Source: Actinomycetota bacterium (GTDB taxonomy: Bacteria > Actinomycetota > Acidimicrobiia > Acidimicrobiales > Ilumatobacteraceae). Taken from it: a stretch of DNA of 64,000 nucleotides. Within the stretch, counting starts at the first letter, position 1. Each line of letters starts with the position of its first letter. The stretch spans positions 62,001 through 126,000 of the forward strand of contig JAPKZY010000105.1 of assembly GCA_026393535.1 (NCBI GenBank). The letters run 5' to 3'. Position numbers and translations under genes: made by a program. Positions 1 through 64,000 of the stretch are shown in pieces. Under the pieces are notes generated by a model. That model had not been told where the DNA came from and made no database searches. It worked only from the letters and a program-made list of their open reading frames with translations.

Positions 1-1
1 C

Positions 2-1201
2 AAACTGCGTGAAGCAAATGAACGTGATGAAGAGTCTGCTCGTGCACGGGGTCGCTCTGTAACGCGACTGGTGTTGTCAGAAAATATGAGACGCGACATG
101 ATCTCAGCATTACTTATGTGGAGAGACGTTCCGATGTCACGTGATTCTCTTGTTTCTCAAACAAAGCACACAGGTTGGCTAGTAGAGCAACGCTCTGCGC
201 CACTCGGAGTATTGGGGTTTGTGTTCGAAGGTCGCCCGAATGTATTTGCTGATGCTACGGGTGTCCTGAAAGGCGGAAACACCGTGGTGTTTCGAATCGG
301 GAGTGACGCGTTAGGAACTGCGACAGCAATGATGGACCTTATTGTTCGTCCATCGTTGCTTACAGCGGGCCTTCCTGTCGATGCGGTATTTTTGTTGAAT
401 TCACCAGAGCATTCAGCTGGCTGGGCACTTTTTTCTGATTCTCGTCTCAGTCTTGCTGTCGCACGAGGTTCTGGTAAAGCAGTCGCTGAATTGGGTTCCA
501 TTGCTCAACAATCTGGCGTACCGGTCAGCCTGCATGGCACAGGCGGGGCGTGGATGCTGGTCGGTAAGGACGCTGACCTCTCACGTCTCGAGTTGTGTGT
601 GTTTCACAGTCTCGACCGAAAGGTGTGCAACACCCTGAATGTTGTGTGTGTGCATCGTCATCTTGCCTCAGTTCATGTACCGATCATTATGAAGGCTGCC
701 GAGAATGCAGCGTCTGCGCGAGGCAGCCGCCCACGAATTCATGCGGTGCAGGGTGCAGAGCAATATCTCTCGACGGTCGAAGAGATTATTGTCCATCGGT
801 CAGAGGGGCAGCAGAGCGAACCTCAAGTGACTATTAGCAGTGTTGAATCTTTGTACACAGAGTACGAGTGGGAAGAGAATCCCGAGTTTGCAATTCTGAT
901 TGTTGAATCACTCGATGAAGCGATTGACTTATTCAATAAATACAGCCCACAATTTATCGCAAGTATTATTTCTGAAAACGAATCCGAACAACAATCTGTG
1001 TGGGCTTCCACTAATGCGCCGTTTGTAGGCGATGGATTTACTCGTTGGGTCGATGGTCAGTTTTCATTGCTTCGACCTGAACTCGGACTTTCGAATTGGG
1101 AAAACGGCCGCCTATTTGGCCGTTCAGGAGTCTTGTCGGGAGATTCCGCCTTTAGTGTGCGATTACGCGCTCATCAGGTGGACGACAACCTCCACCGTTA
1201 G
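2..1201 (+). CDS. proA: Glutamate-5-semialdehyde dehydrogenase-like protein (ProA), 5' end outside window
   Basis: ProA reduces gamma-glutamyl phosphate to glutamate-5-semialdehyde with NADPH in proline synthesis. The frame is open from base 2 with no stop, so the start lies upstream and about 400 codons are visible (family about 420). A ProA-like APLGVLGFVFEGRPN segment precedes the catalytic cysteine in RKVCNTL (codon 626-628), and the tail keeps the ELGLS signature. Divergence is notable: the usual GNCH stretch before the cysteine reads HGTGGAW. It ends against the oxidoreductase on the other strand with a shared TTAG stop. A ProA-like paralogue with another substrate is possible. Confidence 0.8.
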   Translation, partial: KLREANERDEESARARGRSVTRLVLSENMRRDMISALLMWRDVPMSRDSLVSQTKHTGWLVEQRSAPLGVLGFVFEGRPNVFADATGVLKGGNTVVFRIGSDALGTATAMMDLIVRPSLLTAGLPVDAVFLLNSPEHSAGWALFSDSRLSLAVARGSGKAVAELGSIAQQSGVPVSLHGTGGAWMLVGKDADLSRLELCVFHSLDRKVCNTLNVVCVHRHLASVHVPIIMKAAENAASARGSRPRIHAVQGAEQYLSTVEEIIVHRSEGQQSEPQVTISSVESLYTEYEWEENPEFAILIVESLDEAIDLFNKYSPQFIASIISENESEQQSVWASTNAPFVGDGFTRWVDGQFSLLRPELGLSNWENGRLFGRSGVLSGDSAFSVRLRAHQVDDNLHR

Positions 1202-2589
1202 GGGATTAATTTCCCTAACAACCAGTTAACGAATCGATTCTTGCGGCCTGTTCGCTTTTCGGTTTCGTCAGCTCGTTCCGTTAGACGCAAGATTGAATTG
1301 ATTCCGACGTAGCGAAGAGGTTCTGGTTCCCATCGGGGAGACACATGATTCACGATTGGTAACGGATAGTGGTTATCCGGTGTACCAGTAATGGAAATTG
1401 CAAGTTCCTTTGCTGCTACGTAACTAAACGCCACACCGTCGCCGACATAGCCACCGAGTGACGCAATGTTGCTCTCGTGATCTATTTGCGCTGAAGTGAA
1501 CCAATCTCGATGAACGCCGAGTGCGCCACCCCACCGATGAGTGACAGCGACATCGTCTATAGCTGGAAACATCTCACGCATTGATTCCTCAATAAGTGAG
1601 TGAATGTTTGCATTGTTGTCAAAATGAGATCCGATGCGACTCGCATACTTGTACGGGGCACCCCGTCCGCCAAATGCGATCCGTCCGTCTGCGGTTCTTT
1701 GGGCATAGATAACCAAGTTGCGCCCATCTGACACGGTTTCTCTATTGCTCCAGCCGATGTCTTTCCATTGAGAAACACTCAATGGTTCCGTTGCAATCAT
1801 GTATGAGTACAGCGGAGCTACATCTCGCCGGTACTGCTTCATTCGGGCGGTGAACCCCTCTGTTGCTCGGATAATCCATTTTGCATCAACAGAAACAGAA
1901 CCTTTGGACGTGTCGGCAGAAACTCGATGAGATGTGATGTGGCTAACACGGGAAGAACCGAAAAACTGAACGTTTCTGGAGAGCAGTTGCTCAACCAGGC
2001 CATCAACCAACTGCGCTGGCTGCAACGCTGCGCAATGAGGGCTATATGAAGCACCTAGAGAATCTTGAATGCGCACGCGATCCTCTGCCTGATCTGGCGT
2101 TAGGTAGTCCATGAATGAATCGTCAAAACCGAAGTGACGAGACATCGCAATGTTCTCTCTGATTCTGTCAAGTTGTAACTGGTTCGATGCGAACGACAGT
2201 GTTCCGCCTTTATGCCATCCACATTCAATATTTGAATTGGCAATGTGGGCTCCAATCTCATCGACTGACGTAACAAGGGCGTTTTGCAGATCTATTGCGC
2301 CTTGCTTGTTGGATTGAGCGGCAACAGCTTCTAGCGACATTGGACTGAAGGCACTACACCAGCCTCCATTTCGGCCGCTGGCTCCGAAGCCTGGTTGACG
2401 AGCGTCGAGGATGGCTATTGATAGGGAAGGGTTCAGATTAAGTAGATGGTGTGCCGTCCACAAACCGCTGTAGCCAGCACCAACTATGACCACGTCGTAA
2501 GACTGGCTAGAAGAGATTTCTGGAAAATTCCAATTCAATGAATTTTCAGACCAGAGAGATGGTGGCCATTGCGCAAATGCTTTCTCCAT
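1198..2589 (-). CDS. FAD-dependent amine oxidoreductase (DAO family)
   Basis: A 463-residue member of the DAO/glycine-oxidase-like flavoprotein family, close in layout to gamma-glutamylputrescine oxidases. The dinucleotide-binding motif GAGYSG lies at residues 37-42, followed by the GASGRNGGW segment typical of these oxidases, and a C-terminal GGYVGDGV segment completes the FAD site. Such enzymes oxidise amines or amino acids with O2. The substrate cannot be told from sequence; polyamine or amino-acid catabolism is an inference. The start is supported by TAATCT six bases upstream of ATG. The neighbouring panC-panB genes are on the same strand but upstream. Confidence 0.8.
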   Translation of the reverse strand: MEKAFAQWPPSLWSENSLNWNFPEISSSQSYDVVIVGAGYSGLWTAHHLLNLNPSLSIAILDARQPGFGASGRNGGWCSAFSPMSLEAVAAQSNKQGAIDLQNALVTSVDEIGAHIANSNIECGWHKGGTLSFASNQLQLDRIRENIAMSRHFGFDDSFMDYLTPDQAEDRVRIQDSLGASYSPHCAALQPAQLVDGLVEQLLSRNVQFFGSSRVSHITSHRVSADTSKGSVSVDAKWIIRATEGFTARMKQYRRDVAPLYSYMIATEPLSVSQWKDIGWSNRETVSDGRNLVIYAQRTADGRIAFGGRGAPYKYASRIGSHFDNNANIHSLIEESMREMFPAIDDVAVTHRWGGALGVHRDWFTSAQIDHESNIASLGGYVGDGVAFSYVAAKELAISITGTPDNHYPLPIVNHVSPRWEPEPLRYVGINSILRLTERADETEKRTGRKNRFVNWLLGKLIP

Positions 2590-2595
2590 GACGCA

Positions 2596-2601
2596 AGATT
2601 A
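2596..2601 (-). promoter_or_regulatory. Leaderless -10 element TAATCT for the FAD oxidoreductase
   Basis: TAATCT is followed by 6 nt and then the ATG at 2589. This matches the TANNNT spacing of actinobacterial leaderless transcripts. It would also start a separate transcript from panC-panB. Confidence 0.55.
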
Positions 2602-2609
2602 GGCGGAGA

Positions 2610-3449
2610 TTAGATGCTGACGTTGTCGATCAATCTCACATCGTCAAACCACACAGCCACACAGATAGTTGTCCCCTCGTATGTAGTTGCAATTGGATTG
2701 AGGGTTAGAGAGTCGACAATCTCGATGTATTCGACCGTTCCAGCCGTGCTCGATTCGATTCCATTAGTGAAATGCTCCTGGATTGTTCTCGATGACATCT
2801 TTGTGGTTCGGCTCATTTTTGTAATTTCATCAAGCAGAACGTATATCTGAGGTGCTTGCGCTAGTTGATCTGGTGTCAGGCGTGCGTTGCGGCTGGACAA
2901 GGCAAGACCGTATTCGTCTCGCACTGTCGGCACGCTTACGATCTCACAAGAAATGTTGAGGTCCCGCACAACTTGGCGAATAACGGCTACCTGTTGAAAG
3001 TCCTTCTCTCCGAAATATGAGCCAGTAGGCGCAACTGCATTCAGGAGCTTGACTACAACTGTCGCTACGCCATCGAAATGGCCGGGACGATGCAGGCCCT
3101 CCATATTCTTGGCGATAGATCCAACTGAAATAATTGAGCTGAAACCTTCTGGGTACATCTCCTCAGGGTTGGGCACGAACAACACATCGATATTTTCACG
3201 TTCTGCAATCAAGAGATCCTGTTCAAGTTGACGCGGATATGCCTCAAGATCAGAGGCATTGTTAAATTGCAATGAGTTCACAAATATCGAAACAACAGTT
3301 CTCTGGTTCTCTGCAACACTGCGTCTAAATAGTTCAGCGTGACCCAGGTGAAGCGCTCCCATTGTTGGAACGAAGCCAATCGATTTTCCTGCTCTACGTT
3401 CAGCTGACGACCATTCCTGTATTTCCGAAACAGACCGAATGATTCTCAT
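2610..3449 (-). CDS. panC: Pantothenate synthetase
   Basis: PanC condenses pantoate with beta-alanine using ATP, the last step of pantothenate synthesis in the cytosol. The ATP-binding PTMGALHLGH motif spans residues 28-37. Later family signatures are GHFDGVATVV, GEKDFQQ and the DEYGLALSSRN block. Length (279 aa) is normal. The usual FVNPTQF is FVNSLQF here. Its ATG overlaps the panB stop by four bases (ATGA), so the two are translationally coupled in a panB-panC operon. Confidence 0.95.
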   Translation of the reverse strand: MRIIRSVSEIQEWSSAERRAGKSIGFVPTMGALHLGHAELFRRSVAENQRTVVSIFVNSLQFNNASDLEAYPRQLEQDLLIAERENIDVLFVPNPEEMYPEGFSSIISVGSIAKNMEGLHRPGHFDGVATVVVKLLNAVAPTGSYFGEKDFQQVAVIRQVVRDLNISCEIVSVPTVRDEYGLALSSRNARLTPDQLAQAPQIYVLLDEITKMSRTTKMSSRTIQEHFTNGIESSTAGTVEYIEIVDSLTLNPIATTYEGTTICVAVWFDDVRLIDNVSI

Positions 3450-4270
3450 AAGTGATAGAAACTATTGGTGGAGTCAGGAAAGCGTCGATTCTGCACATCA
3501 GACACGTATTCAGAGACCGCATTGATTGAGAGGTGTCGAAGATTGCTGTACGCCTTGGCGAATGTAAACGACCTCTCTGATAGACCAAGAAGATCATGTA
3601 ACACGAGGACCTGTCCATCGCAGTTCACTCCGGCTCCGATACCTATCGTAGGGAGTCCTGAATTGGCTGTTATCTCTGTTGCAAGTTCTGCAGGTACGGC
3701 TTCAATAACAAATGCACACACACCAGCCTCTTCCACTGCACGCGCGTCAGCCAAGATTCGATCTCGACTTCCAGACTGCTTTCCTTCGTTTCGTCCTTGA
3801 ACTTTGTTGCCGCCCATGCGGTGATAACTCTGTGGAGTTAACCCAATATGCCCCATCACAGGAATATCGGCGCGAACAATTGCTTCAATTGCATCTCGGA
3901 CGTATACACCGCCTTCAAGTTTTACAATTTCAGCGCCAGCTTTTATCAATCGGACCGCATTATTAACTGCATCATGAACGGAAGCTTGATACGAACCAAA
4001 GGGCATATCGCCAACAATCAAGGCTTTTGGTTTTACGGATGCGACCATCTGTACGTGGTACTCCATGTGATCCATAGATACGCCCAGAGTCGTTTTCTGG
4101 CCTTGCATAACGGTAGCAACAGAATCACCCACAAGAATCAGATCAACTCCGGCTTCATCAACAATTGACGCGAACGTCGAATCATACGCAGTGACCATCG
4201 TCAGTACTGCTGACGCATTTTTACGTTCGATTAGATGCGGCACGATGACCTTGACGCGGGAACTAGACAT
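3446..4270 (-). CDS. panB: 3-methyl-2-oxobutanoate hydroxymethyltransferase
   Basis: PanB transfers a hydroxymethyl group from methylene-tetrahydrofolate to alpha-ketoisovalerate, giving ketopantoate. Signatures are MVTAYDSTFA, LVGDSVATVMQG, the VGDMPFGSYQ metal site and GHIGLTPQS. An upstream in-frame ATG (4291) exists, but the ATG at 4270 has a near-perfect Shine-Dalgarno sequence seven bases before it, and the protein then starts MSSSRVKV, so 274 residues are expected. It is first in the panB-panC pair; ketopantoate reductase (panE) is not in the window. Confidence 0.95.
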   Translation of the reverse strand: MSSSRVKVIVPHLIERKNASAVLTMVTAYDSTFASIVDEAGVDLILVGDSVATVMQGQKTTLGVSMDHMEYHVQMVASVKPKALIVGDMPFGSYQASVHDAVNNAVRLIKAGAEIVKLEGGVYVRDAIEAIVRADIPVMGHIGLTPQSYHRMGGNKVQGRNEGKQSGSRDRILADARAVEEAGVCAFVIEAVPAELATEITANSGLPTIGIGAGVNCDGQVLVLHDLLGLSERSFTFAKAYSNLRHLSINAVSEYVSDVQNRRFPDSTNSFYHL

Positions 4271-4277
4271 TGTCGGA

Positions 4278-4285
4278 CCCTCCTT
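4278..4285 (-). promoter_or_regulatory. Strong Shine-Dalgarno of panB
   Basis: AAGGAGGG lies 7 nt upstream of ATG 4270. It decides the start over the ATG at 4291 and contrasts with the many leaderless genes around it. Confidence 0.8.
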
Positions 4286-4339
4286 GAGCAATCAAGGCTA
4301 TGGGAGAACGGCCGATTCGCGGATTGAACTGCTTGTTAC

Positions 4340-5767
4340 CTACGAGTAGAGGACACGTATTTCGGATTCTGGGTCATGAGCCAACTGTGTGTCTATGTCA
4401 ATCACTAATGTCGGGCGGTCATCGGTGTTGAATTGACTCCAACTTGGGTGCCCATGTGTGGCAAACGCGACGATTTCTGAAGCAAACCTGTCGGCTATGG
4501 CGGCACGCTCGACGCCTTCTCCGGTCATCATCTGAACACCCTCTGCGTCAAGATTGTCAAAAGCGAACGGGATATCGAGAGCATGACAACAACCGATGAC
4601 GCCGCCGAACGCTGGCGATGGCCATGTGAACCAATACATCCAAGTTGGAGTGTCGTTTACAACACGACTTTCACACAAACGTTGTGCCGGCTGACGAAAG
4701 CCAGTGTCGGTACTTACTGCCGACATCAAGCCTCCTACAGATTCGCCTGGGCGAAGTGCTTTGTATATATCTTGAGCTTGTTGCGCGCGTGCTCCAAATA
4801 TCTCTTCCGAGTACTCCTCCCATCGAGCTCTGTCAGCATTAATGATGGATTCATCGAAAGTGGACCACAACTTGTTTTCGTCTCGGTTTGTGCCGATAAC
4901 AAGTGGAATCGCCGAACGAGCTGCAGCGCCGAGTATTTCAGTGGAGAGAGATGCTCCTCCTGCGGTTGGTGAGTAGAAATCAAAAGCCTTAGTAGGCGAT
5001 GTCATTTGTGTTTGTTGTGTGGCAAGGATGTCCTCAACTGACATTGATTTAACGTCGGCGAGGGTCTTGACTCCCGCAAGTTCTACAAATTGTTTTTCCA
5101 ATTCAATGGCACGTGGTTTGTCGCGAAGTTGTCCGATCGACGGGCTCATGGCCCAAGCTTTATGTGCAAGGCCATTTATCTCGGGACTAGCAAGCAATGA
5201 AACCACTGCTGAACCTCCGGCTGATTGCCCAAAAATCGTGACGTTATTGCTATTGCCGCCGAACACTGAGATGTTGCGCTGTACCCAACGCAAAGCAGAC
5301 AACATGTCGAGTGTTCCGTAGTTGCCGTCTCCGAGGAAACCTAATGGCCCGAGGCGATAGTTAATGGTTACAACAATTGTTTCCCGTGACGCCAAAGATG
5401 CCCCGTGATACCAAGCGACCGAGCCGGCCCCATTTGTATAAGCACCGCCGTGAATCCAAACCAAAACTGGAAGTGCCATTCCCTCTGTAGGAATTCTTGG
5501 CGTAAATACATTGAGGTTGAGGCAATCTTCTTTCATTTGTGATGCATCCATATTGAGAGCCATCTCGAGCATTCCGGGAGTCTGCGGGCAAATAGGGCCG
5601 TACGCGGTTGCCTGATAGTTGTCATCCCAAGAAGAGATGTCCACTGGATTTTCTAATCGATCCGCGGTAGCAAAGGGGATACCAAGAAATTCACAACTCC
5701 CATGCGGCGAGATGAGTCCGGAAAGGGTTCCACGGTCAGTTGCAATGGTGTGAAGCTGATTCTGCAT
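4340..5767 (-). CDS. Type-B carboxylesterase (alpha/beta hydrolase)
   Basis: A carboxylesterase/para-nitrobenzyl-esterase family protein of 475 residues with an alpha/beta-hydrolase fold. The oxyanion-hole motif IHGGAYTNGAGS is followed by the nucleophile elbow FGQSAGG (Ser about residue 182), an acidic residue in GTNRDENKLW, and the histidine in GCCHALDIPFAF. An ATG at 5827 is also in frame, but TACCGT six bases before ATG 5767 supports the shorter form. No signal peptide follows either start, so a cytosolic esterase is likely; the ester hydrolysed is unknown. Confidence 0.88.
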   Translation of the reverse strand: MQNQLHTIATDRGTLSGLISPHGSCEFLGIPFATADRLENPVDISSWDDNYQATAYGPICPQTPGMLEMALNMDASQMKEDCLNLNVFTPRIPTEGMALPVLVWIHGGAYTNGAGSVAWYHGASLASRETIVVTINYRLGPLGFLGDGNYGTLDMLSALRWVQRNISVFGGNSNNVTIFGQSAGGSAVVSLLASPEINGLAHKAWAMSPSIGQLRDKPRAIELEKQFVELAGVKTLADVKSMSVEDILATQQTQMTSPTKAFDFYSPTAGGASLSTEILGAAARSAIPLVIGTNRDENKLWSTFDESIINADRARWEEYSEEIFGARAQQAQDIYKALRPGESVGGLMSAVSTDTGFRQPAQRLCESRVVNDTPTWMYWFTWPSPAFGGVIGCCHALDIPFAFDNLDAEGVQMMTGEGVERAAIADRFASEIVAFATHGHPSWSQFNTDDRPTLVIDIDTQLAHDPESEIRVLYS

Positions 5768-5773
5768 GGCAAT

Positions 5774-5779
5774 ACGGTA
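5774..5779 (-). promoter_or_regulatory. Leaderless -10 element TACCGT for the carboxylesterase
   Basis: TACCGT, 6 nt, ATG at 5767. It faces away from TAGCGT (5803-5808) of the divergent acyltransferase, and the two start codons are only 48 bp apart. Confidence 0.55.
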
Positions 5780-5802
5780 CCTCTGGTTAGCGGCCAGTTC
5801 AC

Positions 5803-5808
5803 TAGCGT
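5803..5808 (+). promoter_or_regulatory. Leaderless -10 element TAGCGT for the acyltransferase
   Basis: TAGCGT, 7 nt, ATG at 5816. It supports the start at 5816 rather than the longer in-frame ORF that would run antisense into the esterase. Confidence 0.5.
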
Positions 5809-5815
5809 GTGCACT

Positions 5816-6436
5816 ATGTTCAAACATTTAGCCGGTCGTATTTTTGTTGACCTAAACAGGAGACTGTCGTTCTGGGCTTCAACGAGTGCAACAGATTCAA
5901 GAGGAAAACGCTTTGCGACATTCGGTGATCGCAGCATGATTATGTGGAAGCCGACCACGATCTTTAATGAGGAATACATCTCCATTGGTCACGACACTTT
6001 GATTGGGCCTGATGTTGCTTTGTCAGCAGGAATGGTGCCGGGCCAGAAATGCATTTCAGCAATTGTCGTATCGATTGGGGACCGCTGTCTCATAGGCCGA
6101 GGCAGTGGCATTGTTGGACATTATTCGATCACAATCGGAAATGATGTCTGGACCGGACACCACGTGTACATCACTGATCAGAATCATGGGTATGAGGACG
6201 TTTCTCGACCTATCTCGCAACAGTCACAACCAGAATGCGCTGTTGTAATCGGAGATGGCTCATGGCTCGGACACGGAGCAGTTGTGCTGCCCGGAGTCAC
6301 AATCGGAAAACACGTTGTGATCGGCGCGAATGCTGTGGTGACCCACGATATTCCTGACTTCTGCGTTGCAGTTGGTTCTCCAGCACGCGTCGTGCGGCGT
6401 TATGACACCGATTTAGGTTGGGTGACTGTCGACTAG
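5816..6436 (+). CDS. Hexapeptide-repeat O-acetyl/acyltransferase
   Basis: A left-handed beta-helix acyltransferase of the maltose/galactoside-acetyltransferase (CysE-LacA-WbbJ) superfamily, 206 aa. Isoleucine/valine-rich hexapeptide turns run from about residue 70 to the C terminus. The catalytic histidine region is TDQNHGYEDVSRPI, and the family ending VVGSPARVVR appears as VAVGSPARVVRRY. It probably acetylates a sugar or surface-polymer precursor, but no polysaccharide genes flank it. It ends against the next minus-strand gene with a shared CTAG stop. Confidence 0.85.
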   Translation: MFKHLAGRIFVDLNRRLSFWASTSATDSRGKRFATFGDRSMIMWKPTTIFNEEYISIGHDTLIGPDVALSAGMVPGQKCISAIVVSIGDRCLIGRGSGIVGHYSITIGNDVWTGHHVYITDQNHGYEDVSRPISQQSQPECAVVIGDGSWLGHGAVVLPGVTIGKHVVIGANAVVTHDIPDFCVAVGSPARVVRRYDTDLGWVTVD

Positions 6437-6954
6437 ACCGACAAGTCGTATGGAGTTTGACACGTCTTCATGTCGTTCTCGCGTGCAAACTTACTGATCC
6501 GTTCGCTGATGGGCACACCTTCGACTTCACTTTCGGCAAAGAATGGACGAGTAGTTGCACTCTGCAGAGCCTTTGCAAATGCTCGACGATCTGAGATGTA
6601 CGTGCGGTAATCAGCAATCCATTTCGGCACTAACTCTTGTCCTTTGGCGTCGGCTGGTTTATCAGCCGCAATCAAATTGATGGCGGCTTCCAGTGCGTCA
6701 GTAGCTGCATCCACCAATTTGGACTTTGCTTTAAGCGCAGAAGGATCATTGGCTTTCATGGGTGTTAGATCTTGAAACGAGAACCGAATATCTTCTGCTG
6801 CTTTGCAATGGGCTTGGGATCGAACTTGCCACGCTGAGTCGTTGATCTTGTTAAAACTCTCTCGAGGCGCGAATCCGAATGCATAGACCCACATGCCTGC
6901 AATAACAACGCAAATGGCGGTGAGAAGAATTCGAGTAAATCGGCGAAGAAACAC
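6433..6954 (-). CDS. Membrane-anchored helical protein of unknown function
   Basis: I do not recognise this 173-residue protein. It begins with two Arg-rich turns, one membrane segment (about residues 9-28), then a mainly helical, Lys/Ala-rich domain facing outward if the positive-inside rule holds. Two cysteines (QAHCKA and the near-terminal KTCQTP) could form a disulfide. The segment WIADYRTYISDRRAFA looks conserved-type rather than low-complexity. The start is GTG, ten bases after the DoxX stop, so both probably form one transcript. An accessory envelope role is only inference. Confidence 0.6.
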   Translation of the reverse strand: MFLRRFTRILLTAICVVIAGMWVYAFGFAPRESFNKINDSAWQVRSQAHCKAAEDIRFSFQDLTPMKANDPSALKAKSKLVDAATDALEAAINLIAADKPADAKGQELVPKWIADYRTYISDRRAFAKALQSATTRPFFAESEVEGVPISERISKFARENDMKTCQTPYDLSV

Positions 6955-6964
6955 GAGTTGAATG

Positions 6965-7459
6965 CTACGCCGTAGGAGTCTTCATTTGCGGTCGCCAGCA
7001 GAGCGTCAAATGACACACTGCACACGCCACACCCACAGGCAGTGCAAAAACACCAAGTGACTGATTGATGTTCCATGCGCTGTCAATAGAGAATGATCCT
7101 GGGCCAGTCACTGCGACAGCTGTTGCCACAGCAATGATCGACGCGCAGTATTCCCAACCTCCGTTCGGCAAGAAGATGAAGTAGCCGACACGGGCGTGGA
7201 CTGTGATTATCGCTACTGCCATGAGCGCAATAACTGCAACACAGGTCAGGGGAGTTGCTAGACCGAGGGTTGACCCGACGCCAGCGAGTATTTCTACAGA
7301 CGCAGCAATCACGGCTTGTTGTTTCGCCCATTTCATTCCGATGCTTGAAAACCAAGAAGTGGTTCCAGCGATACCTCTCGCCTTATTGATTCCGTGATAC
7401 GCAATTGATGTTCCCATCGAAATACGCAAAATCGCCATTGTCGCGTCAATCTTGTTCAT
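6965..7459 (-). CDS. DoxX-like membrane protein
   Basis: A 164-residue protein with four hydrophobic segments and the DoxX-family beginning: a helix with RISMGTSIAYHGINKARG, then SFSS and a second helix AVIAASVEILAGVGSTLGL. DoxX-like proteins are small membrane subunits linked to quinol or thiosulfate oxidation or to unknown redox tasks; no partner oxidase is next to it. It precedes the membrane-anchored unknown on the same strand. TAGAGT six bases before ATG supports the start. Confidence 0.75.
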   Translation of the reverse strand: MNKIDATMAILRISMGTSIAYHGINKARGIAGTTSWFSSIGMKWAKQQAVIAASVEILAGVGSTLGLATPLTCVAVIALMAVAIITVHARVGYFIFLPNGGWEYCASIIAVATAVAVTGPGSFSIDSAWNINQSLGVFALPVGVACAVCHLTLCWRPQMKTPTA

Positions 7460-7465
7460 GCTGGA

Positions 7466-7471
7466 ACTCTA
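7466..7471 (-). promoter_or_regulatory. Leaderless -10 element TAGAGT for the DoxX gene
   Basis: TAGAGT, 6 nt, ATG at 7459; also drives the downstream membrane-protein gene by operon logic. Confidence 0.5.
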
Positions 7472-7518
7472 GATGGCTGCTTTCCGTTGCGCAGTGCTGG
7501 CAGAATAGCCAAGTGTTA

Positions 7519-8253
7519 TTGCGTGATCGGACTTTTACCCCCTGGCCGGTCGTATTGGCATTTGGATTACTGGGAATTCTCGGTTCTTGCTCAGATAACT
7601 CTGATTCCGTGTGTAGTTCGAGTAGTTCCATTTCAGATTATGTTGCAGGCTTCTCACAAGGTTTAGATAATTTCTCCGAAGACCGCTATTCCCAATTACG
7701 CACACAATCAAATTCTGTGTACGAGAGGGCTGTCAATGCAGTAACAAGTGAGTCGGTGTCTACCGAAGCGACAGCAATCGCCAAGAAGGTCTCCGTCTTT
7801 ATCTCAGTGATGGAAACTGTTGACTGGGATGTCAATAGAGCGTTGGATATTTCAGAAGCTCTTGCAGCCGCTGTAGACCTTGGTTCTGAAGCGTCTCTCC
7901 GTGACGCAAACACAGTTGAAGCAGCGATTGTGTCCCGATGCGGCATGCCATCGACTATCGCGCCACCTAATGAGGCTGAAGTTACGCTGCCCATGAATCC
8001 GATTCAGAGTCCGACAGCAACAGACCCAACGATGAACACGGTGAATGATTCATCTGAATTGTCTGTGATCGGAAAGATGGTGGCAACACAGTTCGGTCTT
8101 ACAGTTTCAGATGTTGAAGCTTCCTGCTTAGGTACATCGTTGTCGGGCATTTACGATGTCAGCGGCGCTAATGCCAATAACTCGCAATATCAGAGTCAGT
8201 TTCAGCGTGCATTTGACTCTTGCGGAATCATCTTTACAGTTCCGAATCAATAG
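7519..8253 (+). CDS. Putative lipoprotein of unknown function
   Basis: About 244 residues. After an Arg-containing start comes a hydrophobic stretch ending LLGILGSC, a lipobox-like cleavage site, then a Ser/Asp-rich linker. The rest is helical and acidic, with no recognised domain; cysteines occur in pairs (about SRCG, ASCLG and DSCG), suggesting disulfides outside the cell. The start is uncertain: TTG at 7519 sits 7 nt after TAGCCA, while GTG at 7513 is also possible. The longer frame reaching back to 7405 runs antisense inside doxX and is unlikely. Function unknown. Confidence 0.6.
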   Translation: MRDRTFTPWPVVLAFGLLGILGSCSDNSDSVCSSSSSISDYVAGFSQGLDNFSEDRYSQLRTQSNSVYERAVNAVTSESVSTEATAIAKKVSVFISVMETVDWDVNRALDISEALAAAVDLGSEASLRDANTVEAAIVSRCGMPSTIAPPNEAEVTLPMNPIQSPTATDPTMNTVNDSSELSVIGKMVATQFGLTVSDVEASCLGTSLSGIYDVSGANANNSQYQSQFQRAFDSCGIIFTVPNQ

Positions 8254-8269
8254 CGACATGAAGATGTCG
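8254..8269 (+). other. Small perfect hairpin CGACAT-GAAG-ATGTCG
   Basis: A six-bp stem with a GAAG tetraloop starts directly after the lipoprotein stop. There is no U tract, so it is at best a weak terminator or 3'-end stabiliser. Confidence 0.3.
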
Positions 8270-8277
8270 TCACCCTC

Positions 8278-8283
8278 TACAAT
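8278..8283 (+). promoter_or_regulatory. Leaderless -10 element TACAAT for the histidine phosphatase
   Basis: TACAAT, 7 nt, ATG at 8291. Confidence 0.55.
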
Positions 8284-8290
8284 CGAGTAG

Positions 8291-8977
8291 ATGGAGATTG
8301 TTTTTGTTCGTCACGCGGAGCCGGAGTGGGTCCGTGACAAATTGAATGTCGACAATCCTCCGTTGACACAACGCGGTCACGAACAGGCGTCCTTGTTGGG
8401 GAAATGGGCATCGACTGAACATTTTGATGAGGTGTTCGTGTCCCCACTTGTTCGAACACAACAAACAGCAGCTCCGATACTTGATTCTTTACAGATGGAC
8501 CTTGTGATTGCTCCGTGGTTAGAGGAGATTCGTAACCCAATCTGGCACGGAACCCCAGAAGAAAAGGCGGTCGAGGCCTACAAGACAGAGAAGGCAAAAC
8601 CATCTCACGAACGGTGGGGAGGTCTTGAAGGTGGAGAAGCAGTATTGGACTTTGTCGAACGGATCAACGTGGGAATCAGTGTTTTTCTGGAAGAGCATGG
8701 CCTGGTCAGGGCAGAGACCAATTTGCCAATTTGGGAGAAGACATCTGCATTCCGTTCAGACATACGTGTTTTACTCGTAGCCCATGCCGGTACAAGCAGC
8801 GTCAGCATCTGTCACATGCTTGGCTTTCCTCCAACTCCTTGGGAATGGGAGAGGCTTGTCATCGGGCATGCCACTGTTAATCGGCTGGAACTCTTTGAAA
8901 TCGGCGACGGGATGACATTCGGTCTCAGTCAGTTATCAGGTAACGAACATTTACCGAAAGATTTACGTACCTACTGA
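8291..8977 (+). CDS. Histidine phosphatase (phosphoglycerate-mutase superfamily)
   Basis: A 228-residue branch-1 histidine phosphatase. The catalytic RH is at residues 7-8 (FVRHAEPEW), followed by SPLVRTQQTA, the acidic EEIRNPIWHG segment and the second histidine in LLVAHAGTS. These enzymes dephosphorylate sugars, nucleotides or proteins through a phosphohistidine; this substrate is unknown. It is one of three members in the window (also 14645-15331 and 22268-22882). It stands alone with its own leaderless promoter. Confidence 0.85.
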   Translation: MEIVFVRHAEPEWVRDKLNVDNPPLTQRGHEQASLLGKWASTEHFDEVFVSPLVRTQQTAAPILDSLQMDLVIAPWLEEIRNPIWHGTPEEKAVEAYKTEKAKPSHERWGGLEGGEAVLDFVERINVGISVFLEEHGLVRAETNLPIWEKTSAFRSDIRVLLVAHAGTSSVSICHMLGFPPTPWEWERLVIGHATVNRLELFEIGDGMTFGLSQLSGNEHLPKDLRTY

Positions 8978-9003
8978 GTAGCAAGCAGTCCTATTCTCTG
9001 TCG

Positions 9004-9009
9004 TAGATT
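9004..9009 (+). promoter_or_regulatory. Leaderless -10 element TAGATT for the methyltransferase
   Basis: TAGATT, 6 nt, ATG at 9016. Confidence 0.55.
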
Positions 9010-9015
9010 ACGGTT

Positions 9016-10110
9016 ATGACTGAACAACGGCCACTTGACCCTGATGCGCTAAAGATGTTTTCTTTTGGCATCTTTAGCAAACTCGAAGGCGCTGTAACAG
9101 CGGGAATGATTCACCTTGGCGATCGACTCGGGTTGTACGAGGTGATGGCTTCGTCAATCGATGGTGATACATCTGAATCGCTCGCAGCGAAGGCCGGGTT
9201 GCATGAACGTTGGGTGCGGGAATGGCTGCACAACCAAGTTGCGGCGCGCATAGTTAGCTGCGCTGATCTTTCGAACAATCATCCGATTTTTCATTTGTCA
9301 CCTGAAGGTGTTGCGGTTTTGGCAAGTCCAAATCATCCTGCATACGGAATGGGGATGTTTCACAGGCTTCCACAGACAATGGGTTCTCTCAATGCGATGC
9401 CAGAAGCGTTCCGCACTGGAGTGGGACATAACTATGACTCGCATGGTCCAGAAGGTGCAGTGGGCATTGAGCGCAGTTTTGAACCATGGAATCAAAATTT
9501 CTTAATTCCATTGGTCATACCGGCTCTTGAAGGTGTGAAAGAAAAACTGGATGCTGGTGTTCGAGTTGCTGATATCGGGTGTGGTGCGGGCGGCGCTGCA
9601 TTGTTGATGGGTTCAACGTTCCCGAACAGCACTGTTGATGGTTTTGATATATCAAAATTTGCTCTTGAACGAGCTGAAGAACGAAAGTCTGAGTCTGGAG
9701 TTCACAACGTTTCGTTTTTTGATCCTCGAGAGCATCCGATTGCAGATGACCATAGTTATGACCTCATCTGCACATTTGACTGCATCCATGACATGACAAA
9801 GCCCACCGAAATGATGAAGACAATTCGTAAGGCCTTAAAGAATGATGGCACCTGGTTGCTGGTTGATATTAAAGCGCAGGAGTCTCTTGAACTAAATGTC
9901 TCAAAGAATCCAATGGCATCTTTACTTTATGGAATCAGCGTTCTTAGTTGTATGTCTTCGGCGATGTCAGAGGCTGGTGGAGAAGGTCTCGGGACTTTAG
10001 GTTTGTCAGCTTCTCGAGCCGAGTCAATGGCTCGCGAAGCCGGATTCACTCAATTCAAGAAGCTCGATGTAGAGCACTCTGTGAACGCCTTCTACGAGGT
10101 ACGTCCGTAG
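9016..10110 (+). CDS. SAM-dependent methyltransferase with N-terminal winged helix (Rv2258c-like)
   Basis: 364 residues in two parts: an N-terminal winged-helix dimerisation domain (about 1-110, with SLAAKAGLHERWVREWL), and a class I Rossmann methyltransferase. The SAM motif ADIGCGAGG lies near residue 190, followed by GFDIS (motif II) and LICTFDCIHDM (motif IV). It resembles mycobacterial Rv2258c-type and O-methyltransferase-like enzymes; the substrate is unknown, and similar proteins act on small molecules rather than on DNA. It is a single-gene unit ended by a hairpin. Confidence 0.85.
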   Translation: MTEQRPLDPDALKMFSFGIFSKLEGAVTAGMIHLGDRLGLYEVMASSIDGDTSESLAAKAGLHERWVREWLHNQVAARIVSCADLSNNHPIFHLSPEGVAVLASPNHPAYGMGMFHRLPQTMGSLNAMPEAFRTGVGHNYDSHGPEGAVGIERSFEPWNQNFLIPLVIPALEGVKEKLDAGVRVADIGCGAGGAALLMGSTFPNSTVDGFDISKFALERAEERKSESGVHNVSFFDPREHPIADDHSYDLICTFDCIHDMTKPTEMMKTIRKALKNDGTWLLVDIKAQESLELNVSKNPMASLLYGISVLSCMSSAMSEAGGEGLGTLGLSASRAESMAREAGFTQFKKLDVEHSVNAFYEVRP

Positions 10111-10125
10111 CTCTCAAACATCTAC

Positions 10126-10167
10126 GTTCTCTTTCTCCTCACTGGATCGTGTGAAAAGAAAGAGAAC
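10126..10167. terminator. Probable bidirectional terminator, 10-bp perfect stem
   Basis: GTTCTCTTTC (10126-10135) is exactly complementary to GAAAGAGAAC (10158-10167) across a 22-nt loop, between the convergent methyltransferase and M23 peptidase genes. The loop is long and neither side has a clear U tract, so function is inferred from position. Confidence 0.5.
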
Positions 10168-10181
10168 AAAGACGATCTGTA

Positions 10182-11570
10182 TTACGCCGCTGGTACTGGA
10201 AGTGGAGAAGTAACGCTGCATGCATCAACTGCTGCGACAACTGGAGTGGGGTCAATTGCGTTTCCACCAAGAGGATGTACTTCGATGTGAAGGTGAGGAG
10301 TGTTGGTGTCTCCTGTCTTGCCGACATAACCAACAACTTGACCAGCTTTTACTTTTGTGCCGATTGAGATGCCGTCAGCAAGTTTTTGCATGTGTCCGTA
10401 GAAGAAGTACGTACCGTCAGCTGTTGTGAGACGAACTCCGTTACCGGCAAGCTTGTCTGTGCCAACCGTGTAGAGCTTGGTGATCGTTCCATCAGCAACT
10501 GCATAGAGAAGGTTTCCCTCTTTAGCGAGGATGTCTACGCCGAGGTGCAGACGATCCGTTCCGCGGGGTGCATGCCAAGTGTTTTCATAGCTGCAGAGAC
10601 CTTGAACAGGAAAGACTGAGATCGAAACCACAGGAGCTGCCACAAGGCCCAGCTTTACGGCAGTTTGTGTTGTCAAAGTGCCGGTTACGGTCAAGGTGTT
10701 TGCAGTTTGGTAGTTCAGAAGAGCGACGAAAGTTGCGCCACCGAACACTCCATCGGCACCACCTTTGACTTCTACGCCAGCATTGATCAGTGCGTTCTGC
10801 AATGTGCGGACAGAGTCGCCACGGTTTCCGCGAACGGGAAGAGATGATGGATTGAGAAGAGTAGAGGTGCTCGCAACAGTGGCAGGTGCAGGTGCAGGTG
10901 CAGGTGCAGGTGCTGCAACTGGTGCGATCAATGCGAGAGCAACGGCTGTCGGAATGTCCAGAACTCCAGTAGATATCAGTCCCTTGCTTGTCTGAAATGA
11001 AGAGATTGTTGACGTAGTGCCTGAACCAAATGCGCCATCGATACCGCCCTTTACATCCAAACCGGCTGCCTTCAAAGCCTTTTGTACTGCTACAACTGCA
11101 TCACCTTTGGCCCCACGAACGGGAAGAGTTGAAGTTGTCAGTGGGTAGACGACTGCAGGAGTAGTGGTTGTGGTGGCAGCGACAGTTGTAGTTGTTGCCT
11201 GAACAGTAGTTGTTGAAGCTGTTGCAACTTTAAGAACATTTGCTGTTGCAGTATCGACAACACCAGTTGCCTTGAGACCAACAACTTTTTGGAACGACTT
11301 CAGTGCGCGTTGTGTTGCCTTGTTGAAGACACCGGTAGCTCCACCATTCAAAGAAAAACCATTACGCATGATTGCTGTCTGTACTGCAACAACGTGAGGA
11401 CCCTTGTCTCCAAAAGTTGGTTGGCCAGGGGCAGTCTTTGCTGAAGATGAGGATGCAACAACGACCCCGGTCGATGCATGAGCACCAGCAGGGGCCATCA
11501 CGAGTCCCATAGCAACTACTGCTGTTGCGATGATGATGCGACTGACGAAATGTGTGTGGTTGTGAGACAT
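10182..11570 (-). CDS. Exported M23 peptidase with three peptidoglycan-binding domains
   Basis: 462 residues. A Sec signal (hydrophobic about 10-28, cleavage after AGAHA) is followed by three PG_binding_1 repeats (about 50-115, 150-215, 240-310), each with a conserved VQxA...GVFG...SFQ pattern. Ala-Pro and Thr-rich linkers separate them. The M23 (LytM) domain from about 325 carries the zinc ligands HLGVD and HLHIEVHP. It should cut peptidoglycan cross-bridges outside the membrane, e.g. in cell separation. ATG has GGGAG 8 nt upstream, and a sigma-28-like promoter precedes it, suggesting control by an alternative sigma factor. Confidence 0.88.
   Translation of the reverse strand: MSHNHTHFVSRIIIATAVVAMGLVMAPAGAHASTGVVVASSSSAKTAPGQPTFGDKGPHVVAVQTAIMRNGFSLNGGATGVFNKATQRALKSFQKVVGLKATGVVDTATANVLKVATASTTTVQATTTTVAATTTTTPAVVYPLTTSTLPVRGAKGDAVVAVQKALKAAGLDVKGGIDGAFGSGTTSTISSFQTSKGLISTGVLDIPTAVALALIAPVAAPAPAPAPAPATVASTSTLLNPSSLPVRGNRGDSVRTLQNALINAGVEVKGGADGVFGGATFVALLNYQTANTLTVTGTLTTQTAVKLGLVAAPVVSISVFPVQGLCSYENTWHAPRGTDRLHLGVDILAKEGNLLYAVADGTITKLYTVGTDKLAGNGVRLTTADGTYFFYGHMQKLADGISIGTKVKAGQVVGYVGKTGDTNTPHLHIEVHPLGGNAIDPTPVVAAVDACSVTSPLPVPAA
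10884..10913. repeat. Tandem hexamer AGGTGC x5 (codes for Ala-Pro linker)
   Basis: Five perfect copies of a 6-bp unit inside the M23 peptidase gene encode the Ala-Pro run between the second and third peptidoglycan-binding repeats. Copy number could vary by slippage without changing frame. Confidence 0.8.
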
Positions 11571-11601
11571 GTGTCTGCTCCCTGTTTTTGATCCGCTATA
11601 G

Positions 11602-11629
11602 GGATCGGCAGGTCTGAGCAGAACTTGAG
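11602..11629 (-). promoter_or_regulatory. Sigma-28 (FliA/WhiG)-like promoter of the M23 peptidase
   Basis: Reading the minus strand, CTCAAGTTC, 11 nt, then GCCGATCC. This resembles the FliA/WhiG consensus TAAAGTTT-N11-GCCGATAA (6/8 in each box). The -10 ends 31 nt before the ATG, allowing a short leader that contains the GGGAG ribosome site. No TANNNT leaderless box precedes this gene, unlike its neighbours. Confidence 0.5.
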
Positions 11630-11777
11630 GACTTTCTCACTAAAAATGTTTATATAACCACTATGAGTAGTGACAGTGATGATGTAATCACGTGGAGTGG
11701 TGGAGTTTCCATCAAGCAAATACGCCATTTCTTGGGAAATCCTGTGAGAACATGGATTTTGGAGCTTTCGAGCCCAT

Positions 11778-11784
11778 AAGGAGG
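11778..11784 (+). promoter_or_regulatory. Shine-Dalgarno AAGGAGG of the SDR gene
   Basis: AAGGAGG lies 6 nt before ATG 11791 and decides this start over an in-frame ATG at 11692. Confidence 0.75.
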
Positions 11785-11790
11785 ATTTCT

Positions 11791-12582
11791 ATGAGATTGA
11801 GCACATTGTCGAGAAGCGTTCAGGGCGCCCGGGTGGTCGTTACGGGGGCCGGAAGCGGCATGGGACGAGCTACGGCGCACCTGTTTGCTGACGAAGGGGC
11901 CAAAGTACTTGTGGCTGATCGAAACCCTGAAACAGTCCAATTCGTCGTAGATGAGATCACCACGGCCCACGGACCTGGTTCTGCCTTGGGCTGTAGCGGC
12001 GACGTGTCGCAACCTTCTGACCGTCTGGCCATAGTCCGCACAATCGTTGAGGCGTGGGACGGTATTGATGTCCTTGTTAACAACGCTGGAGTCAGTCTTG
12101 TGTCGTCAGTTTTTTCTGATGACGAGATTTTCTTGAGTAACTGGGATCAGACAATCGCAATAAATGTCAGTGCTCATGCCCACATGATTCGGGCGAGTCT
12201 TCCGTATCTCTTGAAGGCACCACACGGGGGACGGATAGTAAATATTGCATCCACTGAGGCCATAGTGGCTACAGGCGGAATATCGGCGTACACGGCGTCC
12301 AAGCACGCAGTGATCGGACTCACGAAAAGTTTCGCCGTGGAACTAGGGCGACACAACGTAACCGTCAACGCAATTTGCCCGGGCCCAATTGACACGGCGA
12401 TGACAGCCGGCATCAATGACGAAGCGAAAGAGAAATACGCGAAGAGAAAAGTTCCACTTCGCCGATACGGAACCCCAGAGGAAGTGGCGCACATAACCCT
12501 GAGTCTGTGTTTACCCGCATCTTCCTTCATGAACGGTGCAGCAGTCGTTGTCGACGGGGGGATGTCAATTAAGCACGGCTAA
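11791..12582 (+). CDS. Short-chain dehydrogenase/reductase
   Basis: A classical SDR of 263 residues. The cofactor motif TGAGSGMGRA, NNAG at the end of strand four, the catalytic YTASK, and the PGPIDTAM segment after strand six are all present. An Asp-Arg after strand two (VADRN) favours NAD(H) over NADP(H). Substrate unknown; similar proteins act on 3-oxoacyl or secondary-alcohol groups. It ends with a CTAA stop shared with the next gene on the other strand. The 220 bp upstream (11571-11790) hold the M23 promoter and no gene. Confidence 0.88.
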   Translation: MRLSTLSRSVQGARVVVTGAGSGMGRATAHLFADEGAKVLVADRNPETVQFVVDEITTAHGPGSALGCSGDVSQPSDRLAIVRTIVEAWDGIDVLVNNAGVSLVSSVFSDDEIFLSNWDQTIAINVSAHAHMIRASLPYLLKAPHGGRIVNIASTEAIVATGGISAYTASKHAVIGLTKSFAVELGRHNVTVNAICPGPIDTAMTAGINDEAKEKYAKRKVPLRRYGTPEEVAHITLSLCLPASSFMNGAAVVVDGGMSIKHG

Positions 12583-13691
12583 GGCTTTGAGTACCCATCA
12601 TTAATTCCTGTAAAGCCAGATGGGTCGTGAGCGCCGAGCACCAGTGTTTCGAGTATTCCGATTCCGTTATGTATGGTTCCATCAGAGAGTGTGCACGACA
12701 CTGAACTCAAAGTTTGCGTGTGCAAATTATGCATTTGTAACGGGTCTTCAACTGGAACCGAAAATCTGTCTCCGCCTGTGACGGATTCGCCTTTCCAATT
12801 GCCATGGTTCCATTCGGGATGGAGATAGCCGAGTCCGTTCATTTGGAAATGCACAAGAGGTGTAAAAACCAGTTCAGCTGAATCTTTGGCGAATTCGTAC
12901 TTCAATGCAAACTTTTCAGCACGCCGAGTGCCGTGTTCCCAGGAATAGTCATACGACACTGAGTGTGCATGTTTTATGGTGTCTGGGCCGATCAGCATTG
13001 CTCCCGATTCATGCCAACGTTGACCATCGGCATATTCGTTGACATCGAATACTGTTCCGAATCCGTCGAACCACACGGGAGCCCATAGCCAATAGAACTG
13101 TGGCGCCAAATTGAGAGGCGCTCCCAGTTGAATGCGTTCGCCAACACCGCGCACGCCCCATGACCTGTCACGGGAACCGACTATGTCGCCCGGTGTGAGA
13201 TCGGTTCGAACACCATCTACTTCTATCCATCCAGTCCATGTTCCTAGTTGTGTCAGACGTGTATAACTCATTACTTTTCTATTACCTGCACGGACAAGAA
13301 ACGGCGGTTCTTCGTATGGCAAGGACGATGCTTCGAAGGTGATGTCGGCGCGGATTGCATGTTCTGGCGCGTCAACGGTTATGCGGTGCTTCTTCATCGG
13401 CACCACAACATCGACCTTGATTGGTCCAACAACGTTGCATTCCATGCGGTCCTCAGGAGCGCGACCAGATGCATGCACATTTACTTGTTCTCCATTACGC
13501 ACCATACTGAAAGATGCATCAATCACGTGTCGGTTCGGATACAAGCCCATGGCAGCTGCAAAGAAAATTTTTCCATCGCGGGAATATCCGTTAAAGAAGT
13601 ACCGGTCATAGGCACCCGGGTCGCCAGATTCGGTGTGGGCGATTGGTTCAGATGTTTGATGAATCGGGTAGTCGTCGAAAGATGTGATCAT
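12579..13691 (-). CDS. Conserved protein with DRSWG motif, CrtC/AttH-like beta-barrel suspected
   Basis: 370 residues. I do not recognise a named function. It is mostly beta-strand, with an ITSFDDYPIHQT start and a conserved-looking SRDRSWGVRGVG segment followed by tryptophan-rich strands (FYWLWAPVWFDGFG). This recalls carotenoid 1,2-hydratase (CrtC)/AttH-type lipocalin-like proteins and uncharacterised actinobacterial relatives, suggesting a hydrophobic ligand such as a steroid or lipid; this is inference. GTG 13709 is in frame, but TACGGT seven bases before ATG 13691 favours the shorter start. Confidence 0.6.
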   Translation of the reverse strand: MITSFDDYPIHQTSEPIAHTESGDPGAYDRYFFNGYSRDGKIFFAAAMGLYPNRHVIDASFSMVRNGEQVNVHASGRAPEDRMECNVVGPIKVDVVVPMKKHRITVDAPEHAIRADITFEASSLPYEEPPFLVRAGNRKVMSYTRLTQLGTWTGWIEVDGVRTDLTPGDIVGSRDRSWGVRGVGERIQLGAPLNLAPQFYWLWAPVWFDGFGTVFDVNEYADGQRWHESGAMLIGPDTIKHAHSVSYDYSWEHGTRRAEKFALKYEFAKDSAELVFTPLVHFQMNGLGYLHPEWNHGNWKGESVTGGDRFSVPVEDPLQMHNLHTQTLSSVSCTLSDGTIHNGIGILETLVLGAHDPSGFTGINDGYSKP

Positions 13692-13698
13692 GACTGTG

Positions 13699-13704
13699 AC
13701 CGTA
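13699..13704 (-). promoter_or_regulatory. Leaderless -10 element TACGGT for the DRSWG-motif gene
   Basis: TACGGT, 7 nt, ATG at 13691. Confidence 0.5.
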
Positions 13705-13754
13705 GCCACTATCGAACAGTCGGCGCCAGACGGAGAGCAATGACGATGCTGTCG

Positions 13755-13760
13755 TACAGT
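13755..13760 (+). promoter_or_regulatory. Leaderless -10 element TACAGT for heme A synthase
   Basis: TACAGT, 7 nt, GTG at 13768. It picks this GTG among three closely spaced in-frame GTG codons (13759, 13762, 13768). Confidence 0.5.
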
Positions 13761-13767
13761 GGTGACC

Positions 13768-14640
13768 GTGATAACCGTTTCTCAGAAAACGTTCCGAACT
13801 GTTATCGGGACAGCCTTGGGGTCGCTTTCCGTGATTATTTTTACTGGAGCCATGGTTCGGTTAACGGGCTCAGGGCTCGGATGTGCCGACTGGCCACGAT
13901 GCAACGCAACTAAATTTGTCGACGTTTCGACGGGACATACATTGATCGAGCAAGCCAACCGATTGTTTACAGGAGTCGTGTCCTTCAGCGTTATTGCCGC
14001 AGTTTTACTTGCTCACTTTCGAAAACCAATGAGGAAAGATTTGGTGGTTCTCGCGTGGGGATTAGTGCTTGGCGTTTTAGTCCAAATTGTTATCGGTGGC
14101 GTGGTGGTACTTACCGGATTGAACCCGTACGCAAACATGGCTCACTTTTTGGTTTCTCTTTTATTGGTAGCGAACGCCTTCGTGCTTTTCCGGCGCTCAG
14201 GTCAAGAACCAGAAACATATTTTCGCTCAGGACCTCCACGTCTCGTCACGGCTATTCGATTGGTAGTGGGTAGTAGTGCGGTTGCGCTTGTTACCGGAAC
14301 TGTCGTCACTGCCTCTGGGCCTCACGCAGGTGATGAGAACGCGGTGCGCTTAGGTTTTGCATTGACAAGTGTTGCGCGCGTGCACAGTGTGAGCGTGCTA
14401 ATCACCATTGCACTCATCATCTTTCTTGCTGTTCGTGCCAAACAGCTGGACGGTGATGCCAGCACCACTGATGCAATTCAAGCATTGCTATTTGCTGCCG
14501 TATTTCAGGGTGCAATTGGATATGCCCAATATTTCACAGGTGTTCCCGTTGCACTAGTTGCTGCTCATATTGTCGGTGCAACCGCTTTGTGGTTTGCGGT
14601 GTGCAATCTTGCAGTGTCACCGTCACGCGGAACGATGTAA
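13768..14640 (+). CDS. ctaA: Heme A synthase (COX15/CtaA)
   Basis: CtaA oxidises the heme O methyl group to heme A for aa3-type cytochrome oxidase, in the membrane. About 290 residues with eight hydrophobic segments. The first loop has RLTGSGLGCADWPRC. The first heme-ligand region reads IEQANRLFTG, with Asn where many homologues have His, a variant I associate with actinobacterial forms. Later histidines are in NMAHFLVS, VARVHSVS and AAHIVGA. It implies an aerobic heme-aa3 respiratory chain. It stops 4 bp before the convergent phosphatase. Confidence 0.9.
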   Translation: MITVSQKTFRTVIGTALGSLSVIIFTGAMVRLTGSGLGCADWPRCNATKFVDVSTGHTLIEQANRLFTGVVSFSVIAAVLLAHFRKPMRKDLVVLAWGLVLGVLVQIVIGGVVVLTGLNPYANMAHFLVSLLLVANAFVLFRRSGQEPETYFRSGPPRLVTAIRLVVGSSAVALVTGTVVTASGPHAGDENAVRLGFALTSVARVHSVSVLITIALIIFLAVRAKQLDGDASTTDAIQALLFAAVFQGAIGYAQYFTGVPVALVAAHIVGATALWFAVCNLAVSPSRGTM

Positions 14641-14644
14641 ATGT

Positions 14645-15331
14645 CTACTTCAGTAGCAAATCGTAGAGATGATTGCAATCGTTCAATGTCAGCACACTTG
14701 GCGTTGTACTTAGCTTCACGGTAGTGATGCTTGTGTTTTCCACCATCATCCATAACGAACGTTCTGTACCTAACATATTTGCTAGATAAGCATTGATGAC
14801 GCCACCGTGACATACGACAGCAATACACCCACCATCGTGTTGTGCAGCCAAAGAATTTATGCGCGTTGATACTCGTGAGCGAAAATTCTGGTCTCCTTCG
14901 GCGTTGGGAATTCCATCCCATCGGCCAGTCTTGGTCCATTCGACATATTCGGGATCGCCGGTAGCGGCACGTCTGCGAAATTCACCGTTACTCCAATCGC
15001 CGAGACGAACTTCTTCTAAATCTTCAAAAACACCAACCGAAAGGTTGTGATGCGACGCTATGGCTTCAGCTGTGTGGAGTGCACGTAGAAGATGACTCGA
15101 ATACACAGCATCGATACGGGCTTCTGACAAACGTGCTCCGACCGCGATGGCTTGCTTCTGACCGATTTCGTGCAACGGAGGGTCTGCGCTTTCGGCGGAC
15201 CCCGGAACTATGTCTGCGGATCGTCCGTGACGGATAAGCAGAACTCTGCACCCATCACCAATAGAGCCATCGAGAGTGGGCTGCGGGACGCTTATCGAGT
15301 CTGTGGACCCAACTGATTTCTGAGATTCCAT
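14645..15331 (-). CDS. Histidine phosphatase (phosphoglycerate-mutase superfamily)
   Basis: 228 residues with LLIRHGRSADIVPG (catalytic His), the SSHLLRALHTAEAIA segment, the acidic EEVRLGDWSNGEF, and VVCHGGVINAYLANMLG with the second histidine. The latter segment is strikingly similar to TCHGGVINDYLAHILG in the phosphatase at 22268-22882, so the two are probable paralogues. The frame stays open far upstream, but that stretch is antisense to the enoyl-CoA hydratase; ATG 15331 is the sensible start. Substrate unknown. Confidence 0.85.
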   Translation of the reverse strand: MESQKSVGSTDSISVPQPTLDGSIGDGCRVLLIRHGRSADIVPGSAESADPPLHEIGQKQAIAVGARLSEARIDAVYSSHLLRALHTAEAIASHHNLSVGVFEDLEEVRLGDWSNGEFRRRAATGDPEYVEWTKTGRWDGIPNAEGDQNFRSRVSTRINSLAAQHDGGCIAVVCHGGVINAYLANMLGTERSLWMMVENTSITTVKLSTTPSVLTLNDCNHLYDLLLK

Positions 15332-15337
15332 ACTTGT

Positions 15338-15343
15338 TATCTT
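15338..15343 (+). promoter_or_regulatory. Leaderless -10 element TATCTT for the enoyl-CoA hydratase gene
   Basis: TATCTT, 7 nt, ATG at 15351, within the 19-bp gap to the divergent phosphatase. Confidence 0.45.
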
Positions 15344-15350
15344 TGTTGAT

Positions 15351-16095
15351 ATGAGCAAAGAAGATGAAGTCCTCCTAGAAATATCAGATCGGATAGCAAC
15401 AATTACTTTGAATGCACCTGGCCGGATGAACACCATTTCGGGTGTCATGCTCGATTTGCTATCGAAGAAACTTCTTGAAGCAGATCGTAATCCCGAGGTT
15501 CGGTGCATCGTGCTCACCGGAGCGGGTCGCGCTTTCTGTGCTGGCCTCGACCTTGGATCACAAGCAGGCAAGACTGAATCGCTCGGGGTACTAGACGACA
15601 CGGGAGCAAATGTGGCTGAGTTCAATATCCGTGAGGCCCCACCGATTGTGTTGCACGGCCTTGACACTCCTGTCATTTGTGCGCTGAACGGTGGCGCAGC
15701 GGGATACGGACTAGACATCGCGCTCGGTTGTGACATCCGTATTGCTGCCGACACTGCAAAAATGGCGCCAGGCTTCGCAAAGCGCGGAATTTTGCCAGAG
15801 AGCGGCGGCACATGGTTGCTCCCGCGAATGGTGGGGTATGCAAGAGCAGCTGAAATTGCTTTTACTGGTCGTACTTTGATGGCTGATGAATGTCTGGCAA
15901 TGGGACTTGTCAACAAGGTGGTTGTTAGCAGTTCGTGCTATCAAGAGAATGATGCGTGCAGCAGAAACTGAAACGTTTGAGCAGAATGTGCATCATGTAT
16001 TTCTACAATTGTTGCCACTGTTCCGCACGAAAGACTTTAAGGAAGGCGTCGCTGCATTCATTGAAAAGCGCCCGCCTAATTTCATCGGAAGATAA
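15351..16095 (+). pseudogene. Enoyl-CoA hydratase/isomerase family gene broken by an out-of-frame internal deletion
   Basis: The first frame (15351-15971) reads as a normal crotonase-fold protein: ITLNAPGRMNTIS, FCAGLDLG and the oxyanion-hole region CALNGGAAGYGLDIALGCD, up to GLVNKVV. It then shifts into unrelated residues and stops. The true C terminus continues in the +1 frame from about 15930 (LAVRAIKRMMRAAETETFE...) to 16095. Family members have about 20-23 residues between these two parts, and they are absent. So roughly 65 bp are missing with a frameshift, near 15925-15935. It may be a real pseudogene or an assembly/amplification fault. The intact role would be acyl-CoA metabolism. Confidence 0.8.
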
Positions 16096-16103
16096 CGGCA
16101 TCA

Positions 16104-16631
16104 GTGGCAACACGTGACCCATTCGCAGTACTGCTGATCGATAAGACTGCTTCTGCTCAAGACATTCGACGAGCGTGGCGTGAGCGGGCACGAACCGTTC
16201 ACCCAGATGTTGGCGGCTCAGATGCCGCGATGCAAGAACTAAACGAAGCTTTACGCAAGGCTTTGGAACTTGTTGAAGTCGCAAAGGTGCAAAAACTGGT
16301 TGTGCCAGTTTTGGTGCGTCGTCAGCGAGATGTATCCAGTTTTACGGTTGATGCGCTTCCGGCGGAATGTTTCGAAGCACTGCTACTTGTGGCAGGAATA
16401 AGTGGCGCAGTTTCCTACGAAGAACCCCCGCATCAATTGGAATTTTCGATACACGATTCTGGTGTCATCGGCGCCCTTCACGGGTGGTGCCGGTGTGACT
16501 TAGTGCCCGAAGCTGGAGCAACCACTGTGTCTCTTCTTGTGGGTGCAGAGGCATCTTCACAAGGAATTTCTGTTGAAGAAGTACGCGACTACTTGGTAGC
16601 AAATCTCAATGCCATTGACTGGTCGAACTAA
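16104..16631 (+). CDS. J-domain protein (DnaJ-like)
   Basis: 175 residues. An N-terminal J domain (about 4-55) includes the HPD signature in TVHPDVGGSD, which stimulates DnaK ATPase. There is no Gly/Phe region, zinc finger or DnaJ C-terminal domain, so this is a type III J protein. The remaining 110 residues are an unrecognised alpha/beta region. GTG start 8 bp after the broken enoyl-CoA hydratase, so probably its operon partner. It ends with a CTAA stop shared with the convergent threonylcarbamoyl-AMP synthase gene. Confidence 0.75.
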   Translation: MATRDPFAVLLIDKTASAQDIRRAWRERARTVHPDVGGSDAAMQELNEALRKALELVEVAKVQKLVVPVLVRRQRDVSSFTVDALPAECFEALLLVAGISGAVSYEEPPHQLEFSIHDSGVIGALHGWCRCDLVPEAGATTVSLLVGAEASSQGISVEEVRDYLVANLNAIDWSN

Positions 16632-17551
16632 TTTGACGCAGCAGCTTTAGATAAGCGATCGCGTATCGCTATTCCTAATCCCGTGTCTGGGGGAAGTACG
16701 GCCAGCACAACAGAAGAACCCCGCAAGTCAGCTGACCTCAAATCGTCATACAAACTGAGCGCGTAAATTGTGTCGTCTTCGTAATGTAATATCTCTGTCG
16801 CAACTCCTTTGATGACATACGTGTCGTGTCGAGCCTTCGCTTCGCCTATGGAAGCACACAGTTCAACACGAGCATTTGGTGCGTAATGTGCGATCAGCAT
16901 TCCCGGTGCTCGCGAGGGTCCGTCCATATCTGAAATTGAAAGACCTGTGATTTCTGCTACGTCTAACGCCGAAACTTTCCCTGGACGCAGAATTTGCAAT
17001 GTGGAACTTGTGCATTCGACGATGGTCGATTCGATTCCGATGGCACATGATCCACCGTCAAGGACAAGGTCTACGGAGTCACCTAAATCGTTAATGACGT
17101 GTTCTGCGCTCGTCGGACTTACATGGCCAAATCGATTTGCAGATGGGGCTACAAGAGCATCACTGACAGCGTCTAGCAACGCGATAGTCAGGTCGTGTGC
17201 GGGGATTCGCAATGCCACGGTGTCTCGTGCACCTGTGACCCAGTCGGGGACAAGGCGTGTGCGAGGAACGAGAAGGGTCAGAGGTCCTGGCCACAGCGCA
17301 TTAGCAAGAGCCTGAGCCGATTCGTTGAGGACGCCCCATCGATTGATGTTGTCGCTCGGAGAAAGATGAATAATCAACGGATGCGATGGTGGTCGACCCT
17401 TTGCCTGATACACACGAGAAACCGCTTCTGCATTCAATGCAACCGCAGCCAATCCGTACACGGTCTCTGTAGGTATCCCCACGATGCCACCTTGCTGCAG
17501 TACCAGGCACGCTTGGTTGACATTCTGCGTAATACGCGATGACATGTTCAT
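16628..17551 (-). CDS. tsaC: L-threonylcarbamoyladenylate synthase (Sua5/YrdC)
   Basis: This enzyme makes threonylcarbamoyl-AMP from threonine, bicarbonate and ATP for the t6A37 modification of ANN-decoding tRNAs. The YrdC domain has GIVGIPTETVYGLAA, KGRPPSHPLIIHL and PSANRFGHVSPT. A linker with APGMLIAHYAPNA leads to a Sua5-type C-terminal domain; total 307 aa, shorter than a full Sua5. Its ATG overlaps the hydrolase stop (ATGA), so both genes are co-translated. Confidence 0.92.
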   Translation of the reverse strand: MNMSSRITQNVNQACLVLQQGGIVGIPTETVYGLAAVALNAEAVSRVYQAKGRPPSHPLIIHLSPSDNINRWGVLNESAQALANALWPGPLTLLVPRTRLVPDWVTGARDTVALRIPAHDLTIALLDAVSDALVAPSANRFGHVSPTSAEHVINDLGDSVDLVLDGGSCAIGIESTIVECTSSTLQILRPGKVSALDVAEITGLSISDMDGPSRAPGMLIAHYAPNARVELCASIGEAKARHDTYVIKGVATEILHYEDDTIYALSLYDDLRSADLRGSSVVLAVLPPDTGLGIAIRDRLSKAAASN

Positions 17552-18243
17552 GCAGCGAGAAAATCCAAGATTGCATCTATAAATGGGAATGCTTCTGGAG
17601 TTGCAAAATGGTCAGTGTTACGCAATACGGTCAACTTGGCGTTCGGAAAGGCTGCGGCAAGGCGCGTAGCGGGTCCTGCAAAATCAGCGTCGCCGATCAC
17701 GATGAGAATTTCATTTGTGATGACTGACAACTCTTCTTCCGTAATGGGTTTGGCTGCCGGGCGTTTCATGATTGCGGTCAGGGCAAGCAAGTCATTACCC
17801 GGAGAGTTTCCATAATGAGCGAACATACGAGCAAAGGTGTCATCCTCAGGGGCGCGGCCCTCTAATGCATCAACAATTCGTTTATTGCCATCAGGAGGGG
17901 ACAAGGTGAATACACCATCTCCAATTCCAGAGAGCACCACTTTGCCGAAGCGATGCGGAGCGTTGATCAGGGCACGCAGGATGGTGAGAGCCCCAAGTGA
18001 GAAGCCAACAGCATCGACGATTGGTTCGTCAGGTAAATGGGCTAGCAGCCACGTAGGGAGTTCCACATAGGCCTCAGGGTCGTGTGGCTTGTCCTGTTCG
18101 CCGTGCCCGAGAAGATCAAGACCAATGGGCGTGCGTCCGACATCTGTCAGCAGAGCATCAATTCCTGGCTTTTGCCAGGTCTCTCTGAAGCTGCCACCCC
18201 AACCATGAACTAGGACGACGGGAACGTTCACGGTAGATGCCAT
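17548..18243 (-). CDS. Alpha/beta hydrolase
   Basis: 231 residues with VVLVHGWGGS (oxyanion), the nucleophile elbow VGFSLGALT (Ser near residue 103), IVIGDADF before the acidic residue, and a late histidine in NTDHFATPE. No lid insertion large enough to suggest a lipase. Substrate unknown. It lies first in a two-gene operon with the threonylcarbamoyl-AMP synthase. TACCGT six bases before ATG supports the start. Confidence 0.85.
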   Translation of the reverse strand: MASTVNVPVVLVHGWGGSFRETWQKPGIDALLTDVGRTPIGLDLLGHGEQDKPHDPEAYVELPTWLLAHLPDEPIVDAVGFSLGALTILRALINAPHRFGKVVLSGIGDGVFTLSPPDGNKRIVDALEGRAPEDDTFARMFAHYGNSPGNDLLALTAIMKRPAAKPITEEELSVITNEILIVIGDADFAGPATRLAAAFPNAKLTVLRNTDHFATPEAFPFIDAILDFLAA

Positions 18244-18249
18244 GCCTAC

Positions 18250-18255
18250 ACGGTA
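18250..18255 (-). promoter_or_regulatory. Leaderless -10 element TACCGT for the hydrolase-tsaC operon
   Basis: TACCGT, 6 nt, ATG at 18243. It overlaps by two bases the plus-strand TAGTCT (18254-18259) that could serve guaB1, so the two promoters may be mutually exclusive. Confidence 0.55.
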
Positions 18256-18270
18256 GTCTCGTCATGCCCT

Positions 18271-19707
18271 ATGCGGTTCCTACATGATCTCCCAGCACAC
18301 GATTTGACCTATAACGATGTGTTTATGGTCCCGAGCAAGTCATCGGTATCGTCTCGGTTCGATGTAAATCTCAGTACCCCAGATCTGGTGGGTACGAATG
18401 TGCCGATCGTGGTTGCCAATATGACCGCTATTGCAGGTCGTCGTATGGCTGAAACAGTTGCTCGTCGTGGCGGACTCGTGGTTCTGCCCCAAGATATTCC
18501 TCTCGACATCATTGACATGGTTGTTGCACACGTGAAGTCGCGACACCCAATCTTTGAAACCCCAATCACATTGGCGCCTGAAGACACGGTCGGCGAGGCA
18601 TTGAGTCTCATTCACAAGCGTTCACACGGTGCAGTCATTGTTGTTGACTCCGACAATCGACCAGTGGGCGTATTCACCGAATATGACGCCGTTGGTTTCG
18701 ATCGTTTTACTCAATTAAAGAACGTCATGAATCTCGACATGGTCTGTTTTACAGATGCCATGTCGGTCTCTGATATTCACGACAAATTGGTCGATCAACG
18801 ATTGTCATTTGCGCCTGTTGTTGACAAGAACGGCATCCTCATTGGTGCAATTACCCGCAAAGGTGCTCTTCGCAGCACCATCTATGCTCCTGCCACTAAC
18901 GCCAACGGTCAATTCTTAACCTCAGTCGCTGTTGGAATTAACGCTGACCCAGCGAAGCGAGCAAAGGCACTGGTCGCGCTCGGTGTTGACGTACTCGTTA
19001 TTGACACCGCTCATGGGCACCAAGATCGCATGTTGCGGGCTATCGAAGCCGTTCGTGCCGTAGCACCAGCCACCACAATTGTTGCGGGCAACGTTGTGAC
19101 CCGTGAGGGAACTCGCGATTTGTTGAACGCGGGAGCTGACATCGTCAAAGTCGGAGTAGGGCCAGGCGCTATGTGCACTACTCGAATGATGACTGGTGTT
19201 GGTCGGCCACAATTTAGTGCCGTGTTAGAGAGTGCTGAGATGGCCCGTTCGATGGGCAAACATGTATGGGCTGATGGTGGAGTTCGTTTCCCTCGTGACG
19301 TAGCGCTTGCGATAGCGGCCGGTGCAGCGAACGTGATGTTTGGCTCATGGCTTGCAGGTACCTATGAATCTGCCGCTGATACTTTGCGCGACACAGAAGG
19401 CCGCTTGTACAAAGAAAGCTTCGGCATGGCGTCGAACCGTGCTGTCAAGAACCGCACGCGTACAGAGTCTGCTATCGAGCGCGCAAAGAAGGAACTGTTT
19501 GAAGAGGGAATTAGCACCTCTCGTATGTATCTAGACCCTGTCCGTCCAGGAGTTGAGGACATCATCGACCAGATAGTGGCTGGGCTTCGTTCCGCCTGCA
19601 CATATGCAGGTGCTTCTAGCATCGAAGAATTTCATGATCGCGCCGTTGTCGGGGTGCAAAGTGCAGCCGGATACGACGAAGGTCGACCACTCGGCTCTAG
19701 TTGGTAA
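18271..19707 (+). CDS. guaB1: GuaB1 family IMP dehydrogenase-related protein (GMP reductase type)
   Basis: 478 residues with an IMPDH/GMPR barrel interrupted by two CBS motifs (about residues 95-210). The catalytic cysteine lies in GPGAMCTTRMMTGVGRPQ, where IMP dehydrogenases usually have GSICTTR. The start HDLPAHDLTYNDVFMVP matches the actinobacterial GuaB1 family, whose mycobacterial member is reported to be a GMP reductase (GMP to IMP, NADPH). The CBS pair probably senses purine nucleotides. The next gene, cmk, follows 2 bp downstream, making a guaB1-cmk-plsC transcript likely. Confidence 0.85.
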   Translation: MRFLHDLPAHDLTYNDVFMVPSKSSVSSRFDVNLSTPDLVGTNVPIVVANMTAIAGRRMAETVARRGGLVVLPQDIPLDIIDMVVAHVKSRHPIFETPITLAPEDTVGEALSLIHKRSHGAVIVVDSDNRPVGVFTEYDAVGFDRFTQLKNVMNLDMVCFTDAMSVSDIHDKLVDQRLSFAPVVDKNGILIGAITRKGALRSTIYAPATNANGQFLTSVAVGINADPAKRAKALVALGVDVLVIDTAHGHQDRMLRAIEAVRAVAPATTIVAGNVVTREGTRDLLNAGADIVKVGVGPGAMCTTRMMTGVGRPQFSAVLESAEMARSMGKHVWADGGVRFPRDVALAIAAGAANVMFGSWLAGTYESAADTLRDTEGRLYKESFGMASNRAVKNRTRTESAIERAKKELFEEGISTSRMYLDPVRPGVEDIIDQIVAGLRSACTYAGASSIEEFHDRAVVGVQSAAGYDEGRPLGSSW

Positions 19708-19709
19708 AT

Positions 19710-20354
19710 GTGCGCGTTATAGCGATCGATGGTCCTGCTGGGGCAGGAAAGTCGACTGTCGCGCGCCAGGTGTCTACTGAAACTGGTCTTCGGTATCTCG
19801 ACACAGGAGCCATGTACCGGTGTGTGGCGCTCGCAGTACAACAAACTTCCACCGACCCGCTTGATGCAGAGGCGGTGGGAAGAATTGCCCGCGAAGCAAC
19901 AGTTGTGATTGAGCGCGATGCAGCAAAGTTGAATGGAGTCGATGTATCGAATGAAATTCGGTCAAGTCAAATCAATGGCATTGTCAGCATCATTGCTGCG
20001 CATACGCCAGTGCGCGATGCCATGAGAGAGCAACAGCGACGATGGATTCGTGATCACCACGGAGGGGTGGTGGAAGGTCGCGACATTGGCACTGTGGTAT
20101 TCCCCGATGCAATTCTCAAGGTATTTCTCACAGCGTCTCCTGAGGTCCGCGCCGAACGTCGCGTTGGTCAGACAGGCGGCGATATTCAAGCTGTAGCTGC
20201 AAGTATTGCCGAACGTGACCATCTTGATTCAACGCGACTTGATTCACCATTGAAGCCATCACAGGATTCAGTCTTAGTTGATTCCAGCCACAGGACCATC
20301 AACGAAGTAGTGGCCGAAATTGTTGCTCACTTTGAAAGTGTTGATCATGGCTGA
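19710..20354 (+). CDS. cmk: Cytidylate kinase
   Basis: Cmk phosphorylates CMP and dCMP. The P-loop GPAGAGKST opens the protein, then YLDTGAMYR, a GRDIGTVVFPDA segment and RAERRVGQ (lid) follow. GTG 19710 gives RVIAIDGPAG at the N terminus (214 aa). TTG 19701 is in frame but would overlap guaB1. Its end overlaps plsC by 8 bp. cmk beside an acyltransferase gene is a common actinobacterial pairing linking CTP supply with phospholipid synthesis. Confidence 0.93.
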   Translation: MRVIAIDGPAGAGKSTVARQVSTETGLRYLDTGAMYRCVALAVQQTSTDPLDAEAVGRIAREATVVIERDAAKLNGVDVSNEIRSSQINGIVSIIAAHTPVRDAMREQQRRWIRDHHGGVVEGRDIGTVVFPDAILKVFLTASPEVRAERRVGQTGGDIQAVAASIAERDHLDSTRLDSPLKPSQDSVLVDSSHRTINEVVAEIVAHFESVDHG

Positions 20355-21036
20355 GGTTGACACCTTTATGGCTGGACAAAGTTTTCTCAGCCGACTGTTT
20401 TACAAATTTTTCCGAGGACTGGTCGTCTTTGTATCTACGTCCTACACGCGCACCACAATTATTGGCAAAGAAAACATCCCTAAGACTGGAGCTTTTCTTC
20501 TTGCTCCCATTCATCGATCAAATATTGACACGCCTCTAGCTGCGGCCGTTACAACACGTCGAATGCGTTTTATGGGTAAGGACACCATCTGGAAATTCGG
20601 ACCTATCGGTTGGATAATCTCAGCACTTGGCGCCTTTCCTGTGAGCCGCGGCACCGCAGACCGTGAGGCATTACGTCGATGCGTCGCCGTTCTCGAAGCC
20701 GGAGAACCTTTAGTCCTGTTTCCAGAGGGAACACGCCAAAGTGGGCCGGTAGTGCATCCATTATTTGATGGTGCAACATATGTTGCTGCAAAAGCAGGTG
20801 TCCCGATCATTCCTGTCGGAATTGGTGGTTCTGAGCGAGTCATGCCGAAAGGGTCGAAAATGATTTACCCTCGCAAGTGCGTTGTCATTATTGGTCCGCC
20901 GATTCAAACCGTTATGAATGGCTCAGACAGAATGCCCCGCTCTGCGTTAAAAGAGTTGAGCGGAAATCTGTCTGATGAATTACAGCGTCTATTTGATGAA
21001 GCACAACGCCTCGCGGGCAGTCCGAATAACTATTGA
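20347..21036 (+). CDS. plsC: 1-acyl-sn-glycerol-3-phosphate acyltransferase (PlsC)
   Basis: PlsC acylates lysophosphatidate to phosphatidate at the membrane. Motif I is HRSNID (HX4D catalytic pair), motif III is FPEGTRQSG, and VPIIPVGIGG is motif IV. An N-terminal hydrophobic stretch could anchor it. ATG 20347 overlaps the end of cmk by 8 bp, indicating coupled translation. 229 residues. It ends 3 bp before the convergent M18 aminopeptidase stop. Confidence 0.9.
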   Translation: MAEVDTFMAGQSFLSRLFYKFFRGLVVFVSTSYTRTTIIGKENIPKTGAFLLAPIHRSNIDTPLAAAVTTRRMRFMGKDTIWKFGPIGWIISALGAFPVSRGTADREALRRCVAVLEAGEPLVLFPEGTRQSGPVVHPLFDGATYVAAKAGVPIIPVGIGGSERVMPKGSKMIYPRKCVVIIGPPIQTVMNGSDRMPRSALKELSGNLSDELQRLFDEAQRLAGSPNNY

Positions 21037-21039
21037 TAG

Positions 21040-22275
21040 TTAGCGCTGTAAGAAAGCGCTCATCAAAGACACCATATGAATCGGGTCGTTTGCGCCGCAC
21101 ATTTCTCGCGATGAATGCATAGACAACTGCGGAATACCAATATCAATGGCTTCGATACCCAGTTGGGTAGCAGTGATCGGACCGATTGTGGAACCACACG
21201 GCACATTGTTTCGCGATGCGAATGTTTGAAGAGGAATATTGTTCGATTGGGCGATTGAGCGAATGTGCGCAAGTCCACGAGCAGACGTTGCATACCGTTG
21301 ATTTCCGTTGACCTTGACAGCTGGTCCGTGATTGATCAGTGGCGCATGACGTGGTTCGTGACGCTCTGGATAGTTCGGATTGATTGCATGAGCGTTATCT
21401 GCCGACAAGCACCAAGAAGAAGCGAGGCGATCGAACTGTTGGCCCTCACGTAACCCGTGTTGAGTTGCTGTACATGAGACAACAGTTGAGAGCATTGGAC
21501 CGGCAGCACCCGTTGCACTGTTGCTTCCCACTTCCTCATGATCGTTGAGCACGAGAATTGACGTGTGTTCAGAATCGGGTGCATTTCGCAATGCTTCAAT
21601 AGCGCTCCAGCATGATGCCTGGTTATCTAAGCGTCCGCTCGCTAGCAGTGACTGATCGGCACCTAACAACGTCGCTTGTGTGATGTCAAACAAGTGTGCA
21701 TCAAACGCGGCCACATGTTCTACCCCAGAAACATTTTTTACCCATTCAGAGAATGACAGTTTGGTTGAACCCCACACGGGAGTCATGTGCTGGTGGCGGT
21801 CGAGATGAAGACCTTTGTCTCCTATTTCTCGATCAAGATGAATTGCCAATTGTGGAATACGGGCAAGTGCCTGGTGTACCGAATACAAATGCGAATGGCC
21901 GTTTGAATCAATAACTCGACCCGCAATACCTAGGTCTCTGTCGAGCCACGAGTTGAGAAGGACGCCGCCATAGATCTCTATTGCTAATTGCGACCAACCG
22001 AGTTGATGCATATCTGGCTGGGGCAAGACGCGCAAGTTAGGAGAATCGGTGTGCGCACCAATGATTCGTAGTGCACCCTTCGGTGTACCCAGTCTCCACG
22101 CAACGATGCAGCCATCGTGCGTTATGTAGCCGAGTGTCGGGATCTCGTTACCAAGATTCTGAACAGATGTGAAGCCTGATGTGTCGAGTGATGTGGCCGC
22201 AGTGTGCACCACATGGAACGGCGTCGGGCATTGATCAAGCCAATTCAGAAGTGAACTGATGGTTGACTCAGGCAT
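21040..22275 (-). CDS. M18 family aminopeptidase
   Basis: A cytosolic metallo-aminopeptidase (aspartyl-aminopeptidase family) of 411 aa. Metal and catalytic motifs in order: AHTDSPNLRVLP, LLNSWLDRDLGIAGR, GRLDNQASCW, LNDHEEVGSNSATGA and the C-terminal SMHSSREMCG. The intact motifs suggest activity on N-terminal acidic or neutral residues. ATG 22275 lies inside the end of the upstream phosphatase (8-bp overlap), so the two are coupled. The frame stays open further upstream, but that part is in another gene. Confidence 0.92.
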   Translation of the reverse strand: MPESTISSLLNWLDQCPTPFHVVHTAATSLDTSGFTSVQNLGNEIPTLGYITHDGCIVAWRLGTPKGALRIIGAHTDSPNLRVLPQPDMHQLGWSQLAIEIYGGVLLNSWLDRDLGIAGRVIDSNGHSHLYSVHQALARIPQLAIHLDREIGDKGLHLDRHQHMTPVWGSTKLSFSEWVKNVSGVEHVAAFDAHLFDITQATLLGADQSLLASGRLDNQASCWSAIEALRNAPDSEHTSILVLNDHEEVGSNSATGAAGPMLSTVVSCTATQHGLREGQQFDRLASSWCLSADNAHAINPNYPERHEPRHAPLINHGPAVKVNGNQRYATSARGLAHIRSIAQSNNIPLQTFASRNNVPCGSTIGPITATQLGIEAIDIGIPQLSMHSSREMCGANDPIHMVSLMSAFLQR

Positions 22276-22882
22276 GAAATAGTCCAGTGGGTAAGCCCGA
22301 ACCGCGAAGATGCGACGTCTCGTTGATTGAGAGGATGCTTCGATGTCCTGAAGATGAAGCAGCGATGCGATGTATTGATGTGTAATTCGGATAGAAGAAC
22401 TGTGAGCTGGAAATGCCGAGAATATGCGCCAAATAATCGTTGATGACACCACCGTGACAGGTGACGACGACTGTGTCTCCTTTGTGCTTATCGATAATTT
22501 CTTCAATCGCTGCCAGAACGCGATTATGGAAATCTTCAGGAATCTCATCCGAATTGAAACCGCCTTTGGCCATCTCTAACCAGCGTGGATCATTCGCAGC
22601 TTTCAATTCCTCGACAGGGATGTATTCATTTGAGTGCTGGTCCCACTCTGCAATTCCGGGAACCAATATTGGCTCAATGCCAATTGCAGCCGATAACGGC
22701 TCTGCAGTTTGCACTGCGCGACGCAGCGGACTGGAATAGATGGCGTCGATATCTTCGGACATGATGTACGAAGCAAACAGAGCCGCCTGTGCGTGCCCAT
22801 CAATTGACAACTCAGGGTCAGCTGGTCCATCTGTATTTTCTTTCCTCACCGGGAGGCCATGACGCACGAGAATTAGTTCCAC
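22268..22882 (-). CDS. Histidine phosphatase (phosphoglycerate-mutase superfamily)
   Basis: 204 residues beginning ELILVRHGLPVRKEN (catalytic His), then SSPLRRAVQTAEPL, the acidic IAEWDQHSNEYIP and VVTCHGGVINDYLAHILG with the second histidine. The last segment closely resembles the phosphatase at 14645-15331. GTG 22882 is the only start placing RHG near the N terminus; the open frame upstream overlaps the divergent hydrolase. Its translation runs into the M18 aminopeptidase, suggesting joint expression. Confidence 0.85.
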   Translation of the reverse strand: MELILVRHGLPVRKENTDGPADPELSIDGHAQAALFASYIMSEDIDAIYSSPLRRAVQTAEPLSAAIGIEPILVPGIAEWDQHSNEYIPVEELKAANDPRWLEMAKGGFNSDEIPEDFHNRVLAAIEEIIDKHKGDTVVVTCHGGVINDYLAHILGISSSQFFYPNYTSIHRIAASSSGHRSILSINETSHLRGSGLPTGLFHA

Positions 22883-22902
22883 AACTATGAAAGGATAGGG
22901 AA

Positions 22903-23673
22903 GTGGCTCGTGAGCAGCATCATCGACTGGATTCCACTCCATTGTTCTCCGTGGAATCTGGTCCCGAATCTGAACTATTAGTCGTTCTGATACATGGATC
23001 ATTAGATCGAAGTGGCGGTATGGCTCTGTTAGCTCGCCACATACAGGGGTCCCATCGTGTTCTGCGTTACGACAGACGCGGGTACGGACGTTCCTGGCCT
23101 CATGCAGGTCCATTCACCGTTGATAATCAGGTGGACGATCTTTCAACTCTCATAGGAGACAGAAAAGTGGTGCTCATTGGCCATTCTTTTGGCGGAAACA
23201 TTGCTCTCACTGCGTCTGTGCAACTCGCTGGTCAAGTGGTCGGTGTCAGCACATATGAGACTCCACTGTCGTGGATGGATTGGTGGCCAGGAACTACAGC
23301 TGGGGCAATGGCCGTTGCTTCGTCTGAGTCAGATGCAGCGGAAAACTTCATGGTTCGATTAATTGGACCTAAACGATGGAATGAACTACCAGAGCGAACA
23401 CGAGGAGAGCGTCGTCGTGAGGGTGCTGCTTTAGTTGGGGAACTTACCGCCCTGCGAATGAAGGCGCCATGGTCGGTAGAAGATATCTCGTGTCCAGTTC
23501 TGTGCGGCTACGGATCGAAGGGCTCGAAACATCATGCCGAGGGCGCCGGATGGCTCGCGAACAACGTAAAAAATGCGGGCTTAGTTGAATTGAAAGATGC
23601 TGCTCATAGTGCGCCAATGACCCACCCATTGCAATTCGTAACAGAGCTAGTACTACCTCATTGCGAGGGCTGA
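22903..23673 (+). CDS. Alpha/beta hydrolase
   Basis: 256 residues with VVLIHGSLDRSGG (oxyanion hole), the YDRRGYGRS loop, nucleophile elbow IGHSFGGN (Ser about 96) and LKDAAHSAPM with the catalytic histidine near the C terminus. It fits the haloperoxidase/esterase-like group; substrate unknown. GTG start only 20 bp from the divergent phosphatase start. Its last 16 bp overlap the convergent small membrane gene. Confidence 0.85.
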   Translation: MAREQHHRLDSTPLFSVESGPESELLVVLIHGSLDRSGGMALLARHIQGSHRVLRYDRRGYGRSWPHAGPFTVDNQVDDLSTLIGDRKVVLIGHSFGGNIALTASVQLAGQVVGVSTYETPLSWMDWWPGTTAGAMAVASSESDAAENFMVRLIGPKRWNELPERTRGERRREGAALVGELTALRMKAPWSVEDISCPVLCGYGSKGSKHHAEGAGWLANNVKNAGLVELKDAAHSAPMTHPLQFVTELVLPHCEG

Positions 23674-23957
23674 GGAACCGAGACCTTTATGTCTTGTCCA
23701 AAGAAGGTGCAGGTTGTGTCAACCGCTGCCGTAGCAGTGGCCTGAGCTTTTACAGAGTTTGCGCAGTCAATAACTTGGGCGCGTTGTGAATAGCCAGCTA
23801 GGGCAATCGCTATGAAAACAATGAGAGAGATGATTTTGCCGACAATGGATGACACCACTTTCATAAGAACCAGGCCAATAATTATTGAGGCTCCAGAGAG
23901 TCCCATAGCGAGGTTTTTCAGGGTTTGGATGTCAGTTGAGGCCCATAAGGAGTTCAT
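23658..23957 (-). CDS. Small membrane protein of unknown function
   Basis: 99 residues with two adjacent hydrophobic segments (about 17-35 and 38-58) and a polar tail carrying two cysteines (IDCANS and TTCTFFG) that would lie outside and might form a disulfide. No recognised family. TATGGT six bases before ATG supports a real leaderless transcript, divergent from mobA. Confidence 0.6.
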   Translation of the reverse strand: MNSLWASTDIQTLKNLAMGLSGASIIIGLVLMKVVSSIVGKIISLIVFIAIALAGYSQRAQVIDCANSVKAQATATAAVDTTCTFFGQDIKVSVPQPSQ

Positions 23958-23963
23958 TCCATC

Positions 23964-23969
23964 ACCATA
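23964..23969 (-). promoter_or_regulatory. Leaderless -10 element TATGGT for the small membrane gene
   Basis: TATGGT, 6 nt, ATG at 23957. Confidence 0.5.
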
Positions 23970-23985
23970 GATGGCGAACAGCCCG

Positions 23986-23991
23986 TAGCGT
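23986..23991 (+). promoter_or_regulatory. Leaderless -10 element TAGCGT for mobA
   Basis: TAGCGT, 7 nt, ATG at 23999; supports this start over the ATG-like codon at 23936. Confidence 0.5.
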
Positions 23992-23998
23992 TGTCATT

Positions 23999-24574
23999 AT
24001 GTCTGATGAGCAATTCACGGTCGCGATTCTCATTGGTGGCGATAGCTCACGTATGGGCGTCGACAAGGCGACCTTTGAAGTTGACGGAATTTCGATGGCA
24101 AATCGGGTTTCGCTCGCGGCGCATGAAGCCGGAGCAACCCAGGTATTGATTATCGGTGGCACCGCATCTCGTGCCAAGTCAATTACCGGCACATGGAAGA
24201 AGGACGGATATCCGGGTGAAGGGCCGCTCGGTGGAGTCATCACCGCACTGAAGCATGCCGATCATGATTCTGTTGTCGTGTTGTCGTGCGATATGCCATT
24301 TATTACAAGCGCAGTGATTACGAGTCTGGTTAGCGGACTGAACGATGCTCAAGCAACGGTTGGTCGGACAGATCGACTGAATTGGTTGTGTGCAGCGTGG
24401 TCGAAAGAAGAATGCTCTTCAACGTTGCAATCTGTCTGGAAGAGAAATGAAAGAGCAGTACACCGTGCCGCCGTTCTTCTTGACGTTGCCGAAGTGCCTG
24501 TTCCTGCTAATGCAGTCCGAAACATCAATTCATTCGCAGATCTGAATCCTTCCGATGAGACAACTACAATCTGA
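23999..24574 (+). CDS. mobA: Molybdenum cofactor guanylyltransferase (MobA-like)
   Basis: A nucleotidyltransferase of 191 residues with the signature ILIGGDSSRMGVDKA (MobA usually LAGGxSxRMGxDKA), then GPLGGVITAL and VVLSCDMPF for the metal-binding Asp. MobA links GMP to molybdopterin to form the bis-MGD or MGD cofactor. No other molybdenum genes are visible, so the call rests on the motifs; a related nucleotidyltransferase role is possible. It is followed 2 bp later by a rhodanese gene with its own -10. Confidence 0.8.
   Translation: MSDEQFTVAILIGGDSSRMGVDKATFEVDGISMANRVSLAAHEAGATQVLIIGGTASRAKSITGTWKKDGYPGEGPLGGVITALKHADHDSVVVLSCDMPFITSAVITSLVSGLNDAQATVGRTDRLNWLCAAWSKEECSSTLQSVWKRNERAVHRAAVLLDVAEVPVPANAVRNINSFADLNPSDETTTI
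24565..24570 (+). promoter_or_regulatory. Leaderless -10 element TACAAT for the rhodanese gene
   Basis: TACAAT, 6 nt, ATG at 24577; it lies inside the last codons of mobA. Confidence 0.45.
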
Positions 24575-24576
24575 AC

Positions 24577-24906
24577 ATGTCGATTTCTGAAATATCAATA
24601 TCTGAACTGGCCGCTCTTGCCGAACCCACCATTATCGATGTTCGTGAAGTAGATGAATACGTATCGGGGCATGTTCCCGGAGCCATAAACATTGCTCTGT
24701 CTGAATTGGTGGGACGTGAAGACGAGTGCGGTCTTGGCTCCACTGTGTACGTCATCTGTCAGGTGGGTGGACGGAGCCTGCGTGCGTGTGGCCACTTATC
24801 CACAATTCCTGCCCTTGATGGCACAACCTTCATCAATGTTGCTGGTGGTACCGGAATGTGGATTGTTGAAGGGCACGAGGTGACCACGGGTGACACTGCG
24901 TCCTGA
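24577..24906 (+). CDS. Rhodanese-domain sulfurtransferase
   Basis: A single rhodanese domain of 109 residues with IIDVREVDEYVSGHVPGAINI and the active-site loop CQVGGRS (catalytic Cys about residue 62). It carries sulfane sulfur for cofactor, tRNA or cyanide-detoxification chemistry. Position after mobA fits sulfur delivery in molybdenum-cofactor work, but this is inference. It overlaps the RNase D start by 17 bp. Confidence 0.88.
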   Translation: MSISEISISELAALAEPTIIDVREVDEYVSGHVPGAINIALSELVGREDECGLGSTVYVICQVGGRSLRACGHLSTIPALDGTTFINVAGGTGMWIVEGHEVTTGDTAS

Positions 24907-26071
24907 TATTTCCTTTGAATGGATTGACACAAACTCTGCATTGATTGAGTTTGTTTCCTACGCGTCTTCACAGGATGTGTATTACTTGGATACAGAATTT
25001 CATAGGGAGAAAACTTATTTCCCTCAGTTGGCGTTAATACAAATCGCTACTGGCGACAGGCTCGGAGTTATAGATCCGGTGTCATGCGATGCCACGCTGA
25101 TGAGACCTCTCATGGATGGACCAACGTTGTGTGTGCTGCACGCCGCTCAACAAGATCTTGATGTTTTGACTCAAAGTGTGGGTTTTGTACCGTCACGTAT
25201 TTTGGACACTCAGTTGTGCGCCAGTTTCCTCGGGTACACGCAACCGTCACTCGCTTCACTGTTGCAGTCGTTATTGAAGATTGTTGTACCGAAAGGTGAC
25301 CGCCTGACCGATTGGTTACTCAGACCTTTGACGTCAGACCAATTGAAATACGCGGCTTCTGATGTGGCCTATTTGGCAGAACTTTCTTCCATCATTTTCA
25401 CAGATCTTGAAAAGCGTGGCCGAATGGAGTGGGCAGCTGAAGCGTGTGAAGAATTGCGCACTAAGCCAACCGGACCAAACCCACCAGAAGAGGCATGGCT
25501 GCGTGTCAAAGATGTTCGAACTTTGCGGGGTAAGTCTCGCTTCGTTGCCCGTGCTGTAGCGAAATGGCGCGAAGAACGTGCAATGGATCTTGATCTTCCA
25601 CCCCGACATGTTATGTCGGATATTGCTGTTCTCGGAGTTGCACAGCGAGCACCTCGTACTGCTGATGACCTTCTTCAAAGCAGGGGAGTCGACAATCGTC
25701 ACGCAAACGGTGTCCACGGAAAAGCGCTACTCGAGGCCATTCAGTTTGGTGTAAGTGACTCGGTTGATGGCGAACTCAATTTGCCATCTAGTGACGGTGA
25801 CGATCTTGAAAAGTCCATGAGACCTGCTGTGACTCTTGTGTCAGCATGGATTACAGAACTTGCCAAGCAAAGCGATCTTGACGCCGGGTTACTCGCCACG
25901 CGCAAAGACATCGTTGATCTTCTCAGCGGCTCACCAGAAGCCCGTCTTCGTCATGGATGGCGTAAGTACATAGTCGGTGCCGATATCGAAGATCTCGTTG
26001 CCGGACGAAAGGCCCTGACATTTACTGGATCGTCTGGTTCTGGACTCAAACTGGTCGATATTGACCCTTGA
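24890..26071 (+). CDS. rnd: Ribonuclease D
   Basis: A 3'-5' exoribonuclease for tRNA 3' trimming. The DEDDy exonuclease domain occupies about residues 25-180 with Exo I LDTEFHREKTY (Asp34, Glu36), an Exo II-like region around HAAQQDLDVL, and Exo III YAASDVAYLAEL. A HRDC domain follows at about 210-290, plus a C-terminal helical part with LLATRKDI (second HRDC-like). 393 aa, normal for the family. GTG start inside the end of the rhodanese gene. Confidence 0.9.
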   Translation: MTLRPDISFEWIDTNSALIEFVSYASSQDVYYLDTEFHREKTYFPQLALIQIATGDRLGVIDPVSCDATLMRPLMDGPTLCVLHAAQQDLDVLTQSVGFVPSRILDTQLCASFLGYTQPSLASLLQSLLKIVVPKGDRLTDWLLRPLTSDQLKYAASDVAYLAELSSIIFTDLEKRGRMEWAAEACEELRTKPTGPNPPEEAWLRVKDVRTLRGKSRFVARAVAKWREERAMDLDLPPRHVMSDIAVLGVAQRAPRTADDLLQSRGVDNRHANGVHGKALLEAIQFGVSDSVDGELNLPSSDGDDLEKSMRPAVTLVSAWITELAKQSDLDAGLLATRKDIVDLLSGSPEARLRHGWRKYIVGADIEDLVAGRKALTFTGSSGSGLKLVDIDP

Positions 26072-26098
26072 TGAGGCAAAGGTCATCTTTTTGTCTCA
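26072..26098 (+). terminator. Imperfect hairpin after rnd
   Basis: TGAGGCAAAG and CTTTTTGTCTCA pair with small bulges around GTCAT directly after the RNase D stop. A U-rich 3' arm makes a weak terminator plausible. Confidence 0.35.
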
Positions 26099-26165
26099 CC
26101 GACCTGTACACTCGTCTCGGTTGTCCAGTAGGCATTTATGCCAATGAAATGTTCGGAGACCGACC

Positions 26166-26360
26166 ATGAAAAAAGGTCGACATCGCCGGTTTGAAGAAGC
26201 GCGGAAATTGAAGCAAGCAGGCCCCAGTGCTGCAGACCTAGGTCTTGGTGACTCACCACGAGTGAGTGCTACCGATGATGATGAGTATGCAGCCATTGCC
26301 GAGCGCTACGGGGTGCGCTTCGACGAAGACGAAGACGATTCCGAAGACGACATCGATTAA
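26166..26360 (+). CDS. Small basic-acidic protein of unknown function
   Basis: 64 residues: a basic start (KKGRHRRFEEARKLK), a middle Ala/Gly segment and a strongly acidic end rich in Asp/Glu. GGAG lies 9 nt before ATG. No family recognised. It is 33 bp upstream of typA on the same strand, so co-transcription is likely. The split charge recalls small ribosome- or RNA-associated proteins, which would fit typA, but that is speculation. Confidence 0.6.
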   Translation: MKKGRHRRFEEARKLKQAGPSAADLGLGDSPRVSATDDDEYAAIAERYGVRFDEDEDDSEDDID

Positions 26361-26393
26361 TCCGGATAGCCGGACAGAAAACGAAATACCCCC

Positions 26394-28217
26394 ATGACTA
26401 ACTCCTTACGCAATGTTGCCCTAGTGGCGCATGTCGACCACGGCAAAACCACACTTGTAGACACTCTTTTGAGGTCGACGGGCGCTTTCGCCTCTCATGC
26501 CGCAGTGATTGACCGCATCATGGACTCTGACGACCAAGAACGCGAACGTGGAATTACCATTCTTGCCAAGGCCGCACGTATCAATTACGGAAGCACCTTG
26601 ATCAACATTGTTGATACTCCAGGTCACGCTGACTTTGGTGGGGAGGTAGAGCGGGCATTAGCACTTGTTGACGGAATCGTTCTTCTGGTTGATGCAGCAG
26701 AAGGTCCGCTTCCTCAAACTCGCTATGTTCTGTCGAAGGCACTCGGCCTTGGTCTTCCTGTAATCCTCGTGATCAACAAGGTTGACCGAGGAGACGCACG
26801 CCCTGGCGAAGTACTCGTAGAGGTTGAACAATTATTCCTTGACCTTGCTAGCTCAGATGATCAATTGTCGTTCCCCGTTATCTCTGCCGTAGCCCGTGAA
26901 GGTCGCGCAATGATGGGTATCGGAATGCCTGCAGCAGATGCTGATCTGACATGTCTTCTTGACACCATTTTGTCAACAGTTCCTGCGCCTACTGGTGATC
27001 CAACAGCGCCACTTGCAGCGCTTGTCACCAACCTTGATGCATCTGAATACCTTGGTCGTCTTGCTATCGGCCGCGTTCACAGTGGCGTGATGAAAAAGGG
27101 TGAAACTGTCGCGCTGTGGGGCAAAGACACCGACGGAAATCCGCTCAAGCGCCGTATTGCGCAACTCAGTGTGTTCGACGGAGTCGGCAGAACGGAAGTT
27201 GATTCCATTTCTGCCGGTGACCTTTTCGTTCTCGCAGGTATTCCTGAAGTCGAAGTGGGTGACACTATTTCGGCGATTACCGTAACGACACCGCTGCCTC
27301 GCCTTGAAGTTGACGAACCAGTTATCCGTATGGCGTTCGGCGTAAACACTTCGCCATATGCAGGTCGCGAAGGCAAGTTTGTTACCAGCCGCCACCTACG
27401 CGATCGCTTGCAAAAAGAAATTCTCGGAAACGTTTCAATCAAGATTGCTGACACCGATTCTCCAGACGTCACCAGCGTTGCAGGTCGAGGTGAACTTCAA
27501 CTCGCAGTTCTTATTGATAACATGCGCCGCGAAGGGTTCGAGCTTCAAGTTGGCCGACCCGAAGTAATCACAAAAGAGATCAACGGCAAGCGCCATGAGC
27601 CGCTTGAAGCTGGCACGTGCGACGTGCCAGACGAGCATGTCGGCACCATTACTCAAGGACTAGCTCCGCGTAAAGGTCGAGTAACAGACCTTCGCCCTGG
27701 AGATCCGGGACGCACCATCGTGTCCTTCGAGGCTCCCTCACGTGGCCTTATCGGTTTCCGTTCAATGTTGATGTCGAGTACTCGCGGAACAGCATTGCTA
27801 CACCAGACTCACGCAGGCTGGACGCCATGGGTGGGCGAACTGCCGCATCGCTTGGGCGGTGCCATGATTGCTGACCGCATCGGTTCAACAACTGGCTATG
27901 CACTCGACAACCTTCAATTGCGCGGAGAGCTTTTCGTAGCGCCTGGTGTTGAGGTGTACGAAGGAATGGTCATCGGAGAAGCCGCACGTGGCGAAGAGAT
28001 GGTCGTGAACGCTGTACGCGCCAAAGAAAAGACCAACATTCGTACGCACAGCCATGATGATGGCCCGAAACTTGCAACTCCTGTCGACCACACCTTGGAA
28101 ACCGCAATCGAATGGATTGGTGATGACGAACTTGTCGAAGTCACACCGAAGAGCATCCGTATTCGCAAGCGCGGGCTCAGCATTGAAGAGCGCCGCAAAT
28201 CTACGAAAAAGGGCTAA
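26394..28217 (+). CDS. typA: Ribosome-associated GTPase TypA/BipA
   Basis: 607 residues. The GTPase domain shows AHVDHGKTTL (G1), RGITI (G2), DTPGHADFGGEV (G3) and NKVD (G4). EF-G-like domains II, III and V follow, then the TypA-specific C-terminal domain with RGLIGFRS and ALDNLQLRGELFVAPG. TypA assists ribosome assembly and stress or cold adaptation. The shared upstream small acidic gene is probably in the same operon. It ends 14 bp from the next convergent gene. Confidence 0.96.
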   Translation: MTNSLRNVALVAHVDHGKTTLVDTLLRSTGAFASHAAVIDRIMDSDDQERERGITILAKAARINYGSTLINIVDTPGHADFGGEVERALALVDGIVLLVDAAEGPLPQTRYVLSKALGLGLPVILVINKVDRGDARPGEVLVEVEQLFLDLASSDDQLSFPVISAVAREGRAMMGIGMPAADADLTCLLDTILSTVPAPTGDPTAPLAALVTNLDASEYLGRLAIGRVHSGVMKKGETVALWGKDTDGNPLKRRIAQLSVFDGVGRTEVDSISAGDLFVLAGIPEVEVGDTISAITVTTPLPRLEVDEPVIRMAFGVNTSPYAGREGKFVTSRHLRDRLQKEILGNVSIKIADTDSPDVTSVAGRGELQLAVLIDNMRREGFELQVGRPEVITKEINGKRHEPLEAGTCDVPDEHVGTITQGLAPRKGRVTDLRPGDPGRTIVSFEAPSRGLIGFRSMLMSSTRGTALLHQTHAGWTPWVGELPHRLGGAMIADRIGSTTGYALDNLQLRGELFVAPGVEVYEGMVIGEAARGEEMVVNAVRAKEKTNIRTHSHDDGPKLATPVDHTLETAIEWIGDDELVEVTPKSIRIRKRGLSIEERRKSTKKG

Positions 28218-28231
28218 CGAGCCCGTTCGTA

Positions 28232-28960
28232 TTAGTCCCTCTTGCGAAGAGCAGGATGGGGTAGCGGAACTCCGACAGGAGCAGAAAGCATCTTCACCAA
28301 GACGTCATAGGCCTTCTTGCCCATGATCTCTGTCAATTCGTCTGTAAAGAACGTGTACGTCGGATCTTTGCCCACGAAAGCGTCTGCAGACTCGGTGCAC
28401 CACCAATGAAAATCGTCTCCGCCTTCACCCCAGTCGCGGCGCTTCCACTCACGAATGGTTGAAACAACGTAGCCGCCGTCCTCAATGTGTTCTTCGAGAC
28501 GAATCGGAACCTGCCAGCAGACATCAGGTTTCCAGTCCATGTGGCGCTCTCCGGCTTCAACTGCAGCAATATGGAATGCACAGCCGGTGCCACCTTCAAA
28601 ACCTGGAGGATTATGGAATATGCATGCGCCGTTGACAACGCGAGTCTTCTTTTCACCATCTTTTTCAGTGACGAACCAGCCCTTGTCTTTGGTCTTATCT
28701 TTGTTCTTCCAATGACGACCCTTGAGTCGCTTTACATATTTGGTGACGTTCTTAAAGTCTTTTTCATCGAGGAAATGCGCGCCGAAAGAACAGCAACCAT
28801 GCATGAGTTCTGGAGAGGCTTCGTCAAGAATTCCTTGGCACCCTTGTCCGTAAATGCATTTGTAACTTGAACGCAAGAATGTTGCGTCAAGCATCCAAGT
28901 TCGCATTTCATCAGGATCTTCGAAACTGATCCATTCGTGGGGTTGGTCTTCTCTAAGCAC
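28232..28960 (-). CDS. Cysteine-rich conserved protein of unknown function
   Basis: 242 residues with many Cys/His/Trp: SYKCIYGQGCQGI, HGCCSFGAHF, GACIFHNPPGFEGGTGCAFH and WWCTES. The spacing suggests a metal or iron-sulfur site, similar in feel to YkgJ/DUF3109-type cysteine-cluster proteins, but I cannot assign the family. Lys-rich middle (KGRHWKNKDKTKDKG). GTG start with TAGCGT eight bases upstream. Confidence 0.65.
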   Translation of the reverse strand: MLREDQPHEWISFEDPDEMRTWMLDATFLRSSYKCIYGQGCQGILDEASPELMHGCCSFGAHFLDEKDFKNVTKYVKRLKGRHWKNKDKTKDKGWFVTEKDGEKKTRVVNGACIFHNPPGFEGGTGCAFHIAAVEAGERHMDWKPDVCWQVPIRLEEHIEDGGYVVSTIREWKRRDWGEGGDDFHWWCTESADAFVGKDPTYTFFTDELTEIMGKKAYDVLVKMLSAPVGVPLPHPALRKRD

Positions 28961-28968
28961 AGGAAGGA

Positions 28969-28974
28969 ACGCTA
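28969..28974 (-). promoter_or_regulatory. -10 element TAGCGT for the cysteine-rich gene
   Basis: TAGCGT, 8 nt, GTG at 28960. Confidence 0.4.
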
Positions 28975-29057
28975 CGCCATCGGACCCCTTGTCGCACTCA
29001 TCGTCTTCTTTTGTGCCACAGTATTTACCTATTCGTCATCTATGAAAGGGCGCCTCG

Positions 29058-29243
29058 ATGAGTGACATAGACGAGATAATTTCTGACCTTGAGCGAGCTA
29101 GTGAGGCATTGAACGACACCGCGATGTCATTGATAACTGAAGCGATTCGCAGTGGCGAAAAAGAGCGCCCAGCGCTTGAGAAGAAGGTATCTCAAGCTCG
29201 ACGAGCAGTCGACAAGGCCCTGTACATCCTTCGGGCTGTTTAG
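29058..29243 (+). CDS. Small helical protein of unknown function
   Basis: 61 residues, almost wholly amphipathic helix with heptad-like Leu/Ile/Ala (IDEIISDLERASEALN, then KVSQARRAVDKALYIL), so probably a coiled-coil pair. AAAGGG about ten bases before ATG serves as ribosome site. Its TAG stop shares a TTAG with the convergent LOG-family gene. Function unknown. Confidence 0.55.
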   Translation: MSDIDEIISDLERASEALNDTAMSLITEAIRSGEKERPALEKKVSQARRAVDKALYILRAV

Positions 29244-30265
29244 AACTGGTTGAGGGCGTCGATTAGTTCACGCAGATCTGCAAAACCCTTAGCGGAATAT
29301 CTCAGGCTTACACGCGGCATCTCAGGCATATCGTTGTCATGAATTTCTTCAGCCGTCGCAGTTGTTTGTTCGATCACTCCGTCAGAGGCCAGCGCAGCAC
29401 AGCGACGAGCAATTTCTGAGAACCGTTCTGTTGGCACAGAACGTTGCAGTCTGATGTACAACACGTCATTCACAAACCGGATGGAATGATAATTGGCGTA
29501 GAAGTTCGTAATCTCATTGACTGCATCTTCAATGTTGTCGGTGATCGTGTACAGCGATGTATCACTTTCCGAAATGAGACCATGATCTAGAAGCAATGGT
29601 TCCAGGACCTTCATTAGCGGTGTCCAGAAGGGCTGCCCAGGTACTTCGAGGAAAACGATAGGGACTGGAACTGATTTTGCGGTTTGAGCAAGAGTAAGAA
29701 GTTCGAATGTTTCATCAAGAGTTCCAAAACCACCTGGCATGCAGAGAAAAGCATGCGACTCTTTCACCAGCATCAACTTGCGTGTGAAGAAATAACGCAT
29801 GCTGACGTACTTATCGTCCCCTGCAATGACAGAATTTGCCCCGGATTCGAAGGGGAGTCGAATGGAGACACCAATCGATTTCTCCACACCAGCACCCACC
29901 ATGCCAGCTTCCATAATCCCAGGACCAGCGCCGGTTACAACCATGAAGTTATTTTCAGCCAATGCCTTTGCTGTAGCGGCTGTCAACGCATATATGGGAC
30001 TATCGGCAGTAGTCCGAGCTGAGCCGAAGATCGACACTTTCCGAACATCTCTGTACGGGGCAAACATTGTGAATGCGCGACTCATCTCTTCAATGGCAGC
30101 GCTCGCAATCTTGATATCCAAAGATGACGACGGTCCGCTTACAAGTTCGGTGACAGTTGTGATGAACCGATTCAACTGACGTATGTCGGAGGATGAACGT
30201 TGAATACTCTCGAAACTCTCAAGCAGATCATTGATCGCTTTACGTGTGTTCGACGAAGTGGTCAC
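29240..30265 (-). CDS. LOG-family nucleotide phosphoribohydrolase-like protein
   Basis: 341 residues. The central Rossmann domain has SIFGSARTTADSPIY, GAGPGIMEAG and the family signature PGGFGTLDETFE. LOG-type enzymes split nucleoside 5'-monophosphates to base and ribose-5-phosphate. It is longer than plain LOG proteins (about 190 aa), with N- and C-terminal helical extensions, and so resembles the larger PpnN-type nucleosidases. Last gene of a nagA-tkt-tal-LOG operon: the ribose-5-phosphate it would release is a transketolase substrate. GTG 30265 lies just after the tal stop; the frame is open to 30307. Confidence 0.8.
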   Translation of the reverse strand: MTTSSNTRKAINDLLESFESIQRSSSDIRQLNRFITTVTELVSGPSSSLDIKIASAAIEEMSRAFTMFAPYRDVRKVSIFGSARTTADSPIYALTAATAKALAENNFMVVTGAGPGIMEAGMVGAGVEKSIGVSIRLPFESGANSVIAGDDKYVSMRYFFTRKLMLVKESHAFLCMPGGFGTLDETFELLTLAQTAKSVPVPIVFLEVPGQPFWTPLMKVLEPLLLDHGLISESDTSLYTITDNIEDAVNEITNFYANYHSIRFVNDVLYIRLQRSVPTERFSEIARRCAALASDGVIEQTTATAEEIHDNDMPEMPRVSLRYSAKGFADLRELIDALNQF

Positions 30266-30269
30266 TGCT

Positions 30270-31373
30270 CTACGAAATTCCTTCTGCTTTATCTTCGAGC
30301 ACGCCAATTAGTTCATCAAAACTCTTGATAAAAGATGCAACGCCTTCAGCTTCCAATTGCGCGGCTACCTCATCAACGTCGATCGCATTCATGGCCAATT
30401 CTGCCCATTGCCGACGGCTTATTCCGATATTGGAATCGATTGTTCGTGAGACAGTGCCGCGTTGCGAAAAAGCCTCCAATGTTGCGTCGGGCAGTGTGTT
30501 AACGGTGTCTGGTCCGATCAGCTCATCTACGTACATCGTGTCGGGGTATGAGGGGTTCTTCGTAGATGTCGACGCCCACAATGGACGCTGAACAGATGCG
30601 CCAACTTTAGCGAGAGCATCCCAACGTGGTCCACTGAAGGTCTTCTGGAATGCAGCATAGGCGAGTCGAGCTTGGTTGACAGCGGCAGTCCCACGCAGCG
30701 CCAAGGCGCCAGGTGTACCGAGTTGGTCGAGACGCTTATCGATCTCGTTATCAACGCGACTGATAAAAAAGCTTGCAACGCTTGCGATATTGGATACGGG
30801 CGACCCTGAAGCCATTCGCTGTTCAAGTCCGTCGATGTACGCATCCATGACTTCTTGATAACGCGACAGACTGAAGATCAAAGTGACATTAACGTTTCTT
30901 CCTTCAGCGATCATTTCTCGAATTGCTGGAAGTCCCTGTTGCGTTGCTGGAATCTTTATCATCACGTTCGGACGCGCAATGCGTTCGTGCAATAATCGAG
31001 CAGCCGACAGTGTTCCAGCAGTGTCATGAGCGAGCGATGGATCTACTTCGACACTGACAAAACCATCAGAACCTCCTGATTGGGAATACAGAGGCGCAAA
31101 CACGTCAAGCGCCCCATGAATATCTTGAAGAACTAGTTCCCAATAGGCGTCACGGGCAGTGGAGCCTTTACGAATTTCACTGGTGAATTGCTCGTCGTAG
31201 TCAGCACTACCCTGTATTGCTTTTTGAAAGATTGTGGGGTTCGATGTCAGTCCTCGAATGCCTCGTTCTACCAATGATGCAAGAGTGCCAGAGGTGAGAT
31301 AGCCGCGTTGCAAATTATCAAGCCACGGACTTTGACCCTGTTCAGATGACAGTTTCTTGAGAGAATCACTCAT
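30270..31373 (-). CDS. tal: Transaldolase
   Basis: Moves dihydroxyacetone between sedoheptulose-7-P and glyceraldehyde-3-P. 367 residues of the actinobacterial/cyanobacterial long type: GIRGLTSNPTIFQKAI near the N terminus, the FVSVEVDPSLA segment, and the Schiff-base lysine in NVMIKIPAT. A middle RVDNEID segment precedes the C-terminal helices. ATG overlaps the tkt stop (ATGA), so the two are coupled. Confidence 0.95.
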   Translation of the reverse strand: MSDSLKKLSSEQGQSPWLDNLQRGYLTSGTLASLVERGIRGLTSNPTIFQKAIQGSADYDEQFTSEIRKGSTARDAYWELVLQDIHGALDVFAPLYSQSGGSDGFVSVEVDPSLAHDTAGTLSAARLLHERIARPNVMIKIPATQQGLPAIREMIAEGRNVNVTLIFSLSRYQEVMDAYIDGLEQRMASGSPVSNIASVASFFISRVDNEIDKRLDQLGTPGALALRGTAAVNQARLAYAAFQKTFSGPRWDALAKVGASVQRPLWASTSTKNPSYPDTMYVDELIGPDTVNTLPDATLEAFSQRGTVSRTIDSNIGISRRQWAELAMNAIDVDEVAAQLEAEGVASFIKSFDELIGVLEDKAEGIS

Positions 31374-33325
31374 CGAGCAATCGCATTTCGTGTCGCTTCT
31401 GCTACGTGAGTTGCTGTTATTCCTAATTCAGCCATGACGACATTCCCTGGTGCACTCGCGCCGAACCGGTCAATACCAACACTGTCAGTGGCGTAGGTGG
31501 CCCAACCAAAGGTGGTTCCTGCTTCCACACTGATGCGGGGGAGTAAACGCGGAAGAATCTCTTCTTGACGTGCCTTCGAAAGAGAAGCGAAACGTTCCCA
31601 CGATGGCATTGTCACAACATTGACGTTGATACCTTCCTCGCGTAACACATTGGCCGCATCCACCGCTACAGATAATTCGCTTCCGGTACCGATGATGATT
31701 GCTTGCGGTTTTTTAGTTGACACGATGACACCAGCTCCGTCTGCGACAGCAGAACCATCAGTCAAAGCAACGACTGTCTGACGAGACAAAATAAGTGCAG
31801 TTGGCCCGTCATGAGTTGCAGCAATCAACCACGCCTGCGCAGTTTCATTCGCATCAGCTGGACGAATTACCTGCAGCCCTGGAATAGCGCGCAACGACGC
31901 CAACTGCTCAACTGGTTGATGTGTAGGGCCATCTTCGCCAACTCCAACAGAGTCGTGACTGAATACAAACACTGTGCGAGCGCGTGAGAGAGCTGCTAAC
32001 CGAATGGCAGGGCGCATGTAGTCAGCAAAGACAAAGAATGTGCCACCGACTGGTAACACGCCACCATGAAGTGCCATGCCTACCATTGCGGCTCCCATCG
32101 CATGTTCGCGGATTCCGTAGTAGATCTGCTTACCAGCACGATTCTCTGCAGAATATGTACCGGTCTCTGACAGTTTTGCTCCGGTATTACCGGTGAGGTC
32201 TGCGGCTCCGGCGAGTACGAATGGCAAAGCACCACCCGTTGCCTCTAAGACTTTTTGAAAGGCTTGGCGAGTGGCCAATTTTGTATCGGGTGGGAACACC
32301 GGAAGAACAGAAGCGATCTGTTCCTTTGTAGCTACACCAAATGTGGATGGGATTAAAGCTGGCGACACCGATTGTGTGCGCTTTTTCCATTCTGAATGAA
32401 CGGCGTTCCCACGCTCACGACATAACGCCCGGTATTCAGAAACGAACGTGTCAGGTGCGAAAAACGGTTCGTCTGGAATACCCATAACTTTTTTGGTCGC
32501 ACTTACAAGCGGGGCAGTGAAAGGATTTCCATGTGCTTCGTGTTTGTCTGTGAGATCCGGAGACGGAAAACCGATATGCGAACGAAGAACTACCAAGGTG
32601 GGTGCGCCAGCGTGATCTCGTGCTGTCACTAACACTTTCTCCAGAGCGTCACAATCATCGGCAATCTCACCAGCTTCAATAACATTCCAACCGTACGCAC
32701 GGAATCGCGCTGGTGCATCGTCACTGCATGACAACGAGGTGCTGCCGTCGATAGTGATTTTGTTGTCATCAAAAATACAAACCAAGTGGTCAAGTTTCAG
32801 ATGACCAGCTAGTGAAGCGGCTTCATGGCTGATGCCCTCCATAAGGCACCCATCGCCGGTAATGACGTATGTATGGTGATTTATGGCTTCTATTCCGTGA
32901 ACAGCGCGCAGATGTGATTCTGCAATCGCCATACCAACTGCATTTGCAAAACCTTGTCCGAGCGGCCCAGTAGTCACTTCAACGCCTGCAGTATGGCCAA
33001 CTTCTGGGTGACCAGGTGTTGCAGAATTCCACTGACGGAACAATTTGAGATCAGATATTTCTAATCCGTATCCGGACAGGAACAACAGGGCGTACTGCAG
33101 AATAGAGGCATGACCGTTTGAAAGAATCAAACGATCGCGATCAATGAAATCCGGTGATGTGGGGTCGTGTTTCAAAATACGGCTGTACAGAACATGTGCG
33201 AGTGGCGCAAGTGCCATCGCTGTTCCTTGGTGACCGCTGTTTGCGGCCAGGGGCGCATCCATCGCAATTCCTCGAATAATCGAAATAGCGAGGGCGTCTT
33301 GTTCGGGGCTTAATTGTGTAGGCAC
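31370..33325 (-). CDS. tkt: Transketolase
   Basis: Thiamine-diphosphate enzyme of the non-oxidative pentose-phosphate pathway, 651 aa. TPP-binding GDGCLMEGISHEAASLAGH with the metal-binding Asp and Asn (DDNKITIDG), then the pyrimidine domain with GIREHAMGAAMVGMALHGG and HDSVGVGEDGPTHQPVEQ, and a C-terminal transketolase domain. GTG start 1 bp after the nagA stop. Together with tal it balances C3-C7 sugar phosphates for nucleotide and aromatic synthesis. Confidence 0.97.
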   Translation of the reverse strand: MPTQLSPEQDALAISIIRGIAMDAPLAANSGHQGTAMALAPLAHVLYSRILKHDPTSPDFIDRDRLILSNGHASILQYALLFLSGYGLEISDLKLFRQWNSATPGHPEVGHTAGVEVTTGPLGQGFANAVGMAIAESHLRAVHGIEAINHHTYVITGDGCLMEGISHEAASLAGHLKLDHLVCIFDDNKITIDGSTSLSCSDDAPARFRAYGWNVIEAGEIADDCDALEKVLVTARDHAGAPTLVVLRSHIGFPSPDLTDKHEAHGNPFTAPLVSATKKVMGIPDEPFFAPDTFVSEYRALCRERGNAVHSEWKKRTQSVSPALIPSTFGVATKEQIASVLPVFPPDTKLATRQAFQKVLEATGGALPFVLAGAADLTGNTGAKLSETGTYSAENRAGKQIYYGIREHAMGAAMVGMALHGGVLPVGGTFFVFADYMRPAIRLAALSRARTVFVFSHDSVGVGEDGPTHQPVEQLASLRAIPGLQVIRPADANETAQAWLIAATHDGPTALILSRQTVVALTDGSAVADGAGVIVSTKKPQAIIIGTGSELSVAVDAANVLREEGINVNVVTMPSWERFASLSKARQEEILPRLLPRISVEAGTTFGWATYATDSVGIDRFGASAPGNVVMAELGITATHVAEATRNAIAR

Positions 33326-33326
33326 C

Positions 33327-34409
33327 TCATGATGGTAATCGGCGCCAGGCTTTGAGAACGGAAAGATCGGTATCGAGAGCGAGGAGATCTGCCATCTGTC
33401 CGTTTCGGATGCGCCCCATTTCGGTCAAACCAACTAGGTCAGCGGGAATTGACGTTGCGCTTGCTAGGGCCGACTCGAGCGAGACACCACATTCACGAAC
33501 CACTCGTTGCACACATTCACCTAAAGGTGTACATGACCCAGCGAGGGTGTCGTCGACGAGTCGTGGGGCGCCATTTCGAATCTCAATTCCAGGCCGAGGC
33601 CCTGATGTCGTTTCCCATGAAACCGAATCCGAGACTAAACAGATTCGATTGCCGGCTGCACGAAAGGCGAGCGCTAGGGCGTCTATCTGGACATGGACTC
33701 CATCGGCTATTAATCCGCAGGAAATTCGATCGTCAATAAGTGCCCACATTGCAAGACCTGGGTCACGATGATGAACTCCACTCATTCCGTTGAACAAGTG
33801 AGTAACCATTGATGCGCCAGCATCGACAGCATTCTCGAACTGACTTTTTGTTGGTCGTGAGTGTCCGAGCGACACTGTGATGCTGCGCTCGCGTAATGAT
33901 CGGATTGCGGGAACGACATCAATTTGTTCGGGCGCAACAGTTATGAGACGCACAGAAGGCACTAATTGAGAAATCCAATCAAGATCACAAGCAATGATGT
34001 GCTTGACCGGATGGGCGCCAGGAGCACCACCGAGAAATGGACCCTCTACGTGAACTCCGGCAAGACCGTGCACTTGCCCAGATTGAAACGACTCATGAAG
34101 AGAGTCCAAAGAAGCAGACATTCTTTCAAGCGGAGCCGTAACTATGGTTCCTAGCCAACTTGTGGTCCCTCGTTCGAGCAACCACTGATCAAGTCGTACT
34201 AAATCTTCAGTTGAAGCATTCGCCACATGCACGTCGTGGAAACCGTTCATTTGAATATCCACGAAGCCAGGACACACCACGGGGTACTCAGAATCTCCAA
34301 CATGCTCGTCAATTGATTCAACGAGTCCCTGGTCGGACACAACTATTCGTCGTGGCCCGTGGAGCATGTCTCCATCAAAAAATTGACTGCAGGTGATCTC
34401 GCGTGACAC
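33327..34409 (-). CDS. nagA: N-acetylglucosamine-6-phosphate deacetylase
   Basis: Amidohydrolase-fold enzyme (about 360 aa) giving glucosamine-6-P and acetate. Signatures: CPGFVDIQMNGFHD, GVHVEGPFLG with the metal Glu, LGHSRPTKSQFENAVDAG, THLFNGMSGVHHRDPG, IADGVHVQ and the catalytic Asp in CLVSDSVSW. It feeds recycled peptidoglycan or chitin sugar toward central metabolism. TTG 34415 is in frame, but TACATT six bases before GTG 34409 fixes the start. First gene of the nagA-tkt-tal-LOG operon; nagB is not in the window. Confidence 0.9.
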   Translation of the reverse strand: MSREITCSQFFDGDMLHGPRRIVVSDQGLVESIDEHVGDSEYPVVCPGFVDIQMNGFHDVHVANASTEDLVRLDQWLLERGTTSWLGTIVTAPLERMSASLDSLHESFQSGQVHGLAGVHVEGPFLGGAPGAHPVKHIIACDLDWISQLVPSVRLITVAPEQIDVVPAIRSLRERSITVSLGHSRPTKSQFENAVDAGASMVTHLFNGMSGVHHRDPGLAMWALIDDRISCGLIADGVHVQIDALALAFRAAGNRICLVSDSVSWETTSGPRPGIEIRNGAPRLVDDTLAGSCTPLGECVQRVVRECGVSLESALASATSIPADLVGLTEMGRIRNGQMADLLALDTDLSVLKAWRRLPS

Positions 34410-34415
34410 GTTCAA

Positions 34416-34421
34416 AATGTA
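34416..34421 (-). promoter_or_regulatory. Leaderless -10 element TACATT for the nagA-tkt-tal-LOG operon
   Basis: TACATT, 6 nt, GTG at 34409, within the 21-bp gap after the desaturase stop. Confidence 0.5.
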
Positions 34422-34430
34422 GTGGGATTT

Positions 34431-35192
34431 TTAGTTGAACGAAGCTTTCGCCGTCGCCGTCAGACGAATATCTGAGAAACGTACCGTTGCTAACCGCAAA
34501 GTAGTGAGAGTCTTTATGACCCACCACCCTGGATCAACCTGGAACCATCTGTGCGACAATCGCGGGGATGACGGTGCCGCGTGGTGATTGTTATGAAGAC
34601 CTTCTCCCATTGTGAAGAAAGCTAACCACTGGAGATTGGTGGCACGATTGTCATACGGTCTGCGACCAAAATGATGCCCCAGGGCATTGACCGCAGCGTT
34701 GCTAGCTAAATAAACGTTTGCATGAATGAACGCTGCCAGAAGTCCGGTCCATGGTCCGAGCGCAATCATCAAAATTGCTATGCCCGAGAGCAATCCGGTT
34801 TTATTGTGGCCAAAAAAGAGCTTGTCCCATCGGTCGTCAGGTAAATCTTTGGCGTAGCGATCAATAGTGGTCGGATCAAGAACAGTCGCTCTGTATAAGG
34901 CGACGTTTTTAACTTGTACTTTTTTCCATCCAAGTAATACGGGGGAGTGGGGATCGCCTTCGATATCGGTATAGGCGTGGTGTTTTCTGTGCACAGCCAC
35001 CCACTCCTTCGGCTTTATGCCGGTAGAAAGCCACAGCACTGCGCGCAAGACAACCGCAACTGATGGTCTGATAGTGAGTGCCCGATGACTCAGAGCCCGA
35101 TGCAAATACACCGTTGTACACGTGTTAGCAGCGGTACAGACGACTGCTGCAACCAGGAAGGCGGTCAGGACACTGGAGAATATCGAACTCAT
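34431..35192 (-). CDS. Membrane fatty-acid desaturase (delta-9 acyl-CoA/lipid type)
   Basis: 253 residues with the three histidine boxes of the stearoyl-CoA desaturase group: HRALSH (about 31-36), HRKHHAYTD (about 67) and HNNHHAA (about 198). Hydrophobic pairs lie between them. These bind a di-iron centre that inserts a cis double bond into acyl chains, adjusting membrane fluidity. It is divergent from a TetR gene, with a palindrome covering its promoter, so repression by that regulator is likely. Confidence 0.9.
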   Translation of the reverse strand: MSSIFSSVLTAFLVAAVVCTAANTCTTVYLHRALSHRALTIRPSVAVVLRAVLWLSTGIKPKEWVAVHRKHHAYTDIEGDPHSPVLLGWKKVQVKNVALYRATVLDPTTIDRYAKDLPDDRWDKLFFGHNKTGLLSGIAILMIALGPWTGLLAAFIHANVYLASNAAVNALGHHFGRRPYDNRATNLQWLAFFTMGEGLHNNHHAAPSSPRLSHRWFQVDPGWWVIKTLTTLRLATVRFSDIRLTATAKASFN

Positions 35193-35198
35193 AGCTCC

Positions 35199-35204
35199 AC
35201 CCTA
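35199..35204 (-). promoter_or_regulatory. Leaderless -10 element TAGGGT for the desaturase
   Basis: TAGGGT, 6 nt, ATG at 35192. The palindrome 35210-35227 falls in its -35/spacer region. Confidence 0.55.
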
Positions 35205-35209
35205 ACGGG

Positions 35210-35227
35210 CTACCTACTGGTAGGTAG
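35210..35227. promoter_or_regulatory. Perfect 18-bp palindrome, probable TetR operator
   Basis: CTACCTACTGGTAGGTAG has 8-bp perfect arms around TG. Relative to the leaderless start points it spans about -18 to -35 of the desaturase and -27 to -44 of tetR. A dimeric TetR bound here would block the desaturase promoter and could autoregulate. Confidence 0.7.
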
Positions 35228-35241
35228 GGCAGAAATGGCGG

Positions 35242-35247
35242 TAAGTT
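35242..35247 (+). promoter_or_regulatory. Leaderless -10 element TAAGTT for tetR
   Basis: TAAGTT, 6 nt, GTG at 35254. Confidence 0.5.
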
Positions 35248-35253
35248 GCAAAG

Positions 35254-35874
35254 GTGTCCGATGTAACAGAAGAGATCAGTTCTAAGTCCACCCGAGAATT
35301 GATCCTCGACGAGGCTCTGCATTGCTTTGCTGACCGTGGCTATGAGGGAACGTCTCTCAATGACATAGCGGCCGGGGTAGGTATACGACGTCCCAGTTTA
35401 CTTCACCATTTTCCTAGCAAAGAAGCTTTGTACACCGACGTTTTCGAAATGCTTTTATCTGAGTGGCTGGAAGGTCTCGAGGTAGCAATGGCGTCGCCAG
35501 CATCAGGATGGGATAAAGCAGAACTAGTCATTCGCGCCGGATTCGATTTGTTTGCACGTACTCCCGATTACGTTCGCATCATGCGACGAGAAGCACTAGA
35601 CAGCGGTGTTCACGTGGGTGTTGATCTTTCAGGTTTCTTGCGGCCGCTATTCGATAGTGCTTGTGCGTATTTCACCTCCGAGATGGACGCAGGACACTTT
35701 CGCCGTCACAATTCTCAACACCTCATCATTACGGGGTACGGCGCAATTTTGACCTACTTTTCCGATGCTCCGTTCATTGACGAACTTCTGAATGATCAAG
35801 CTCTTACTCCTGAGAATGTGCGTGACCATTGCGATCATGTTGTCGCGTTCTTTCGCGCTGCTCTCGTCGCCTAG
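35254..35874 (+). CDS. TetR-family transcriptional regulator
   Basis: 206 residues. The N-terminal helix-turn-helix is clear (residues about 12-62: ILDEALHCFADRGYEGTSLN, then a short linker and VGIRRPSLLHHFPSKEALY). The C-terminal ligand domain is unclassified. Position opposite a fatty-acid desaturase with a shared palindrome suggests an acyl-CoA or fatty-acid sensor that represses desaturation, by analogy with DesT/FasR-like regulators; the ligand is inferred. Followed 32 bp later by a hydrolase with its own -10. Confidence 0.9.
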   Translation: MSDVTEEISSKSTRELILDEALHCFADRGYEGTSLNDIAAGVGIRRPSLLHHFPSKEALYTDVFEMLLSEWLEGLEVAMASPASGWDKAELVIRAGFDLFARTPDYVRIMRREALDSGVHVGVDLSGFLRPLFDSACAYFTSEMDAGHFRRHNSQHLIITGYGAILTYFSDAPFIDELLNDQALTPENVRDHCDHVVAFFRAALVA

Positions 35875-35894
35875 ACCAGAGTTGTTACATCCGA

Positions 35895-35900
35895 TACGGT
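35895..35900 (+). promoter_or_regulatory. Leaderless -10 element TACGGT for the hydrolase
   Basis: TACGGT, 6 nt, ATG at 35907; fixes the start well inside a longer open frame. Confidence 0.5.
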
Positions 35901-35906
35901 TGCCCC

Positions 35907-36680
35907 ATGTCATTTTGGGTTAACAACAGTCGCACTATCGGGTACTCGTCTGAAGGGTCAGGAATACCGATTCTGGCTTTTCACGGCACCACTCAAGCCG
36001 CCAACGCGTGGACGCAAGTGCAACAAGTATGTTCAGCCAATCTTGAATGGGTCACTTTTGAGTTCCCAGGCTCTGGTGAATCTGATATGCCCACAGGGCC
36101 GATTGATCTTGATGGCGTAGTTGCCGATGCGGTTGCGTTGATGCATCACTTAGGTCACCAACGATTTCACGTCATCGGTTATTCACTCGGGGCTGTGGCG
36201 GCGTTGCAATGCGCTGCAAACTTTCCTGAATCAGTGATCACGGTTACTTCTTTGTGTGGATGGTCCCAATCAGACGCGCGCATGAAAGTGACGTTTGACT
36301 TGTGGCGTCGTTTAATTGCAATTGACCGTGAACTGTTTATGCGTTATGCACTCGCTGACGGTTACACAGCGGCCGGTCTCGAGGTTCTGGAACCAATGTT
36401 CGAAGCTGTGGTCGGAATAGCCGCAGCGACGGTACAACCTGGGTCTGATGCACAACTTGAACTCGACATTCGTATTGATATCGAAAAGAGCCTGGGACGC
36501 ATCACGGCACCTTGCCTCGTAATAGGCGGCATCGAAGATCGATGGGTAGACATTTCGAAATCACGACACATTGCCGCCACAGTGACTGGGGCAACTCTCG
36601 TTGAACTGCCCGCTGGACACCTGGTAATCGGTGAATTACCAGCAGAAATTGCGTCCGCGCTGTCTGCTCACGTGGCATAA
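35907..36680 (+). CDS. Alpha/beta hydrolase
   Basis: 257 residues: ILAFHGTTQAANAW (oxyanion), FEFPGSGES, nucleophile elbow VIGYSLGAVA (Ser about residue 94), GGIEDRWVD with the acid, and LPAGHLVIGE with the histidine near the end. Substrate unknown; position after tetR/desaturase hints at acyl-ester work, weakly. The longer frame from 35829 overlaps tetR and is not needed. Confidence 0.85.
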   Translation: MSFWVNNSRTIGYSSEGSGIPILAFHGTTQAANAWTQVQQVCSANLEWVTFEFPGSGESDMPTGPIDLDGVVADAVALMHHLGHQRFHVIGYSLGAVAALQCAANFPESVITVTSLCGWSQSDARMKVTFDLWRRLIAIDRELFMRYALADGYTAAGLEVLEPMFEAVVGIAAATVQPGSDAQLELDIRIDIEKSLGRITAPCLVIGGIEDRWVDISKSRHIAATVTGATLVELPAGHLVIGELPAEIASALSAHVA

Positions 36681-36727
36681 AGACCCGTGCCCAATACGAG
36701 CACCCGTCTTTCGCAGCCTTTTCTGAC

Positions 36728-36733
36728 TACCGT
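36728..36733 (+). promoter_or_regulatory. -10 element TACCGT for the acyl-CoA synthetase
   Basis: TACCGT, 8 nt, GTG at 36742. Confidence 0.4.
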
Positions 36734-36741
36734 ATGTAGTC

Positions 36742-38901
36742 GTGTCATCTGAGCAATCTTCCACCCTGTCTGAATCCGATTCAAAGTTGCTGCTGTCGTC
36801 GTACAGCGTTCCCTTTGCCCCTGAGAAGAAAACAAGTACACCAACAGAAGCAGTCGCAGCAGCTGATCAACTTGGTTATCCAGTTGTTGTAAAGCTCGGT
36901 GGTGACAACATTGCCCACAAGACCGAACGCGGACTTGTTCGTTTACGACTGAATAATGCCGAAGCCGTCTCCGACGCAGCGACAAACCTCTTGGCAGCTG
37001 CTACAACTGCAGATGGTGTTGTTCACTTATTGGTTGCCCCGATGATCAGCGGAACGCGAGAACTGATTGCGGGAATGCTTGTCGACCCACAGTTCGGGCC
37101 CACAGTGATGCTTGGTATCGGTGGCGTTATGGCAGAAGTCATCGCTGATGTTGCGTTCCGTCCAGCACCCGTTGACGAAGCGGGAGCTGCCTCCATGATT
37201 GATTCATTGCGAATGCAGGGACTACTTGAAGCTTTTCGCGGAGAACAAGCTGTGAACAGGGGCCAATTGATTTCTGTGATCGTTGGCCTGTCCCGAGTCG
37301 CCATGGAGCGCGACGATATTGTCTCGGTCGACGTCAATCCGCTTATTGTTCGGGAAAACGGCGATGTCGTTGCCGTCGATGCTTTGGTTGAGATGGGAAA
37401 ACGCAATCTCTCAATGGTCTCCACGCGCCCTCCGTACACGGATGCCCAATTTCGAGCTCTTTTCGAGCCACGTGGAGTGTTAGTCGCAGGAGCCTCAACA
37501 CATCCCGGAAAATTCGGATTTGTTTCTCTGCACAATATTTTGGCTAGTGGTTACGCAGGCGGGGTGTACGGCACCAATTTGCAAGGAGAAGAAGTTCTTG
37601 GCATAAAGACAGTCGCTGATATTGATTCATTACCCGACAACGCAATCGACCTTGTATTCGTATGTACTCCAGCATCTGCAAATCCAGACTTGCTTCGAGC
37701 ATGTGCACGAAAGGGAATCGGTGCTGCTTTTCTTACCTCTGCTGGCTATGGCGAAGCAGGCGAAGAGGGAATACGTCTTGAAGCTGAACTGGTCGCTCTC
37801 GCTGACGAATTGGGAATACTTCTTGCAGGACCAAACGGCCAGGGAGTGGTGTCTACACCAGCGCAGCTGTGCGCACAGATTGTTGCCCCGTATCCACCCG
37901 CAGGAACAATTGCAGTCGCTAGTCAAAGCGGAAACTTCGTCTCAAGTTTCCTGAACTACGCGCGACAAACCGGTGTAGGTATCAGTCGTGCAGTGTCAGC
38001 AGGAAATGCAGCAGCACTTGGTGTCGCTGATCTAGTTGAATGGTATGGAACAGACCCCGAGACCACAGTTGCGCTGACATATGTTGAAGGCATCAGCGAT
38101 GGTCGTGGTCTGATGGAACGTCTCGCGCGGGTGGCTGCACATAAGCCAGTTGTTCTTATCAAGGGTGGCGCCACTGATAAGGGAGCTCGTGCAGCAGCGA
38201 GTCACACAGGGGCACTCGCCGCCAATGATGCAATATTCGACGGTGCATGCAAGGCCGGAGGAATCACACGTGCCGCAAATGTGGAGGAAGCGTTTGAAGC
38301 AGCAGCCACGTTTGCCACACAACCACTTCCGCTTGGACCAAATGTTGTCGTACTGACGACTGCCGGGGGCTGGGGAGTTGTAACTAGCGACGCAATTGCT
38401 AACGATGGTTCGATGCAATTAATGACACTGCCAGAAGATTTACTCGCACAGATTGATACCAAACTTCCGCCGCGCTGGAGTCGAAATAATCCCATCGACT
38501 GCGCAGGAGGCGAGACGCGTGACACTATTCCTGAAGTGATGGCGATGATTGCAGAACACAAAGATGTCGATGCGATTATCTACCTTGGCCTCGGGATTCA
38601 AGCCAACCAAGCTCGATTAATGCGAGAGGGTCGATTCCATCCAGATCATGGTCTTGATCGCATAGTGGAGTACCACGAGCGACAAGATGCACGCTTTGCC
38701 CAATCAGCACATGATCTATCAGTTGCTACTGGAAAGCCAATTCTGCTTGCGACAGAGTTAGCAGTAGCTGACCCTAATAACTCTGGTGTTCGAACCGTTC
38801 GCGAAACCGGCCGGCTGTGTTACGCCAGTGGTAATCGCGCTGCAATAGCACTTGGACACCTCTATCGATATGCGGTTCACACAGGTGTCGCGCGCAAGTA
38901 G
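36742..38901 (+). CDS. ADP-forming acyl-CoA synthetase (acetyl-CoA synthetase, ACD family)
   Basis: 719 residues. Unusually the ATP-grasp (beta) part comes first (about 1-230: YPVVVKLGGDNIAHKTERG, then DVNPLIV), followed by the CoA-binding (about 240-370) and ligase (alpha) parts. The phosphohistidine is His488 in ASHTGALAANDA. The more usual single-chain order is alpha then beta. It converts acyl-CoA, ADP and phosphate to acid, CoA and ATP, or the reverse. The acyl group is unknown. GTG start; 17-bp overlap with the next gene. Confidence 0.85.
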   Translation: MSSEQSSTLSESDSKLLLSSYSVPFAPEKKTSTPTEAVAAADQLGYPVVVKLGGDNIAHKTERGLVRLRLNNAEAVSDAATNLLAAATTADGVVHLLVAPMISGTRELIAGMLVDPQFGPTVMLGIGGVMAEVIADVAFRPAPVDEAGAASMIDSLRMQGLLEAFRGEQAVNRGQLISVIVGLSRVAMERDDIVSVDVNPLIVRENGDVVAVDALVEMGKRNLSMVSTRPPYTDAQFRALFEPRGVLVAGASTHPGKFGFVSLHNILASGYAGGVYGTNLQGEEVLGIKTVADIDSLPDNAIDLVFVCTPASANPDLLRACARKGIGAAFLTSAGYGEAGEEGIRLEAELVALADELGILLAGPNGQGVVSTPAQLCAQIVAPYPPAGTIAVASQSGNFVSSFLNYARQTGVGISRAVSAGNAAALGVADLVEWYGTDPETTVALTYVEGISDGRGLMERLARVAAHKPVVLIKGGATDKGARAAASHTGALAANDAIFDGACKAGGITRAANVEEAFEAAATFATQPLPLGPNVVVLTTAGGWGVVTSDAIANDGSMQLMTLPEDLLAQIDTKLPPRWSRNNPIDCAGGETRDTIPEVMAMIAEHKDVDAIIYLGLGIQANQARLMREGRFHPDHGLDRIVEYHERQDARFAQSAHDLSVATGKPILLATELAVADPNNSGVRTVRETGRLCYASGNRAAIALGHLYRYAVHTGVARK

Positions 38902-40306
38902 TGGCTTTGGCGCACGATCGAGGCAGTCAGCAAACCCTCTTCGCACGATCAGCATTTTGGCGATAGTTGGTTTGTTAGCCCTCGGGGGACTGTACGTGGC
39001 CTTGTCACGCACTGCATCACGAGTGACCCATCGAAACGAACGTGCCGTTGCAACCGTCCCTCGAGTATCGCTGCTATCAGCGCGCAGGGCACCGAACACA
39101 TTGTCGGTCATCACTCGAACAGGCAAAGTATCTCGAGCATTTACAAATATTGTCTCGGACTTTCCATCACAGAGTTGCGTAGCCGTCGAATGGATGGGCA
39201 CTCGTCTTGGTTCTCTCAACCCGACAAAAGCACTGATTCCAGCTTCGTCTACAAAGCTAATTACAGCGGCGGTAGCACTAGAAGTATTGAAGCCCGAATT
39301 TACGTACACAACGAAGGTACACGGGTTGTTAGATGCCGCCGGATTAGCAGCAGATTTGTTCTTCGTCGGAGGGGGAGACCCCCTTGTCATTCGTAACGAA
39401 TATTTGGCTTCCGAAAAATATCCCACGACCTCGGGTACGTCACTTGAAAAACTAGCCGACTCTCTCGTCGCATCAGGATTACGACGTGTTGCGGGTTCTG
39501 TAGTTGGGGTCGATTCACGATATGACGACAAAAGATTTATCGATGTCTGGCCACAAGAATTTCACTTCACAGAAGCGGGTCCTCTTGGCGCTCTGATAGT
39601 TGACGATGGTGTTGTGCTTGGTCAGGCAACAAAACCTGATGACCCGGCAGTTGCCGCCGCAACTGAATTACAAAACCTCTTGAACGCAAGGGGGGTTTTA
39701 TTCGGCGGTATACCGCGCCATGACGTACTGCCGTCTGGTATTCCAGAAATTGCCTCCATCCAATCTGCTCCACTTACCGCAATCATTCAAGAGATGTTGG
39801 TCAGTAGCGACAACAACACCGCTGAGTTATTGCTGAAAGAAATCGGTTTTGCATCTCGAGGCTCTGGTACAACTGCAGCGGGACTTACTGCAGTTCACGA
39901 ACTGCTTATGAAATGGAAAATTGACAAAGATGTTCAATTGTTCGACGGATCAGGTCTTGCATCAGACGGGCGTATTCCTTGCGAGGTATTCATGTCACTG
40001 CTTCACATGTTTTCTACGTCCATGCCCGGCTTGATGGCAATTGCAGGTGAAACAGGGACCATACGTGACACATTCGATGGGACCGCAGTGGCCGGAAAAC
40101 TGCGCGGCAAGACGGGGACTCTCAATGGAGTGAAGGCACTTGTCGGGTATCTGCCCGTCACGAATTCTGATCCGGTGATTTTCTCGATGTTGATGAACAA
40201 GACGGGGATAGATAATCAGGGCTCATATCGCCCCATCTGGTATTCATTGGCAGACGTGCTGAACAGAGCCTCTGCCTCACCTTCTGTGGAGCAATTGAGG
40301 CCATAA
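38885..40306 (+). CDS. dacB: D-alanyl-D-alanine carboxypeptidase/endopeptidase (PBP4/DacB type)
   Basis: About 473 residues, exported: a basic start, then a single hydrophobic segment (about 17-36) that acts as signal or anchor. Class C penicillin-binding motifs are SSTK (Ser121-Lys124), SDN in VSSDNNTAELLLKEIG, and KTGTL. The stretch between SxxK and SDN holds the extra domain typical of S13 peptidases. It trims or cuts peptidoglycan cross-links. GTG 38885 overlaps the acyl-CoA synthetase end; ATG 38870 is an alternative. Confidence 0.9.
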   Translation: MSRASSGFGARSRQSANPLRTISILAIVGLLALGGLYVALSRTASRVTHRNERAVATVPRVSLLSARRAPNTLSVITRTGKVSRAFTNIVSDFPSQSCVAVEWMGTRLGSLNPTKALIPASSTKLITAAVALEVLKPEFTYTTKVHGLLDAAGLAADLFFVGGGDPLVIRNEYLASEKYPTTSGTSLEKLADSLVASGLRRVAGSVVGVDSRYDDKRFIDVWPQEFHFTEAGPLGALIVDDGVVLGQATKPDDPAVAAATELQNLLNARGVLFGGIPRHDVLPSGIPEIASIQSAPLTAIIQEMLVSSDNNTAELLLKEIGFASRGSGTTAAGLTAVHELLMKWKIDKDVQLFDGSGLASDGRIPCEVFMSLLHMFSTSMPGLMAIAGETGTIRDTFDGTAVAGKLRGKTGTLNGVKALVGYLPVTNSDPVIFSMLMNKTGIDNQGSYRPIWYSLADVLNRASASPSVEQLRP

Positions 40307-40337
40307 ATCAGCCTGTGGATATCTCTACGCCACTGGC

Positions 40338-40343
40338 GTACAA
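40338..40343 (+). promoter_or_regulatory. -10 element TACAAT for the small membrane protein cluster
   Basis: TACAAT lies 10 nt before ATG 40354, giving a leader of only two or three bases if transcription starts seven bases after it. Confidence 0.4.
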
Positions 40344-40353
40344 TGTGAACCCC

Positions 40354-40695
40354 ATGGATACGTCCCGCATCACTCATCGACCCAAGAGAGGTTCTGTCGG
40401 CCAAGTGGGCGACCTTGTCGACACTGTGAAGCAATATGCACGTCAGGAAACTCTCGAGCCCCTCAAAGGTGCCATACGGTGGGTCGCAGTCGGGTCAGTA
40501 GCGGCTCTGTCTCTCGGTCTTGCTTTGGTTTTTGCTGCGCTCGGCGTTTTGCGTCTCAGCCAAGATCTCGGCGGCACAGTCCTTGATGGTTCGTGGTCGT
40601 TTGCGCACTATTTCATTACGTTGTGTGTCGTGGCTGTTCTAGTTGCTGTTACATTTTCTCGCGTCTCGCAACGCAGTCTCGCAAAGGATTATTAA
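40354..40695 (+). CDS. Two-helix membrane protein (phage-holin-3/DUF1469-like)
   Basis: 113 residues: an amphipathic N-terminal region (GQVGDLVDTVKQYARQETLEPLK) followed by two membrane helices (about 45-72 and 84-104). This layout matches the putative actinobacterial holin-superfamily (DUF1469) proteins, which are cellular, not phage-derived. GTG 40315 is an alternative start. It begins a run of three small genes leading into trmI. No function known. Confidence 0.65.
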   Translation: MDTSRITHRPKRGSVGQVGDLVDTVKQYARQETLEPLKGAIRWVAVGSVAALSLGLALVFAALGVLRLSQDLGGTVLDGSWSFAHYFITLCVVAVLVAVTFSRVSQRSLAKDY

Positions 40696-40697
40696 TC

Positions 40698-40907
40698 ATG
40701 GCTGACAACACTCGCATCTCGCGCGATGATCTTGAGTCAAAGTTTCGTGCACTTCAAGCCGACATTCAAGGTCGTGCCGCCGACAAGAAACAATCTGCCA
40801 TTGCAATAGGTTCTGCTGTCGCGTCAATCGTCGTGATTCTTGCGTACCTTTTGGGTCGTCGCAAAGGCCGGCGTCGCGCATCTCGCGTTGAATTCCGCCG
40901 GTTTTAG
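40698..40907 (+). CDS. Small single-pass membrane protein with basic tail
   Basis: 69 residues: a charged helical start, one membrane helix (IAIGSAVASIVVILAYLLG) and a very basic end GRRKGRRRASR. It starts 2 bp after the previous stop, so co-translation with the two-helix protein is likely. Related small proteins with an LLGRRxG end occur in actinobacteria next to DUF1469 genes. Function unknown. Confidence 0.65.
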   Translation: MADNTRISRDDLESKFRALQADIQGRAADKKQSAIAIGSAVASIVVILAYLLGRRKGRRRASRVEFRRF

Positions 40908-40912
40908 TTTTT

Positions 40913-41113
40913 ATGCTCACACTTGTTCGCTTTATCGGACGTCGTCTCTTCCTTAGTCAATCCAAAAAATTTCGTTTGATCAGTCGACTCGTGACATTCG
41001 TCGGTCTTGCACGATTGACTTCGCGCGCGATTACGCCAGTACGGCGAATTGTTCTAGCCCGAGATGAGTCGATGGAAATTCGTATTACTAAGACTGGACG
41101 TCACACGTCATGA
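40913..41113 (+). CDS. Small basic protein of unknown function
   Basis: 66 residues, strongly basic, with a weakly hydrophobic middle (LISRLVTFVGLARLTS) and no recognised domain. It starts 5 bp after the previous gene and its TGA overlaps the trmI ATG (ATGA), so the operon context supports a real gene. It may be a peripheral membrane partner of the two preceding proteins. Confidence 0.5.
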   Translation: MLTLVRFIGRRLFLSQSKKFRLISRLVTFVGLARLTSRAITPVRRIVLARDESMEIRITKTGRHTS

Positions 41114-41886
41114 GTGGAGTATTTGCTGAAGGTGAAAAAGCACTGTTTATTGACTCGAAGCAGCGTCGCTATCTCATTCAACTCAACAAAGAAGGCGAGT
41201 TCCACAGCCATGCGGGGTTCGTTGCCCACACATCGGTAATCGGAACGCTTCCCGGACAACCTGTCGAATCCACCAAAGGTTCTAAGTACATTGTTCTGCG
41301 ACCAACGCTCGAAGACTTTGTTATCGAGATGCCTCGAGGTGCTCAAGTCATCTATCCAAAAGATTTAGCACCAATGTGCATGATCGGCGATATTTATCCA
41401 GGAGCACGAGTATTTGAAACTGGCGTAGGTTCCGGAGCGTTGTCTATGACGATGCTGCGCTACGGAGCACACATTACGGGACTCGAGCTGCGAGAGGATT
41501 TCATGAATCGCGCAAGGGCCAACGTGCGTTCTTTTCTTGGCGAAGAGGCGTTGTCGAGATACAACGTCTCACTCGGTGATAGCTACGAGGCAACGTTAGA
41601 GGGGTCATTCGACAGGGTAATGCTTGACTTGCCCGAGCCATGGCAAGTTGTGCCCCGCGTTCAACATGTTTTAGAAGCTGGTGGGCTATTGGTGGCCTAC
41701 ACGCCTTCAATCACACAGGCGGTACAAGTACGAGAATCAATGGGTAAGGGATGGGTGGATCAGCGCACTCTAGAAGTGCTTCATCGCACATGGCACATTG
41801 AAGGCATGGCTGTACGTCCTGACCATCGAATGGTCGCTCACACAGCGTTTCTTACTGTGGGGCGTTGGATCGGTTCGAATTCTTAG
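41110..41886 (+). CDS. trmI: tRNA (adenine-58-N1)-methyltransferase
   Basis: TrmI forms m1A58 in the T loop of tRNA. 258 residues: a small N-terminal beta domain (about 1-75), then a Rossmann domain with ETGVGSGALSM (SAM motif I), GLELREDF (motif II) and DRVMLDLPEPW (catalytic Asp-Leu-Pro). LVAYTPSITQ follows. Actinobacterial TrmI is a tetramer often located near proteasome genes; here it ends the small-membrane-protein operon. It shares a TTAG stop with the convergent ferredoxin. Confidence 0.93.
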   Translation: MSGVFAEGEKALFIDSKQRRYLIQLNKEGEFHSHAGFVAHTSVIGTLPGQPVESTKGSKYIVLRPTLEDFVIEMPRGAQVIYPKDLAPMCMIGDIYPGARVFETGVGSGALSMTMLRYGAHITGLELREDFMNRARANVRSFLGEEALSRYNVSLGDSYEATLEGSFDRVMLDLPEPWQVVPRVQHVLEAGGLLVAYTPSITQAVQVRESMGKGWVDQRTLEVLHRTWHIEGMAVRPDHRMVAHTAFLTVGRWIGSNS

Positions 41887-42128
41887 GGTTCAATAAAGAT
41901 GCATTCGCCGGGGCATTCTTCGGCAGATTCAACAACAGCATCAATCATCTTGTCGTCGAAATTAGCGAGGCCTTCAGCACCTTCAGCGTTGCCTTTGGCT
42001 TTCGCGAATACTTTGTCGCCTTCGCGGACATAAGCAAGTCCGTCATCAAGAAGCGTAAAAACGTCTGGTGCAATTTCTTCGCACAGGCCATCGCCAGTGC
42101 AGAGGTCTTGGTCGATCCATACCTTCAT
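41883..42128 (-). CDS. Ferredoxin, probably [3Fe-4S]
   Basis: 81 residues with cysteines at 10, 16, 72 and 76. The first pair is C-x5-C (CTGDGLC), lacking the middle cysteine of a [4Fe-4S] site, and the last is followed by Pro (CPGEC), a pattern of single-cluster [3Fe-4S] ferredoxins that often serve cytochrome P450s. An Ala/Lys insertion sits in the middle. Acidic overall. AAGGG about ten bases before ATG. No P450 in the window. Confidence 0.88.
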   Translation of the reverse strand: MKVWIDQDLCTGDGLCEEIAPDVFTLLDDGLAYVREGDKVFAKAKGNAEGAEGLANFDDKMIDAVVESAEECPGECIFIEP

Positions 42129-42283
42129 TTAGGGGGTCCCTTCTCATGAGCCGTATCACGGCACCAATGGCTGCCCCCACTTGGGGACAGATTCCAGCCT
42201 ACACATCCGATACCCGTGTCGCCTTGTCTATGAACGTCAGAAAACAAAATGAGCGCACCAATGATGGACAGCCCTGCGCCCAC
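42125..42283 (-). CDS. Possible tiny membrane protein coupled to ferredoxin
   Basis: A GTG-started frame of 52 residues opens with a hydrophobic helix (GAGLSIIGALILF) and ends with two cysteines (GIGCVGWN and SHWCRD). Its TGA overlaps the ferredoxin ATG (ATGA). It fills the gap between ferredoxin and lepB. No homologue recognised and no clear promoter, so it may be chance. Confidence 0.3.
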   Translation of the reverse strand: MGAGLSIIGALILFSDVHRQGDTGIGCVGWNLSPSGGSHWCRDTAHEKGPPK

Positions 42284-42307
42284 GGTGACGAGTAGCGTGG
42301 AGCCTTC

Positions 42308-42904
42308 ATGACGGAGCCGACCATTTCTTCTGATGCACCTGAGACGCATCCGGTAACAAAGGCCCTACGTGATTGGTTTTTGGTAGTGGTCCTGGCGTTG
42401 GGTGCAGCATTACTTGTTCGCGTGTATGTCCTGCAGCAGTTCTACATCAGTGGGCCCTCTATGGAAACGACCTTGTTTGGCAATAACCGAGTGCTTGTGA
42501 ATAAGTTGAGTTACCGACTTCACGATATACATCGGGGAGATGTTGTCGTGTTTGATCGGGTGACCACCAGCGATGGGACGGTCTCACACGATGATCTCAT
42601 TAAACGGGTAATTGCTTTGCCGCGCGACACCATCGAGATTAAGAACTGCATTGTCATTGTTAATTCAAAGCCGACAGTAGAGCCGTATTTAGACAAAGAC
42701 GTTCTTGATGTCACCGACCCCTCCAACAGATGTCGAGTGGCAAACATGCCAATACAGACAGTGCCGGAAAAGAAGATTTTCGTGATGGGTGACAACCGTT
42801 CTGAATCATTCGATAGCAGAAGTTTTGGACCCATATCGGAGAGCCTGATCGTTGGTCGAGCCTTTGCGATTGTGTGGCCGTTTAGTCGAATTTCGACGTT
42901 GTAG
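42308..42904 (+). CDS. lepB: Signal peptidase I
   Basis: Cleaves Sec/Tat signal peptides at the outer face of the membrane. 198 residues: short cytosolic start, one membrane helix (about 22-42), the catalytic Ser in SGPSMETTL, the catalytic Lys in DLIKRVIALPRD, and the late box VMGDNRSESFDSRSFG. TAGCGT and GGAG lie just upstream of ATG. It is close to the tat genes, all serving export. Confidence 0.95.
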   Translation: MTEPTISSDAPETHPVTKALRDWFLVVVLALGAALLVRVYVLQQFYISGPSMETTLFGNNRVLVNKLSYRLHDIHRGDVVVFDRVTTSDGTVSHDDLIKRVIALPRDTIEIKNCIVIVNSKPTVEPYLDKDVLDVTDPSNRCRVANMPIQTVPEKKIFVMGDNRSESFDSRSFGPISESLIVGRAFAIVWPFSRISTL

Positions 42905-42907
42905 AAC

Positions 42908-43639
42908 CTACGTTCGAGGAACGAAACCGATTTCATTTTTGTAGGTTTCAACCATGGTGTCCACGTGGTCGCTAAAGACAGCATCGAAGCCCATACGAAG
43001 CGACGTCGACAAGACATAGTCATATTGACAATCCCAGCCGAACGCAAACATCCCGAATTTATGGACCAAGGTTGTGGTCCCGCCAGTCCAGTCAGAGTGA
43101 TGCATGTTCAGGCAATCAACACCGTTAGTCGATAGCTTCGCGCACCGCATCTCTAAACCTTCTTTGATTCTAGAGAGACGAGTTGAGTCAACGAGGCGCA
43201 CGTTCGGCAATAGAGAACGTTGCGCAATTACAACAGCACTTGAATAGTGACATAACCATAAACGTGATTCGTCGAATCCACAATTTTGAGCAGTCTCTGT
43301 TGTCCGCTTAAAGCTTTGATCATCCTTAATGTCAATACTTAAATCAAAATCCGTTCCACACAATTCAAACAACGAAGCAAGGGTAGGTATGTGTGCCGGT
43401 AATTCCGAGAGACGTAGGGTTGAAATGGGACGATTGCGTGCAAGTTTTCTTACAACGCCATCGTGGTCAAGAACAACATGACCGTCGGCAGTTGTCCATG
43501 CGTCAGTCTCGAGACCATTTGCACCAAGCCGTAATGCAAGTGCGAAAGCATCGAGAGTGTTTTCAGGTGCGTGGGCCATTCCGCCTCTGTGGGCGAAGGC
43601 AATTGGGTCAGACCGAAGGGAGGCAATGCGTTGTTGCAC
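42908..43639 (-). CDS. Glycerophosphodiester phosphodiesterase
   Basis: 243 residues, TIM-barrel GDPD family. Signature residues: FAHRGG (catalytic His), PENTLDAF, GLETDAW (metal Glu, Asp), and VVLDHDGVV (second His). SIDIKDD continues the active site. No signal peptide, so it cleaves glycerophosphodiesters from phospholipid turnover in the cytosol. GTG start supported by TAGTGT and GGAGG. Divergent from tatB over 36 bp. Confidence 0.92.
   Translation of the reverse strand: MQQRIASLRSDPIAFAHRGGMAHAPENTLDAFALALRLGANGLETDAWTTADGHVVLDHDGVVRKLARNRPISTLRLSELPAHIPTLASLFELCGTDFDLSIDIKDDQSFKRTTETAQNCGFDESRLWLCHYSSAVVIAQRSLLPNVRLVDSTRLSRIKEGLEMRCAKLSTNGVDCLNMHHSDWTGGTTTLVHKFGMFAFGWDCQYDYVLSTSLRMGFDAVFSDHVDTMVETYKNEIGFVPRT
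42911..42940 (+). terminator. Weak hairpin plus U-run after lepB
   Basis: CGTTC-GAG-GAACG, then a second small stem (GAAA-CCGA-TTTC) and ATTTTT follow the lepB stop, overlapping the end of the convergent GDPD gene. The stems are short, so termination is uncertain. Confidence 0.25.
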
Positions 43640-43645
43640 CCTCCA

Positions 43646-43651
43646 ACACTA
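43646..43651 (-). promoter_or_regulatory. Leaderless -10 element TAGTGT for GDPD
   Basis: TAGTGT, 6 nt (TGGAGG), GTG at 43639. Confidence 0.5.
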
Positions 43652-43663
43652 GGTGTCTGCTTC

Positions 43664-43669
43664 TATGCT
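43664..43669 (+). promoter_or_regulatory. Leaderless -10 element TATGCT for tatB-tatC-helY
   Basis: TATGCT, 6 nt, GTG at 43676. Its -35 region would lie on the GDPD -10, so the divergent promoters interlock. Confidence 0.5.
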
Positions 43670-43675
43670 GAACGG

Positions 43676-44008
43676 GTGTTCAATATGTCCGGCAGTGAGA
43701 TTATTTTTCTGCTCGTTGCAGGGCTTGTCGTATTAGGACCTGAGCGCCTTCCCGGAGTCATTCGTAGAGGGGGAAAGATTTACGGAGATCTTCGGCGCGC
43801 CGCTAGCGGTTACGAAAAGGAGTTCCGTCAGACATTCTCAGAGCCCATCAACGAACTCAAATCGACAGCTGATCAAATGCGTCATGGTTTCGGTCTTGTT
43901 GACACAGAGCCGTCACCCCCGATGCGACCAGAGCAGGCCGCGTATCCGAAGCCAGACTTTTCAGCAACAGACGTAGATGTTCCAGCGCTCAACACTGACG
44001 ATGAGTGA
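43676..44008 (+). CDS. tatB: Sec-independent translocase protein TatB
   Basis: A TatA/B family protein: N-terminal membrane helix (IIFLLVAGLVVL), the GPERLP hinge, an amphipathic helix with RRAASGYEKEF, and an acidic Pro-rich tail. GPERLP and the long tail favour TatB over TatA. With TatC it binds twin-arginine signals; TatA is not in the window. GTG 43676 is favoured by its -10; ATG 43685 is an alternative. It overlaps tatC by 8 bp. Confidence 0.88.
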   Translation: MFNMSGSEIIFLLVAGLVVLGPERLPGVIRRGGKIYGDLRRAASGYEKEFRQTFSEPINELKSTADQMRHGFGLVDTEPSPPMRPEQAAYPKPDFSATDVDVPALNTDDE

Positions 44009-44762
44009 CACCTCAGCCAGCCCAATCGAAGGTATGTCCATGATGGATCACCTTCGCGAATTGCGGATGCGACTCGTACGTATTGTCCTAGCAGTCGGAA
44101 TTTCCACTCTGGTGCTTCTTGCCTTCTATGACCAGTTGAAGAATATGTTGACGCGCCCATATACGAATCTATGTGCCCGACGTCCTGATTTTCACTGCGA
44201 TGGCTCGCTTTTCTCACTGGGTCCACTCGATGGATTTACCGCCCGGATGAGAGTGTGCGTGTATGGAGGGCTAGTTCTTGCTCTGCCAATCATTCTCTGG
44301 CAAATATGGCGATTTATCGTTCCTGCATTGTCCAAGCGTGAAAAAAATTATGCGGTCCCGTTCATTGCTTCTTCAGTGCTTCTCTTTTCATTTGGCTGCT
44401 ATTTGGCCTATTGGACTCTCGACAAGGCATTGGAATTTCTCATCTCATGGTCTGGCAGTGACGTCACCCAGGCGTACCAAGTGACGAAATATATAAATCT
44501 AGTTGTGATGATGATGTTGGCATTTGGCGTTGGTTTTCTCAGCCCCGTCCTTCTTGTCTTCTTACAACTGGTGTCTGCCGTGACTCCTAAGACATTGATC
44601 AAGCAATGGCGGTATGCCGTGATGGGCATTTTCGTGGCAGCCGCCGTGATTACACCGTCGGGTGATCCCATCAGCATGTTGGCACTGGCGGTTCCTCTAA
44701 CAATTCTGTATCTCATTGCGGTATTGGTTGGTTGGCTGCTCACGCGTCGAAGGGTTGCGTAG
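44001..44762 (+). CDS. tatC: Sec-independent translocase protein TatC
   Basis: 253 residues with six membrane helices. The N-terminal MDHLRELRMRLVR precedes the first helix; the loop RRPDFHCDGSLFSLGPLDGFTARMRVCVYGG is family-typical, as is FIVPALSKREKNY. TatC is the receptor for folded Tat substrates. It is followed 4 bp later by helY, the same order as in mycobacteria. Confidence 0.95.
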   Translation: MSDTSASPIEGMSMMDHLRELRMRLVRIVLAVGISTLVLLAFYDQLKNMLTRPYTNLCARRPDFHCDGSLFSLGPLDGFTARMRVCVYGGLVLALPIILWQIWRFIVPALSKREKNYAVPFIASSVLLFSFGCYLAYWTLDKALEFLISWSGSDVTQAYQVTKYINLVVMMMLAFGVGFLSPVLLVFLQLVSAVTPKTLIKQWRYAVMGIFVAAAVITPSGDPISMLALAVPLTILYLIAVLVGWLLTRRRVA

Positions 44763-44766
44763 TTCT

Positions 44767-47322
44767 GTGTCTGAGGTTCGCGCAACATTCCTTCAGTCTT
44801 TAAATTACGAACCAGACGTTTTTCAAATTAAGGCCATGAACTCAATTGATGCTGACGCCTCTATCCTGGTAGCAGCCCCAACTGGGTCTGGCAAGACTCT
44901 CATTGCGGAATACGCAATAGCGAGAGCACGATCTTTAGGTCTGCGTGCGTTCTACACAACGCCAATAAAGGCCTTGTCTAACCAAAAATATCGAGACTTA
45001 CAGAATTTGTATGGCGCACACAAAGTTGGGCTTGTGACTGGAGACAACGCAGTCAATGCAGAGGCGCCGGTAGTGGTCATGACTACTGAAGTTCTTCGAA
45101 ACATGATTTATTCGCAGTCCAGCCGTCTAGAAGATTTAGGTGTCGTGATTCTTGATGAGGTTCATTATCTCCAAGATGCATATCGCGGACCTGTGTGGGA
45201 AGAAGTAATTATTCAACTCGACCCAGAGGTGCAATTGGTTTGTTTGTCTGCAACGGTGTCCAACGCCGACGAAGTAGGCGATTGGCTCTCAACAGTACGC
45301 GGTAGAACCGATGTTGTTGTTGAGACCACCCGTCCCATTGAACTTGTTAACCACTTTGCACTGTTTGACAACGCATCTAAGCAATGCGAAATGTTCGAGA
45401 CGGTTGTTGCTGGGGAACCTAATCGTCATGTGCTACGACTTCTATCGAACGCAACTCAGGTTCGAGGCAGATCTGGACAAAATGGTGGTAAGAAACCACG
45501 CCGATTTTCTCCGCCAACACGTCCTGAAATAGTCGAACTTCTTGAAGACCAATCCATGTTGCCCGCCATAGTATTTATCTTTAGTAGAGCCCAATGCGAA
45601 GATGCAGTTCATTCATGCATGAATGCCGGCATGGTGTTGACATCTCTAGAAGAAGAGATACAAATACGAGAGATTGTTGAGCGACATTGCGAGAATCTCA
45701 CCGCGGACGATAAAGACGCATTGCTATACCACAACTTTATTGATGATGTTGCCAGTGGAATCTCTTGTCATCACGCTGGAATGATTCCCATGTTTAAAGA
45801 AGCAGTTGAAGAATGTTTCGTACAAGGGTTGGTCAAGGTTGTCTTTGCGACAGAAACTCTTGCAGTCGGAATAAACATGCCAGCGCGGGCAGTAGTGATT
45901 GAAAAGCTCACGAAATATACGGGAGAGCATCACCAGTTGTTGAAGGCTTCAGAGTTCACGCAATTGACTGGTCGTGCAGGTCGTCGCGGTTTGGATGACA
46001 TTGGGCACGCAATTTCACTGTGGAATCCGTTTGTGGACTTTGACCAGGTAGTCGGGCTAGCCCTGAGCCGTAGCTTTCGTTTGTCCTCGGCCTTCCGACC
46101 GACTTTTAACATGGCAGTAAATATGGTTCGCAATCGTTCTCTTGATGGTGCACACCACATTTTGAATCTGTCGTTCGCGCAATTTCAAGCCGATAAGGAC
46201 GTTGTGACTTCAGAGGCATCTCTCGACGGTCGCAAGCGCGAACTTATATTGCTCGAGAAGGCTTTCGCAGAGAAGGACTTTGGTCAAGAGAATGTCACGT
46301 CCTCAGACCTGATGGCTTCTTCTGTTGAAGCAGAGATTGCGCTTCGGTCATTGCGACCTGGAGACATTGTCATGTTCGATGCATCCAACATCAGAGGACG
46401 TGGTCTGATCATCAGCACAGCTGCTCGACGCTCAGGTATTCGACTAACTGTTGTCACACCCAGTCGCAAGATCCTCGACGTCATGGCAAAGGATTTACGT
46501 TCGCTTCCGCTGAAGGCTGGCCACGCTGACCTACCTGTGCCCTTTGAACCTGCTCGTACCGAGTTTATTCGTGAGTCGGCTGCACGTCTAGTGAAAGCAA
46601 AAATCGACGAGACAATGGGACGAGCGATGCAGGAGCAGTCTGGCCCACGTGTCGTCGATTCACCTTTGTCACACAAAAGTATTCGCAAGCTACGAAACGA
46701 AATAGAACAGATGGAGAGCAGGGTTGGCACACGTGCCGGTTCAGTGGGCTCTCGCTTTATGGATGTAGTTCACATGTTGGAGGAAATGAACTACATCTCA
46801 GAGTGGACTTTGACGGAGAAGGGCGAGATGCTTGCGGGCATCTTTCACGAGTCTGATTTATTGATCGTAGAAGTAATGAACCGTGGGTTGTTCGACAACC
46901 TTTCTGTTAATGATTTGGTAGCGGTATTGTCCACATTGGTATATGAGCCCCGTGGCGGTGATTCTGGCGGTGCACCACGTTGGCCCAATGATCAAGTGCG
47001 CCAAAGATTTAAGAAGATCGAGCGAGTGAGTGAACAAGTTCAAGATATTCAACGTGAGCGCGGACTTCACCAACATCGTGCACCTAATGGGGGATTGGCA
47101 TTCGAGACTGCTGCATGGGCAAATGGGAAACCGTTGTCTAAAATTCTCGACCCTGATCTGACACCAGGAGACTTCGTTCGTTCTATGCGCCAACTTATTG
47201 ATCTCTTACGCCAAATTGTCACGACGACTTCAAATCCATCACTGCGCGACACAGCGGAATCTGCCACGCGTGCGCTCGATCGCGGGGTAGTAGCTGCAGC
47301 TTCGGGAACATCCTCGCGATGA
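44767..47322 (+). CDS. helY: Ski2-like DEAD/DEAH-box RNA helicase (HelY)
   Basis: 851 residues. Walker A APTGSGKT (37-44), motif II DEVH in VVILDEVHYL, SAT, and the second RecA-like domain with TETLAVGINMPA and QLTGRAGRRG (motif VI). A C-terminal helical region matches Ski2/Mtr4-like helicases. GTG start 5 bp after the tatC stop. It probably unwinds structured RNA during decay or processing. Its conserved position behind tatC in Actinobacteria is unexplained. ATGA overlap with the next gene. Confidence 0.93.
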   Translation: MSEVRATFLQSLNYEPDVFQIKAMNSIDADASILVAAPTGSGKTLIAEYAIARARSLGLRAFYTTPIKALSNQKYRDLQNLYGAHKVGLVTGDNAVNAEAPVVVMTTEVLRNMIYSQSSRLEDLGVVILDEVHYLQDAYRGPVWEEVIIQLDPEVQLVCLSATVSNADEVGDWLSTVRGRTDVVVETTRPIELVNHFALFDNASKQCEMFETVVAGEPNRHVLRLLSNATQVRGRSGQNGGKKPRRFSPPTRPEIVELLEDQSMLPAIVFIFSRAQCEDAVHSCMNAGMVLTSLEEEIQIREIVERHCENLTADDKDALLYHNFIDDVASGISCHHAGMIPMFKEAVEECFVQGLVKVVFATETLAVGINMPARAVVIEKLTKYTGEHHQLLKASEFTQLTGRAGRRGLDDIGHAISLWNPFVDFDQVVGLALSRSFRLSSAFRPTFNMAVNMVRNRSLDGAHHILNLSFAQFQADKDVVTSEASLDGRKRELILLEKAFAEKDFGQENVTSSDLMASSVEAEIALRSLRPGDIVMFDASNIRGRGLIISTAARRSGIRLTVVTPSRKILDVMAKDLRSLPLKAGHADLPVPFEPARTEFIRESAARLVKAKIDETMGRAMQEQSGPRVVDSPLSHKSIRKLRNEIEQMESRVGTRAGSVGSRFMDVVHMLEEMNYISEWTLTEKGEMLAGIFHESDLLIVEVMNRGLFDNLSVNDLVAVLSTLVYEPRGGDSGGAPRWPNDQVRQRFKKIERVSEQVQDIQRERGLHQHRAPNGGLAFETAAWANGKPLSKILDPDLTPGDFVRSMRQLIDLLRQIVTTTSNPSLRDTAESATRALDRGVVAAASGTSSR

Positions 47323-47918
47323 TTAGACGGGGCGAAGAGTGGGGATCGTCCACAACGCGGACCGAATCCGATGTCGTTGTTACAGGTGATATTGCATTTG
47401 CTCTCTGTTCACCGGAGCATCGACTAATTGTTTCTGGTGGTGACATTGCTCGGACCCTAGGTGACCCGCCACCACCAGACATAGGAGCCAGTTGCACCGA
47501 AGTACCGATTGATGCCTTACGCATCACAATCACTTTGCGCAACGGAAACACGACCACACAGATCGCGTCGTCACATGTGATGATCGGCAACTGGTTTCGT
47601 GGTCGTCTGATATGCGTGACAAACGGGGGATTCATCGGACGGAAGAATGTCTCTCCACGTGCACACCCGAACGACGGATTCTTAGATGTCATGTCGTTAC
47701 TTCCGTCCATGGGGTTGCAGCAGCGCTATCGAGCCCGTCAAAAGTCAATTCTTGGAACACACACACCGCACCCGCTGGTCGAAACTAGTCGTGCTCGCAC
47801 TATTGAATTCTCAGCGCTGTTTCGCTCTGAGACTCTTCGAATTGATGGTCGTCGAATCCGTGTATGGAGCTCCATACACATAGAAATTGTGCCGGATTAC
47901 TGGAGACTGCTCGTCTAG
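47319..47918 (+). CDS. Lipid-kinase C-terminal-domain-like protein, no kinase domain seen
   Basis: 199 residues of mainly beta sandwich. The segment MIGNWFRGRL...VSPRAHPNDGFLDV matches the accessory domain of diacylglycerol-kinase/YegS-like proteins, and the end LRIDGRRIRVWSS also fits. The N-terminal catalytic half with its GGDGT motif is absent. It overlaps helY by ATGA and so is co-translated. It may bind lipid or RNA without kinase activity; function unknown. Confidence 0.6.
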   Translation: MIRRGEEWGSSTTRTESDVVVTGDIAFALCSPEHRLIVSGGDIARTLGDPPPPDIGASCTEVPIDALRITITLRNGNTTTQIASSHVMIGNWFRGRLICVTNGGFIGRKNVSPRAHPNDGFLDVMSLLPSMGLQQRYRARQKSILGTHTPHPLVETSRARTIEFSALFRSETLRIDGRRIRVWSSIHIEIVPDYWRLLV

Positions 47919-47923
47919 CCATC

Positions 47924-47929
47924 TACGGT
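47924..47929 (+). promoter_or_regulatory. Leaderless -10 element TACGGT for the MDR dehydrogenase
   Basis: TACGGT, 6 nt, ATG at 47936. Confidence 0.5.
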
Positions 47930-47935
47930 GGTGGA

Positions 47936-48931
47936 ATGCAATCTTGGATATTGAACGAATCACCCGGCACCTATGTGTGGGGAGACATCGCAACGCCAGA
48001 ACCTCAGGAGAATGAAGTTCGGATCCGCGTTGTAGCGAGCGCCCTGAATCATATGGATCTGTGGGTTACACGCGGAATGCCAAAACCTCCACTTCCACAC
48101 GTTCCCGGATGCGATGTCGCAGGAATCGTTGACGCAATCGGAAGCAAAGTGACATCAGTTTCTGTCGGAGACGAAGTAGTAGTGAACCCTGGCATTTCGC
48201 CCATCGAAGACATCGTGCGATACGGCAACAATTCACCTATGGGACCTGGTTTTATGATTTGGGGTGAGCACTGTCATGGAGGTCATGCAACCTTTTCGAT
48301 GGCCCCCGATAGAAATGTTCGTCCTCGGCCTTTGAACAGAACGTGGTTTGAATGTGCAGCATTTCCACTCGCGTATCTCACAGCACTACGAATGCTGAAT
48401 AGAGCACGCGTTGCACCAGGTGAGACAGTCTTAATTGTCGGCATCGGATCGGGCGTCTCAACCGCAGCATTGGCATTAGCTAATTTCATGGGGGCTCAGG
48501 CAACCGTCACGAGCAGAGATGCTGCCAAGCGTTCTCAAGCACTCCAAATGGGAGCAGTTTCAGCGATCGATTCAGCCGATGCCAAATGGCCAGTGCAGGC
48601 CGATGTTGTTATAGAAAGCGTCGGCCCTGCAACATGGGATAAATCTGTTCGCTCGCTAGCCCCAGGTGGACGCATGGTGGTGTGTGGAGGTACATCTGGT
48701 TCCACAGCCGAAATCAATATTCCACGCCTGTTCTTTAAACAGTACGAGATCATCGGTTCTTCGATGGGAAGTTACGAAGAATTCGATCAACTCCTTGCCA
48801 TTATCAACAATGGCCTGCCGATTGCGATTGACAATGTCTACCCATTGCAGCAATACGAGACAGCACTGTCTCGACTCGAACGTGGAGACCAACTCGGAAA
48901 GATTGTTCTTGATCACGGAGTGACACCGTGA
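47936..48931 (+). CDS. Zinc-type alcohol dehydrogenase-like/quinone oxidoreductase (MDR)
   Basis: 331 residues of the medium-chain dehydrogenase family. N-terminal GroES-like part with ALNHMDLWVTRGMP, HVPGCDVAGIV and GDEVVVNPGI; nucleotide domain with VLIVGIGSGVSTAALALA. The catalytic zinc Cys of true alcohol dehydrogenases appears replaced (NHMD), and no four-cysteine structural loop is evident, so an NADPH enoyl/quinone reductase is as likely. GTGA overlap with the M20 gene suggests a pair. Confidence 0.85.
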   Translation: MQSWILNESPGTYVWGDIATPEPQENEVRIRVVASALNHMDLWVTRGMPKPPLPHVPGCDVAGIVDAIGSKVTSVSVGDEVVVNPGISPIEDIVRYGNNSPMGPGFMIWGEHCHGGHATFSMAPDRNVRPRPLNRTWFECAAFPLAYLTALRMLNRARVAPGETVLIVGIGSGVSTAALALANFMGAQATVTSRDAAKRSQALQMGAVSAIDSADAKWPVQADVVIESVGPATWDKSVRSLAPGGRMVVCGGTSGSTAEINIPRLFFKQYEIIGSSMGSYEEFDQLLAIINNGLPIAIDNVYPLQQYETALSRLERGDQLGKIVLDHGVTP

Positions 48932-50130
48932 ACCTTTCAGACGTTGAAAAGCTAAAGGTCAAGGCGTGTGCCCTGATTGACAAGAATGCTGAAACTCTCG
49001 TCAACGTGAGCCATGAGATTCATGATCATCCTGAGCAGAATTATGAAGAAGTTTTTGCATCAGAGTTATTAACTCGGACTGCAAATGATCAGGGCGTACA
49101 CGTAGAACTTGGTGCATTCGATTGCGCAACTGGATTCTCTGGAGATGTTGGTTCGGGCCCGACAGTGTGCATCATGAGCGAATACGACGCACTGCCTGAT
49201 ATCGGTCACGGTTGTGGACATAACATCATCGCGGCCGCAGGTCTAGGAGCAGCCATTGCTCTTGCATCGATTGCAGAGGCCTCAGGTGGTCGCGTTCGCT
49301 ACATGGGCACGCCAGCAGAAGAAGGGGGAGGCGGAAAGATTTTGATGGCTCGCAATGGAGCGCTGGCGGGAGTCGATCTGGCCATGATGGTGCACCCGGC
49401 GGACGCAGATTTGGTAACTATCGACGCCATAGCTCTGCAACAACTACTAGTGGAATACACCGGACAAGAATCCCATGCAGCTGCTGCTCCGCATTTAGGT
49501 CGTAACGCACTCGATGCAGCAGTACTTGGTTACATGGCAGTCGCCACCCTGCGACAGCACATCATGCCAACGGAACGTATTCACGGAATCTTTTTGAAGT
49601 CAGGGGAGAAGCCAAACATTGTTCCTCGTGAGGCATCAAGCGAATGGTATGTCCGATCTGACAATGTCACTTCACTTGCGGCTCTCAAACCCCGCGTACT
49701 TGCATCACTCGAGTCCGGGGCGCATGCATGCGGATGTTCTGTTTCACATGAATGGATTGGAACGGCATACGCAGACATGGTGACAAATAACACCATGGGA
49801 ACAATGTACGCACACAATGCTCTCACCCTTGGTCGTACTGTCACTGATCCACGACATGGTGGGCACAGAGTTGTCGGCAGTACAGACATGGGAAATGTGA
49901 GCCATCTAGTACCGTCAATTCACCCAATGATTGCGTCAGCCCCAGCGGGAACATCGATTCACACCAAACAATTTGCTCAATTTGCGCGGTCACCGATGGC
50001 AGACCAAGCGGTACTCGACGGCGCTAAAGCAATGGCTATGACTGCTATCGATTTCTGGACATCATCCGAGCGTCAACAAGCAGTCGCTGCAGAGTTTCAA
50101 GCCGCTAGTACCGATAAGAATGTTCTGTAG
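48928..50130 (+). CDS. M20 family amidohydrolase (AbgB/carboxypeptidase-like)
   Basis: 400 residues. Metal-binding motifs: MSEYDALPDIGHGCGHN and TPAEEGGGGKI, with a dimerisation domain insert between about 190 and 300. It fits the M20D group such as aminobenzoyl-glutamate hydrolases and amidohydrolases that remove acyl groups from amino acids. GTG start overlaps the MDR dehydrogenase by 4 bp. Substrate unknown. Confidence 0.87.
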   Translation: MNLSDVEKLKVKACALIDKNAETLVNVSHEIHDHPEQNYEEVFASELLTRTANDQGVHVELGAFDCATGFSGDVGSGPTVCIMSEYDALPDIGHGCGHNIIAAAGLGAAIALASIAEASGGRVRYMGTPAEEGGGGKILMARNGALAGVDLAMMVHPADADLVTIDAIALQQLLVEYTGQESHAAAAPHLGRNALDAAVLGYMAVATLRQHIMPTERIHGIFLKSGEKPNIVPREASSEWYVRSDNVTSLAALKPRVLASLESGAHACGCSVSHEWIGTAYADMVTNNTMGTMYAHNALTLGRTVTDPRHGGHRVVGSTDMGNVSHLVPSIHPMIASAPAGTSIHTKQFAQFARSPMADQAVLDGAKAMAMTAIDFWTSSERQQAVAAEFQAASTDKNVL

Positions 50131-50161
50131 CGGTATCCCTCTTAACGACCTACGCGACTCC

Positions 50162-50167
50162 TAGGCT
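50162..50167 (+). promoter_or_regulatory. -10 element TAGGCT for the tandem ThyX gene
   Basis: TAGGCT, 8 nt, GTG at 50176. Confidence 0.4.
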
Positions 50168-50175
50168 CAAATGTC

Positions 50176-51783
50176 GTGAGTGTTTATGTCCCAGAGGAAT
50201 TTACTGATGCGGAATCAGACATTCTTCGTCGTTATTTTACAAATCTTGATCTTCCAGTGTTCGCGTTGGTCAATTTGCCAGAAGTTGTAAAAGGAGCATT
50301 GTTTGCTCGTTACAGCCGTAGTCCACGCAGCCTGCGTCGTCTCTTTCTTGATGAGTTTGTCAACGATCTTGAAATTGCCGGAGACCAAGCTGTCGATGCC
50401 ACAGTCGGAGTAGACAGAGCAGAGACTCTCTATGAAAAAGTTTTCGTCGAATACGGCGATGACTCTGTCGCACAACTGGGCGGTGTTCATCTTGCGTGTG
50501 AACAGTCATCTAATATTTTGACCAAGATTCTCGAGTGGGGTCGCCTTATGAGCTACCTCGAGCAGAGCACCCGCTACATCGCCTATGACGACAGACTCGG
50601 AGGGCGCTATCGCTATTACCGCGACCCGGACATCCTTGAAGGCAGGTTCGGTACGCGTTATGTCGGCGACATGGATCGTATGTTTGATTCCTATAGCCAA
50701 CTTGCAGAACTAGTCACTGAACATGTGCGGTCGACTGTTGTTAAAGGTCCGAAAGATAGCGACTTTGTGTACCGTCAGGCCACTCGTGCCAAAGCACTCG
50801 ATGCGGTCCGCGGACTGTTGCCTGCCTCTTCCTTATCAAATGTCGGTATTTACGGAAGCGGACAAGGTTACGAGCAACTCTTGTTGCGCATGAGAGCGCA
50901 TCCTTTACCCGAAGCGCGTTATTACGCAGACATGATGCTTGTTGAATTGCGCAAAGTGATTCCATCGTTCTTGAGACGAGTCGACGTTCCTGAAAGAGGA
51001 GTGAAGTGGTCTGATTATCTTTCAACTAACACTGCTGCAATGACCGACCTTGTCGACGCAATCATGGGCGATGACATTGCGACAGATGTTGACGAAGTGA
51101 CGCTGGTCGATTTTGATCCAGACGGTGAAAACAAACTGGTGGCTGCGGCGTGTTACCAGTACTCACATTTGTCAGAGTCTCAGATTCGTATGCGAGTTGA
51201 AGCGATGAGCGTGGCAGACAAGACCGACATCCTGAATGCGTACATCGGAAACCGCGACAACCGTCGCCATCGCCCAGGTAGGGCCTTCGAAAGCATTGAC
51301 TACCGGTTCGATGTGCTCTCTGACTACGGCGCATTTCGCGATATGCAACGGCATCGCCTACTAACAATTGAGTGGCAGCCTTTGACTCCGTACCACGGTT
51401 ATTCCCGTCCAGAACTTGTGGATGCAGCTGGTGGAGCTGAGATGTTTGATGAAGTCATGGCTCGATCTTCCTCGTTGTACGACGCCCTTGCGGCCGACTA
51501 TCCGTATCAGGCCAGTTACGCCGTTTCCATGGCCTACAGAATTCGCTACGTGATGCAGTTCAACGCCCGTGAGGCGATGCACATGCTGGAACTGCGTTCT
51601 GGTCCACAAGGCCATCCTTCGTACCGCAGGGTGGCTCTGGAGATGCATAAGCAGATCTCTGAGAAAGCCGGGCATCATGCCGTTGCCGCTGCAATGTCCC
51701 ATATGACAACTGAAGTACCCGAACTCGAAAGACTTGAGTCTGAAAGGCGCGCAGAGTCAAAACGGTCCGTTAAAGATCAGTAA
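50176..51783 (+). CDS. Tandem ThyX-like protein (FAD-dependent thymidylate synthase family)
   Basis: 535 residues, about twice a ThyX. Each half has ThyX-like elements: the first has ILEWGRLMSYLEQSTRYIAY and ARYYADMMLVELRKVIPSF; the second has FRDMQRHRLLTIEWQPLTP and QFNAREAMHMLELRSGPQGH. Canonical ThyX has RHRxxSxNxxSxRY for dUMP/FAD binding. Here RHR survives only in the second half and the serines are lost, so thymidylate synthesis is doubtful. Single-copy leaderless unit. A short hairpin (GTGAC-AAGC-GTCAC, 51792-51805) follows the stop. Confidence 0.8.
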   Translation: MSVYVPEEFTDAESDILRRYFTNLDLPVFALVNLPEVVKGALFARYSRSPRSLRRLFLDEFVNDLEIAGDQAVDATVGVDRAETLYEKVFVEYGDDSVAQLGGVHLACEQSSNILTKILEWGRLMSYLEQSTRYIAYDDRLGGRYRYYRDPDILEGRFGTRYVGDMDRMFDSYSQLAELVTEHVRSTVVKGPKDSDFVYRQATRAKALDAVRGLLPASSLSNVGIYGSGQGYEQLLLRMRAHPLPEARYYADMMLVELRKVIPSFLRRVDVPERGVKWSDYLSTNTAAMTDLVDAIMGDDIATDVDEVTLVDFDPDGENKLVAAACYQYSHLSESQIRMRVEAMSVADKTDILNAYIGNRDNRRHRPGRAFESIDYRFDVLSDYGAFRDMQRHRLLTIEWQPLTPYHGYSRPELVDAAGGAEMFDEVMARSSSLYDALAADYPYQASYAVSMAYRIRYVMQFNAREAMHMLELRSGPQGHPSYRRVALEMHKQISEKAGHHAVAAAMSHMTTEVPELERLESERRAESKRSVKDQ

Positions 51784-51854
51784 CAACTCTCGTGACAAGC
51801 GTCACTGTTTGATGGTATTTTGCGTGCATTCGCCGATTGGCACAGTTTCATGCC

Positions 51855-51860
51855 TAGTAT
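51855..51860 (+). promoter_or_regulatory. -10 element TAGTAT for the DUF4193-like gene
   Basis: TAGTAT, about 37 nt before the GTG, allowing a leader of roughly 30 nt. A clear -35 is not seen. Confidence 0.4.
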
Positions 51861-51886
51861 CCCGCCGCGAGTCCTTGCACAAATTT

Positions 51887-51891
51887 AGGAG
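51887..51891 (+). promoter_or_regulatory. Shine-Dalgarno AGGAG of the DUF4193-like gene
   Basis: AGGAG lies 6 nt before GTG 51898 and fixes this start. Confidence 0.65.
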
Positions 51892-51897
51892 CACATA

Positions 51898-52347
51898 GTG
51901 GCTAAGAAGAAGATTGAACCAGTTGAAGTTGAGCTGGAGATTGACCTTGATGGGGACGAAATTGACGACCTTGAAGAATTGGAACTCGATGAGCCTCTGA
52001 CCGAAGATGACGATGACGCTCTGCTCGATGACGATGATGACGACGATTCAATGGGTGCCACCATCGTGCGCAAACCCGGAGACGATGACGACGATGACGA
52101 CGACATGGTTGCGCCGGACGACGTCGAAGAGGATCTCTCAAAGATCCTGAAAGATCGATTAGCCAGCGAAGATCTTCCTGCCGAAGAGGACGAAGTTCCA
52201 GACAACGAAGAACGCTCAACTGGTGATGATGAACTGCAACCAAAGCGCGCTGATGAACTGTTGTGTAGCAGTTGCTTTCTTCTTGTGCGCAAGAATGCAC
52301 CAATGTGTCCCATCGGTGACGATGCGTGCCCTGTCTTTGTGAAGTAA
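51898..52347 (+). CDS. DUF4193-like acidic zinc-ribbon protein
   Basis: 149 residues. Residues about 10-115 are extremely acidic (runs of Asp/Glu, likely disordered). The C terminus has ADELLCSSCFLL...APMCPIGDDACP, four cysteines suited to zinc. The same pattern, acidic body and DEFTCSSCFLV-type end, defines the actinobacterial DUF4193 family, of unknown function and often strongly expressed. An RNA-polymerase or ribosome partner role is speculation. The leader has a ribosome site, unlike most genes here. Confidence 0.75.
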   Translation: MAKKKIEPVEVELEIDLDGDEIDDLEELELDEPLTEDDDDALLDDDDDDDSMGATIVRKPGDDDDDDDDMVAPDDVEEDLSKILKDRLASEDLPAEEDEVPDNEERSTGDDELQPKRADELLCSSCFLLVRKNAPMCPIGDDACPVFVK

Positions 52348-52351
52348 TCAA

Positions 52352-52531
52352 ATGAATCTCTCTGCGTTTTCCAAAGAATGTTCGCGCAGATTTAATGGCG
52401 TTATTGCAGGACTGCAGAAGCAAGCGCCCTCTGCCAGGATGGTCGGCAAGTTCGCTGTTGACCAAGCTGTCAAAGAAGCACGCAAAGTAGTTGTTCGACC
52501 CTCATCTAAAGACGATGCAACTAGTGACTGA
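52352..52531 (+). CDS. Small basic protein of unknown function
   Basis: A 59-residue frame starts 4 bp after the DUF4193-like stop: NLSAFSKECSRRFNGVIAG, then KQAPSARMVGKFAVDQAVKEARKVV. It is helical and basic, the opposite charge to its upstream neighbour, so a partner role is conceivable. Its end overlaps the GNAT start by 17 bp. No family recognised; operon position is the main support. Confidence 0.5.
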   Translation: MNLSAFSKECSRRFNGVIAGLQKQAPSARMVGKFAVDQAVKEARKVVVRPSSKDDATSD

Positions 52532-52943
52532 TTTATCAATTTTCGTTCGCAATGCAGGGCAAGACGATGCCGCTGCTCTCGCAAGACATCAGAAACTGTC
52601 ACAACAAGAGGCCACCCAGTATCGAGGATCAGCGTTGGCAACTTCGAAGGAAGTTACCCAGACTCTGGCATTAGTGGCGGGAGTGGGCACAACGGTAATG
52701 GGTTCTCTAGTTGCCACTGCCGCAGAAACAACCGAATGGTCAATTGATTCTGTGTTTGTCGAATCCGCTAGCAGAGATATCGGCATCGGCGATGCGCTTG
52801 TCCTTGAGTGCCTACGTGAATTACAACAACGGAAGGCTACTTGGCTGCAGTCAAGTGCTCTACCTGGTGATCGCGCGATGAAGAACTTATTCGAACGACA
52901 CGGTTTGGTTGCTCAAACAATCATTGTCGGCAAAAAGCTCTAG
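52515..52943 (+). CDS. GNAT-family N-acetyltransferase
   Basis: 142 residues with weak GNAT features: an N-terminal FVRNAGQDDAAALARH helix, the strand WSIDSVFVESASRD followed by IGIGDALVLECLREL (acetyl-CoA loop replaced Q/RxxGxG by RDIGIG), and a late GDRAMKNLFERHG segment typical of the last helix. Target unknown. It shares a CTAG stop with the convergent enoyl-CoA hydratase. Confidence 0.7.
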   Translation: MQLVTDLSIFVRNAGQDDAAALARHQKLSQQEATQYRGSALATSKEVTQTLALVAGVGTTVMGSLVATAAETTEWSIDSVFVESASRDIGIGDALVLECLRELQQRKATWLQSSALPGDRAMKNLFERHGLVAQTIIVGKKL

Positions 52944-53722
52944 CGGCCCTTCCACTGAGGAGCGCGCTTTTCGATAAATGCAGTAAGGCCTTCTTTTGTG
53001 TCTTCTGATCTCAAGATCGGTGCAAATTCCTTATTCGTCATCTCGATTAGTTCAGCGTCAGTGGAGTAGGCCGACGCAAGAATCACGCGACGACTCGCTG
53101 CTACCGCCATCGGTGCCGATAACGCAATTTTTTCTGCGAGCGCTATGGCCGCTTCGACCTCTTTGCCAGGCTCGACGATTTGGTTCACCAGACCGAGTGC
53201 ATACGCCCGCTCTACTGACAACGGTTCACCCGTAAGAATGACCTCCATAGCCACAGCACGACCTATTGCGCGAGGGAGGCGGAAAAGGCCGCCAGCTCCC
53301 GCAATCAGGTTTCTCTTTACTTCAGCAAGACCAAATGATGATCGGGAAGTAGCAATGACCATGTCAGATGCGAGAACAATCTCGCAGCCTCCTGCGGTTG
53401 CGAGGCCATCGACAGCAGCAATGATCGGCTTCACTCTGTCGCGGTAGACATATCCTGCAAATCCTCCACGCTTCGTGCCGAGGCTTTGCCCACCAGCACT
53501 GAGCGCTTTGAGGTCAGCTCCCGCACAAAATACTGGAGACTTGTGACCTTCAGTGTTGGCGGTCAACACACCGACCCACACAGTGTCGTCTGACTCGAGA
53601 CGGTCAATGCACGCCTCCATGTCAGAAGCCAGTTCGTCGTTTACAGCATTGCGAGCATCTGGACGATTGAGTGTGATTAGCGCAACGTTTCCGCGCACTT
53701 CATATGTGACCAAGTTTGACAT
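52940..53722 (-). CDS. Enoyl-CoA hydratase/isomerase
   Basis: 260-residue crotonase-fold protein: ITLNRPDARNAVND, FCAGADLKAL, the oxyanion segment AAVDGLATAGGCEIVLASD and the glutamate-bearing FGLAEVKRNLIAGAGG. C-terminal AFIEKRAPQWKGR is normal. It shows what the broken paralogue at 15351 should contain. ATG 53722 with TACGGT six bases upstream; a longer open frame overlaps another gene. Confidence 0.92.
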   Translation of the reverse strand: MSNLVTYEVRGNVALITLNRPDARNAVNDELASDMEACIDRLESDDTVWVGVLTANTEGHKSPVFCAGADLKALSAGGQSLGTKRGGFAGYVYRDRVKPIIAAVDGLATAGGCEIVLASDMVIATSRSSFGLAEVKRNLIAGAGGLFRLPRAIGRAVAMEVILTGEPLSVERAYALGLVNQIVEPGKEVEAAIALAEKIALSAPMAVAASRRVILASAYSTDAELIEMTNKEFAPILRSEDTKEGLTAFIEKRAPQWKGR

Positions 53723-53728
53723 GCCTCC

Positions 53729-53734
53729 ACCGTA
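53729..53734 (-). promoter_or_regulatory. Leaderless -10 element TACGGT for enoyl-CoA hydratase
   Basis: TACGGT, 6 nt (GGAGGC), ATG at 53722. Confidence 0.5.
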
Positions 53735-53765
53735 GTGAGAAGCAGTGATGGTGGGGAAGTTGAGG

Positions 53766-55283
53766 CTATTCAGCCAGTTCAGGCGTCGATACTGATTCTG
53801 ATGCGACCGGTGCGTCTGAGACTGCATTTTCCGGGGTCTCAAGAGGCGGAGTTTCGACAACTTCTGCAACGACTGGTTCAGGCGTGGCAACTTCAGGCTC
53901 AGATGGAACGGTCACAGCTGCGGTTGGTGCTGGCTTCTGTGAACCAGATCCCTGTGGCTTCGGACCACGACGTGGCTTGTCAGCACCTGGTTTTCCGTCA
54001 GCAGATTTGTTTAATTCACCTGCGCGCTTGTGTGGACCCTTGTCGCCGCGAGGAACCTGCAGTGGGCGAGGGGGACGTGCTTTCGGATCAACTGCGATGC
54101 CGAACAATGCAGCGATCTGTGGCATAAGAGGGCCGAGACGTGTGACGGTTTTCGTGAGGTCTTCAGAAATCACAGTCGGAACTGCAGCAGGCAAGACTTT
54201 TGCATGGACAGGGGAGAACGCAGCAGCTTCTAACAGTGCAATCCAACGCTCTGATGGTGCATCTGTGGTGAGGCCTGCAACAGTTGCGGCGACAATTTGT
54301 GCTGCAAGGGGAGCAGGAAACGGAACGCCAGCCTTAGGAGGTTGAGAAGATAAACGCAATGCACGAACGACTCGACCCACTGCCGTTGCAGCGGCAACAT
54401 CGTCGAGCCAATTCTTTGTCTCTGTTTCTTGACGAATAACGAGGCCTTGCTTCATCTTTGCAACAAGGGCACGAGTCTCTTCATCAATGGCAACCAATTG
54501 ATCTGCTGTGACAACAATGGAACGTAAGTCGCGCAAGTCGATGTCATGAATAATGGATTCGGCTGATAGTGCCTTATCGCGCCATTCGGCTACACGAAGA
54601 CGCGGCAACAACTGCTCTGCAATTTGTAGCAAACCTTCTGCAGGTACTTTTTCTTTGCCTGCTGCTACTGCAATACGGTTCTGCTCTTCAATTGCTGCGC
54701 GAACTGCCGGGACTCCACCGTTAAGTACTGTCTCTGCGATTGTGCGATGAGCTTCTGGCAATTCAGCAAGTACAGCATCAACATTGACGCGCAACGGACG
54801 AATTCGTTTTGCCTTTGGACGCTGCGGAAGTTCAGGCGGCGCGTCAAAGAATTGACGACGAGGACGATCAGTGCGACTTTCTGCACCTTCTTTACGATCT
54901 CCGCGAGGGCGATCACCGTCTTTACGCTCTCCGCGAGGCTTGTCACCGTCTTTACGTTCACGACGTGGACCTTTACGATCATCGCCGCCGCGCGAACCCT
55001 TCTTCGTAAGCTGTTGCGTCACTGGTTCGAATGCGCGAGTAGACGGAAGAATTTCAAGAAGACCCGTACGAACGTTCTTTGCTTTTGGGGGGGTAATTGA
55101 CAACACGCGACTGCCATCAAGGTCGGTCTCAACATCGGCGCGCATCACGTCGTTGACGCTTGATCCGGCAGGGACGACTGAGTCGATAACTTCACCACGA
55201 GGCTCACGTGCGCCGGCTGCGCGCCATGTCCAAGTGCCATCTGGGCGTTTGCTGGTGAGTTCGATCTCGATACGACGTGACAT
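53766..55283 (-). CDS. Charged repeat protein of unknown function, possible RNA-binding
   Basis: 505 residues in three parts: a beta-rich start (about 1-80: RRIEIELTSKRPDGTWTW, then AGAREPRGEVIDS), a highly charged tandem repeat (about 95-150, units like RKDGDRPRGE), and a helical middle (about 160-370), ending in a Pro/Glu/Ala tail. The repeats resemble RGG-like disordered RNA-binding tails. No family name recognised. Start at ATG 55283 is supported by TACCGT eight bases upstream. Confidence 0.65.
   Translation of the reverse strand: MSRRIEIELTSKRPDGTWTWRAAGAREPRGEVIDSVVPAGSSVNDVMRADVETDLDGSRVLSITPPKAKNVRTGLLEILPSTRAFEPVTQQLTKKGSRGGDDRKGPRRERKDGDKPRGERKDGDRPRGDRKEGAESRTDRPRRQFFDAPPELPQRPKAKRIRPLRVNVDAVLAELPEAHRTIAETVLNGGVPAVRAAIEEQNRIAVAAGKEKVPAEGLLQIAEQLLPRLRVAEWRDKALSAESIIHDIDLRDLRSIVVTADQLVAIDEETRALVAKMKQGLVIRQETETKNWLDDVAAATAVGRVVRALRLSSQPPKAGVPFPAPLAAQIVAATVAGLTTDAPSERWIALLEAAAFSPVHAKVLPAAVPTVISEDLTKTVTRLGPLMPQIAALFGIAVDPKARPPRPLQVPRGDKGPHKRAGELNKSADGKPGADKPRRGPKPQGSGSQKPAPTAAVTVPSEPEVATPEPVVAEVVETPPLETPENAVSDAPVASESVSTPELAE
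54870..54965 (-). repeat. Tandem coding repeats for Arg/Lys/Asp/Gly units
   Basis: Near-identical units of about 27-30 bp encode RKDGDKPRGE-type blocks in the charged repeat protein. Extent is approximate. Confidence 0.6.
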
Positions 55284-55291
55284 AGGCATCT

Positions 55292-55297
55292 ACGGTA
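55292..55297 (-). promoter_or_regulatory. -10 element TACCGT for the charged repeat protein
   Basis: TACCGT, 8 nt, ATG at 55283. Confidence 0.4.
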
Positions 55298-55341
55298 TCT
55301 CGGAAAACGCCACGACCATCAGAGGACACAGATCTAGTTGC

Positions 55342-55347
55342 TACCGT
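55342..55347 (+). promoter_or_regulatory. -10 element TACCGT for gamma-carbonic anhydrase
   Basis: TACCGT, 5 nt, ATG at 55353. Confidence 0.4.
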
Positions 55348-55352
55348 GGCGC

Positions 55353-55871
55353 ATGCCTATCTACGCACTCGGCGATCAAATACCTTCAATTCACCCAACG
55401 GCTTATGTTCACCCTGACGCTGTCATCATCGGGTCAGTCACAATCGGAGCTCAGAGTTCCATTTGGGCCTGTGCAGTCCTTCGCGGCGATGACGGAGCAA
55501 TTGTCATTGGCGAACGAACAAGTATCCAGGATGGCACTGTTGTGCATACGACCCCCATGAGCCATACAACGGTTGGCGATGACTGTGTTGTCGGACACCT
55601 CGTACACCTTGAAGGGTGCATCATTCACAACTTCGCGCAAGTGTCGTCAGGTGCGATTGTCCTTCACAGAGCCGTCGTCGGATCCGGAGCAATTGTTGCT
55701 GCTAACTCAGTTGTCTTGAATGACACCATTGTTCCTGATGGGGCATTGGCCGTAGGTGCACCAGCCACCATCAAGGAAGGGCGCGCAAGAAAGGCAGACA
55801 TCGAGATGGCAGTCCTTGCCTACCTGCACAAGGGAAGTCGCTTTAGAGAACAGTTGCGCCGCATTGACTGA
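55353..55871 (+). CDS. Gamma-carbonic-anhydrase family protein
   Basis: 172 residues of left-handed beta helix. Zinc region: SIQDGTVVHTT and VGHLVHLEGCIIHN. In classical enzymes the last ligand lies in LHGC; here it reads LEGC and a histidine sits two residues earlier, so metal binding may be altered. RGDDGAI precedes it. It is co-transcribed with prmA (1 bp gap). Carbonic anhydrase activity is therefore uncertain. Confidence 0.82.
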   Translation: MPIYALGDQIPSIHPTAYVHPDAVIIGSVTIGAQSSIWACAVLRGDDGAIVIGERTSIQDGTVVHTTPMSHTTVGDDCVVGHLVHLEGCIIHNFAQVSSGAIVLHRAVVGSGAIVAANSVVLNDTIVPDGALAVGAPATIKEGRARKADIEMAVLAYLHKGSRFREQLRRID

Positions 55872-55872
55872 A

Positions 55873-56685
55873 ATGCCCAGTGTCCCTTCGTGGACCATGC
55901 TTGATTTTCTCGTCTCTACATCTGAATCTGAATTGCTTGCTGACATGCTGTGGAGCCTTGGCGTTGTAGCTGTCGAAGAACGCCAAGCGTCAGGTGACTT
56001 CGTCACCCTACGCACAAGCATGGGAGTAGAATACTCAGTCTCACGTGATCACATTACGAAGAGTTTTCCAAATGTCATCGTCTCGGTTGCACACATCGAG
56101 AGAAGTGTCGCCGATACATGGCGCGCACATGCTGCTCCAACGTGGGTGACTGAAGATGTGGTGTTGTGCCCAGCATGGGTGACTCCACCTGATGCGCCGC
56201 ATGTCATTCGTATCGAGCCCGCAGACACATTCGGATTGGGAAACCACACAACAACTGTTCTGGCGCTTCAGCTGGGTCTTAGACATTGCAAGAGAGATTC
56301 TCGAGTGTTCGATTTCGGATGTGGGTCCGGAGTACTGGCCATTGCTGTGACCAAGATTCTTCAGTGCGAGAGTTTTGTTTTTGACATTGCGCACAATGCT
56401 CGGGAAGTCGTGAACGTCAATAATGAACTAAATAATGTCAACACAACGTGGCTCAACGACAGCATTAACTTGAGTGCCGATCTCGTGTTTGCAAATATTT
56501 TAGCTCCGGTACTTATTGCAGAGTCAACCACCATCAAAGGTTCAGTTCACGAATCCGGCCTGATTGTGCTGAGTGGCATGCGCGATGATCAAGTACAACA
56601 AGTGCTGCTGTCATACAGCGAATGCTTGGAATTAGAAAGAGAAAGCCGCGACGGTTGGACTGCGGTGATTCTTCGAAAGATGTGA
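55873..56685 (+). CDS. prmA: Ribosomal protein L11 methyltransferase-like
   Basis: 270 residues. N-terminal substrate-recognition part, then VIRIEPADTFGLGNHTTT, the SAM motif VFDFGCGSGVLAIA and NILAPVLI (catalytic loop). PrmA trimethylates L11. The order and motifs fit well; the N terminus is somewhat divergent (no exact L11-binding signature recognised). It starts 1 bp after the carbonic anhydrase stop and ends 4 bp before the convergent whiB. Confidence 0.85.
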   Translation: MPSVPSWTMLDFLVSTSESELLADMLWSLGVVAVEERQASGDFVTLRTSMGVEYSVSRDHITKSFPNVIVSVAHIERSVADTWRAHAAPTWVTEDVVLCPAWVTPPDAPHVIRIEPADTFGLGNHTTTVLALQLGLRHCKRDSRVFDFGCGSGVLAIAVTKILQCESFVFDIAHNAREVVNVNNELNNVNTTWLNDSINLSADLVFANILAPVLIAESTTIKGSVHESGLIVLSGMRDDQVQQVLLSYSECLELERESRDGWTAVILRKM

Positions 56686-56689
56686 CGGT

Positions 56690-56995
56690 TTAGGAAATAT
56701 TTCGAGAACGCACACCAATGGGTGCAATGAGCCTGAAACCCGCTGCATGGCGTTCTTCTTCAGATTCTCCGCCCCAAAAACCGTATTCACGATTGCTGCG
56801 GGCAAATTCACGACACGTTGTAATGACTGCACATGACACGCACACTTCACGCGCTTGCGCTTCGCGTCGTTCACGAGCTTGGGGCCGTTCCGCAGCAGGA
56901 GGGAAGAAGATGACTGAAAGGCCACGACATTCTGCATCTTCAGACCAAGCAGTATCGTTCCATTCCCGAAAAGAAAATAGTTCCCCTATAGACAT
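56690..56995 (-). CDS. WhiB-family iron-sulfur transcription factor
   Basis: 101 residues. Four cysteines (AECRGL, CVSCAVITTC) bind a [4Fe-4S] cluster, followed by the actinobacterial signature EYGFWGGESEEER and a basic tail. WhiB proteins bind the principal sigma factor and sense redox or NO. The spacing between the first Cys and CVSC is normal. ATG 56995 has GGGGG seven bases upstream and lies behind a palindromic promoter; ATG 57031 falls inside the -10 and is rejected. Confidence 0.92.
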   Translation of the reverse strand: MSIGELFSFREWNDTAWSEDAECRGLSVIFFPPAAERPQARERREAQAREVCVSCAVITTCREFARSNREYGFWGGESEEERHAAGFRLIAPIGVRSRNIS

Positions 56996-57026
56996 TGTTG
57001 CCCCCAACTTCGCCGCGCGTTTCTCC

Positions 57027-57057
57027 ACCATAGCCGAATTGACTCATTAGTCAATTC
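57027..57057 (-). promoter_or_regulatory. whiB promoter with overlapping palindromic operator
   Basis: Minus strand: TTGACT (57049-57054), 16 nt, TATGGT (57027-57032). A perfect inverted repeat, GAATTGACT and AGTCAATTC around a 4-nt centre (57036-57057), covers the -35 box and spacer. It is one of the few conventional -35/-10 promoters here. Confidence 0.6.
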
Positions 57058-57077
57058 TGAATCTTCACGGAACCCTA

Positions 57078-58130
57078 TTATTCGGAAAATGCGGCCAGAA
57101 CCCCGGCGGCAAAGGCATCCACGTCGTCAGGGGAGGTATCCCACGACGTCATCCAGCGCACTTGGGAGCGGGAAACATCCCAATCCCAAAAGAAATTCCA
57201 GGCCTGAAGGCGGTCTTTAACAGACGCAGGGAGGATGGGGTAGAGGCTGTTGACTGCAGGCGCAGTGATCTGCAAAGAATCGAGATGCGACAGGGCGTTA
57301 TACAAACGAAGCGCCATGTCGTTTGCATGACTGGCGGTCTCAAGCCACAGATTGTCTGTGAGGGCTTCAACAAACTGTGCGGAGATGTAACGCATCTTCG
57401 ACGGCAGTTGCGTGTTTTGCTTCCGAATGAAACCAGATCGGTCAGACGCAACACCCCGACGCAACAAAACAGCTTCGGCTCCGAACATTCCGTTCTTTGT
57501 GCCACCGAATGAGACTGCATCAACTCCTGCTTCAAATGTAAAAGCACGGAATGTAGCTGCATCACCACCGAGTGACGCAGTTGCATTTGAAATTCGAGCG
57601 CCATCGAGATGAACCCTCATGCCGAACGAATGAGCGGTGTCGCATACTTCGCGAATTTCTGCAATGGAATAGACCGTTCCGAGTTCAGTTGCCTGAGTAA
57701 TTGAAACAACTCCAGGCTGCACATGATGCACATTTCCCAAAGCTGATGCAGCAGCGATGATGTGAGCAGGGGTCACTTTTGCGTCAGGGGAGTCAACGTC
57801 TTGCAGTTTGATTCCCAACATATGTTCAGGTGCACCGGTCTCGTCGACATGGATATGAGCCCATTCACTGCAGATCACAGACTCGGCAGCACGTAACAAA
57901 CTTCCGAGCGCAACAATGTTTGAACCAGTGCCGTTGAAGGTGAACAGAACGTCGACATCAGCACCGCATAATTCTTGGAACAGCGTCGTTGCGCGTTTCG
58001 TAATTTCATCTCCGCCGTAAGCCATGACGTGCCCAGAGTTAGCCCGCTCAATAGCCGAGACGTACCGGGGGTGAGCGCCGCTGAAATTGTCGCTTGCAAA
58101 GAATCGTTCAGGTGCGGGAGGAAATGACAC
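57078..58130 (-). CDS. ltaE: Low-specificity L-threonine aldolase
   Basis: Fold-type I PLP enzyme, 350 aa, splitting threonine (or allo-threonine) into glycine and acetaldehyde. Family features: ASDNFSGAHP near the start, AYGGDEITKRATTLFQ, the VHLDGARISNA Asp, and the PLP lysine in SFGGTKNGMFG. As a glycine source it connects to the gcv module downstream. GTG start with TAGTCT seven bases upstream. Confidence 0.9.
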   Translation of the reverse strand: MSFPPAPERFFASDNFSGAHPRYVSAIERANSGHVMAYGGDEITKRATTLFQELCGADVDVLFTFNGTGSNIVALGSLLRAAESVICSEWAHIHVDETGAPEHMLGIKLQDVDSPDAKVTPAHIIAAASALGNVHHVQPGVVSITQATELGTVYSIAEIREVCDTAHSFGMRVHLDGARISNATASLGGDAATFRAFTFEAGVDAVSFGGTKNGMFGAEAVLLRRGVASDRSGFIRKQNTQLPSKMRYISAQFVEALTDNLWLETASHANDMALRLYNALSHLDSLQITAPAVNSLYPILPASVKDRLQAWNFFWDWDVSRSQVRWMTSWDTSPDDVDAFAAGVLAAFSE

Positions 58131-58137
58131 AACAATC

Positions 58138-58143
58138 AGACTA
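58138..58143 (-). promoter_or_regulatory. Leaderless -10 element TAGTCT for threonine aldolase
   Basis: TAGTCT, 7 nt, GTG at 58130. Its -35 region falls on the start codon of the divergent gene. Confidence 0.5.
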
Positions 58144-58150
58144 CCTGTCG

Positions 58151-58156
58151 TACTAT
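58151..58156 (+). promoter_or_regulatory. Leaderless -10 element TACTAT for the zinc-finger-like gene
   Basis: TACTAT, 6 nt, ATG at 58163. Its -35 region falls on the threonine aldolase start. Confidence 0.5.
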
Positions 58157-58162
58157 TTCGTC

Positions 58163-58540
58163 ATGACGATATCCAAGGACACACCAGGGCAGCAGGAAAT
58201 CGATAGGAGATGTCGATGGTGCCGGCATGTTCTGGCGTCGTCAACAGGCCCTGGTCGACCAAAAGAATTCTGCAGCCAGCGATGTCGTCAATGGGACTGG
58301 GTATCGCGCCAACGCGCATCAGAGCTTGCATTATCGGAAAACGAACTGGTGATGACACGCGACGAACTTGATGCACTGAAGGACCAGATCTATGTCTTGC
58401 ATTGCGCTCTGCACGACGTACAAACAGATCTCGCATCACCACGCCAAACCAAGGAAACCTTGCTGGAGATGCTTGGCTGGCTGATGCAGGCAGCCGAACC
58501 CATTGCCGCCGCCTCATTGACTCCCGCTATACGCCCATAA
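58163..58540 (+). CDS. Small zinc-finger-like protein of unknown function
   Basis: 125 residues. An N-terminal CRWCRHVL...GRPKEFCSQRCRQW segment gives C-x2-C and C-x3-C pairs, a likely zinc finger of the MYM/FLYWCH-like CxxC...CSxxCR style seen in actinobacterial DNA-binding proteins, followed by a long coiled coil (SELALSENELVMTRDELDAL) and a short tail. A regulatory or DNA-associated role is inferred. Leaderless start. Confidence 0.65.
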   Translation: MTISKDTPGQQEIDRRCRWCRHVLASSTGPGRPKEFCSQRCRQWDWVSRQRASELALSENELVMTRDELDALKDQIYVLHCALHDVQTDLASPRQTKETLLEMLGWLMQAAEPIAAASLTPAIRP

Positions 58541-58621
58541 TCTCCGTTATGTAATTATAACTCTTAGAAAAGAAACATTCGCACAAAACCCTTGTCCCCG
58601 CAGACGATGAGACCAAACGCC

Positions 58622-58627
58622 TACAGT
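58622..58627 (+). promoter_or_regulatory. Leaderless -10 element TACAGT for the PLP decarboxylase
   Basis: TACAGT, 6 nt, ATG at 58634; favours this start over GTG-like codons upstream. Confidence 0.5.
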
Positions 58628-58633
58628 GCTCAT

Positions 58634-59884
58634 ATGCCCATTGCACAACTCGGTCCAGGACAAACTGCGCACGCCATTCTTGAACATCTGGAATCACTAC
58701 GCACGAACGATGTGCGCTGGCGTGACGGCCGGTGTTTCACTCTTGCCTACAGCGCCGGGCCAGACGTGCTGGCGCTTGCTGAAGAGTCATATCGTCGCTT
58801 CTCTGGTGAGAACGCCCTGAACACCAGTGCATTTCCTTCCCTGCGAACCATGCAACAAGAGGTCGTAGACATAGTCTCTGGCTGGACCCACGGCAATGAC
58901 ATCACAGCAGGCTTTATGACCTCAGGTGGCACCGAGAGCCTCGTGCTGGCAGTACGGTCCGCTCGCAAGCGTGCAGAGCGTGAGCGACGCAACCTAAAGC
59001 GAATGAACATGGTTCTCCCCTCGTCTGCACACGCTGCGTTTGAAAAGGGCGCTGACTACTTCGATGTTGAGAGTCGCCGCGTACCTGTCGGTGCTGACTG
59101 GAAAGCAGACGTGAATGCACTGCGCGATGCATGTGACGCAGAGACAATTCTGATTGTTGGATCTGCACCGCAGTACCCGCAGGGCGTCATCGACCCAATC
59201 TCTGAAATCGCTGAGATAGCTGCAGAGCGCAATATCAACTGTCATGTCGATGCGTGCATGGGCGGAGTAACACTCACATACCTTGAACGACTGGGGGAAC
59301 CGATTGCGCCGTGGGATTTCCGATGCAACGGCGTCACATCGATCTCCGTCGATCTACACAAATACGGTTACACCTCGAAGGGCTCAGGCGTTCTTCTCCA
59401 TCGCAACAAAACATTGCGCAGCGACCAAACTTTTATGACTGATAATTGGCTCGGCGGAATGTACGGTTCATCCGGAATTTTGGGAACAAAGTCTGGCGGC
59501 CCAATTGCCTCGTCATGGTCCGTGATGCATTATCTCGGCGATGACGGTTACGAACGCGTCACACAAAGCGCGCGAGAATCCACTATGCGTATTTACAAAC
59601 ATCTTGAATCACATCCTGATTTAGAAGTTCGTGGACTCCCCGCTTCCACTCTCGTCTCATTTGGCGCAAAGGACCCAATTCGTCATGACGTATTTGCCAT
59701 CGCGGACCGTCTCATTGCAGCTGGTTGGTATCTCGACAAGCAGACTCCCCCTGCCAGCATTCATCTCACGGTGAACGCAGTTCATGCTCCCCTTGTCGAT
59801 GAATTCCTATCGGACCTCGATTCAGTTATTCAGCAGGTTGGTTCAGAAAAAGGATCAAGCGGCTCATACGCCACAACAGAATGA
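58634..59884 (+). CDS. PLP-dependent decarboxylase/lyase (group II; sphingosine-phosphate-lyase-like)
   Basis: 416 residues, fold type I. PLP phosphate loop TSGGTESLVLAVRSAR, the HVDACMGG Asp, and the internal aldimine lysine in SISVDLHKYGYTSKGSG. This set fits the group II decarboxylase family, and the HKYGYTSKG spacing is like sphingosine-1-phosphate-lyase-type enzymes found in bacteria. Substrate unknown. It lies between threonine aldolase and the gcv genes. Confidence 0.85.
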   Translation: MPIAQLGPGQTAHAILEHLESLRTNDVRWRDGRCFTLAYSAGPDVLALAEESYRRFSGENALNTSAFPSLRTMQQEVVDIVSGWTHGNDITAGFMTSGGTESLVLAVRSARKRAERERRNLKRMNMVLPSSAHAAFEKGADYFDVESRRVPVGADWKADVNALRDACDAETILIVGSAPQYPQGVIDPISEIAEIAAERNINCHVDACMGGVTLTYLERLGEPIAPWDFRCNGVTSISVDLHKYGYTSKGSGVLLHRNKTLRSDQTFMTDNWLGGMYGSSGILGTKSGGPIASSWSVMHYLGDDGYERVTQSARESTMRIYKHLESHPDLEVRGLPASTLVSFGAKDPIRHDVFAIADRLIAAGWYLDKQTPPASIHLTVNAVHAPLVDEFLSDLDSVIQQVGSEKGSSGSYATTE

Positions 59885-59922
59885 CCCCTCCCCCTTGCGC
59901 GCAGACTACGGTATAGAAAAAC

Positions 59923-60095
59923 GTCTACTTGGGAGAGCGTGTGCCGGCAACGGTTCACCGCCGAAGGAGCAACCACCCCGGAATCTCTCAGGCACAGGGA
60001 CCAGGTAGACATCGAACGCTGGAAAGAGAGGGCTTGCCCTCCACCGACGGGGAAAGCCATTTCAATGGCGAAGCTCTCAGGTACAAAAGACAGCG
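59923..60095 (+). ncRNA. Tandem glycine riboswitch
   Basis: Two consecutive glycine aptamers. The first P1 stem is GTCTAC (59923-59928) with GTAGAC (60005-60010), enclosing GGGAGAGC and the conserved CGCCGAAGGAGCAA and CTCTCAGG blocks. The second has CGCTG (60017-60021) with CAGCG (60091-60095), enclosing GGAAAGAGAGGGC, CACCGACGGGGAAAGCC and CTCTCAGG. The tandem layout and position 28 nt before the gcvP start match known gcv riboswitches that turn on glycine cleavage when glycine is high. Confidence 0.95.
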
Positions 60096-60122
60096 GGGGT
60101 CACAGAGTCAATCGGATTACTT

Positions 60123-62791
60123 ATGACCTCTACCCCACGCTCACTCACGTCGCCTGAATTTCACGCTGACCATTTTGCTCATCGTCACCTTGGACTCAAC
60201 GACACCGATAGAGCAACCATGTTGGCGGCTGTTGGTTTCAAGAGTTCGGAAGAACTTCTCGACGCAACAATCCCCTCTTCGATTCGTCTGCGCACTTCTA
60301 TGGCGCTCGCATCGCCCTTGACAGAATCCGAAGTTCTGCCAGTACTGAAATCCAAATTCGCAGCTGATGTCCATCGCACGTCATTTATCGGTCAGGGTTA
60401 TTACAACACCATCACACCTCCAGTCATCAAGAGAAACGTTTTAGAAAATCCAGCGTGGTACACCGCGTACACGCCATATCAACCAGAAATTAGTCAAGGC
60501 CGCTTAGAAGCAATCCTCAACTTCCAAACAATGGTGTCCGAACTCACGGGGCTTCCGTTAGCGAACGGTTCTCTCCTTGACGAAGCAACTGCAGTCGCCG
60601 AAGCAGTCACCATGGCTCACAGAGTTAGTAAGTCAAAATCGGATTCAGTTTTCGTAGACAGCAACACTCACCCGCAATCACTTGCAGTTCTCTCAACACG
60701 CTTAGAGCCAATCGGTATCGCAATTCATTTAGGAGATATATCCACGTGTGATGCCTTGCTCTATTTCGCGATCGTTGTGTCAATGCCAGGAAGCGACGGC
60801 CATATCCGTTCATCTTCTTCTCTCACAGCCCTTACCGCACAAGCCAGGGAAAATAAGGCAATCTCAATCGCTATTACAGATCTTCTCTCCTGCGCTCTCT
60901 TCACCCCTCCTGGACAACTTGGTTTCGATATTGCAATTGGATCCTCCCAACGCTTCGGAGTGCCAATGGGCTTCGGTGGACCCCATGCTGCATTCATGGC
61001 AACCCGCGACGAACATGCGCGCGCACTACCAGGACGTTTGGTCGGTGTTAGTACCGACACAGAAGGTCGGCCAGCATTGCGATTGGCTCTGCAGACTCGC
61101 GAACAACACATTCGTCGCGAAAAAGCCACGAGCAATATCTGTACCGCTCAGGTTTCAATATTCGATTGATCTCAGATACATCGTTCTCACTGAGCGTCGA
61201 CGAGACAACTACAGAAGAGATTGTTTGTGATTTATTGAAATCACTAAATGTCTCTGTTGTACAGGCAGCCAAGGACTCAAGTGCCGAATCACTGTTCCGC
61301 ACAGACTCATATATGAAACAAGCTGTGTTTCACCGCTATCACACAGAACACGAAATGCTTCGATATTTACGAGGTTTAGCCGATAAGGATCTCGCTCTTG
61401 ATCGCACAATGATTCCTTTGGGATCATGCACAATGAAACTGAATTCAACCACCGAGATGGAACCTGTCACGTGGCCAGAGTTTTCATCACTTCATCCGTA
61501 CGTGCCGGCTGATGAATCACTCGGTATTCGAACAGTGCTTGCTGAACTAGAGGCCATGCTGGTCGAGATCACGGGATACGACGCAGTAAGCCTTCAACCA
61601 AACGCTGGAAGTCAAGGTGAGTTTGCTGGGCTGATGGCAATTCGTGCCTACCACCGCTCTCGAGGCGACCTTCAACGCACAATATGTCTTATTCCCTCTA
61701 GCGCGCATGGCACGAATGCAGCAAGCGCCGTGATGGCAGGGATGTCAGTCGTTGTGGTCGCCTGCGATGAAAACGGAAATGTGGACGTAGCCGACTTAAC
61801 CAACAAAGCTGATCTTGCAGGCGACAAGCTCGCAGCAATTATGGTGACCTACCCATCGACGCACGGTGTATTCGAAGAAGCAATATCTGATATTTGCGAC
61901 ATCATCCATCAGCATGGTGGCCAGGTGTATGTCGACGGAGCCAATCTCAACGCTCTAGTTGGTACAGCCCAGCCCGGAAAATTTGGCGCTGACGTCAGCC
62001 ACCTGAACCTTCATAAGACATTCTGTATCCCTCACGGTGGTGGCGGACCAGGCGTCGGACCTGTCGCTGTTCGCAGTCATCTCATACCGTTTCTTCCAAG
62101 TGACCCATTGTCGCCATCATCAGGAATTGGTCCTGTGTCCGCTGCGAATTTCGGTTCTGCAAGTATCTGCGCCATTCCGTGGGTGTACATCTCGATGATG
62201 AGTGCAGATGGCTTGCTTCAAGCAACAGCAGATGCAATTTTGTCGGCCAATTACGTAGCGCGCCGACTCAATTCGTCCTACCCAGTTCTGTACACGGGCG
62301 CAAACGGCACCATCGCACACGAATGCATTCTTAACGTAGGTGAAGTGATTAAGGGCTCAGGACTGTTGATCGATGATATTGCTAAGCGACTAATGGATTA
62401 CGGGCTTCACGCCCCAACAATGAGTTTTCCAGTAGCCAATACTCTGATGGTTGAACCAACTGAAAGCGAGTCGCTTGCTGAAGTTGATCGATTCTGTGAC
62501 GCAATGATCAGTATCCGTCACGAAATAGACATGGTTCTATCCGGCGCAATCACTGCTGAAGAGTCCGTTCTCCACCATGCACCTCACACGGTTGAGGATA
62601 TTGCGGGAGATTGGAAACGTTCGTACAGCAGAGCTTCTGCGCTGTACCCACTCGCTCATCTCAGATCACGCAGCTATTACCCTTCAGTTTCTCGTATCGA
62701 CGCAGCCTATGGAGATCGAAATCTGGTGTGTACCTGCGCACCGATTGAGCAGTACGCCATCAGTCTGGAAAACGCTACGGTGGGCTCGTGA
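60123..62791 (+). pseudogene. gcvP: Glycine dehydrogenase (decarboxylating), P-protein, broken by out-of-frame internal deletion
   Basis: The first part (60123-61169, 348 aa) follows single-chain GcvP through FGGPHAAFMATRDEHARAL and [20 protein letters not shown], then stops. The second (61166-62791, 541 aa, TTG start overlapping that stop) resumes in another frame at [17 protein letters not shown] and includes the PLP lysine in [15 protein letters not shown]. In E. coli GcvP about 71 residues separate these points, here absent, so about 213 bp plus a frameshift are lost near 61150. The break is not at the normal gcvPA/gcvPB split. Either a real inactivation or an amplification/assembly error. 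Confidence 0.85.
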
Positions 62792-63207
62792 GCGAATCAG
62801 AGCCAAACACATCTACGAACCCTCTCGAACATTTACTAGCACTTCTCGGAACACTCGATCCGATAGATCTAGCTGGCAAGGCAGTCGATGTCACCCGCAG
62901 GACAAGCGAATCATTATTGACAGTTCTTGAAAACTTTGCCTCGACAGTTGACAATCTTAATAAGACGACTTCTCGCATCAACAGTTTGCTCGACGAAGTG
63001 GAAGAGCCCTTGCGCCGCATCATGCCGCAGGTGGGCAATGCTATGAACGCAATGGCGTCGATGGGTGAAGTTGCCGCACAACTCGGAGACCTGACGAAGC
63101 GACTGGGACCGCTCACTACGTTGGCAGAAAATGCGGGAGGCTTATTTGGGTTTCGACCCAACAAACCGTCTTCGTCTTCTACTTCTTCTTCGCAACAAAC
63201 GGAGTAG
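62788..63207 (+). CDS. Coiled-coil protein of unknown function, coupled to gcvP
   Basis: 139 residues. Starts with GTG overlapping the gcvP stop (GTGA), so it should be co-translated. It is helical, with heptads over about 20-115 ([17 protein letters not shown] then [18 protein letters not shown]), and a Ser/Thr-rich tail. The pattern resembles phasin- or apolipoprotein-like amphipathic helices, but I cannot name a family. Its last 29 bp overlap gcvT on the other strand. Confidence 0.65.
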
Positions 63208-64000
63208 CAACAACTACTCCTTCGATGAGTGTTCCGCGCACATCCATCGACACAGAGTCCCCCACTGCTGTTGACGGTTTCACAAATGCCATCGCTACGC
63301 AATGACCAAGAGTTGGGGAGAAATTTCCACTACTGATAGACCCGATCTCATTGCCTGCAACATCCAGAACACGGGTCCCATCTCGAGCAGGTCGTCTGCC
63401 AGGTATCGAGATTCCGACCAAACGGCGAGACACGCCCTGCTCTTTTTCCGTCAACAAAGCTTCTCTGCCATGAAAGTTCGGCTTGTTCCACGCAACAACC
63501 CACTCAAGGCCGGCCTGCAAAGACGAGATCCCCTCACCAAGTTCATGACCGTGCAACGGCAATCCAGCCTCTAGACGAAGTGTGTCACGCGCGCCTAAAC
63601 CAGCTGGAATTGCACCGGCTCCACACAACGCATTCCAGACAACTGCAGCGCCGCCGCTCGGCACAGCGATTTCAATTCCGTCTTCACCCGTGTAACCAGT
63701 TCCCGCTACAACACAGGAAAATCCACACACTTGTACTTCTTCAACAGTAAATCGTTTGACAGCAGCAGCTTCAACACAGACTTTCTCAACCACGACACGT
63801 GCCTCTGGGCCCTGCACAGCTATCACTGCACGCGTCGCTGTCGTGTCATAGCCACCAATTGCCGCCACAACCCGATCCGTATTGGAAGCATTCGGCATTA
63901 CATCAAAGACTTGATCACTAACCCACCACACAATGATGTCATCAAGCACACTGGCGTCATCTTTATCGAGCAAATGTGTGTATTGCGCACGACCTGGAGC
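63179..64000 (-). CDS. gcvT: Aminomethyltransferase (glycine cleavage T-protein), 5' end outside window
   Basis: The frame is open to the last base (first complete codon at 63998-64000), so the N terminus is beyond the window. Visible: AQYTHLLDKDDASVLDDIIVWW, then VQGPEARVVVE, the GTGYTGEDGIEI folate-site segment, GLGARDTLRLEAGLPLHGHEL and the C-terminal GHCVAMAFVK. T-protein transfers the methylene group from the H-protein-bound intermediate to tetrahydrofolate. It converges on gcvP rather than lying in its operon. gcvH is not in the window. Confidence 0.93.
   Translation of the reverse strand, partial: APGRAQYTHLLDKDDASVLDDIIVWWVSDQVFDVMPNASNTDRVVAAIGGYDTTATRAVIAVQGPEARVVVEKVCVEAAAVKRFTVEEVQVCGFSCVVAGTGYTGEDGIEIAVPSGGAAVVWNALCGAGAIPAGLGARDTLRLEAGLPLHGHELGEGISSLQAGLEWVVAWNKPNFHGREALLTEKEQGVSRRLVGISIPGRRPARDGTRVLDVAGNEIGSISSGNFSPTLGHCVAMAFVKPSTAVGDSVSMDVRGTLIEGVVVATPFVAKKK

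Follow-up and report, generated by a model that had tools for sequence, protein, structure and literature searches.

A candidate operator centred on the start codon of a leaderless zinc-knuckle gene is conserved in Acidimicrobiia

Actinobacterial leaderless promoters of the TANNNT type place the −10 box 6–7 nt before the start codon. Regulators made from leaderless mRNAs are known elsewhere. The C proteins of restriction-modification (R-M) systems are small autoregulators with leaderless mRNAs and inverted-repeat operators by their own promoter, and their −35 hexamer overlaps the operator that lies closest to the C start (PMC4824078, in the part of that source used here). In the Cro/CI region of phage PY54 the cI and cro mRNAs are leaderless and a single Cro operator lies between the two repressor genes, at a distance of up to 40 bp from the cro promoter and off the cro start codon (PMC4488713, likewise used in part). 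Bidirectional promoters (Warman, Grainger; PMC12825309, in part) have opposed −10 elements too close for two polymerases; those of Warman et al. 2026 share one −10, with starts around or within it that are mostly 18 bp apart (10 and 23 bp are common).

We analysed a 64,000-nt window (50.9% GC) of a 1.96-Mb genome in 113 contigs, which is taken as a member of the class Acidimicrobiia. The window contains a divergent gene pair, an L-threonine aldolase gene and a small gene here called znf, with the following features:

57078–58130, minus strand: L-threonine aldolase gene, GTG start at 58128–58130, predicted leaderless (Pfam Beta_elim_lyase, E 5e-45)
58138–58143, minus strand (read from 58143 down to 58138): aldolase −10 box TAGTCT, 7 nt from the start
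58151–58156, plus strand: znf −10 box TACTAT, 6 nt from the start
58156–58171, no strand: candidate operator, a 16-bp dyad (TTTCGTCATGACGATA) with the znf start codon at its centre and arms that pair at 7 of 8 positions
58163–58540, plus strand: znf gene, ATG start at 58163–58165, coding for a 125-aa Cys4 zinc-knuckle and helical protein of an unnamed family
58634–59884, plus strand: PLP-dependent decarboxylase gene (Pfam Pyridoxal_deC, E 2e-21)
59920–60013, plus strand: aptamer of a glycine riboswitch, ahead of gcvP (Rfam RF00504, 60.5 bits against a gathering threshold of 32)

The aldolase product is homologous over nearly its full length to the solved L-threonine aldolases in the PDB (best 5vye, E 3e-71, residues 8–344). 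A WhiB-family gene (56690–57031; Pfam Whib, E 1.5e-13) adjoins the aldolase 3' end on the same strand. Downstream of znf, the decarboxylase gene has a leaderless-type signature of its own (TACAGT at 6 nt). The window's gcvP is in two overlapping frames, 60123–61169 and 61166–62791, reflecting either a genuine split or a frameshift in the assembly; gcvP of most close relatives is a single open frame of ~960–1070 aa. This neighbourhood of decarboxylase, glycine riboswitch and gcvP makes a znf role near glycine and threonine metabolism an attractive idea.

A sequence-only reading of the window had described interlocked divergent leaderless promoters between the aldolase and znf starts, and sequence and conservation bear this out. 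The two start codons are separated by 32 bp and the −10 boxes by 7 bp, at the positions originally given. As had also been proposed, each −35 region lies on the other gene's first codons: spacers of 17 bp place them at 58128–58133 (the aldolase start codon) and 58161–58166 (the znf start codon), and neither resembles TTGACA. Both genes have TANNNT at 6–7 nt, the distance found in leaderless TANNNT promoters of actinobacteria, to which the dyad on the start codon is an addition. Leaderless-type promoters are frequent in the window, since 17 of 270 candidate ATG/GTG starts from a rough set of 63 ORFs have TANNNT at distance 6 and seven have it at distance 7, against ~0.7 per distance outside 6–9.

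Both TANNNT boxes are present in all 26 loci of the genus (25 genomes, one with two loci). The forward box lies at distance 6 in every one of them, and the reverse box at distance 7 in 23, 8 in two and 6 in one. The inner three bases vary, with 11 forward and 12 reverse variants, and retention of TANNNT through this variation is direct evidence of selection on both boxes. The gap is 32 bp in 12 loci and 33 bp in 14, and is held at aldolase identities from 100 down to 59%. At the sequence level the comparison thereby confirms two real divergent leaderless promoters in the 32-bp gap; transcripts presumably start where the TANNNT signature predicts.

Two further loci from genomes assigned to the genus fall outside the 26: L115 (genome G007), where a 33-bp gap is possible only with another in-frame GTG, and L094 (second contig of G020), which has a 58-bp gap and no reverse box and is nearly identical to a locus of G036, from another genus. 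In L103 no znf start was found. Three records titled 'Bifidobacterium breve MAG' (L061, L069, L082) contain the locus at 91–99% identity, so that these titles look wrong. In other genera of the family the divergent pair is separated by ~41–86 bp, depending on the start chosen, or by 0.9–3.6 kb. The divergent pairing is thus the wider condition, and its tight interlocking belongs to the level of the genus.

Similar layouts had been cited at four other places in the window. Those at 43640–43675, 5768–5815 and 23958–23998 have both boxes at 6–7 nt. At 18244–18270 the hexamers do overlap by two bases, as described, but 11 nt separate the forward hexamer from the IMPDH ATG, and that side is not leaderless by the 6–7 nt rule. 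The label GDPD/tatB for the pair at 43640–43675 stands for GDPD and is unconfirmed for tatB, as the gene at 43676 gave no Pfam match at E 0.001. Two further divergent pairs share the layout, 13691/13768 (gap 76 bp) and 35192/35254 (gap 61 bp). Recurrence of the layout at unrelated pairs is expected in a compact genome rich in leaderless genes.

The aldolase–znf promoters resemble bidirectional promoters in having opposed −10 elements too close for two polymerases. They differ in that each direction has a −10 of its own, in the 33 bp between the predicted starts and in the extra dyad, and they fall outside the definition of a bidirectional promoter by a shared −10 (PMC12825309, as given in the part used). 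The element most likely to give regulation at this locus is the dyad on the znf start codon, which the sequence-only reading had not mentioned.

Alignment of relatives gives the dyad as TTTCGTCATGACGAAA, an inverted repeat of 16 bp with the znf start codon at its centre; the window copy has one arm mismatch. It spans −7 to +9 of the predicted znf start and ~−26 to −41 of the aldolase start. The window contains three matches to the dyad with up to 3 mismatches against 0.55 expected, a number reached by one of 100 shuffles. The 12-bp core TCGTCATGACGA occurs a single time in the 1.96-Mb genome, at the znf start. With up to 2 mismatches in 14 the same genome has 19 sites compared with 10 for the reversed control, so weak dyad sites are only mildly in excess.

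Conservation was examined in 132 znf loci, 57 from relatives and 75 from a draw of 296 genomes of the class, in which znf was found in 106 genomes (five of these, G112, G149, G194, G317 and G322, were left out). One gene was cut by a contig end (L096), leaving 131 usable loci; six were duplicates, leaving 125 distinct loci; and 10 with fewer than 4/5 right-arm matches to TGACG were dropped, leaving 115. With the start picked by the right arm alone, an exact CGTCA lies 0–4 bp left of TGACG in 92 of the 115 loci. The spacer is 0 in 41 loci, 2 in 21, 3 in 27, 1 in two and 4 in one. At each single offset from 5 to 39, CGTCA occurs in 0–2 loci. Six of seven control words score 0–1 in place of CGTCA; the seventh, GTCAC, overlaps the motif and scores 51. 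Several of the 23 loci that lack an exact left core differ from it by one base. Loci with spacer 0 start with ATG, and those with spacers 2–3 mostly with GTG; if the TGACG half-site doubles as the beginning of the frame, half-site spacing would decide between the two. A spacer range of 0 to 4 between lineages is odd for a rigid dimer.

The right arm, which is coding, is held at the DNA level, as indicated by codon use. Codon 2 is Thr in 92 of 103 loci when the start is picked by the left arm alone, and it is ACG in 85 of these 92, compared with 126 of 435 later Thr codons in the same genes (p 5e-31); Lys-3 is AAA in 51/51, against 106/299 Lys codons in the rest of the genes (p 8e-21), with p-values that treat related loci as independent. 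The symmetry is limited to the 5-bp core: over the outer three arm positions complementarity is 190 against 185.7 expected, a value matched or exceeded by 369 of 2,000 shuffles, and thus shows no covariation. The motif is particular to znf among the leaderless-type starts of the window, with ATGACG at one of 30, the znf start itself. Two loci (L098 in G033 and L114 in G044) have a dyad ATG that opens a short frame with a stop after about a dozen codons, and this short frame comes close to a second start in frame with znf or overlaps it; this is either a leaderless upstream frame or an assembly indel.

Several distributions separate znf from the aldolase gene as the partner of the dyad. Within the window's family znf often has the aldolase gene as its divergent neighbour; outside the family this is mostly not so. 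Among 100 genomes (our own and relatives), znf was found in 54, and the exact spacer-0 14-mer is present in 23 of these compared with 0 of the 46 others; 19 of the 23 carry it at the znf start. Spacers 1–3 give one exact match each in four of the 46 genomes (G005, G030, G086, G094). In G062, a complete-looking genome, znf and the nearest aldolase relative are 0.6 Mb apart. The dyad is frequent in the 75 class loci, and an aldolase gene is visible in four of them, all in the window's family, within the ~350 bases covered upstream. At the level of these comparisons the site is shown to follow the znf gene and not the aldolase. An autoregulator's operator would be expected to be a conserved dyad tied to the gene of the regulator, and the dyad here is tied to znf at 92 of 115 loci.

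Two groups of homologues depart from the pattern. The four loci of genus g129 (family f60) have His in place of Cys as the fourth zinc ligand, and at their starts the dyad is replaced by GTTTCAT-N7-ATGAAAC, with full 7-bp arms in three loci and 6-bp arms in the fourth. This joint change of repeat and zinc ligand is suggestive of the znf protein as the binder. Distant znf relatives also occur in f99, an actinobacterial family with large genomes that we guess to be mycobacterial; the 11 f99 loci examined have no dyad.

The znf product gave no match to Pfam or NCBIfam at E 0.001. C17, C20, C37 and C41 are invariant in 40 aligned sequences, in which G31-R32 and R42-Q43 are also kept. An AlphaFold2 model of moderate confidence (mean pLDDT 77, pTM 0.48) begins with low-confidence residues and contains a small Cys4 region as well as helices at 39–54, 59–90 and 97–119. 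Foldseek with this model returned nothing at E 0.001 in the PDB or a viral library, and hence no recognised DNA-binding fold at that model confidence. PadR regulators combine a winged helix with a helical dimerisation domain at the C terminus. Helices 61–124 of the znf model align with PadR 5x11 (Z 7.5, rmsd 3.0 over 64 residues), a match within helical-hairpin noise; many other hairpins align as well. Sequence searches gave a weak match to phrog_2308 in PHROGs (E 4e-5, function unknown), a Polyhomeotic-like zinc finger as best PDB match (E 0.03), a distant relative among plasmids (one hypothetical protein, on a Tsukamurella plasmid) and no match among phages. No known name for the family was found in Pfam, NCBIfam, PHROGs, the PDB, plasmids or phages.

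Exact sites away from znf were surveyed in 200 genomes of the family, 140 of them with gcvP, and were taken from among the matches listed. Among these matches, exact TTCGTCATGACGAA lies in gcvP in at least seven genomes of at least four genera, at several different positions: ~codon 25 in G053, G704 and G711 (genus g23), ~codon 54 in G060 and G657 (g4), far inside the gene in G007 (g1) and at the gcvP start in G039 (g9). From letter frequencies, ~0.0002–0.0015 exact copies would be predicted over the gcvP genes of all 140 genomes together and 0.2–1.9 over the 200 whole genomes; this estimate, obtained once the sites had been seen, takes no account of codon use or relatedness. Twenty non-znf exact sites were read; ten encode Arg-His-Asp-Glu in frame, six encode Val-Met-Thr-Lys, and the remaining four are at gene ends or outside long frames. 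No recurrent site around gcvP was present in 30 gcvP loci examined. The exact sites in gcvP are either coding coincidence or a regulon, and from the sites listed a znf regulator may reach gcvP.

In the window itself, a one-mismatch site at 59678–59693 falls inside the coding part of the decarboxylase gene, where it reads Ile-Arg-His-Asp, and is not retained across the genus. Close by in that gene, two g2 genomes carry an exact copy (L321, L333). G679 and G689 have an exact site though znf was found in neither. In g23 (L318:1177, L327:923, L335:1030) the 16-mer core is at a gene end, which in L318 and L335 is ~2.7 kb away from znf. There it forms part of longer palindromes, and although the outer arms of these vary, they remain complementary. 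These palindromes may be hairpin terminators, second operators or both.

We lean towards the reading that the dyad is an operator bound by znf's own Cys4 product, for autorepression and, in this genus, for control of the aldolase as well. The candidate operator core, CGTCA-N0..4-TGACG, would be superimposed on the znf promoter and start: the stretch from the −10 box to the start codon contains its left arm, and the opening codons make up its right arm. The dyad would be occupied by a DNA-binding protein in dimeric form, most likely the znf Cys4 product joined through its helices. The bound dimer would block open-complex formation or early elongation at the leaderless znf start, and the protein would thereby limit its own level. 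The aldolase promoter of this genus appears to be placed so that the dyad covers ~−26 to −41 of the aldolase, in which case one bound protein would also control L-threonine aldolase, by either repression or help. What we infer here is that a protein binds the dyad, that the znf product is that protein, and which sign the regulation takes. A broader proposal, which we make tentatively and consider slightly less likely than not, is that znf represents a new Acidimicrobiia family of helical Cys4 zinc-knuckle autorepressors whose operator is fused with a leaderless start, is shared with the aldolase in one genus and possibly also acts on gcvP.

Three other explanations were weighed. The sequence-only reading had called the locus a natural toggle, in which regulation would come from mutual exclusion at the interlocked aldolase and znf promoters and the dyad would be incidental. 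Steric exclusion of two polymerases at −10s only 7 bp apart is physically reasonable, and the constancy of the 32–33 bp gap through the 26 genus loci fits such a scheme. A toggle, which requires mutual repression and two stable states, is nonetheless unsupported, because exclusion alone gives no memory and no mutual repression, and because the basal bidirectional promoters tested in E. coli do not compete: in the one direct test found, all five are reported to have basal activity too low for competition, with the other side repressed only when one direction was strongly activated (PMC12825309, in the part used). The dyad moreover persists in other genera of the family despite their gaps of ~41–86 bp or 0.9–3.6 kb, and similar layouts at unrelated gene pairs suggest compactness; we regard this account as highly improbable. 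It is also improbable, if less so, that the locus consists of ordinary compact divergent promoters with a lineage-specific initiation context (discriminator, downstream codons) that is symmetric by chance. In its favour, leaderless-type starts are common in the window and the outer arms lack covariation. Against it, the CGTCA/TGACG inversion is kept as the spacer goes from 0 to 2 or 3 and the start codon from ATG to mostly GTG, and none of the 29 other leaderless-type starts listed in the window carries the motif.

The dyad could also be a real operator for an unlinked regulator, in which case the znf product, perhaps a small protein that responds to zinc or redox state, would be only a target and would not itself bind DNA. 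Such an arrangement would account for the absence of a recognised DNA-binding fold in the znf protein, for the finding of znf in only 106 of 296 class genomes and for the existence of znf relatives that have no dyad (f99). We consider it rather doubtful, since one strong site per genome, at znf, in many genera would be an unparsimonious outcome for such a regulator, none of the 46 relatives where znf was not found has an exact spacer-0 site, and the sole lineage with an altered zinc ligand also has an altered repeat.

The analysis puts a concrete candidate site of regulation, open to experimental test, in place of a speculative promoter toggle. Should the proposed binding be real, operator, transcript start and start codon lie on the same bases and have been held there across much of a class, and an unnamed zinc-knuckle family, with its distant relatives in f99, gains a first function. 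Among the matches listed in a literature search on leaderless genes with operators, palindromes, or divergent or bidirectional promoters, a dyad on a start codon is not described, as judged by titles and the starts of abstracts. A full-text literature search for Acidimicrobi with leaderless returned nothing on gene regulation, as judged by title and abstract start.

The proposed system shares with the R-M C proteins a small autoregulator, a leaderless mRNA and an inverted-repeat operator by the regulator's own promoter (PMC4824078, in the part used). The C proteins are helix-turn-helix proteins with an operator at the −35 hexamer; the znf protein has a Cys4 motif, no helix-turn-helix found and no Pfam or NCBIfam match, and its dyad lies at −7 to +9, not at −35, so that it is not of the C-protein type. 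PY54 shares the leaderless genes and the single operator (PMC4488713, in part), and differs in that its regulators are phage repressors and its operator lies off cro's own start codon, whereas the znf dyad is centred on that of znf. On these points of likeness, and as far as the parts of the two sources used here extend, the R-M C proteins and the PY54 Cro region appear to be the nearest working analogues of the znf locus.
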